A DNA stretch of 25,777 bases from a virus, in the IMG/VR virus record IMGVR_UViG_3300020207_000142, positions 1 through 25,777 of that record. One strand, 5' to 3'. Positions within the stretch are counted from its first letter, which is position 1. Each line of letters opens with the position of its first letter. The position numbers were made by a program, and so were the translations under genes. This document shows, piece after piece, positions 1-25,777 of the stretch. The notes under the pieces are model-generated. The model did no database searches, was not told the origin of the DNA, and worked only from the letters and a program-made list of their open reading frames with translations.

Positions 1-427
1 TGACGTACATAGTACCGTTACGTTGCTCAAGGCTACCCATACCACGAGTTGAGACACCTAGTTGAACACCACCCTCAAGCAAACCTTTTACAATATTGCC
101 CATTGGAGTATCCAAAATTCGTGCCTTTCCCATAACATTATTTCCCTCAATTTGAAGGTCAGTAATCTTATGAGATACTTTATCTAAGTTGACAGTTGGT
201 CCTTCAGGGTGGTTTAATTCCCCAACCGCTCTGTCCTTAGAAACCTGTTCATCGACATATTTACCAACTGCTCTTTCCATTACAGCTTTTGGATAAATAC
301 GTCCATTTCTATTTTTAGATTCAGCCATAGCAAAGATGCCCTCAATCATATGAGATTTAGAGCCATCTTCTTTCTTTTCAACGACGCACTGAACATCAGT
401 TTCAGTGTATTCTGTAATTAGCTTCAT
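1..427 (-). CDS. gp21: Prohead core protease, gp21-like (N-terminal part; runs off the window)
   Basis: Reading down from the ATG at 427 gives 142 residues, open to the window edge, so the C-terminus is missing. The family is the T4 gp21 / herpesvirus-assemblin-like serine protease, which matures inside the prohead and cleaves scaffold, core and capsid proteins before DNA packaging. Visible signature elements are GELNHP (His at about residue 73) and GVSTRGMGSL (Ser at about residue 126), fitting the catalytic His and Ser of the family. The early segment NRNGRIYPKAVMERAV is also typical. The start ATG follows directly on the TAG stop of the preceding small ORF (TAGATG), with GGGTAAG just upstream as a weak ribosome site. 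Its position downstream of portal and gp67 is the T4 order. Identity is very likely; the third catalytic residue cannot be checked here. Confidence 0.95.
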   Translation of the reverse strand, partial: MKLITEYTETDVQCVVEKKEDGSKSHMIEGIFAMAESKNRNGRIYPKAVMERAVGKYVDEQVSKDRAVGELNHPEGPTVNLDKVSHKITDLQIEGNNVMGKARILDTPMGNIVKGLLEGGVQLGVSTRGMGSLEQRNGTMYV

Positions 428-646
428 CTACTTACCCTTATATTGTTTAACAAACTCTTTTGCCATTTTCTCTGCTTCACGCTGAGTTTTATAAGCATCA
501 AGTCTATCACCGTCGATGTACACTACAAAGCCATTTGTCTCTTTAGTAATTTTAACGGGAATCCTATCCATTTTGGTATTCAATACTTGTTTACCAGATG
601 GTTTCCTACCCGCTAATTCTCTAATCTGTTCAAATGTTTTTGTCAT
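428..646 (-). CDS. Small unrecognised protein in the gp68 position (72 aa)
   Basis: A 72-residue, lysine-rich protein lies between gp67 and gp21, exactly where T4 carries the prohead core gene 68, but it is about half the T4 gp68 length and I see no clear sequence match. It has a basic N-terminal half (IRELAGRKPSGKQVL), then a probable beta hairpin (PVKITKETNGFVVYIDGD), then a probable amphipathic helix ending KMAKEFVKQYKGK. Its stop abuts the gp21 start, so translation is probably coupled. A TATAAATA late promoter box lies just upstream, at 662-669. I infer a small capsid-core or gp21-associated role purely from position; the coding call rests on the promoter, the abutting stop/start and the compact spacing. 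Confidence 0.8.
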   Translation of the reverse strand: MTKTFEQIRELAGRKPSGKQVLNTKMDRIPVKITKETNGFVVYIDGDRLDAYKTQREAEKMAKEFVKQYKGK

Positions 647-661
647 GTATCTTTTAACTTA

Positions 662-669
662 TATTTATA
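662..669 (-). promoter_or_regulatory. T4-type late promoter box TATAAATA ahead of the 72-aa ORF and gp21
   Basis: Exact TATAAATA on the minus strand, in the 39-bp gap between the gp67 stop and the next start. By T4 late promoter geometry transcription would begin about six bases downstream, near 656, giving a leader of about ten bases. It would boost the gp21 and following scaffold/capsid transcripts. Confidence 0.7.
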
Positions 670-685
670 CTTTTTAATTTTTTGA

Positions 686-961
686 TCAATCTTCTTCAGA
701 TTCATCAACTTCTTCTTCTTCTTCATCTTCCAAGTCTAATTCAAGTTGTTCATCATCATCTTCTAGCTCGTCAATAGCTGCTTCGATATCTTCCTCATCT
801 GGTTCAACATCTTCTTCACCATTAAATACTTGACCTGCCACAGCAATCTTTTCTTGTTCTAAAGCATCATTCATTTTATCCTGTAAAATTTCATGAAATG
901 TGGGTCCGGCTTTTGCAAAGTCTTGATCTGCTACGCTATTAATTAGATCTTCAATTGACAT
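686..961 (-). CDS. gp67: Prohead core protein, gp67-like
   Basis: A 91-residue protein. The N-terminal 45 residues look helical, with EILQDKMNDALEQEKIAVAGQVF. The C-terminal half is an almost unbroken run of Asp and Glu, ending EEEEEVDESEED. T4 gp67 (about 80 residues) has the same architecture, including a KEEKIAIA-type motif followed by an acidic tail. gp67 is a core component of the prohead needed for correct head shape and is degraded by gp21 during maturation. The gene lies directly behind portal (three-base gap), with AGGAG overlapping the portal stop as ribosome site. The poly-acidic composition is a property of this family and is not a sequence artefact. Confidence 0.9.
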   Translation of the reverse strand: MSIEDLINSVADQDFAKAGPTFHEILQDKMNDALEQEKIAVAGQVFNGEEDVEPDEEDIEAAIDELEDDDEQLELDLEDEEEEEVDESEED

Positions 962-964
962 AAT

Positions 965-2485
965 TTACTCCTGTTCTTGTTCAGCTTCATCATCTGGAAT
1001 CTCGCCAGAAGATTTTTCTTGATCTATTTGCTTCTTCATTTCTTCAATATCATTATCATCTAACTGCAGTACGTTTTTCATTACATATTCTTTTGAGAAG
1101 AATTCTCCAACATATTGCTGCATTTGATCTAATGTTTGGATTCTATTTTGTAAGAGCTCAGCATCTTTCAATTCTGAGAAATGATTGTCTCTTACATAAT
1201 CAACAACAATATCTTGTTGCCAATCATTCCAATCTTCTTCTGTAATAATACCCTTCATAATGAGCTGTTTTTTCAGAATCTCTGTAAACAGCATTGAAAA
1301 ACGTTTTCTTAAACGATCAATAAACTTTTGGAATTTAATTTCATCCCTATTTATTTCAGTAGAACGACCTAGTGAAAACTGTGCTTCTTGCTCAAGTCTA
1401 TTGATTGGTACGTTTAATGAACGATACAGGCGTTTTTGGAAATATATAATGTCATCAATTTGTCCTAGATTCTCGCCACCAGGAAGTGTTGAAATCTCAG
1501 TACCTCTGCCACCTTCTCTACGAGGTAGCCAGAAATCTTCCAACATTGACATATGTTTACGGTCATCGCGGATCTTACCAGTATCAGCATCATATACAAG
1601 TTTATTACGGTATCGAGCCATAATATCTTTCATATATGTTTCAGCTTTACCACGTGGTAAGTTACCAACATCAATATAGAAAATACGACGTTCAGGAGCT
1701 CTCGATAGTCTATAAATGACTAGAGAATCTTCCATCATCCGTAATTGGTTAATTGGTTTTAGAGCTTTATGAAGATGAGATACAACTCTTTTACGATCAA
1801 CATCTAACAAACCAGATGTTACATATGAAACTGAATCATTAGATAGTTTTACACCTTGATTTGTTCCACCGGGCTTTTCTTGATAGATATAGAACTCATC
1901 CACTTTTTCTACCAAAGATGCACCAGTGACTGGATCTTTTTTCTTTTTTATCTCTTTTACTTTACGGATTTTAGTAGAATCAACTGGTCTAATTTCTTGA
2001 ATACCAGCTTTCAAATTCTTTTCATCTACTACAAGATGGTGGTAAACTCTACCATCTACATACCATTTACGAAAAATATCATGTCCGAAATCAGTGAATT
2101 GTAACATAGAACAAATATTATCAAATTCTTCGGTCATAGTCTTTTTTAATTGATCACTAAGACCTTCAACATGATCTAGAATAAGAGTCACTGGAGATTG
2201 ATTTTCATTACCAGTAATTGCTTCATTTACAATATCTTCAATGGCAGCATCAACTTCTGGATGTACTGCTACTGCTCTGTATTGTCTAATATTTTGTAAG
2301 TTGTCTTTTGCATGGTCGCCTTCACCAAGGTTAACATAAGTACCATAGTGAGCACCAGCGGCTGTAACATAACCAGCACCATCCTGATCTACAGGTGGAA
2401 CGATAGACTGCATTTTATCTGCATTCTTATCTTTTGCTCGTTTTATTTCAAAGCCAAATAATCTAAGTGAGTTATTATCAGCCAT
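965..2485 (-). CDS. gp20: Portal vertex protein, gp20-like
   Basis: A 506-residue protein close to T4 gp20 (524 residues). It forms the dodecameric portal ring at one capsid vertex, initiates head assembly with the scaffold, and docks the terminase motor and then the neck. Recognisable gp20 stretches include SGLLDVDRKRVVSHLHKALKP, the very conserved RLSRAPERRIFYIDVGNLP, DDRKHMSMLEDFWLPRREGG, and GRGTEISTLPGGENLGQIDD followed by YFQKRLYRSLNVP. The C-terminus is Glu/Asp/Gln-rich. The start ATG at 2485 has AGGA six bases upstream. It follows gp19 and precedes gp67, as in T4. The 59-bp upstream gap carries a late promoter and a hairpin, listed separately. Confidence 0.98.
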   Translation of the reverse strand: MADNNSLRLFGFEIKRAKDKNADKMQSIVPPVDQDGAGYVTAAGAHYGTYVNLGEGDHAKDNLQNIRQYRAVAVHPEVDAAIEDIVNEAITGNENQSPVTLILDHVEGLSDQLKKTMTEEFDNICSMLQFTDFGHDIFRKWYVDGRVYHHLVVDEKNLKAGIQEIRPVDSTKIRKVKEIKKKKDPVTGASLVEKVDEFYIYQEKPGGTNQGVKLSNDSVSYVTSGLLDVDRKRVVSHLHKALKPINQLRMMEDSLVIYRLSRAPERRIFYIDVGNLPRGKAETYMKDIMARYRNKLVYDADTGKIRDDRKHMSMLEDFWLPRREGGRGTEISTLPGGENLGQIDDIIYFQKRLYRSLNVPINRLEQEAQFSLGRSTEINRDEIKFQKFIDRLRKRFSMLFTEILKKQLIMKGIITEEDWNDWQQDIVVDYVRDNHFSELKDAELLQNRIQTLDQMQQYVGEFFSKEYVMKNVLQLDDNDIEEMKKQIDQEKSSGEIPDDEAEQEQE

Positions 2486-2508
2486 AGTAATTCCTAATAT
2501 TATGTGAA

Positions 2509-2528
2509 GAGGGGCCTCTCAGCCCCTC
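2509..2528 (-). other. GC-rich stem-loop in the portal (gp20) leader
   Basis: A perfect 7-bp stem, GAGGGGC pairing with GCCCCTC, with a 6-base loop, in otherwise AT-rich DNA. It lies between the late promoter at 2533-2540 and the gp20 start. The predicted late start near 2527 would put the stem at the very 5' end of the mRNA. No T-run follows on either strand, so a canonical Rho-independent terminator is not supported. A 5' stability element or a processing site for the gp18-gp19 readthrough transcript fits better. Confidence 0.6.
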
Positions 2529-2532
2529 AATC

Positions 2533-2540
2533 TATTTATA
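2533..2540 (-). promoter_or_regulatory. T4-type late promoter box TATAAATA ahead of gp20
   Basis: Exact TATAAATA on the minus strand in the gap between the gp19 stop and the gp20 start. It would start a transcript near 2527 carrying gp20, gp67 and the following genes. Confidence 0.75.
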
Positions 2541-2545
2541 CTACT

Positions 2546-3073
2546 TTATGTAGTTGTATTTGATTCCCAGTATTGTACCTGGAATTCTGCAGTGAATCTT
2601 TCGATTTCATTTTCAGAACCGTAGTTTAAATCGATAGCTGAAAGAGCTGTTGGGAAACAGCTTCTAAAGTTATATGTCTTTAGAACTGAACCTTCTCTAT
2701 CAATTTGTTCTACCAAAAGATCTGCTTCATAGTCTACTGGATTAGTAAGACCGGTGTTATCTGAATGAGCATTAATACCATTCATCCAACGTTCCATTGC
2801 ATCTCTAATAGTAAAGTCTACGTCATTAATAATGGTTGCTGTCCACGTATCAAATGTACGATCCCCAGCCATTTTCAATCTTCTGCCACGGAATGGCATT
2901 TCGATTACACTTAAGTTTGATGCAGGCAACTGAGCTGCCTCGCATAGAAACGATGTAAGCTCTACATCGCCATTAGCATAAGTTGGGAAGTTAATGGTCG
3001 CTTTAAATAGATTCGGTCTAGCGCCACCACCACGCAACTTGGCTTTAAAATCATCAACGCCTAATACTGCCAT
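2546..3073 (-). CDS. gp19: Tail tube protein, gp19-like
   Basis: A 175-residue protein (T4 gp19 is 163) that polymerises as hexameric rings into the inner tail tube through which DNA passes. Family features include the N-terminal VDDFKAKLRGGGARPNLFKATINFP, the segment CEAAQLPASNLSVIEMPFRGRRLKMAGDRTF with WTATIINDVDF after it, and the C-terminal FTAEFQVQYWE. The start at 3073 has a strong GGAG with about seven bases spacing. It lies 18 bp behind gp18 and is probably co-transcribed with it, since no separate promoter box is visible. Length and order are as expected. Confidence 0.97.
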   Translation of the reverse strand: MAVLGVDDFKAKLRGGGARPNLFKATINFPTYANGDVELTSFLCEAAQLPASNLSVIEMPFRGRRLKMAGDRTFDTWTATIINDVDFTIRDAMERWMNGINAHSDNTGLTNPVDYEADLLVEQIDREGSVLKTYNFRSCFPTALSAIDLNYGSENEIERFTAEFQVQYWESNTTT

Positions 3074-3091
3074 CTGTTATTTCTCCTACGC

Positions 3092-4699
3092 TTATACCGC
3101 TAGTCCGGCGACTTCTTCAAAGTCAACACCGGATCTTACAGCTACAAAGTTAAGAGTGATGTAGTTGATTGAGCGTGCTGGCTTGATAAAGATGTTCGCT
3201 ACGAACTCATTTCTATCAATTACTGCTGCAGTGTTGTTTGTATCATCACATACAACTCTGAAGTCTGTAATACCTCTTCTTCCTTTGATTTCTCTTAGGA
3301 ATGGTTCTACAATATTTACAAACTCTGCTCTGGTGAATTCATCATTCAATTCGAACAAAGTATTTCGTGCAGCCAATGCAATTGCTCTTTCTACCACGTT
3401 AAATAGACGACGTACGTTGACACGGTCAAATGCACTTGGTCTGTTTAGGTGGGTCTTATCACCATATAGCAAAATACCTTGTCCAGGTAGATTTGCAACA
3501 GGGTTGATACCAGCTTTATAAAGCGTATCTCTTTCTGTTTTTGTTGGTGTATAAGCCAAAGATGTTACGCCAAGGTAAGCACCACGACGTGATCCAGCTG
3601 GTGAGAACCAAGGAGCTGAATTTGCATCTGAAGCAGCCATAATACCTGCTGTTGAAGAAGCAGCTGGAATATAGATGTACTTATCATTGTACTTATCGTA
3701 TACTTTTAGCCAGTTGTTATCAACAAATAGGTATGAACTTCTTGTATAAGCATCCGCGTCTGTAACTGAAGCAGAGACTGGATCAGCATTACCGACTACT
3801 GAGTTTTTAGCTGGAGATGTAACAACAACGCAATCTTTACGGGTTGTTCCGGCAGTTACTACTAGATCGTCTACTAGTGTATCTTGATCACCAGCAACTG
3901 TTTTACCAGGAGCAATTAAGAAGTCGACTGTAATAGTATCTTTATCTTCAAATTGGTTAAAGGCGCGCAAGTAATCATCAGTACCTGCGGCTGAACCAAT
4001 TGTTCCTCCTGTTAGAGAGTGTGAACCTGTTGAGTCTACAACATTGTTCATCCAAATGTAATTAGAACCTCTGTTAATCACATCTTTCATATAGTTGCTT
4101 GAGCCATCAGCATTTGTTGCTGAAGTCGTAGCTGATACAAATGGGTATCTTTCTAGTACAGTATTTGCTGAACCAGTAATTACACCATCTTGGTCTAAGA
4201 CAAGAATATGATGCTCTTCTCCTGTTGGAGCTGCATCAAATTGATCTTTATATGCTTGTGACCAAGAGGCCCAGTTTGTTGCATCTGACCAAACAACTTG
4301 AATTGAGTTTCCTACTTCACCAGGATATTTTGCGAAAATATTTCCTGTTGAAAATGTTCCTGCTTCCCATGCATCTCTGTTTTTAATTAGAGTAGCCGCG
4401 GCTGAACTATCACAAGCATTTAGTGCTGTGGCATCTGCGGCTCTTGAAACTTGTAATGCATTGGAATATTTTAAAAAGTATGCTGCGGATAGAAAGTCTA
4501 CCGCAAAGCTATCGCTTGGCGATCCGAATGTCTCAGCAAGATCTGCTTCATTTTGAATCAGAGTTGCTGTTTCTACGGGACCCCAGCGAAATTCACCAGC
4601 AAACGCGCCAGTAGTTGATTGAACATTAGGCACACCGCCTGTAAGATCAACCTCTTTGACGACAATAGCTGGAGATTCTGAAGGTGCACCAATTGCCAT
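3092..4699 (-). CDS. gp18: Contractile tail sheath protein, gp18-like
   Basis: A 535-residue sheath subunit, shorter than T4 gp18 (659), as is common in marine relatives that lack some outer protruding domains. The N-terminus is diagnostic: SPAIVVKEVDLTGGVPNVQ, then TTGAFAGEFRWGPVETATLI and the GSPSDSFAVDFLSAAYFLKY segment. The conserved C-terminal core is also present: PGQGILLYGDKTH, the NVRRLFNVVERAI helix and IFIKPARSINYITLNFVAVR. Subunits surround the gp19 tube and contract on infection. The start at 4699 has AAGGA about eight bases upstream. A late promoter box lies 64 bp upstream at 4763-4770, giving a leader of roughly 58 bases. Confidence 0.98.
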   Translation of the reverse strand: MAIGAPSESPAIVVKEVDLTGGVPNVQSTTGAFAGEFRWGPVETATLIQNEADLAETFGSPSDSFAVDFLSAAYFLKYSNALQVSRAADATALNACDSSAAATLIKNRDAWEAGTFSTGNIFAKYPGEVGNSIQVVWSDATNWASWSQAYKDQFDAAPTGEEHHILVLDQDGVITGSANTVLERYPFVSATTSATNADGSSNYMKDVINRGSNYIWMNNVVDSTGSHSLTGGTIGSAAGTDDYLRAFNQFEDKDTITVDFLIAPGKTVAGDQDTLVDDLVVTAGTTRKDCVVVTSPAKNSVVGNADPVSASVTDADAYTRSSYLFVDNNWLKVYDKYNDKYIYIPAASSTAGIMAASDANSAPWFSPAGSRRGAYLGVTSLAYTPTKTERDTLYKAGINPVANLPGQGILLYGDKTHLNRPSAFDRVNVRRLFNVVERAIALAARNTLFELNDEFTRAEFVNIVEPFLREIKGRRGITDFRVVCDDTNNTAAVIDRNEFVANIFIKPARSINYITLNFVAVRSGVDFEEVAGLAV

Positions 4700-4762
4700 A
4701 TTTGTTTTCCTTTTCCAGTAATCGAATTATATGTTTTCATAATACGGATATTCAATTACTTG

Positions 4763-4770
4763 TATTTATA
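4763..4770 (-). promoter_or_regulatory. T4-type late promoter box TATAAATA ahead of gp18
   Basis: Exact TATAAATA on the minus strand in the 82-bp gap between gp17 and gp18. The predicted transcript start is near 4757. It serves the highly expressed sheath and tube genes. Confidence 0.75.
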
Positions 4771-4781
4771 ATTTTACATAT

Positions 4782-6374
4782 TTAGAACATATGTCCCACA
4801 TCTTCGTACCACGGTTTTCCATTTACAAGGTTCTCTTCTTGTTCAACGGCCTCTAAACCATCATCAACAAAACCGAATGGTAAGACATCAGCTTCAATTT
4901 CGTCCATTCTTTGTTTAAACATCATTTCTTTTAACGATACTTCCGTTATTTGTTCAAATGAATTAGACACAGCAAAATAACCAAATAAAACTAAATTCAT
5001 CATCAAGTCATCATGGTTACCTTCTGATGCCTCATAGGATTGACCACGAGCCACAAAGGTAGACATTTCTAAAATAGTCTGTGTATCTTTTACTATAAGT
5101 TTATTGGCTTCTAATATATCTTTAATTGCAGAACAACCGATACGTTTTACCTTACGGTTCATTTCAATACCAAGCCGATCTGCTTTAATTAAAGATTCCA
5201 TATGTAAATGTTCGTATTCTAAATCGTGATACAAACCATTTGTAACTAATCCGCCCTGATCATTTGCCTCAACAATTACATAAGCTTCATTATAGACATT
5301 CGCAAACTTATAAATAACATTTGGGAAGAGTATTGGAGATATAGTATTATTGCGATAAACAGCAACCTGTTCAAAAGGTCTTGTGCTAATATCGATCACA
5401 TTAAATGTAGAGTAATCCTGTCCTCTTCCCTTCGATACATCTACAGTCATTACATATTGATGGTCTTTTTCTGGTTCTTTGTATATTAAAGTACACCCAC
5501 CATCTAAAACTCTTGCAGGTTCTCCAGCTCTTTGTTCTAATAAACAATCAGCACTAATTAAAGTATCTCCAGTTCCAAAGAATGTATTGCCAAATTCTTG
5601 ATCAAACTGTAATTGAGAAGTATTTGAAATAGTAGCATTCTTCCATTCCTCATCTCTTCCGGGAACATCCCACCAATCAACCCTAAATGGTTTGAATTGA
5701 TTTGTTCCTTGCATTGCTCCTTCCCAAATAGTATGGAACATATTACCAATACCATTTGCAGTTGAAGTGATAATTACTTTTGTATCTTTACCTGATGAGA
5801 TAACTGGATATGTTGATGTATAAAATTCAGCAGCTCTTTCAACAAATGCAAATTCGTCCAAATAAAGCAGATTCACAGACATACCACGAATAGAAGATCC
5901 AGAGGTAGCTGCAGCAATAATACGAGAGTTGTTACTAAATTCTATTGACCCTTTGTTTAAAGCTCTACATCCAGGTTGTAAGAAAAATGGTAGATTCTCC
6001 AACATTAAAGTAATACGAGCAAGCATCTCTCTTGCAGTAGCGCCTTTGTTGGCTAGAACTGCAATAGTTTTTTCTGGATGGAAACAAGCAAACCAAAGTA
6101 AATAAGCAACAGAAGAAATAGATTTACCAGATTGTCGACATGCCAAAACTATAGAAAACCTAGTATCATTAAAATGATGGAACATTTTTTCTTGATATGG
6201 ATATAGCTTAAAAGGAACCAGACCACGATCAAGTGAAATGACTTTACAATAGTTAATTGCAAAGTATGTAGGATCTTTCATGCATTTAGCATATTCTTGA
6301 AATTCGTCTTTTGTAAATCCGTGAGTAACACCATCTCTTTTTACGTTGATGTTACCATTATAATTGTCACTCAT
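4782..6374 (-). CDS. gp17: Terminase large subunit (packaging ATPase/nuclease), gp17-like
   Basis: The 530-residue motor pumps DNA through the portal and cuts concatemers. Numbering from the ATG at 6374: Walker A is CRQSGKS (79-85); Walker B with the catalytic acid is LLYLDE (about 169-174); the coupling motif is STAN (204-207). The RNase H-like nuclease domain shows MTVDVSKG (Asp312), IVEAND (Glu369) and NHDDLM (Asp455/Asp456), matching the T4 gp17 acidic triad. The chosen ATG gives an 8-base overlap with the gp16 end (ATGAGTGA) but has only AGAAAG right before it. An in-frame TTG at 6398 lies 9 bases after a GAGG and would add eight residues, so the exact start is open. The function is certain. 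Confidence 0.98.
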   Translation of the reverse strand: MSDNYNGNINVKRDGVTHGFTKDEFQEYAKCMKDPTYFAINYCKVISLDRGLVPFKLYPYQEKMFHHFNDTRFSIVLACRQSGKSISSVAYLLWFACFHPEKTIAVLANKGATAREMLARITLMLENLPFFLQPGCRALNKGSIEFSNNSRIIAAATSGSSIRGMSVNLLYLDEFAFVERAAEFYTSTYPVISSGKDTKVIITSTANGIGNMFHTIWEGAMQGTNQFKPFRVDWWDVPGRDEEWKNATISNTSQLQFDQEFGNTFFGTGDTLISADCLLEQRAGEPARVLDGGCTLIYKEPEKDHQYVMTVDVSKGRGQDYSTFNVIDISTRPFEQVAVYRNNTISPILFPNVIYKFANVYNEAYVIVEANDQGGLVTNGLYHDLEYEHLHMESLIKADRLGIEMNRKVKRIGCSAIKDILEANKLIVKDTQTILEMSTFVARGQSYEASEGNHDDLMMNLVLFGYFAVSNSFEQITEVSLKEMMFKQRMDEIEADVLPFGFVDDGLEAVEQEENLVNGKPWYEDVGHMF

Positions 6375-6726
6375 CTTTCTGGTAGTCGCTAATATCAACT
6401 ATTTTATCCTCATCATTATCTAAAAGCATACGCTGTAAATCACTTGTGGATCCAATGAATACATTATTTGTAGTTTGATTTGCTAATTCTTTTGGCTGGT
6501 CAGTTTTATCAAAATCTTTTTTCTTCTTATGAAGATCTAACAGATTGCCATTAATATCAGCAACATGTTTCATCATATTAGAAAAGACTTCAAAAGCTCT
6601 AGGATGTTCAGTTGCTCTAGCAACATCCATCATTTCATCAAGAGCTTCAGAACCTTTTACTAAAAGATCGTGATAGATTTGTCTTGAGTATTCAAAATCA
6701 TTATCTGCATTATTATCTTTACTCAT
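6367..6726 (-). CDS. gp16: Terminase small subunit, gp16-like
   Basis: A 119-residue protein, shorter than T4 gp16 (164). The shared core is the helical segment with PRAFEVFSNMMKHVADINGN and LLDLHKKKKDF, which corresponds to the T4 PRHMEVFATLM...LHKDMKD coiled coil, then NNVFIGSTSDLQRML, which corresponds to NATVFMGSPTELM. Family function: rings of small terminase recognise phage DNA, stimulate the large-subunit ATPase and regulate its nuclease. Its end overlaps the gp17 start by 8 bases, consistent with translational coupling of the two terminase subunits. The ribosome site is AGGTAGG, about seven bases before the ATG. Confidence 0.93.
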   Translation of the reverse strand: MSKDNNADNDFEYSRQIYHDLLVKGSEALDEMMDVARATEHPRAFEVFSNMMKHVADINGNLLDLHKKKKDFDKTDQPKELANQTTNNVFIGSTSDLQRMLLDNDEDKIVDISDYQKDE

Positions 6727-6736
6727 TTTGACCTAC

Positions 6737-7624
6737 CTAGGCACCAGTGCCTCCGTTGAGAGTTCTAACTACAAGAGCTAGTCTATCTAATGCTGAATCT
6801 ACTGTTGTTGGTGGTGTTCCATTCCATAGATCGGCTGAATCAGTCGAATATCCTAATGTAGCTGTTGAAATAAGACTATTTACATTTGCTGAATCTAAAA
6901 TTGTTGGAGTACCAGTTAAAGAACTATATGCAAAGTCTTGTGCAGTTTCACGTAATTGTACGTAGTCGCTATCAACTATAGTTGTTACAAATGCGCTGTC
7001 TCTATAAATGTCTGCTTGACGTGCTTGAATATAATCACTATCAATAATATCTGTCACAAAGGCACTATCTCTTTGATTATCAGTATCATCTAGAATTTTA
7101 ATCCCACCTACCATACCTGCATGCACAGTACATTGATATACCAATGACGTTGGTGCATTCATCGGTACAGTCATTGAAACTGTTCCATTGCCACCATTAT
7201 TTGTCACACCGCTTGAATACGCAGAACCGCCTGAATCAACTCTAATTTCTAATGGATGCCCCGCTGGAACATTTGTAAATTCGTATGTTTTACCACGAGT
7301 AAAATATAAAGTAGGATTTGTAGCAGAATCTGGAAAACCATCACCAGTAAAAGTATAATTTGATCCATCTCCGGAAACACTAAATATTGTTTCTGCAGGG
7401 CGGTTTGTCGAAATATAACTTGCAGTAACAATACCTGTTACGAATGAACTATCTCTTTGAGTGTCATTTTGTCTTGCTTGGACATAAGTATCATCAACAA
7501 CGCTTTCAATAATAGATTGAACATTTGCTGAATCTAAATCTGCATCTAAAAGAGTTGTAAAGTTAGCATCAAGTTCGGTATGGGTTAGCTCCGAACCTTT
7601 TGCACTTCTTAATGTAATTGCCAT
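6737..7624 (-). CDS. Small fibre-like virion protein with an inserted cupredoxin (type 1 copper) domain
   Basis: A 295-residue protein between gp15 and gp16. It begins MAITLRSAKGSELTHTELDANF, a common N-terminus of phage fibre proteins. Residues about 42-75 and 181-230 carry repeats of the type DSDYIQARQ...RDSAFVT. Between them, about 80-178, is a cupredoxin-like domain: TLYFTRGKTYEFTNVPAGHPLEIR supplies His123, and YQCTVHAGMVGGIKI supplies Cys165, His168 and Met171. The C-x2-H-x2-M spacing matches the amicyanin copper loop, and the His-to-Cys distance (42) fits the fold. The C-terminus (SADLWNGTPPTTVDSALDRLALVV) resembles fibre ends. I infer a minor neck or tail fibre. Copper binding is predicted from the ligands alone; a structural decoration use of the fold is the alternative. 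AGGAG precedes the ATG. Confidence 0.85.
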   Translation of the reverse strand: MAITLRSAKGSELTHTELDANFTTLLDADLDSANVQSIIESVVDDTYVQARQNDTQRDSSFVTGIVTASYISTNRPAETIFSVSGDGSNYTFTGDGFPDSATNPTLYFTRGKTYEFTNVPAGHPLEIRVDSGGSAYSSGVTNNGGNGTVSMTVPMNAPTSLVYQCTVHAGMVGGIKILDDTDNQRDSAFVTDIIDSDYIQARQADIYRDSAFVTTIVDSDYVQLRETAQDFAYSSLTGTPTILDSANVNSLISTATLGYSTDSADLWNGTPPTTVDSALDRLALVVRTLNGGTGA

Positions 7625-7633
7625 TTCTTACTC

Positions 7634-8449
7634 CTACTCAACGTATCCTGATGCAACATAACCAGATAATACATATGGTACTACTGGATACGTAAAATCA
7701 AATTCTTCATTAAATCCGTAATCATCCTCAGCTGAGGCATCTTCTGGATTCGGTGAAATTGTAATTCTACCAATTTGTTGATCTTCTGGCGTTCTTATAT
7801 CGTATATATTATTTATAGATCTTGTAATTACACCACCTTCACTAATTGGTCCATAAAAGTTAACTCTCATATCAAAAGTAAGGGTGTAAATAATAGTTCT
7901 TCTTTGTTCCAATGAACCTTCATAATCGTCTTGAAAATCAACACCTGTTAAGGCAATTGGAACATCTTCTTTTACATTTGGATAATCACCAAATGGTTTT
8001 AATGTTAATGTATATTGTGGATTAAAATATGGTAATATTTGTTCCACAATTTGTAGAGCATCGTCTTGATTCTTTGCATATATGCTTAGTTGAAATCCAA
8101 CATTGTATGGCACAAATGGATAAAACTTATTCCTTAAATTTGCTGTGGATCCACCTTGTGTAAAGTTATTTGTTTTCTGTAATTGTCTAGATGCATCATA
8201 TTGGATTGAAATAATTTCAAAAGACATACGTGGCAACTTTAAAGCTACTTTAGTATTAGCATCTAAGTCTGGATTCTCTCTAATTCTTTCTAAAAACTTT
8301 CTTTGAGGCGCATAAGACAATGGAACTTTAACTTGAGAAATTACTTGGTTAGAAGCATTTGTTCTCAACACATAAAGATTATTAAATAGCGTGCCAAAAA
8401 TAGCTACACTTTTACGTAATCTTTGATGATAAAAATGAGTACCAAACAT
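7634..8449 (-). CDS. gp15: Tail sheath stabiliser / tail terminator, gp15-like
   Basis: A 271-residue protein, essentially the T4 gp15 length (272). It caps the finished tail tube and sheath and forms the joint to the head. Corresponding segments to T4 gp15 include the start MFGTHFYHQRLRKSVAIFGTLFNN, the VPLSYAPQRKFLERI motif, LPRMSFEIISIQYD, YNVGFQLSIYAKNQDDALQI and VEQILPYFNPQYTLTL. The C-terminus is acidic. The ATG overlaps the gp14 stop by one base (TAATG), so it is translated as part of the neck operon. An exact TATAAATA falls inside this gene (7810-7817), but it lies in coding sequence and I do not rely on it. Confidence 0.95.
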   Translation of the reverse strand: MFGTHFYHQRLRKSVAIFGTLFNNLYVLRTNASNQVISQVKVPLSYAPQRKFLERIRENPDLDANTKVALKLPRMSFEIISIQYDASRQLQKTNNFTQGGSTANLRNKFYPFVPYNVGFQLSIYAKNQDDALQIVEQILPYFNPQYTLTLKPFGDYPNVKEDVPIALTGVDFQDDYEGSLEQRRTIIYTLTFDMRVNFYGPISEGGVITRSINNIYDIRTPEDQQIGRITISPNPEDASAEDDYGFNEEFDFTYPVVPYVLSGYVASGYVE

Positions 8450-9354
8450 TAATTATTCTCCGGATCACCAAATGGATTAGCTTCACTAAAGTCTAAGAAG
8501 TCAGCAGAGATTGAAGTAAAATCAGAATTCTGTTCGTTTTGACTAATTTTATTTACTTCAGCTACTGAGTTAACTAGAGAACTAGAATAAGCCACACCAA
8601 TTGTTGCAATATTAGTTGTACCTGTTACAGTAAATCCTGAAACAAATTCATGGTATTTACCATCATTGGCACCAATATGAATGAGTCCTAGAACATTATC
8701 AGAATCAGACCAACGAGAAACTTCACCGGACATTATAACTCCAGTGCCAAGAGTTTGGTTTACTGTTTCACCTATTGTAAATCCATCGCCTGCGCTGTCT
8801 AATGTAAGTAGATATTCATATGCATAATCTCTTTCAATATCATCAATGACATCAATACCTGTATCTAAATCTTCATCGTTATATTCAAATAACTCAGCTC
8901 TTAATTTATAAACTGGTAAGTTACTTAATTGATAAAACGGCTGTTCATGTTCTACTGCCATAATTTGAAATAAAGAGTTAGACAAAGGAAGATAAATTAA
9001 ATCACCTTCTCTAGGTCTAACGCTATTAATATCATTATCAAAATTATTTACTGTGTAGGTCCATCTGCGTCTTGCAACTACAAACGTTGCTTGGTCTCTA
9101 ATTTCTACACCAAACTTAGTAAATAAATCTCCTTCTCCATCAAACCCTTCAATATTTTCTATATACATTTCAACTTTATAAGCTGAATTAAATCTAGATG
9201 GAACATCATCTCCAAAAACTCTATCTTCGTTTACTAAATCTCTTGGAAGATAATAAACGTCTTGGCCATACATCTTTAGAGATTCTATAACGATATCTTC
9301 GTATAGATTCTGTTCTGATGGTATCTTTTGGCTGAAATATAAGTTAGTGGCCAT
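8449..9354 (-). CDS. gp14: Neck protein, gp14-like
   Basis: A 301-residue protein, longer than T4 gp14 (256). With gp13 it forms the neck that closes the filled head and receives the tail. Matching family segments are the N-terminal SLKMYGQDVYYLPRDLVNED and VFGDDVPSRFNSAYKVEMYI, then EGDLIYLPLSNSLFQIMAVEHEQPFYQL. The extra length sits in the middle and C-terminal part (about 180-265), where DSAGDGFTIGETVNQTLGTGVIMSGEV and GLIHIGANDGKYHEF look like an inserted small beta domain absent from T4. The gene begins one base after the gp13 stop, with AGGA overlapping that stop. Confidence 0.93.
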   Translation of the reverse strand: MATNLYFSQKIPSEQNLYEDIVIESLKMYGQDVYYLPRDLVNEDRVFGDDVPSRFNSAYKVEMYIENIEGFDGEGDLFTKFGVEIRDQATFVVARRRWTYTVNNFDNDINSVRPREGDLIYLPLSNSLFQIMAVEHEQPFYQLSNLPVYKLRAELFEYNDEDLDTGIDVIDDIERDYAYEYLLTLDSAGDGFTIGETVNQTLGTGVIMSGEVSRWSDSDNVLGLIHIGANDGKYHEFVSGFTVTGTTNIATIGVAYSSSLVNSVAEVNKISQNEQNSDFTSISADFLDFSEANPFGDPENN

Positions 9355-9355
9355 A

Positions 9356-10108
9356 TTATCCTACAAAGAAGTCTACAGGTAATTCGTGATCAGATCTTAA
9401 TTTTTCTCTTAATCTTTCTAAATCTTGCATTGCGTCTTCAAATAATTGGCGGCCATTAATTGTAACTCCACCTGGAAGTTGCATACCTTCAAACTTAATA
9501 AGGTTCGAGCCCCACTGTTGTTTAATCAAAGCAGTTGTATATTCTTTAAGCCACATATCATTCCATACAGCAGTATGATCGTCAGCGTTAATAATACTGT
9601 AAACTTCTGCAATAATATATTCACCTTCTTTAACATCCTCATCTTCAAAGTTACCATGAATATAAAGTCTATTTTGTTTTCTTACATAATCTACTTGTGG
9701 TGTACCATTTAATCTCATATCTAGCAAAGACATATACTGCATTACTTGTTCATAATAAGCAAGATCACCAATATAAGAATGCATATTAGCAATATCATTT
9801 AAATGCATTTGATATTTAATGCTAAACATATTGCGTGAGAACAAACCTTGTTCTAATTTAAATAGCTTTGTTACTTGCTGGACATTAGAAGAAATAGGAA
9901 TGTATTTATTTGTAATATCATCTGCAGTTACGAGGTGTTGAATATATCCGCGATATGTAGCTTCTGAATGATATTCTCTAAAATACTGTAGGGCTTCATC
10001 AACACGATCTTCTAATTGTTCAGCGTCTACGTTGATCTCAATAACTGGATCACCTAGACGGCGTAAACAATAATCTATTAGACCTTGTCTTGTGCTTGGG
10101 TTTGCCAT
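9356..10108 (-). CDS. gp13: Neck protein, gp13-like
   Basis: A 250-residue protein (T4 gp13 is about 309), the neck partner of gp14 that attaches to the portal after packaging. The N-terminus STRQGLIDYCLRRLGDPVIEINV and the following DRVDEALQYFREYHSEATY are typical of gp13 homologues, as are FSIKYQMHLNDIANM and the late segment WLKEYTTALIKQQWGSNLIKF. The ATG at 10108 has AGGA about eight bases upstream. A late promoter box at 10131-10138 directly precedes it, making it the first gene of a gp13-gp14-gp15-fibre-gp16-gp17 unit with gaps of 11 bp or less, or overlaps. Confidence 0.94.
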   Translation of the reverse strand: MANPSTRQGLIDYCLRRLGDPVIEINVDAEQLEDRVDEALQYFREYHSEATYRGYIQHLVTADDITNKYIPISSNVQQVTKLFKLEQGLFSRNMFSIKYQMHLNDIANMHSYIGDLAYYEQVMQYMSLLDMRLNGTPQVDYVRKQNRLYIHGNFEDEDVKEGEYIIAEVYSIINADDHTAVWNDMWLKEYTTALIKQQWGSNLIKFEGMQLPGGVTINGRQLFEDAMQDLERLREKLRSDHELPVDFFVG

Positions 10109-10130
10109 TTTTAAATCCTATTTTTCCTAC

Positions 10131-10138
10131 TATTTATA
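10131..10138 (-). promoter_or_regulatory. T4-type late promoter box TATAAATA ahead of gp13
   Basis: Exact TATAAATA on the minus strand in the 31-bp gap between the 468-aa fibre stop and gp13. The predicted start is near 10125, with a leader of about 17 bases that includes the ribosome site. It would drive the neck/terminase operon. Confidence 0.75.
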
Positions 10139-10139
10139 A

Positions 10140-11546
10140 TTAGTTGAGAAGAGTACCAGATGCGTCATAAACATCGATTCTATAGTGGCTACCATGTTGG
10201 CCATCAAGTAAATCTGCATCTAATCCTGATGTAGCTCCATCAACTGTTTTTATTGCCGTCAATAATTCGTTAGCAGTAGAATACGTTTCACTAAAACTAA
10301 ATTGTCCAGTACTACTATCATATGATAGATCGCCACCGGCGCTCAGTACATTTCTTACTCTTGATGTCGTATGATATTGATTAGTACCTTCAGAAAGATC
10401 TGTTGTACTAAATGAACTTAATCCAATTCTAGCGTTATATGATCCACCATCTGCGGTTCCTATGTTCAATGTAGCTTGAGCAGAATCGAATGTAAAGGTA
10501 GAAACCCCAGCAACAGAAACTGTACTAATAGAATCAACATGGCCAAATTCATCAACTTTAATGACTGGAACAAGAGAACTAGATCCAAAAGTACCTGCCG
10601 TTTGAGCAAGTCTTGTGTGAGTCATTTGTGGATATGTTCCACCATCAGCCGTGCTAATAGTATAAACATAAGTTGCACTATCAAACGAAACAGAAGAAAC
10701 CCCAGCTACTGATACTGTACCAGCACTATCGACGAAACCATTCGCATCAATTGTAAGAACTGGAACTAAAGATGCAGATCCATAAGTACCAGCAGTAACT
10801 GTAGTATTCGCAGATCGATCTACTTCGCCGGTCATAGTTCCAGCAATAGTAAAGTCACCAGAATCATTTTTTGATATTACAGTGCCTGATGTTGGTAATG
10901 TAAGAGATGTAGAACCACTTGTTGTAAGTGTAGTACTATGAGCGCCAGATGTTGTAAAACTACCACCAAGTGTTAAGTCACCGGTAAGACTAATAGTTCT
11001 ATCAGCATTATTAACATCAAGTGTTAATGTTCTATCTGCAGATAATACTGGAGAAGCGTTATTTGATCTAATTCTAGTTTCGTATGTGGTCGTTGTGACA
11101 TCTCTTAAACCAAACGTAGATATATCAGTAATAGATCCAGGGCCAGTAATTGTTGGACCTGTAATAGTTGGAGATGTTAAAGTTTTATTAGTAAGAGTTT
11201 GTGAAGCATTTAAACCAACAAAATCATCGCCACTTAACGCCGCATTAAATTGACCTAGAGTACCAGTCAATGTGTTATTTGTTAAGTTTAAAGTTTTATT
11301 TGTAAGAGTTTGAGTTCCACTAACTAATGCAATATAACTACTATCAACTGTAAGAGTTCCATCAAGAGAATGTGCTGGAGCAGGTAGATTAAATCCAGGA
11401 CCGCCTGCAAGAGATCTTATATAGTTTCCGCTGGTTCCTGAATCTAATTTAATGGTTTCACTTTGTACAATTGCTCTCACTCCAGCCGAATCGACTGGAG
11501 TTTCAGAGAATGATGTTCCTAAAAATGCACTAAGCTTTTGTACCAT
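10140..11546 (-). CDS. Repeat-containing fibre protein (468 aa)
   Basis: A low-complexity, Ser/Thr/Gly/Asp-rich protein typical of trimeric beta-structured phage fibres. Visible modules: three copies of TLTNKTL-type motifs (about 80-125, followed by SPTITGPTITGPG), two copies of a unit GTYGSASLVPVLTIDANG with DSAGTVSVAGVSSVSFDSA after it, the motif TTDLSEGTNQYHTTSRVRN, SAGGDLSYDSSTGQFSF, and a C-terminal SGLDADLLDGQHGSHYRID, a frequent fibre-end motif. The middle and C-terminal modules are also found in the 1552-residue protein upstream. I infer a tail or neck fibre, or a fibre connector; which one cannot be told. The start lies 11 bp behind the 981-aa gene, with GAAAGAAA as a poor ribosome site. 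Confidence 0.85.
   Translation of the reverse strand: MVQKLSAFLGTSFSETPVDSAGVRAIVQSETIKLDSGTSGNYIRSLAGGPGFNLPAPAHSLDGTLTVDSSYIALVSGTQTLTNKTLNLTNNTLTGTLGQFNAALSGDDFVGLNASQTLTNKTLTSPTITGPTITGPGSITDISTFGLRDVTTTTYETRIRSNNASPVLSADRTLTLDVNNADRTISLTGDLTLGGSFTTSGAHSTTLTTSGSTSLTLPTSGTVISKNDSGDFTIAGTMTGEVDRSANTTVTAGTYGSASLVPVLTIDANGFVDSAGTVSVAGVSSVSFDSATYVYTISTADGGTYPQMTHTRLAQTAGTFGSSSLVPVIKVDEFGHVDSISTVSVAGVSTFTFDSAQATLNIGTADGGSYNARIGLSSFSTTDLSEGTNQYHTTSRVRNVLSAGGDLSYDSSTGQFSFSETYSTANELLTAIKTVDGATSGLDADLLDGQHGSHYRIDVYDASGTLLN
10387..10516 (-). repeat. Fibre module repeat, copy A (pair at 16804-16933)
   Basis: This 130-bp segment aligns without gaps to 16804-16933 in the large fibre gene, at about 83% identity by eye (22 differences counted). 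It encodes AGVSTFTFDSAQATLNIGTA and the following DGGSYNARIGLSSFSTTDLSEG. It indicates module exchange or duplication between fibre genes. Confidence 0.8.
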
Positions 11547-11557
11547 TTAATTTCTTT

Positions 11558-14503
11558 CTATGCTTGAGCTTCCTGCCATCTTAAAAATACTGATGCTCTT
11601 GTAGAACCAAAAACCATACGAATATTAATAGCAAGAACATCAGGACCATCAGGATATTGATAGTCGCCGCCTAAAGGCGCACCTGACATTTCTTTTAGTT
11701 TTGATAGGTCTGATCTAGTAACTTCTGAACCTGAGTTAGATGACGCGCCGGTGAAAGAGAAGATTTGTTCACCCGGTAGAGCGTATGACCCAGTAGACCA
11801 AGTCACATCACTACCAGATGCTACTTGAGAAAACGATGGCTGCCCACCTTCATTAACACCGTTCAAACTTTTCCAGTTTGCATCTGAGAAGTTTCTTGGG
11901 TTAATAATACCTTCAACGCGGATTTCGCCAACACTCGAGAAGAATCCGCCTGAACGACCCACACTAATCATAATCTCATCCAAAAGCATTTGCGATCTAT
12001 TGAGTAGATCTTTCGCTCCAAGTCTACCTACGGATGAGTTAGATACAGAAGGTGCAAGTCTGATAACAAATGCTGTTTGTGGAGTTGTACTTACTGCAAC
12101 GTCTTGTTCAGAATATGTAAAGAGATAACCACGGTCTCTTTCAAATCCACCATCCATAATTAGAGAACTACCCCAGTGAGATAGTGTTGGTGAACAAGTG
12201 TTTGAAATCTCAATAATACCTGTGTTACTACTATGTGTTGTTTTACCACCTGCAGATAGAGTATTCAAAGTACCCTGCAAAAACTGCTGGAACGTAGCTT
12301 CTCTAGTCACACCAGTAAAGTTACCAGGACCATCTGTTACAGATCTACCGGTATAAGTCATGATTTCGTTATCAATCATCAAAATACCAGTATCTGCAAA
12401 TTCTTGTAAGTCTGCCGCTGGGATTGTAGTAGTGTTACTATCAATAGTATTTGTTAGATACGTTAATGGCGAGTCATTGTCAATTGAGTAACGAACAGGT
12501 AGGTTAGATGAACGCATATACGCTTCATCATTTACGTTGTTATTCTTCATTCTATGACAGTATACCCACTTACCATCAGATCCACGAACCATGAAGTGAA
12601 TAAAGCCAGCACCATACCAAGACCATTCAAGGCCGATCATCTGCATCTCATTAAAGTCCCAGTTATAACCTGAAGGACCAGTACCATCGGCCTTATCTAA
12701 ATTCCATTTTGATTGTGGAACTCTAACTTCTTCAATTTTTTGTGAGCGAATACCTGATGCAGTAATTCCGCGATAGTCTGGTGTAATATAAATTTGAGTG
12801 TTACTTGGAACAGATGTAATAAAGTGAGTCATACCTCGAATGACAATCCTATCACCAGCTCTTAGCTGCTCTGTAAATCTAGTATTAGAACCAGTAATAG
12901 TTGAACTGTTCTGAGTAGCAGACAAAGTACCAGCAATATTGTCTACAGCAGAACGTCTAACTGCAAACATTTGTTGTCCATCAAATTCAAAGAACACACC
13001 GTTTTGATCGTCAAACACACCACCACGAACAGCAGCTCCAGTCCATGATGTTACGTAAATATCACAATGGAGATCTAATACTGCAGTTGTATCACCAAGA
13101 GTTTGAGTTGCGATAACAGTAAATGTATAGTCATCAGTAATACTATTAACAGTATATGTTCCATTATAACCAGATGTAGTTACGCCTTCTAGTCTAATAG
13201 TAGCTCCAGCTTGTAGACCATGATCGATATCGTCTGTTTTAATAGTAATAGTAGAACCAGATGCAGTACCACTTGCAGATACGGATTGCACATCATAGTT
13301 AGGCGCAAACAAAGTACCAGATGAGAATAATAAGCCTTTACCAGATTGGTAGCGGAAGAATCTCTTAGATTGTCTTATAACAGATGCAGCATATGTTGGT
13401 GTTTTAGTTGAAAGAATAACACCACCATCTGATGGTCTATGCAGAATAGTTGCGTTAGAAAATGCATAAACAACAGGAGAACCAGGGCTTGCTACAGCAC
13501 CACCAGCTCTAGCAGTGTATTTCATAGAACTTGCAGTCGGAGTTTGTGTAAGAACAAAAGGTCCAGATGCTAAATCAGCATTTGTTCCAGATCCCATTTC
13601 AACATGCAATGGTGTTCCTGGAATCAAGCCATGTGGAGTTGGAAAAGTTAAAGTAATTACAGAAGGATCTGATCCATCAGAAGTAGCAGTAGGTGTAGGA
13701 AGAGCAGCATTAGCATATAGTCTTCCCTTACGAGCAATCGATTCAGCTGTTTCTAAAGTATCACCATCACTTGTTCCAACAGTACCCCGCGCAAAATATT
13801 TCAGTGTTGTTGAAGATGGAACAGACTCAATTAAGAAGTTACCATCTGCTCTAGAAAATCCAGCTGTGCCAGCATCAAGCCCAGAAACGTTAATTACATC
13901 TCCAACACTTTGCCCATGCGCAGAATCGAATGTAACAGTAATTAAGCTATTTGTAGTACTTGTTGTTTGATAATCTGTTTCAATACCTGAAACAGAAAGA
14001 TCGACACCTGGAAGTTCATATGCTGAAGGATAACCTTTTACAGTACCATAGCCAGACCATTTAGTTGGCTGAAGTCCGTATTCAAAGTCCGCATCGATCA
14101 TTGATTGTGGATTAGAAACTCTTGTACGCTCAATTGCATCAGTACCAAATGGCCAAGGTCTAACCATCTGACCATATTCTTCTGTACCTTCTACAAAGAT
14201 TTGCAAATCATCCGATGCACTCATACCAGAAGTATTATATTGCAAAGTAATAGTTGTGAAGCCATCATGAGCCATATAAATTGTAGGAAAATCTGCATCT
14301 TCTGCATCATCTTTTGATTTAGATGTAAATGCACAAGTTGTACCAGCAAATGTAGTATCTGCAAAATTATAAATGATAACGTTATCTGTAACGTTAGTAA
14401 CTAAAAGAAGTTTATCAAGCGTATAACGTCCTGGGATTTTAATGGTTCCTGAACCAGCTATTCCAGGAGTAAATACGTATTCTCTAACTAATTGCTTTGC
14501 CAT
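11558..14503 (-). CDS. Large modular virion structural protein (981 aa), probably baseplate/tail associated
   Basis: I recognise this as a structural protein type of marine T4-like phages without a firm T4 counterpart. The N-terminal domain has REYVFTPGIAGSGTIKIPGRYT followed by LDKLLLVTNVTDNVIIYNFA, then the very distinctive VRPWPFGTDAIERTRVSNPQ and SMIDADFEYGLQPTKW. Next come about four similar beta modules: TFDSAHGQSVGDVINVSGLD, TFPTPHGLIPGTPLHVEMGS, DIDHGLQAGATIRLEGVTTS and TEQLRAGDRIVIRGMTHF. The central domain contains WDFNEMQMIGLEWSWYGAGF. The C-terminal half has NRSQMLLDEIMISVGRSGGF and VEGIINPRNFSDANWKSL. There is no signal peptide or membrane segment. AGGATAG overlapping the upstream stop precedes the ATG. 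Role by context: baseplate or fibre attachment. Confidence 0.85.
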   Translation of the reverse strand: MAKQLVREYVFTPGIAGSGTIKIPGRYTLDKLLLVTNVTDNVIIYNFADTTFAGTTCAFTSKSKDDAEDADFPTIYMAHDGFTTITLQYNTSGMSASDDLQIFVEGTEEYGQMVRPWPFGTDAIERTRVSNPQSMIDADFEYGLQPTKWSGYGTVKGYPSAYELPGVDLSVSGIETDYQTTSTTNSLITVTFDSAHGQSVGDVINVSGLDAGTAGFSRADGNFLIESVPSSTTLKYFARGTVGTSDGDTLETAESIARKGRLYANAALPTPTATSDGSDPSVITLTFPTPHGLIPGTPLHVEMGSGTNADLASGPFVLTQTPTASSMKYTARAGGAVASPGSPVVYAFSNATILHRPSDGGVILSTKTPTYAASVIRQSKRFFRYQSGKGLLFSSGTLFAPNYDVQSVSASGTASGSTITIKTDDIDHGLQAGATIRLEGVTTSGYNGTYTVNSITDDYTFTVIATQTLGDTTAVLDLHCDIYVTSWTGAAVRGGVFDDQNGVFFEFDGQQMFAVRRSAVDNIAGTLSATQNSSTITGSNTRFTEQLRAGDRIVIRGMTHFITSVPSNTQIYITPDYRGITASGIRSQKIEEVRVPQSKWNLDKADGTGPSGYNWDFNEMQMIGLEWSWYGAGFIHFMVRGSDGKWVYCHRMKNNNVNDEAYMRSSNLPVRYSIDNDSPLTYLTNTIDSNTTTIPAADLQEFADTGILMIDNEIMTYTGRSVTDGPGNFTGVTREATFQQFLQGTLNTLSAGGKTTHSSNTGIIEISNTCSPTLSHWGSSLIMDGGFERDRGYLFTYSEQDVAVSTTPQTAFVIRLAPSVSNSSVGRLGAKDLLNRSQMLLDEIMISVGRSGGFFSSVGEIRVEGIINPRNFSDANWKSLNGVNEGGQPSFSQVASGSDVTWSTGSYALPGEQIFSFTGASSNSGSEVTRSDLSKLKEMSGAPLGGDYQYPDGPDVLAINIRMVFGSTRASVFLRWQEAQA

Positions 14504-14510
14504 ATTATTT

Positions 14511-17500
14511 CTATCCTAATGCCACTGAGAATGCTATAGATTGCGATTGCGAAGCAAATGTACCTGCATCAGCAGAATCACCTTTTGGACCTTGTTCACC
14601 ACGTTGTCCAATAGATGAGTACAATTGCCAGTTACTATTTATATAGATGAATTCGATGATTGATTGACCAAGGTCAAGCTCGAAGTTTTCAGCATAACCT
14701 TCAATTGTTTCACCATTTCTATCTACAATTACTGAATTATTTGTCCAATCTCCAACATCAATAAGTTTGATATAATCACCTGTTGTTGGTGATCCCGGAA
14801 GTGTTACTGTAATAACTCCACCACTTGTATCGATAGCATATCTACCAGCCGATACTGCAGTAAAGTCAGAATCATATACAGTATAATCTGTTGAGAAAAC
14901 TCTAAAGTCTGAGTCAAATCCAAGATAACGACCTCTAAGAGCTCCAAAGTTCCAAGTACCAAGCTCAAATGAAGGATCATTGCGATCAATCGTAGTTGCT
15001 GCTGGGCTAGAGTCTAAATCATCTTGAACTAGATTATTGAACGTGTACCATTCGCCATTAGTTGCATCTCTAAAGAAACCAGCTCTACGTATTGTGGATC
15101 CACCATCTTGAGAATATCTTCCAACAACACCAATATCTACAACATCATTTGTATTCGAATCTGCCAGTTTGATAAGTGCATTTGTAACACGAAGGTCTGT
15201 AGTTTCATTTAGAATATAATCGCCACCAACAACCAAATCTCCAGTGATATTAACGTTTCCAGTAAATGAACCGCCAGCAAATTCCACAGAATCAGCCGTA
15301 CTTACTGCTTGGCCTATCGCAATCTCGCCAGCAGTAATTGTAACACCAGTTCCACCAGTAAAGTGGGCTCTTACTTCGTTAGCAGATGGTCCAACATAAG
15401 AAATAAGACCTGTTGAAGCATTATATGAAAGCGACCCATCACCTCCGCCATCATTTACATCAATTGCATTTCTTGCATCTGAATCCGCTCGAGCAGTAGT
15501 ATAATATAAGTTAGTGCCTTCTGAAACATCAGTTGTTAAGATACTTGCATTAATGTATGAATCAACTCTTGCATCTGTATAGTAAAGGTTTGTTCCTTCA
15601 CTTAGATCTGATGTTGATCTTGCTGAGAGAGAAGCCGCTGATAAAGTACCAAATAGTGTTCCTGTTGCTGTAACGTTTCCAGCTGCAATAATGTCTTGAG
15701 CTCTAATATTTTTATCAACACCGAGTCCACCAGCAATTACTACAGAAGCATTTGTTTTAGATGTAGCTTCAGTAGTATTAGTTGTAATGACTTGACCAGA
15801 ACTATTTACTGTAAGTAATGATGTTCCACCTGATAGATCAAATGGTGTATCACCAATATTATTCTTAATAATAAAGTCAGTATTTGTTCCAGAGAATCCA
15901 ATTACAAAATCATTATCAGCCGCATTACCTGTTGTACCAATTGCATGGTCATATTGGTTATCAACACCGAGAGCTACAACCGCATCTCTTGAAGAGTCAT
16001 TTGAAACTACATTAAATACGGTCTGAGTATTATCACCTTTGAATTGTTGAGTATTAATTGAAACACTACCATATGAATCACCAAAGATAGTTGTTCCATT
16101 AATTGTAACACTATTAAAGTCTACATCAGCCAGTGAATCAACTTCTTGACCAATAGAGATTTGACCACTAGACAGTGTAACGCCAGTACCGGCTGAGAAG
16201 TGCGCACGAACCTCAGAAGCACTCGGACCGGTATAAGTTAAAGTTCCAGTAGCTGAATCGTATGTAAAGCTTCCATCACCGCCAGCATCTATTGCTTGGA
16301 TAGCCTGACGAGCTCTTGATAGAGTATAATCAGAATCCATAATAGTGGTATTAAAAGACCCGCCATCGGCTGTACTAATTGTAAGAATGCCAGAAGCAGA
16401 ATCAAAGCTAACCGAAGAAACTCCAGCGACTTGAACTGTGCCCGCAGAATCTATTTGACCCTGAGCATTTACTGTAAAGACTGGAATTTCAGTTGAGGAT
16501 CCATAAGTTGCTGCAGTAACGCCAGTGTTTGTAATACTAAACGTGCCAGTAGCTGGAGTATATGTTAATCCAGTTCCGTTAGTTAATGCATTTTTAGCAT
16601 CACTGTCAGCTCTTGCGGTTGTATAATATAAATTTGTACTACCTTCGGTTAGGTCATCAGTAGTATTATCACCAAAATCAGAATCAAATCTAGCAGTAGT
16701 ATAATAAAGGTTATCGCCTTCAGCCAGATTATCTGTAGTTTTAGTTGCTAATCTAACATCAAATGCGCTATCAGCTCTGGATGTAGTATAATAAAGATTA
16801 TCACCTTCAGATAGATCAGTCGTACTAAAGTTAGTTAATCCAATTCTAGCATTAAAGGATCCGCCATCCGCTGTTCCAATATTTAATGTAGCATTGGCCG
16901 AATCAAATGTAAAGGTAGAAACTCCAGCAACAGGTACAACACCAGCTGAATCTAGTTGTCCTTGAGCATTTACAGTAAAGACTGGAATTTGTGTAGAAGA
17001 TCCATATGTGCTAGCACTAACACCAGTATTAGTAATGCTTAGAGTATTTGTGGAAGAGTCATAAGACAGTCCAGTGCCATTTAATGCAGCAGCATCAAGA
17101 GATGTATTAAAATCAGAATCAAAGTTTGTTTGTGTATAAACTGATTCTACATCAAAACTAAATTGACCAGTATTCGAATCATATTGTAAGTCTCCAGCAG
17201 CAGAGAAATGAGATCTTACTTCAGCGGCACTTGGTCCGGTGTAAGTGAATGTTCCTGTTGCAGAATCATATGAGAACGAACCATCACCACCAGCATCAAT
17301 AGCTCTAATAGCGCTTCTTGTTCTAGAGTTAGTTAAATCAGAATCAAGGATAGTCGCATTAAATACGCCACCATCTGCAGTATTAATAGTTAAGATACCG
17401 GTAGCCGAATCAAATGCGGTGGATGTTACGCCAGCAACTGATACTGTACCAATTGAATCTATTTGGCCTTGTTCATTTACAGTAACAACTGGAACTAAAG

Positions 17501-19169
17501 ATGCTGAACCATATATGCCACCAACAACACCTGTGTTTGTAATATCAATTGTACCAGTAGAAGCGGTGTATGTAATACCTGTCCCACCAGTTAATGCATT
17601 TTTAGCAGCGCTGTCAGCTCGAGCTGTAGTATAATAAAGGTTATCCCCTTCTGATAGATCAGTAGTACTATGCTCAGAAAGGACATTAATATCTCTACCA
17701 AGGGGACGATTCAAATCCCATGTAGCATTTGAATGATCGTATATGATTGAAGCATTTGCTCCAGCTACGGTAATTCCAGCGCCGTTGGCAGCTGCAGAAT
17801 CTAGAGCAGAATCTGCTAGAACAATGTTTTTATCATTTACAGATAAAGTTGTAGAATTAATTGTAGTGGTTGTACCATCAACTCTTAAATCGCCAAGAAT
17901 AGTAAGATCATTATCCACTTGAAGATTATCTCTAATACGAGTTTGATTTTCAAGGATTTCAAATCTTAAATTATTATCCCAATAAAGCTCAGTACCACCA
18001 TGATCTCTAAAGTGTGCTAGGTCTCTTTCACCATCAAAAGATTGAAGATGGATAGTTCCACTGTCGCGTGACATGATATAAATGTTACCACCTGATTCTC
18101 CAGGAAGATCTACATTTGTTCTTCTGATAAAGAAATCTCCGCCATTTTCAAAAATGTCGGCAATCCCTTCGCAGAAGGTGATTTTCTGGTTATCAGGCAA
18201 TCTAATACCAGCGTCAAATATTTCTTCTCTGTCAGTACGAGCGATCTTTGATTCTTGGAAAGTAAATACACCAGTTGTACTATCATAAGCGAAAAGATCA
18301 GAATCAGTAGTTAAACTAATCGCTGATCTAACTCTACCATCAGTATAATATAGATTCGTAGAACCTTCGCTAATAGCATCAGACGAAGTCGCACCAGTTG
18401 AAGAATCATATGATCTAGCAAAATCGGAATCAAATCTTGCTTTTGTATAGTAAATATTTGTTGTGCCTTCAGAAAGATCATCAGTCGTATTTGCTGACAA
18501 ATCAAAAGCTCTAACTGCGCCACCTGCACTTGTTATAGTTAGCTGATTGCCAATATCTTTTAAAACGAGTCCACCTAAATGGAGTGATCCGCCTGAAAGA
18601 TAAAGATCTTTCCATTTCTTTAGTGGAGAGCCTAAATCATGTGCGCTATCTTCGTCTGGAAGAATATCCCCAATAACTTTAATGCCATACTCTTCAGTCT
18701 CTAACTTATGTACGCCATCATAGTAAAGTTCAATTTTATCACTGTCTGCGTATGTTCTTAATAAAGTATTATTACTAACGTTATCAATAATGCCAAAGGT
18801 GTTAGCAGCGAATAAAATACCACCACCGCTGTCAGCGACTTGAAATTGAGCATATCTTATATTATCGTTATTTGGAGGAGTTGGATATGTACGATCAAAA
18901 ATTCTTAGATAGCCATCACCTGTTGAATCTTGTAATCTAAGAACTTGCGTAGTAACTTGATCTTGAATTTGCGCAGCGAAACTACTAAAAATAAATTTTT
19001 GTTGATCGCTATCCCAAACTAAGATATTTTCAATAGAGGAGAGATTTGTTTCATCAACATCATCAAGACGAACAAGACTACCAACCGAAGGCTCTCCAAT
19101 TTTTGTAGGAGTTCCAACAGTGATTCTTTTAACTATTGTAGTTCCTTCTGATACGACGCGAATAACCAT
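14511..19169 (-). CDS. Giant repeat-built fibre protein (1552 aa)
   Basis: The largest gene of the window. The N-terminal 60 residues (MVIRVVSEGTTIVKRITVGT, then VGSLVRLDDVDE...ENILVWDS) look like a virion-attachment domain. The shaft is built from recurring units. Eight copies of (D/N)LSEG...YYT(T/D/K).R fall between about residues 235 and 1225, interleaved with YGSSTQIPVFTVNAQGQLDS-type and AGGDGSFTYDSATGTLTYTG-type units. LPDEDSAHDLGSPLKKWKDLYL and TTTINSTTLSVNDKNIVLADSA are classic tail fibre motifs. The C-terminal domain has GGVITVTLPGSPTTGDYIKL and INSNWQLYSSIGQRGEQGPK. The short GEQGPKGDS is collagen-like. The ATG at 19169 follows a strong AAGGGGGA. I infer a long tail fibre or baseplate fibre; receptor binding is not proven. 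Confidence 0.88.
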   Translation of the reverse strand: MVIRVVSEGTTIVKRITVGTPTKIGEPSVGSLVRLDDVDETNLSSIENILVWDSDQQKFIFSSFAAQIQDQVTTQVLRLQDSTGDGYLRIFDRTYPTPPNNDNIRYAQFQVADSGGGILFAANTFGIIDNVSNNTLLRTYADSDKIELYYDGVHKLETEEYGIKVIGDILPDEDSAHDLGSPLKKWKDLYLSGGSLHLGGLVLKDIGNQLTITSAGGAVRAFDLSANTTDDLSEGTTNIYYTKARFDSDFARSYDSSTGATSSDAISEGSTNLYYTDGRVRSAISLTTDSDLFAYDSTTGVFTFQESKIARTDREEIFDAGIRLPDNQKITFCEGIADIFENGGDFFIRRTNVDLPGESGGNIYIMSRDSGTIHLQSFDGERDLAHFRDHGGTELYWDNNLRFEILENQTRIRDNLQVDNDLTILGDLRVDGTTTTINSTTLSVNDKNIVLADSALDSAAANGAGITVAGANASIIYDHSNATWDLNRPLGRDINVLSEHSTTDLSEGDNLYYTTARADSAAKNALTGGTGITYTASTGTIDITNTGVVGGIYGSASLVPVVTVNEQGQIDSIGTVSVAGVTSTAFDSATGILTINTADGGVFNATILDSDLTNSRTRSAIRAIDAGGDGSFSYDSATGTFTYTGPSAAEVRSHFSAAGDLQYDSNTGQFSFDVESVYTQTNFDSDFNTSLDAAALNGTGLSYDSSTNTLSITNTGVSASTYGSSTQIPVFTVNAQGQLDSAGVVPVAGVSTFTFDSANATLNIGTADGGSFNARIGLTNFSTTDLSEGDNLYYTTSRADSAFDVRLATKTTDNLAEGDNLYYTTARFDSDFGDNTTDDLTEGSTNLYYTTARADSDAKNALTNGTGLTYTPATGTFSITNTGVTAATYGSSTEIPVFTVNAQGQIDSAGTVQVAGVSSVSFDSASGILTISTADGGSFNTTIMDSDYTLSRARQAIQAIDAGGDGSFTYDSATGTLTYTGPSASEVRAHFSAGTGVTLSSGQISIGQEVDSLADVDFNSVTINGTTIFGDSYGSVSINTQQFKGDNTQTVFNVVSNDSSRDAVVALGVDNQYDHAIGTTGNAADNDFVIGFSGTNTDFIIKNNIGDTPFDLSGGTSLLTVNSSGQVITTNTTEATSKTNASVVIAGGLGVDKNIRAQDIIAAGNVTATGTLFGTLSAASLSARSTSDLSEGTNLYYTDARVDSYINASILTTDVSEGTNLYYTTARADSDARNAIDVNDGGGDGSLSYNASTGLISYVGPSANEVRAHFTGGTGVTITAGEIAIGQAVSTADSVEFAGGSFTGNVNITGDLVVGGDYILNETTDLRVTNALIKLADSNTNDVVDIGVVGRYSQDGGSTIRRAGFFRDATNGEWYTFNNLVQDDLDSSPAATTIDRNDPSFELGTWNFGALRGRYLGFDSDFRVFSTDYTVYDSDFTAVSAGRYAIDTSGGVITVTLPGSPTTGDYIKLIDVGDWTNNSVIVDRNGETIEGYAENFELDLGQSIIEFIYINSNWQLYSSIGQRGEQGPKGDSADAGTFASQSQSIAFSVALG
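15480..18470 (-). repeat. Array of LSEG...YYT fibre repeats in the 1552-aa gene
   Basis: Eight copies encoding the motif (D/N)LSEG(S/T/D)NLYYTTARADS occur, with YYT codons near 15505, 15582, 16621, 16705, 16794, 17633, 18350 and 18452. They alternate with longer units carrying GDGSF(S/T)YDSATGT and VFTVNAQGQIDSAG. Copies differ at many third positions, so this is old protein-level repetition rather than recent tandem duplication. Confidence 0.8.
16804..16933 (-). repeat. Fibre module repeat, copy B (pair at 10387-10516)
   Basis: The gapless 130-bp partner of the segment in the 468-aa fibre gene. It encodes AGVSTFTFDSANATLNIGTA and DGGSFNARIGLTNFSTTDLSEG. Confidence 0.8.
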
Positions 19170-19179
19170 TATTCCCCCT

Positions 19180-19536
19180 TTAAACTCTGGTCACTGAAGG
19201 CGTAATGTTTATGCGACCTTCCAAAACTCTTTCAATGATAGTATTAGAAGCGCTATCTTGGAAAGAAATTTCTACATCATATACATATCTACCAGATTTT
19301 AACGCTGTGGTTTGACTATTTGTAAGAGTCAAATTAACTAAACCATTAGAAGCTGGTGATGGAATCTGAGTTGAAAAACTTACTGCATCAGAATCGCTTG
19401 ATGCATAGGTTTTTCTTATTTGTGCTGTGGCAGTATAGCCATTTAAATCTTTCTTAGCACCGGCTGTATCTACTAATTCTAATTGGAGCGTGATGTCAGT
19501 GCCTTGACCTACATTAAAATCTTCATACTGCGCCAT
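19180..19536 (-). CDS. Small beta-rich virion protein (118 aa)
   Basis: A compact protein with the pattern VGQGTDITLQLELVDTAGAK, KDLNGYTATAQIRKTYASSD, LVNLTLTNSQTTALKSGRYVYDVEI, VLEGRINITPSVTRV. This is an all-beta, immunoglobulin-like pattern seen in many small phage tail/baseplate proteins and the N-terminal domain of baseplate upper proteins. The similarity is general and I cannot name a T4 equivalent. Its own late promoter box lies at 19570-19577, and the 1552-aa fibre gene starts 10 bp behind its stop, so I infer it is a fibre attachment partner made together with that fibre. The coding call is firm; the role is inferred. Confidence 0.85.
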   Translation of the reverse strand: MAQYEDFNVGQGTDITLQLELVDTAGAKKDLNGYTATAQIRKTYASSDSDAVSFSTQIPSPASNGLVNLTLTNSQTTALKSGRYVYDVEISFQDSASNTIIERVLEGRINITPSVTRV

Positions 19537-19569
19537 GTGATAAATTCTCTTCTTATTACAATTTACCTT

Positions 19570-19577
19570 TATTTATA
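19570..19577 (-). promoter_or_regulatory. T4-type late promoter box TATAAATA ahead of the 118-aa protein and giant fibre
   Basis: Exact TATAAATA on the minus strand, overlapping the last codons of the preceding glycosyltransferase gene by a few bases. It separates the enzyme cassette from the late fibre genes. The predicted start is near 19564. Confidence 0.72.
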
Positions 19578-20280
19578 TAAAATATTTCTCCATTTTTATG
19601 TAAACAGAAGAATCAGCCTGGGAAACTACACAAAAGGTTTTACTAGGATCGTATATGTATCCATCTGATTCGATATACTTTGGATCGTAAGATTCTAGAC
19701 CTTTGTTGCGAAAGTAATAATCTTTTGAAAAGTCTATCCAATTAAATTTATCAAAATATAATTCAGACAAAAACCTGTCAAGACCATAATAAAAGACTAT
19801 ATTAAAATCTAAATCATCAAAGAACTTATTATAAATGTCTTTATGATTACAATAAAAACCAAGTATTGAAGAATTAATTTTTGCTTCTGGTATTGTTAGT
19901 ATATTTTCTTCGTTTCCATCATACGGATAGTAAACACCATAGTGTCTTCCATTGATTGTTAATATTTTTTCTTGTTTTATCTGATTTATAATGTGGTCAA
20001 AATTATTTTGAATTATAACGTCCAAATCAAAATACAAAACAGGTCCAGATAAATTTAAATTAAATAAGCATATCTTCCACCAATAAGATTCTAAATCTAA
20101 AGATGTATCAAGTGGAATTATGTTAATGCCTTCAATGTCTGTATCAGAAAGGCAATAAAAATAAAATGGTAAAGAAATGTTTTTCTCTACCATCCTATAA
20201 AGTCTTTTTACATGTTCACTATTATATTTAGTTCCGTATTTTACACAGACTATGTTAACATGGGTTTTCAAGATCTTCAA
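19573..20280 (-). CDS. Putative GT-A type glycosyltransferase (235 aa)
   Basis: A 235-residue protein with the layout of a small GT8-like nucleotide-sugar transferase: an N-terminal beta strand NIVCVKYGTKYNSEHVKRLY, FYFYCLSDTD, then YWWKICLFNLNLSGPVLYFD reaching the DLDVII motif (Asp85-x-Asp87), the metal-binding DxD. Later it has SSILGFYCN and DRFLSELYF. No C-terminal membrane segment is seen. The start is not ATG. The reading frame opens with TTG at 20280, only three bases after GAGG; a second TTG at 20271 has a 12-base spacing. The conserved strand begins at residue 8, so one of these two is likely. It overlaps the oxygenase end by up to 26 bases. The sugar donor and acceptor are unknown. 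It is the last gene of the cassette. Confidence 0.8.
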   Translation of the reverse strand: MKILKTHVNIVCVKYGTKYNSEHVKRLYRMVEKNISLPFYFYCLSDTDIEGINIIPLDTSLDLESYWWKICLFNLNLSGPVLYFDLDVIIQNNFDHIINQIKQEKILTINGRHYGVYYPYDGNEENILTIPEAKINSSILGFYCNHKDIYNKFFDDLDFNIVFYYGLDRFLSELYFDKFNWIDFSKDYYFRNKGLESYDPKYIESDGYIYDPSKTFCVVSQADSSVYIKMEKYFI

Positions 20281-20929
20281 TTACCTCTTGCCAAAAATTG
20301 TCTGCTTCAGCAAATACAAATGCAACTGTAATACGGTAACAATCTGTATATGCAGCATGATAACATAATTTATCTGGAGAATCATAAGGTCCGAAATAAG
20401 TCATTTTTGCTTGCCATCCAGGTTTATCTTGAACACGGATTCTTTCTTTTTTCTCTATATCCCAATAATCAAACCAGCCATCACCTGTTTCTGAATATGT
20501 AATAATGATATTATATCCAGGAGCATTTGCATTGTTGTGCCAAGAAATAAATCCTCCTGGAGGATAGCATGCATTCAATGCATTGTTTTTGCAAGATAAA
20601 AATTCAATTAATTTAGTATTTAAAACTCTAGATGCATCTTTAATTATCTTTCCACGCGTGCTATCATCTTCATGCTTTAACCCAGAGAATCCCTTTAGCA
20701 CTCTTGGAAAACCATCATGTTCTCTTCCCATTCCTATAACATTATGCATGTATTCATCTGAAATCCAATCTTCAGCTTTGTCATTCTCATGGCGAATAGG
20801 AATTTCTTTTGCAATCAAAGGAGGATCGTCTGGTTTTTCTCTATGAAGAAGAACATCTTTATATTCATTTAAAATATCAATAAAATCTTGATTTTGTAAA
20901 TCAATATCTCTGACAGGCACTTGTGACAT
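20255..20929 (-). CDS. 2-oxoglutarate/Fe(II)-dependent oxygenase (prolyl-hydroxylase-like fold)
   Basis: A 224-residue protein from the ATG at 20929, chosen because AAAGGA sits about eight bases upstream and the ATG overlaps the preceding stop (TAATG). A longer in-frame start at 20965 lies inside the upstream gene. The double-stranded beta-helix core is visible: NACYPPGGFISWHNNANAPG, YNIIITYSETGDGWFDYWD, and MTYFGPYDSPDKLCYHAAYT followed by DCYRITVAFVF. Candidate ligands are His131 (WHNN) and His191 (CYHAA), with Arg199 in the expected spacing for 2-oxoglutarate. The usual Asp of HxD is Asn133 here. Such oxygenases are frequent in marine T4-like phages near fibre genes. The substrate is unknown: fibre protein, nucleotide or surface sugar are all possible. 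Confidence 0.85.
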   Translation of the reverse strand: MSQVPVRDIDLQNQDFIDILNEYKDVLLHREKPDDPPLIAKEIPIRHENDKAEDWISDEYMHNVIGMGREHDGFPRVLKGFSGLKHEDDSTRGKIIKDASRVLNTKLIEFLSCKNNALNACYPPGGFISWHNNANAPGYNIIITYSETGDGWFDYWDIEKKERIRVQDKPGWQAKMTYFGPYDSPDKLCYHAAYTDCYRITVAFVFAEADNFWQEVIEDLENPC

Positions 20930-21768
20930 TATAAAAATCCTTTTTCGCCATATTTGTCCATCCAACTTGAATAATGTATTACAACTGGATGCGGGTTAGT
21001 TTTCCAATAATCTCTTTTAGGATCTACAATGTGGCAATTATGAGTACCATCTTTATTAAATCCAAATGATGTAAAGTAGTTCCATCTATAGTTTTCATCA
21101 AAGAATTTCCACTTTAATGATTTATATTTTGGTGAATGATAAATTAACCACCATAATGTTAGTTGATCCCATTGTCTAAAGTTTCCCTTTTGAATATACT
21201 TAAATTCTATAGGATCCCATTGACCTACTCTTTGTTTTAAAAATAGTTCATACCAATCATACATAAATTCTTTAACTAATGGATTACGCATATCATATAG
21301 AGCTACACCACCACAATGAGCTAAATGATCTGGTACTCCGGTCCATCCATCATCATATAAATTAGGACCCCAATTCCATTCGGCAAAATGCCTAGCGCCT
21401 TCTTTAGTCAAATTGACATAAGCCATATCATGACCATCTAAAAGATCAAAAACATTAGATATATCGTCATGAACAATTTCAATGTCAGCATCTAGATAAA
21501 AAGTTAAATCATATGGAGAATTAGCCATTCCCCACATTTTTTCTCTATTTGTATTAGAAGGTGTAGCAATTACTTTTTCAAATGAAGAAAAATACTGCTG
21601 ACATTTTGGGTCATCAATAAATTGTTGTTCAGTGAATAACGTTATATTAGCATCTTCATCGTGATCTAAAAGAGATTCTGCTAAATTTTGTGCACCAATA
21701 AGAAACTGAGTCCGTTTTGTAGCTACAGTAACATAGCCTTTAGTTGGACTCTCCGGTTTCTTGTTCAT
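20929..21768 (-). CDS. Putative glycosyltransferase with DAD motif (279 aa)
   Basis: A 279-residue GT-A fold candidate. It starts GYVTVATKRTQFLIGAQNLAESL, a nucleotide-sugar binding strand/helix. It has NREKMWGMANSPYDLTFYLD, then the DxD motif at Asp93-Ala94-Asp95 (YLDADIEI), HCGGVALYDMRNP as the probable acceptor-side loop, and NPHPVVIHYSSW near the end, whose His265 fits the C-terminal metal ligand of retaining GT8 enzymes. GGAG about seven bases before the ATG at 21768 supports the start, which overlaps the upstream ORF by 29 bases. It has no signal peptide or transmembrane segment, so it acts in the infected cell cytoplasm. It is part of the overlapping four-gene cassette. Donor and acceptor are not predictable. 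Confidence 0.85.
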   Translation of the reverse strand: MNKKPESPTKGYVTVATKRTQFLIGAQNLAESLLDHDEDANITLFTEQQFIDDPKCQQYFSSFEKVIATPSNTNREKMWGMANSPYDLTFYLDADIEIVHDDISNVFDLLDGHDMAYVNLTKEGARHFAEWNWGPNLYDDGWTGVPDHLAHCGGVALYDMRNPLVKEFMYDWYELFLKQRVGQWDPIEFKYIQKGNFRQWDQLTLWWLIYHSPKYKSLKWKFFDENYRWNYFTSFGFNKDGTHNCHIVDPKRDYWKTNPHPVVIHYSSWMDKYGEKGFL

Positions 21769-22198
21769 TCATAATCTCCATTAATAAAATTGTAGCGTAA
21801 GCATTCATTTCAACTACATTTTTTGCTTTACGTATTTTAGATTTTAACTTACGGTTTGTTGACTCTTTTATTTCTGGAATTTCAAACGTTTGCAACTTAT
21901 GATTAAAAAGATCTTCTAACCGTTTGGCTTCATTCTTTTCCTCTTGCTTTTTAATTTTTGCTTCACGTTCTTGCTTATGTCTTTCAAGTCTATCTTCTGT
22001 AAACTTGTCAATAGATTCCATTGTATTTTGTTCTAGAACTTCTTGATAGTCTGAAGTAATATCACCGCGATCATCATATTTTGAGACACGAGCCACAGTA
22101 GTAGAAAACGATCCATCATCGTGCGTAATATTCAGACGAACTGTTAATCTGTCCTTAGCAGCTGTTTCCCAAAATGGATGTTTCCATTCTTTTTTCAT
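21740..22198 (-). CDS. Unrecognised coiled-coil protein (152 aa), first gene of the modification cassette
   Basis: I do not recognise this protein. The N-terminal 45 residues look beta-rich (KDRLTVRLNITHDDGSFSTT, VARVSKYDDRGDI). A long charged helix follows, about residues 62-98, with DRLERHKQEREAKIKKQEEK, a probable coiled coil. The end has LKSKIRKAKNVVEMNAYATI. It begins with GGAG and good spacing at 22198, is the first ORF behind a sigma70-like promoter, and overlaps the glycosyltransferase start. Charge and shape would suit a scaffold, chaperone or adaptor for the enzymes that follow, but that is only an inference from context. Confidence 0.8.
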   Translation of the reverse strand: MKKEWKHPFWETAAKDRLTVRLNITHDDGSFSTTVARVSKYDDRGDITSDYQEVLEQNTMESIDKFTEDRLERHKQEREAKIKKQEEKNEAKRLEDLFNHKLQTFEIPEIKESTNRKLKSKIRKAKNVVEMNAYATILLMEIMNEQETGESN

Positions 22199-22250
22199 TT
22201 TAATCTCCGTTTTATGTAATTATATATCTACCACAAAAACCATTACTTTT

Positions 22251-22278
22251 ATTATATCATATATTTCTGAATTGTAAA
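22251..22278 (-). promoter_or_regulatory. Sigma70-like promoter (TTTACA-16-TATAAT) ahead of the enzyme cassette
   Basis: On the minus strand TTTACA (22273-22278) is separated by 16 bp from a perfect TATAAT (22251-22256). They lie in the 86-bp gap upstream of the 152-aa ORF, with a predicted start near 22244 and a leader of about 45 bases. This gap has no TATAAATA box, unlike the gaps ahead of the late transcription units. AT-rich DNA can yield such matches by chance, so confidence is moderate. Confidence 0.6.
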
Positions 22279-22284
22279 TAGTTA

Positions 22285-24795
22285 TTATGCAATTCTTACA
22301 TATAAAGTATAAGTTTCCTCAGTTCCACTGGTGGCATCAATCGTTTCCCCTTCAAAATTACCTACAAAGTTTCCAATATAATCCGTTAAATATTCAGCAT
22401 TATATACGTTTTCATAATCTGCAATGTAATCAGTGGAATAAGGAAAATTAAAAGCTCTTGTATATGTTCCAACATACTGAGTATTATATGTTGAAGCATA
22501 ATCTATAGTGTAATCTTTTGTATAGTTTATGCTGGTGTAGTCTGCAGCAAATGCAGGTCCAGTAAAATCTCCAAGATAATCTGTAGCGTAAAGAGGGGAT
22601 GCAAAATTTCCAGTATACGTAGGAGCCACATAATTTGTTATATAACTTCCAGATATATAGTTCGTTTGATAATTACCAGTATAATCTAGAGTATATACTC
22701 TAAGATAGGTATTACTATATCCTGCTACGTATGATACGCCGGGAGGACCTTGAGGAACAGAATCTGTAGATTGGAAATTACGAACGTAATTTCGAATATA
22801 GTTTGGTACATAATTCCCTTGGTATACAATATTATATTGAGGATCAAGAACATAGTTGCTTGTGTACAACCTCGAATATCTCGTGGTATAAATTAAATTT
22901 CTTGAGTAAATATTTGTGAGTATAAATTGTCTGGCATAAAAACTATCTTGCTGATAAGTTGTTGGATTAATAAATCCTATGTAACCGGTGTTACGTAGAT
23001 ATTGAGACACTGTATAGTTTCTGGCGTAATACGCGGCCCCTAATCTTGTATAAGTATTTAAGTTTCCGTAATTCCTGCCATAATATGACAAGGATGGGCC
23101 AAGATATGTTGGGCCAGAGTAATATCTTAGATAATATTGTGAGCCCCCACCTAAATAACTAGATGACGATCCCGAAGAGGATCCTTGATAATATCTAACT
23201 GGTCCACTTGATCTTACGTAGTAAGCAGAAGGAACATTTCTTGTATAATTGCGACCGTAGTATCCTGCAAAGTAGGTATTATTTGCGACATTTGCTGTGT
23301 AATTTCCAAGATATGTTGTTCCTCCTGCACCAAGATACTGTTGAGGAGTGGCGGAGAGGCCTGTATAGGCTCTAGCATAATATCTAGACGGCCCTAGATA
23401 ATATACAAGCCTAATATAGTTAGGAGTATAAAGTCTACTATAGAAATTGGTTACGGTGTACTGGCCAGTATAAACAAGATTTCTTGTATAGTTTACTAAT
23501 CGAGTATAAACACGGTCATACGTCCCAGCAAAATTAGAAGTATATGAAATCGCACCAGTATAGTTAACAGGTCTATTAATTACAAAAGCATCACCAGCAT
23601 AATTATTTACAAACCCTCTAGTATAAGTTCCTGTATAGTTTGTATCGTACCTTGTTGTATAATTTGCGCTAAAACCTATAAGAGTATAATTTGTTGTATA
23701 GTCTTGAGTATAGTTACCAATATATTCTACAGCATATTGACCTGTAAATTGTCTTTCATAATTACCAACATAGTTACCGGTGTATATTCTAATATAATTT
23801 GGAACATAATTATTTACATAATTACCTAAATATTGATTTGCATATGCTCTAGCATATAAAGGACCAGAATATGTCGTTGTATATGGTGTCGAATCAAAAG
23901 TACCAGTATAAGTATTTGTATAGGCTTTTACATATGGTAAAGTATAGACATTAGTATATCCACGTGTATAATTTTGTTGGAACGTAGATGTACTATCTCG
24001 AGTAAATATTTGTTGACTTGTAGTTTGCTTTGTATCAGTGGCAGAACCTTTTGATACCCAAGTCCCAGGGTCTGTTGGAGCACCTTGTGCAGAAGTTCTT
24101 AGTTGATATGTACCAATTTTAGAAGCACCAATACGAGTCTTTGCTCTTTGACCAAATGAATATTGAATTTGGCGATCAGTCATCGCTCTGAGTTTTATAC
24201 CAGAACCACCAGCACTATCTTCAACAAACATTGGTCTCACAGTAGTTGGAGCTGTATAATTATCTCTGCGGTAAATGTTATAACCAATAGACGTACCATC
24301 AGTTCTTGTATCTGTAAAGACTGATGATAGCCAAACTGAATAATCTACACCTGGAGATGAAGAAGCTAATCTAAATACTCCAGGATAATCATTTGTAAAT
24401 ATTGTTGCAAGATAACGGTCAACTGCTTCATTTAGATCTACATCTGGCATCATTTTAAAACCAGTTTCAGAAGATCCTGCTGAATCTACCCACATTAAAG
24501 GAGAATAAACATCTGAATCTGTTTCAGGCGCAGTGCCTTGACTTTGATATACATTTGTAGTTGTGCTACCTGATGTAATGGATGTTGATGGATGCGTTCC
24601 TACTGGTTCATTAAAAAATGTATCTACAAAAGAACCAATATTAGTGTGGGACGCATTAGTTGTAATACTACCAGTACCATTCGGTCCTGAGGCTGCTAAA
24701 TGTTTTCCAATCTGATATGCAATATAGTTTTCTTCAGAAGTTGTAAACTCCTGAATATTACCACCGGCGTCTTTTATCTTGAGTGGAGTTGCCAT
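22285..24795 (-). CDS. Tyrosine-repeat virion protein (836 aa)
   Basis: A non-repetitive N-terminal domain (1-265) starts MATPLKIKDAGGNIQEFTTS and contains VDSAGSSETGFKMMPDVDLN, EAVDRYLATIFTNDYPGVF and KLRAMTDRQIQYSFGQRAKT, which looks like a virion-binding domain. From about 276 to 815 the sequence is dominated by Tyr at spacing four or close to it, with units such as YTGN, YVGN, YTRN and YARA. In residues 322-370 an aromatic residue occurs at every fourth position for 13 turns. A Ser/Gly-rich insert (about 538-552) and a collagen-like QGPPG (682-686) interrupt the array. The last 20 residues are a non-repeat cap. There is no signal peptide. I infer an adhesive or structural fibre; the function is unknown. 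AAGGATAAT precedes the ATG, and a late promoter lies at 24829-24836. Confidence 0.87.
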   Translation of the reverse strand: MATPLKIKDAGGNIQEFTTSEENYIAYQIGKHLAASGPNGTGSITTNASHTNIGSFVDTFFNEPVGTHPSTSITSGSTTTNVYQSQGTAPETDSDVYSPLMWVDSAGSSETGFKMMPDVDLNEAVDRYLATIFTNDYPGVFRLASSSPGVDYSVWLSSVFTDTRTDGTSIGYNIYRRDNYTAPTTVRPMFVEDSAGGSGIKLRAMTDRQIQYSFGQRAKTRIGASKIGTYQLRTSAQGAPTDPGTWVSKGSATDTKQTTSQQIFTRDSTSTFQQNYTRGYTNVYTLPYVKAYTNTYTGTFDSTPYTTTYSGPLYARAYANQYLGNYVNNYVPNYIRIYTGNYVGNYERQFTGQYAVEYIGNYTQDYTTNYTLIGFSANYTTRYDTNYTGTYTRGFVNNYAGDAFVINRPVNYTGAISYTSNFAGTYDRVYTRLVNYTRNLVYTGQYTVTNFYSRLYTPNYIRLVYYLGPSRYYARAYTGLSATPQQYLGAGGTTYLGNYTANVANNTYFAGYYGRNYTRNVPSAYYVRSSGPVRYYQGSSSGSSSSYLGGGSQYYLRYYSGPTYLGPSLSYYGRNYGNLNTYTRLGAAYYARNYTVSQYLRNTGYIGFINPTTYQQDSFYARQFILTNIYSRNLIYTTRYSRLYTSNYVLDPQYNIVYQGNYVPNYIRNYVRNFQSTDSVPQGPPGVSYVAGYSNTYLRVYTLDYTGNYQTNYISGSYITNYVAPTYTGNFASPLYATDYLGDFTGPAFAADYTSINYTKDYTIDYASTYNTQYVGTYTRAFNFPYSTDYIADYENVYNAEYLTDYIGNFVGNFEGETIDATSGTEETYTLYVRIA
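22351..23970 (-). repeat. Tyr-rich tetrapeptide-like repeat array
   Basis: This DNA encodes residues 276-815 of the 836-aa protein. In the most regular stretch, 23686-23832, an aromatic codon recurs every 12 bases, giving YxxN-type units; elsewhere spacings of four, five and three alternate. The DNA copies are not identical, so selection appears to act on the protein pattern. Confidence 0.85.
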
Positions 24796-24828
24796 AATTA
24801 TCCTTAAACATTACTAATAGATCAAAGG

Positions 24829-24836
24829 TATTTATA
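24829..24836 (-). promoter_or_regulatory. T4-type late promoter box TATAAATA ahead of the tyrosine-repeat protein
   Basis: Exact TATAAATA on the minus strand in the 45-bp gap between the propeller-like gene and the 836-aa gene. The predicted start is near 24823, with a leader of about 28 bases. Confidence 0.75.
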
Positions 24837-24840
24837 TAGG

Positions 24841-25777
24841 TTAATATTTGTTTAAAAGATCTGTGACAGCGTCAGTTCCAACAATTGCATCATAATCAAA
24901 ATAGTTGAAATCTATATTAACATCGGTATAGCTTGTAGAATTCCCATTTTGTGCCCAAATTCCATCACCGACTGCAATTCTACTTCCAAAGTAAGAGTCG
25001 TCGTTGCCGGCTCCACCAAAACTAGTTAAAAGATCTCCAGTGTATAAATCATATATGTAGATTTTACCAAGCGCGTTACCATACCCACCGCCATTATCGC
25101 CCCATTGCGAATCAGCTACAAAAAGCCTGTTGTCTTCTATGAGGATTCGACTGCCAAAAGAAGCATTGTTGTTACCATTTTGACTTTCATCAGGAGGAGA
25201 AATAGTTCTTAAATAGTTACCATTCATATCATATAATTGAACTAAACCAGAGTTATATGGATCTGGATCTAATAAATCTTTATCTCTAGTTTTTTTAGTG
25301 GCTGGGAAACTGAGAGCTATCATGCCATGTCCAATTGCGATATCAGCGTCAACATCGTGCTCGATAGGCCCCCATGGTGTGTACGAATTTATATATGATT
25401 TATAATTTCCATTTAAATCAAAAATGTAAGCTTTAGGATTAGCGTTGTTAGTTGTATCGCTATAGTCATCATCTATCTCTAAGTTAACAACAATCCGCCC
25501 GCAGCCAACTTTAACTTTACTACCCATTCTAGAATAATCTCTTAATCCAGGAATTGGCATATCAAAACCTGTACCACTTTCATCCCTTGGCCTATTTTCA
25601 ACTTTCCGTAATAAATATCCATCTAAACTTAAAATTCCAAACGCGCCAATACCAGTACTTCTTACAATTCGATCTCCCCAGTTTAGTCCCGAAACTACAA
25701 CTCTGCCATCTCCTGCGGCAAGATCATCAATGTCACAAGTGACTGCGCTTGGATACCCCGAAGAAGTATACTCTCTT
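24841..25777 (-). CDS. Beta-propeller (FG-GAP-like) repeat protein, C-terminal part; N-terminus beyond the window
   Basis: The frame is open to the window edge: 72 codons upstream of an internal Met at 25560 read through without a stop, giving 311 visible residues. Repeats of one pattern recur: AAGDGRVVVSGLNWGDRIV, RMGSKVKVGCGRIVVNLEI, AIGHGMIALSFPA, FGSRILIEDNRLFVADSQWG and FGSRIAVGDGIWAQ, each followed by a strand such as GLVQLYDMNGNYLRTI or GKIYIYDLYTGDLLTSF. FGS-x-(I/V) plus GDGRI resembles integrin-type FG-GAP blades, and acidic loops (DADIAIGHG, GNDDSYFGS) could bind Ca2+. The C-terminal 40 residues leave the pattern. Context (T4-like fibre region) suggests a virion adhesin or fibre head; function is inferred. 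Internal Met codons are not starts. Confidence 0.8.
   Translation of the reverse strand, partial: REYTSSGYPSAVTCDIDDLAAGDGRVVVSGLNWGDRIVRSTGIGAFGILSLDGYLLRKVENRPRDESGTGFDMPIPGLRDYSRMGSKVKVGCGRIVVNLEIDDDYSDTTNNANPKAYIFDLNGNYKSYINSYTPWGPIEHDVDADIAIGHGMIALSFPATKKTRDKDLLDPDPYNSGLVQLYDMNGNYLRTISPPDESQNGNNNASFGSRILIEDNRLFVADSQWGDNGGGYGNALGKIYIYDLYTGDLLTSFGGAGNDDSYFGSRIAVGDGIWAQNGNSTSYTDVNIDFNYFDYDAIVGTDAVTDLLNKY

What the first reader, a model, noticed from the sequence alone, without database searches (positions are those of the whole stretch)
7091..7387. Amicyanin-like cupredoxin domain inserted in a phage fibre-like protein
Between gp15 and gp16 a 295-aa protein carries a complete apparent type 1 copper site: His123 in AGHPLEIR and Cys165, His168, Met171 in YQCTVHAGMVGG. 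The C-x2-H-x2-M spacing equals that of amicyanin, and the His-to-Cys gap of 42 is right for the fold. The domain interrupts an array of DSDYIQARQ/RDSAFVT repeats present on both sides, so it looks inserted into a pre-existing fibre. A copper protein on a virion neck or fibre could sense or bind copper, anchor to a host electron carrier or envelope protein, or use the fold purely for stability. I recall similar domains in marine phage proteins but cannot verify how widespread or characterised they are.
Basis: partly seen in the sequence, partly recalled or inferred. Interest (0 to 1): 0.78.

Follow-up and report, generated by a model that had tools for sequence, protein, structure and literature searches.

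The report
Copper-protein domain on marine phage fibres
A fibre protein of this marine T4-like virus carries a small domain built like the blue copper proteins of bacteria and plants; hundreds of other marine phages carry relatives on their tail-fibre and baseplate proteins with the four predicted copper-binding residues almost never lost, so many ocean viruses probably display bound copper, which nobody in the literature I could search has described.

Summary
Window 6737-7624 (-) encodes a 295-aa protein between gp15 and the terminase genes. Residues ~76-180 form a cupredoxin domain set, in register, into a 23-aa fibre repeat array. AlphaFold2 models it at pLDDT 94, and the top Foldseek matches in the PDB are cupredoxins or proteins containing them.

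It usually forms the C-terminal domain of gp9-type baseplate/fibre proteins. In 242 non-redundant copies, 237 keep all four type 1 copper ligands (H123, C165, H168, M171). The other five each lost both Cys and the second His, and none lost a single ligand. Ligand codons vary synonymously. This all-or-none pattern is strong sequence evidence for a selected metal site; copper itself was not measured.

It is cupredoxin-like but not a demonstrated amicyanin. Exported Flavobacterium lipoproteins carry relatives. Best explanation: a modular copper-binding beta-sandwich on the tail, most likely a metal-rigidified host-contact module. The copper site is well supported; the contact role is inference. 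Ten searches of the open-access library found no description of it.

The parts
6737..7624 (-). 295-aa fibre-like structural protein carrying the domain
   Evidence: residues 21-179 match PHROG 677 (baseplate wedge tail fibre connector) E 2.7e-31
7085..7399 (-). cupredoxin module, residues ~76-180 (about 105 aa)
   Evidence: AlphaFold2 pLDDT 94, pTM 0.86; Foldseek PDB best matches are cupredoxins or cupredoxin-containing proteins; repeat register gives 105 aa
7256..7258 (-). His123, predicted Cu ligand 1
   Evidence: His in 113 of 114 clusters
7130..7132 (-). Cys165, predicted Cu ligand 2
   Evidence: 112 of 114 clusters
7121..7123 (-). His168, predicted Cu ligand 3
   Evidence: 112 of 114 clusters
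7112..7114 (-). Met171, predicted axial Cu ligand
   Evidence: 113 of 114 clusters
7403..7495 (-). N-side fibre repeat (TYVQARQ..RDSSFVT)
6929..7078 (-). C-side fibre repeats (RDSAFVT..DSDYIQARQ, 23-aa period)
7634..8449 (-). upstream neighbour: tail sheath stabiliser gp15
   Evidence: Pfam T4-gp15_tss 1.4e-68
6367..6726 (-). downstream neighbour: terminase small subunit
   Evidence: Pfam DNA_Packaging 1.7e-6, PHROG 445 1.6e-38

Best explanation
The gene encodes a virion fibre protein carrying a type-1-copper-binding cupredoxin module that marine tailed phages shuffle between fibre and baseplate proteins. SHOWN by computation: the cupredoxin fold, the ligand quartet, its all-or-none conservation, placement on gp9-like baseplate/fibre proteins, and occurrence of close copies in otherwise different host proteins. 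INFERRED: the domain folds without metal in the host cytoplasm and takes up one copper ion per chain in the periplasm, lysate or seawater, where cupredoxins bind copper very tightly. The metal-locked beta-sandwich then serves as a rigid surface module exposed on the fibre or baseplate and contacts the host envelope, or a neighbouring fibre, during adsorption. Sub-probabilities: binds copper in type 1 geometry 0.8; main role is host or fibre contact with copper as rigidifier 0.45.
For: Fold: pLDDT 94; top PDB matches are cupredoxins or cupredoxin-containing proteins (NirK, AcoP, amicyanin, plastocyanin, rusticyanin, pseudoazurin, oxidase subunit II), probability 0.99-1.00 in the 50 rows listed; profile search finds NirK, plastocyanin and amicyanin at 1.6e-5 to 6e-4, with all four ligands aligned to those of plastocyanin. 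Selection on the site: 237 of 242 copies HCHM, five exceptions all lacking both Cys and His2, no single loss; ligands among the six most conserved columns; synonymous variation at ligand codons. Virion context: the domain is the C-terminus of gp9 'baseplate wedge tail fibre connector', whose N-terminus matches solved T4 gp10 (1.8e-11) and gp9 (5e-9); 140 of 197 viral copies are at the extreme C-terminus; P-SSM2 proximal tail fibre domain TM 0.92. Modularity: an 80%-identical copy in a 968-aa protein and relatives in 1307- and 1441-aa proteins share an RPAE-[ST]-IF entry; the closest isolate, C48C1, lacks the gene, with gp15 overlapping TerS.
Against: No metal was measured. T4-like virions assemble in the cytoplasm, where copper is scarce, so loading must occur later. 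Copies that lost the site (L254, L238, L453) keep the domain, so the module has a use without copper. Residues next to His168 are small (S/A/G) with no conserved hydrophobic patch, so no obvious partner-docking face is seen. The host-contact role has no direct evidence. The window gene itself is a metagenomic fragment without proteomics.
Confidence: 0.6

Rival explanations
1. Purely structural module: the cupredoxin sandwich is a stable decoration or fibre-capping domain, and the metal, if bound, only stabilises it; nothing is sensed or contacted.
For: Copies that lost the ligands keep the fold and position (L254, L238, L453). The domain is mostly a C-terminal cap. No conserved hydrophobic docking patch.
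Against: Near-absolute, all-or-none retention of the quartet in 237 of 242 copies is more than a merely dispensable stabiliser would be expected to show.
Confidence: 0.25
2. Virion-borne copper does chemistry: it scavenges scarce copper, or protects the particle by dismutating superoxide or quenching photo-oxidants in sunlit seawater.
For: Isolate phages with the domain are all marine cyanophage or marine virus records; T4-like phages of enteric hosts, which dominate TerL matches, show none. An iron analogue has been proposed for fibre HxH motifs (PMC11705849).
Against: Type 1 sites are coordinatively saturated and poor catalysts (established knowledge); a few tens of copper ions at most per virion is little copper. 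Marine restriction may equally reflect host phylogeny.
Confidence: 0.08
3. The Cys/His/Met site binds another metal such as zinc, or Cys165 acts as a lone redox residue, so it is not a copper site.
For: Only sequence and a predicted fold are available. The residue after His123 is an invariant Pro, where cupredoxins usually have Asn (my knowledge), so the second shell differs.
Against: The quartet is that of type 1 copper proteins, aligns with plastocyanin ligands and is lost together, not Cys alone.
Confidence: 0.07
4. Auxiliary metabolic plastocyanin: the phage supplies an electron carrier to host photosynthesis.
For: Some cyanophages carry petE (PMC2984593).
Against: The domain sits inside fibre/baseplate proteins without an evident signal peptide, in structural operons, and is not a stand-alone soluble carrier.
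Confidence: 0.02

Closest known systems
Amicyanin (TIGR02657; PDB 1aac)
   Same: Cupredoxin fold; C-x2-H-x2-M ligand loop; single His ligand in the N-terminal half
   Different: Free periplasmic electron carrier paired with methylamine dehydrogenase; residue after the first His is Asn (my knowledge), here an invariant Pro; the window domain scores no hit to the model
Plastocyanin / Pfam Copper-bind (PF00127)
   Same: All four ligands align; some family members hit PF00127
   Different: C-x2-H-x4-M loop; soluble photosynthetic carrier with a signal or transit peptide, not a virion domain
T4 gp9 / cyanophage gp9 baseplate wedge tail-fibre connector (PHROG 677)
   Same: In cultured cyanomyoviruses the domain is usually the C-terminal domain of gp9-type proteins; window residues 21-179 align to the C-terminal part of PHROG 677
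   Different: The window protein lacks the gp9 N-terminal domain and lies in a different genomic slot, between gp15 and TerS
HxH iron-binding phage fibres (T4 gp37; alterophage R22Y, PMC11705849)
   Same: Predicted metal sites on phage tail fibres in the sea
   Different: Iron in His-pair octahedral sites along a trimeric needle; here a single-domain type 1 copper site
Flavobacterium CHRD-domain lipoproteins with a C-terminal cupredoxin (L165, L169, L172)
   Same: Same domain family, C-terminal position, exported protein
   Different: Cellular, lipobox-anchored, combined with CHRD domains

Membership tests
Cupredoxin superfamily | Greek-key beta-sandwich cupredoxin fold | tested here: met
   pLDDT 94 model; top PDB matches are cupredoxins or cupredoxin-containing proteins, probability 0.99-1.00 in the 50 rows listed, though TM (query-normalised) only 0.39-0.60
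Cupredoxin superfamily | Sequence-profile similarity to solved cupredoxins | tested here: met
   Family profile hits NirK 1.6e-5, plastocyanin 1e-4, amicyanin 6e-4; weak, and the single window sequence alone gets none
Type 1 (blue) copper protein | His, Cys, His, Met ligand set conserved in the family | tested here: met
   237 of 242 copies; ligands align to those of plastocyanin
Type 1 (blue) copper protein | Ligand side chains converge in space | not testable with these tools
   Model coordinates are not released; inferred from fold and alignment
Type 1 (blue) copper protein | Binds Cu with ~600 nm band and type 1 EPR signal | not testable with these tools
   Needs expressed protein
Amicyanin | C-x2-H-x2-M loop | tested here: met
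   411 of 414 domain matches in which the motif was found, redundant copies included
Amicyanin | Scores above the TIGR02657 model | tested here: not met
   No hit for the window domain; 7 of 20 relatives only weakly, best 3.1e-4
Amicyanin | Signal peptide and linkage to methylamine dehydrogenase | tested here: not met
   Embedded in a fibre protein amid tail/packaging genes; N-terminus MAITLRSAKGSELTHTELDANF has no signal peptide by inspection
gp9 baseplate wedge connector (PHROG 677) | gp9/gp10-type N-terminal domain | tested here: not met
   The window protein matches only PHROG positions 250-410; gp9 relatives do have it

The most novel reading that the evidence does not exclude
A large share of marine tailed phages, T4-like cyanophages above all, display copper-loaded cupredoxin domains on their baseplates and fibres and need the metal for host recognition or tail triggering: a copper counterpart of the proposed iron 'Trojan horse' fibres, and the first blue copper proteins known in virions.
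Probability: 0.3. Interest if true: 0.85.

Novelty: new variant of a known kind. Interest (0 to 1): 0.64.

Why it matters
If the site holds copper, marine phage particles are copper proteins. That bears on how tails recognise hosts in seawater, on whether viruses are part of the ocean's organic copper-ligand pool, and on how a redox-protein fold was recruited for adhesion. The prediction can be tested directly with cultured cyanophages (metal content of purified virions, spectroscopy of gp9 C-terminal domains). The all-or-none loss of the site in a few lineages offers natural holo/apo pairs.

Tried and rejected
Chance motif: rejected by family conservation. Pfam, NCBIfam and PDB searches with the single window sequence gave nothing useful; only family profiles reach known cupredoxins. 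The amicyanin profile alignment offsets the first His by two residues, whereas the plastocyanin alignment matches it exactly; I take the latter because the H-[NP]-hydrophobic-x-hydrophobic spacing agrees. A plasmid search found no relatives. A full-length gp9 model was poor except for the cupredoxin domain (pLDDT ~59 overall, ~84-94 over the domain), so how the domain sits on the trimer is unknown. Virion proteomics of S-CREM2 (PMC10665884) lists baseplate wedge proteins as detected, but I could not tie one to this domain. Ten paper searches found no description of a cupredoxin in phage fibres; that library holds open-access papers only.

Full report
OBSERVATION. The 295-aa ORF (6737-7624, minus strand) lies nine to ten bases from gp15 on one side and the terminase small subunit on the other, so it sits in the neck/packaging operon of a T4-like phage. 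The window is a whole IMG/VR record of 25,777 bases. His123, Cys165, His168 and Met171 are as described. The flanking repeats have a 23-aa period. N- and C-side copies align at offsets of 128, 151 and 174 residues, i.e. 105 + 23n, so a module of about 105 residues sits between repeat units without disturbing their register. Repeat fibres of the same kind without the domain exist (L007-L010).

FOLD. With 46 related domains from viral contigs, AlphaFold2 gives mean pLDDT 94 and pTM 0.86, an eight-stranded all-beta domain. The top PDB matches are cupredoxins or proteins containing them: three-domain nitrite reductase, AcoP, amicyanin, plastocyanin, rusticyanin, pseudoazurin, multicopper oxidases, oxidase subunit II. 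Probability is 0.99-1.00 in the 50 rows listed, but TM (query-normalised) is only 0.39-0.60, so this is a distant branch. By sequence profile the nearest solved proteins are NirK (1.6e-5), plastocyanin (1e-4) and amicyanin (6e-4); the plastocyanin alignment puts His, Cys, His and Met over its copper ligands.

FAMILY. tblastn with the domain finds 321 records in the phage collection, all Synechococcus or Prochlorococcus phages, cyanophages or marine viruses. The terminase of the same phage matches 2,558 records, mainly enteric T4-like phages; none of those enteric phages shows the domain. In cultured cyanomyoviruses the domain is usually the C-terminus of gp9, the baseplate wedge tail-fibre connector, whose N-terminus is related to solved T4 gp10 and gp9. 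Of 197 viral copies in complete ORFs, 140 are at the extreme C-terminus, so the window's internal position is a minority arrangement.

SELECTION ON THE SITE. Over 242 non-redundant copies, 237 have H, C, H, M. The five exceptions (DSNM, NSNM, HSSV, NSNY, NSIA) have each lost Cys and the second His; no copy has lost one ligand only. Two exceptions (L254, L238) are close relatives of each other in phages related to this one, and L254 occupies the same gp15-TerS interval. Two others are the second and third tandem copies in one protein whose first copy is intact (L453). Over 114 clusters the four ligands, Pro124 and Tyr163 are the most conserved columns (98-100%; next 94.7%), while ligand codons vary synonymously. 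Caveats: the search profile was built from ligand-bearing members, although ligandless copies still score about 118 bits, so the bias is small; and some retrieval patterns include the Cys while others do not.

MODULARITY AND ORIGIN. A copy 80% identical to the window domain sits in a 968-aa protein, and related copies in 1307- and 1441-aa proteins, with different surroundings but a shared entry sequence RPAE-[ST]-IF. The closest isolate, phage C48C1 (terminase 70% identical), has gp15 overlapping TerS with no gene between, so the whole gene is an addition in this lineage or a loss in the other. Cellular relatives include lipobox-bearing Flavobacterium proteins with CHRD domains and a C-terminal cupredoxin, a short apparently exported Emticicia protein, and collagen-like repeat proteins of Bacteroidetes and a marine euryarchaeote. 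The family is therefore an extracellular module that phages share with bacteria; direction of transfer was not tested.

MECHANISM. Shown: fold, ligand set, selection, virion-protein context, occurrence of close copies in different proteins. Inferred: that copper is bound, when it is loaded, and what it does. I favour a metal-rigidified surface module used in host or fibre contact (about 0.45), over a purely structural cap (0.25) and copper chemistry (0.08). Ligandless lineages show the module keeps some use without metal, and the small residues around His168 argue against a classical electron-transfer docking patch.

KNOWN OR NEW. The fold and ligand set are known; a type 1 copper module as a common element of phage baseplates and fibres was not found in any held paper. 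The nearest published idea is iron in HxH fibres (PMC11705849). Automatic domain databases may already flag some members as cupredoxin-like; that was not checked.

Noticed in passing
L254 (5806-6282), L238, L259; L453 copies 2 and 3: Cupredoxin copies that lost the whole metal site (Cys to Ser, His to Asn/Asp/Ser) but keep fold and position; L453 has one intact and two degenerate copies in one protein.
   Followed up: yes
L070, L069, L072, L077 (829-aa/497-aa ORF downstream of gp9): The gene after gp9 in cyanomyoviruses (T4-GC 399) carries divergent relatives of the same domain, several with HP and C-x2-H-x2-M.
   Followed up: partly
L165, L169, L172: Flavobacterium lipoproteins combine two to four CHRD domains with a C-terminal cupredoxin of the phage type.
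   Followed up: partly
BFVD hits A0A481Z6J5, A0A481YWX9 and others: Pithovirus- and marseillevirus-like 'beta-sandwich proteins' match the model by fold.
   Followed up: no
window 22285-24795 (-): 836-aa protein of dense YTxxYxGNY-type tyrosine repeats, no PHROG or Pfam match.
   Followed up: no
window 19573-20280, 20255-20965 and 20929-21768 (-): By eye, two glycosyltransferase-like (DxD-type) proteins flank a possible 2-oxoglutarate oxygenase-like protein inside the fibre gene region; no Pfam match at 0.01.
   Followed up: no
gp15-TerS interval: window 6727-7633, L254, L262: The slot between gp15 and the terminase small subunit is empty in C48C1 and L205, holds one fibre gene here and about 6 kb of sequence including the domain gene in L254, so it may be an insertion hotspot.
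   Followed up: partly

Follow-up and report, generated by a model that had tools for sequence, protein, structure and literature searches.

The window studied here is a whole stretch of 25,777 nucleotides from a marine virus (IMG/VR record IMGVR_UViG_3300020207_000142). It carries on its minus strand a gene for a protein of 836 residues, in which a long array of short tyrosine-anchored tetrads stands between a head of three modules and a C-terminal strand. The initial annotation had placed the repeats at 22351-23970, a range that corresponds to residues 276-815 of this protein; the plus strand of the range has stops throughout, and the coding strand is the minus one. The features of the gene are as follows, with the basis of each in brackets.

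22285..24795, minus strand: whole array gene, 836 aa (open reading frame; homologues C48C1 WJE88074, L005, L006 and L007)
24532..24792, minus strand: head module 1, about residues 2-88, with a b-b-a-b-b pattern (AF2 model of the window protein; hhalign homology)
24256..24507, minus strand: head module 2, about residues 97-180 (AF2; hhalign of module 2 against module 3, E 8e-22)
24025..24246, minus strand: first part of head module 3, about residues 184-257, into whose last hairpin loop the array is inserted (hhalign; AF2 strand E246-272)
22348..24024, minus strand: Tyr tetrad array, residues 258-816, 559 aa (periodicity; boundaries from the head and cap profiles)
23686..23856, minus strand: 15 aromatics in a regular i+4 series, residues 314-370, which covers 322-370 (periodicity count)
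23188..24024, minus strand: putative outgoing arm A, residues 258-536 (arms of 279/280, measured up to YY in the midpoint motif)
22966..23388, minus strand: array middle, about residues 470-610, irregular in period and a proposed distal turn or tip, where YYQGSSSGSSSS (535-546) marks the exact midpoint (lag-4 regularity; YYQG)
22348..23187, minus strand: putative returning arm B, residues 537-816, including a second run of 15 at 758-814 (periodicity and midpoint)
22288..22347, minus strand: C-terminal cap strand, residues 817-836 (ETIDATSGTEETYTLYVRIA), predicted to complete module 3 (pLDDT; profile alignment)

Periodicity of the array and its neighbouring genes

Aromatic residues make up 22.5% of residues 271-830 of the window protein, and at i and i+4 they form 77 pairs where shuffles give 28.1 (z 11.5). 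Harmonics of the period are seen at 8, 12 and 16, and pairs at lags 3 and 6 are depleted. The i+4 signal thus stands well above shuffles in the periodicity analysis that had been suggested for this protein. Two i+4 runs of 15 aromatics are found, at residues 314-370 and 758-814, while the longest run in 2000 shuffles is 9; the thirteen successive aromatics formerly counted over residues 322-370 are correct and belong to the first of these runs. The periodic array is real as described, but it starts near residue 258 and not at 276, and its regularity is strict in the outer parts while the strict period is lost in the middle, about residues 470-610. In fact the lag-4 regularity is 0.67-1.0 over the first three deciles of the array and 0.62-0.90 over the last three, against 0.31-0.36 in deciles 4-7.

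At the DNA level, no 15-base word occurs twice in the part encoding residues 258-816 and both tyrosine codons are used there (TAT 83, TAC 22), so the DNA copies have diverged. Where close relatives share an array type, the changes of their aromatic codons are mainly silent or F<->Y; for example between L104 and L080, 43 are silent and 12 are replacing, 11 of the 12 being F<->Y. This means that the pattern is held by selection in the related arrays, and the initial annotation was right in proposing diverged copies beneath a selected amino acid pattern. Moreover, the homologues obtained from the scans of viral contigs keep the period; its loss in them, which would have spoken against the initial annotation, is not what is seen. 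Its view of a fibrous rather than enzymatic protein with a tyrosine ladder is supported by the periodicity, by the codon conservation and by the Phe/Tyr matching in relatives described below; the ladder is kept, but in place of a linear one we now read a hairpin with a tip at its midpoint, from the three-module head, the returning C-terminal strand and the mirror symmetry of the family. A collagen-like fibre, which would need Gly at every third residue, does not fit, for the window array has a period of 4 and no Gly-X-Y tract in its sequence.

In the window a linked cassette (19573-22198) comes after the array gene and is made up of these genes.

21740..22198, minus strand: charged protein of ~155 aa (A6), a possible chaperone or anchor (A6 homologue downstream in 54/59 array loci)
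20929..21768, minus strand: glycosyltransferase-like protein (A4) with an invariant Y-x-D-x-D (alignment; A4 homologue in 51/59 loci)
20255..20965, minus strand: conserved protein (A5) with a WHNN..H..R pattern (alignment; A5 homologue in 48/59 loci)
19573..20280, minus strand: second glycosyltransferase-like gene (phrog_1962 glycosyltransferase, 7e-13)

All of A6, A4 and A5 lie downstream of the array gene in 47 of the 59 loci with enough sequence, and they are conserved across very diverged array loci; they may plausibly have a dedicated part in the folding or modification of the fibre. The A4 family has weak Pfam matches, Glycos_transf_2 in 6 members and Nucleotid_trans in 2 with 3.5e-7 as the best of the two, while the A4 protein of the window itself has no Pfam match. 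For A5 no match was obtained in Pfam, NCBIfam, PHROG or PDB, and its reading as a 2OG-Fe(II) oxygenase is not confirmed, the resemblance being one of motif alone: WHNN...H...R gives HxN where the iron-binding triad has HxD/E...H, and there is no profile match. The sole phage record in which the A4 glycosyltransferase and A5 genes were found is that of phage C48C1, which also carries an array; there the array gene comes after genes for the baseplate wedge and for a tail assembly chaperone. In the window, genes for a tail sheath, a head-tail adaptor and proteins of tail-fibre type are also present. A protein of the latter type, 1552 aa long, is encoded at 14511-19169 and contains many 'DLSEGxNLYYTxARxDS' repeats, and upstream of the array gene (24841-25776 in the window; 1334-5955 in L005) there are paralogues with repeated 'LYDLNGNYL/FGSRIAIGDGR' units that look beta-propeller-like.

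Head modules, C-terminal cap and the family

The head modules 1, 2 and 3 of the family are mutually homologous at 97-99% probability in hhalign, and module 3 taken together with the C-terminal cap, a strand of about 20 aa in the family, aligns to the end of module 2, with LWQRT against LWLRT. This alignment indicates that the array is inserted in the last hairpin loop of module 3, and from an insertion in such a loop it follows that the chain must go out and return to its start. In the AF2 model of the window protein the head is confident and the last 26 residues have pLDDT 74-97, with the array below 50, and the strands E246-272 and E806-834 are where the pairing rule puts them. A short member of 344 aa (L016) was modelled with a mean pLDDT of 83.9; its strands E234-258 and E310-342 fit the pairing rule, and a low-confidence tip hairpin, E273-282/E285-295, is located at the array midpoint. 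What is used from these single-chain models is the strand assignments and the confidence, the array having no confident structure in them. In the models, the C-terminal strand docks on head module 3.

Viral contigs were scanned with a pattern and with a profile, and both gave many further members; with duplicates removed, the family counts 103 non-redundant complete members. The head ends at residue 240-303 across them, the C-terminus is conserved and the array ranges from 52 to 3065 aa. The family is unnamed and is widespread in environmental phages. The window protein has no Pfam match above the curated cut-off and no PHROG match at E < 0.01, and the other members have just weak Pfam or PHROG matches, confined to the array; Gly-zipper_YMGG and Gly-zipper_Omp of Pfam, for instance, are sub-threshold compositional matches to the arrays of L081 and L016 which leave the head unmatched. 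No relative was found in PDB by the family profile, no match below 1e-3 by Foldseek against PDB and BFVD, and no convincing structural relative by VIA-align, a result that does not show the fold to be new; in the literature library searched, no description of such repeats was found.

Among 50,697 phage records the head is present in one, C48C1 (Kyanoviridae), in a hypothetical protein of 3347 aa, and the window head is 44% identical to it over 263 aa (E 2e-52). By profiles, the window protein has the same architecture of three-module head, array and C-terminal LYxRxA strand. The C48C1 protein (WJE88074) thus resembles the window protein in a homologous head, a tetrad array, a C-terminal cap and the same following genes, while it differs in a far longer array of 3065 aa, in Arg-Thr-rich tetrads and in globular insertions. 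Several of these globular inserts are seen in the second half of its array, and two of them are near-duplicates (KTRHRSYLYYSTDTSTNQQFFEPRVDD...). The scan of bacterial genomes found the head in two MAG contigs alone (L229 and L217), binned as Gammaproteobacteria and Rhodobacteraceae; these contigs are likely phage sequence, and the binning is perhaps a hint to the hosts. Matches to the array pattern in bacterial genomes were mostly chance, and a structural protein of S-RIM2 was discarded as a relative, its sequence having no tyrosine tetrads. Tandem paralogues with differing array lengths are common in the family (L072, L124, L012, L009, L019 and L086), and such paralogues could give one virion two fibre lengths.

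Mirror symmetry and the array midpoint

In the clean short members, a single turn such as YIRY|FSGRNAG is located at the centre of the array. The members share ancestry, and neither the following count of turns nor those of inserts and Phe/Tyr pairs are independent: 60 members, whose arrays span 52 to 568 aa, have exactly one hit of the turn motif, which falls within the middle tenth in 52 of them and at <=2 residues from equal arms in 46, by a definition that does not depend on position but was made after seeing examples, so an exact p-value needs care. Moreover, for the 49 members with a central turn, the Phe/Tyr identities at i+j=n+8 are matched (YY 451, FF 118, FY 29, YF 11) with 0.449 bits, as compared with at most 0.039 in within-protein shuffles, 0.097 at the best other mirror register and 0.146 at the best parallel register.

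The six-residue units which break up the tetrads (GPKTY, GTSAY, GSRNY) behave likewise. For 139 out of 270 such inserts a partner stands at the mirror position; rotating one arm gives 32 (sd 7.3), and a parallel register explains 63. As to the paired types, Lys/Pro with Thr-Ser (K:T) is found 93 times, Arg with Arg (R:R) 50 times and all others 6 times. For example in L103, the inserts of arm A read AK AK TS TS DK DK NK and those of arm B TS TS TS PK PK TS TS, an order that fits the antiparallel reading only; a parallel, that is tandem, pairing of the halves is ruled out by the register scans. It is hard to obtain one sharp register from shared ancestry alone, and since a mirrored order in protein is not producible by DNA duplication or inversion (an inverted repeat encodes another peptide), selection on pairing is the simplest cause. 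The pairing of the arms is well supported in the clean members. In a two-stranded beta ribbon, this register would put the Tyr:Tyr and Gly:Gly rungs on the same face and pair Thr/Ser/Ala with Asn/Thr on the opposite one. Over the 33 less regular arrays, the pooled Phe/Tyr matching is modest (Stouffer 4.0).

The midpoint has a behavior of its own. Between L104 and L030 the identity is 90-100% along both arms and 38-78% at residues 851-1000, the midpoint being at 935.5, and such variability is as expected of a distal receptor-binding tip. In the long arrays the loss of period clusters centrally, the middle fifth accounting for 19 out of 36 (p 1e-5); a loose midpoint motif, in arrays over 330 aa, is at chance level (14/34 against 14 expected). 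The midpoint would carry a distal and variable tip, which probably binds the receptor.

As for the array of the window protein itself, YYQG is located at the exact midpoint both here (279|280) and in L007 (198|198), although the array of L007 is shorter by 163 aa; this midpoint with its equal arms is supportive, not conclusive, for the hairpin architecture of one protein. Phe/Tyr mirror matching is absent in the window array (z -0.16) and in the two relatives nearest to it, L007 (z -0.13) and L006 (z -2.73). When mirror scoring is compared with shifted arms, these three proteins give z of about 1.5, 2.5 and 0.6, which is suggestive at most, and aromatic coincidence alone gives no clear register peak in the window array. 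The window array is degenerate. Retained in the protein are the head, a C-terminus docked to it, the midpoint turn and an array centre that loses the period. The hairpin reading of this protein rests on homology, C-terminal docking and the midpoint, and we infer that its array keeps the same fold as the clean members.

A long antiparallel hairpin as the predicted shaft

We consider it likely that the protein is a phage tail fibre or adhesin, the shaft of which is one very long antiparallel hairpin. The three head modules would form the base, and the chain would leave from the last loop of module 3 as an outgoing arm of [Y/F]-x-[G/R]-[N/D/T] tetrads, turn at the midpoint and come back as a returning arm of equal length, so that the final ~20 residues would supply the strand completing module 3. 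In the cleaner members, the arms would be zipped in one register, with Tyr:Tyr or Phe:Phe at every fourth rung and Gly:Gly between, and two-residue bulges would come in matched pairs, Lys/Pro with Thr-Ser and Arg with Arg. The array length would then be a ruler for the fibre length; by calculation with 0.33 nm per residue, each fully extended arm of the window protein would measure ~90 nm. The beta-ribbon form of the arms, the location in the virion, the binding of a receptor, the oligomer state and the modification are predicted here. Going further, we lean towards an undescribed fold, namely an intramolecular antiparallel zipper with up to hundreds of residues in each arm, where like aromatics and paired inserts (Lys/Pro:Thr-Ser, Arg:Arg) would serve as a register code, palindrome-like, with a receptor-binding tip at the midpoint and possibly a maturation by the glycosyltransferase and A5.

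The arms might instead pair between subunits, arm A with arm B of a neighbour, in an intertwined dimer or trimer with the same architecture and tip. Known phage fibre shafts are commonly trimeric, and both the covariation in a single register and the C-terminal docking fit equally well if the chains are strand-swapped, for covariation cannot separate pairing within a chain from pairing between chains; what speaks for one chain is that the single-chain AF2 model places the C-terminal strand confidently with its own head, although AF2 cannot exclude swapping. We keep such swapping as a tentative possibility of limited weight. Less credit is given to a largely disordered array acting as a sticky tyrosine-rich tether that is modified by the linked glycosyltransferase and A5. 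The low pLDDT of the array would agree with this, as would the cassette linked in 47/59 loci and the occurrence of its glycosyltransferase and A5 in no phage record besides C48C1; however, low pLDDT is expected with shallow repeat alignments, and the equality of the arms, the one covariation register and the paired inserts require an ordered pairing in the clean members, which makes the tether improbable.

A conventional linear shaft, with the head at the base, an array running one way, its periodicity that of a beta-spiral, a solenoid or a similar repeat fold, and a distal C-terminus, would be in line with most known phage fibres and with the window array, in which Phe/Tyr mirror pairing is not detectable. 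It is nevertheless very doubtful: the C-terminal strand completes module 3 and has a confident place with the head in the models, the turns lie exactly at the midpoint, and the mirror register is sharp, with an order that does not come from DNA duplication. Finally, a low-complexity expansion carrying no structural meaning could account for the narrow composition and the greatly varying array lengths, but it is scarcely credible, contradicted as it is by a period beyond composition, by diverged DNA with conserved aromatic codons and by the mirror covariation.

The triple-stranded beta-helix of T4 gp5 and the triple beta-spiral of adenovirus are repetitive beta-rich shafts with repeats of 8 and 15 residues and a one-way chain. 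The predicted hairpin differs from both in the period of 4 and in a chain that would return to the base. As regards the head, T4 gp11 (PDB 1el6) and the Klebsiella KP1 baseplate chain 9f4b_FD have a local match at one module hairpin, over ~43 residues with 24-26% identity and Z 2.2, which is within noise; they have no array, and a part in the tail baseplate would suit the position. Altogether, the hairpin anatomy of the family points to a kind of viral fibre absent from the libraries searched. If this is true, the shaft would be unlike the collagen, coiled-coil, beta-helix and beta-spiral shafts of textbooks, with an array size that sets the length, both chain ends at the base and the binding tip in mid-sequence. 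It would moreover show annotators where the receptor-binding regions sit in this environmental phage family, and the matching code (Phe:Phe, Tyr:Tyr, Arg:Arg, Lys/Pro:Thr-Ser) would be a testable rule for the register of a very long beta ribbon.

Some departures from the common architecture are also observed. In L044 (7874-12448), the head contains a large insertion of propeller-like repeats ('FGDNNLEVVGNKVFISQV...'). The MAG contig of L229 also encodes a glycine-rich protein (L236, 4376, plus strand) that lacks the family head but has a few tetrads in a short stretch (YTGTYTGVYTGIYTG...YSGREVGPYSG) including a central turn, and from this stretch the hairpin may be portable.
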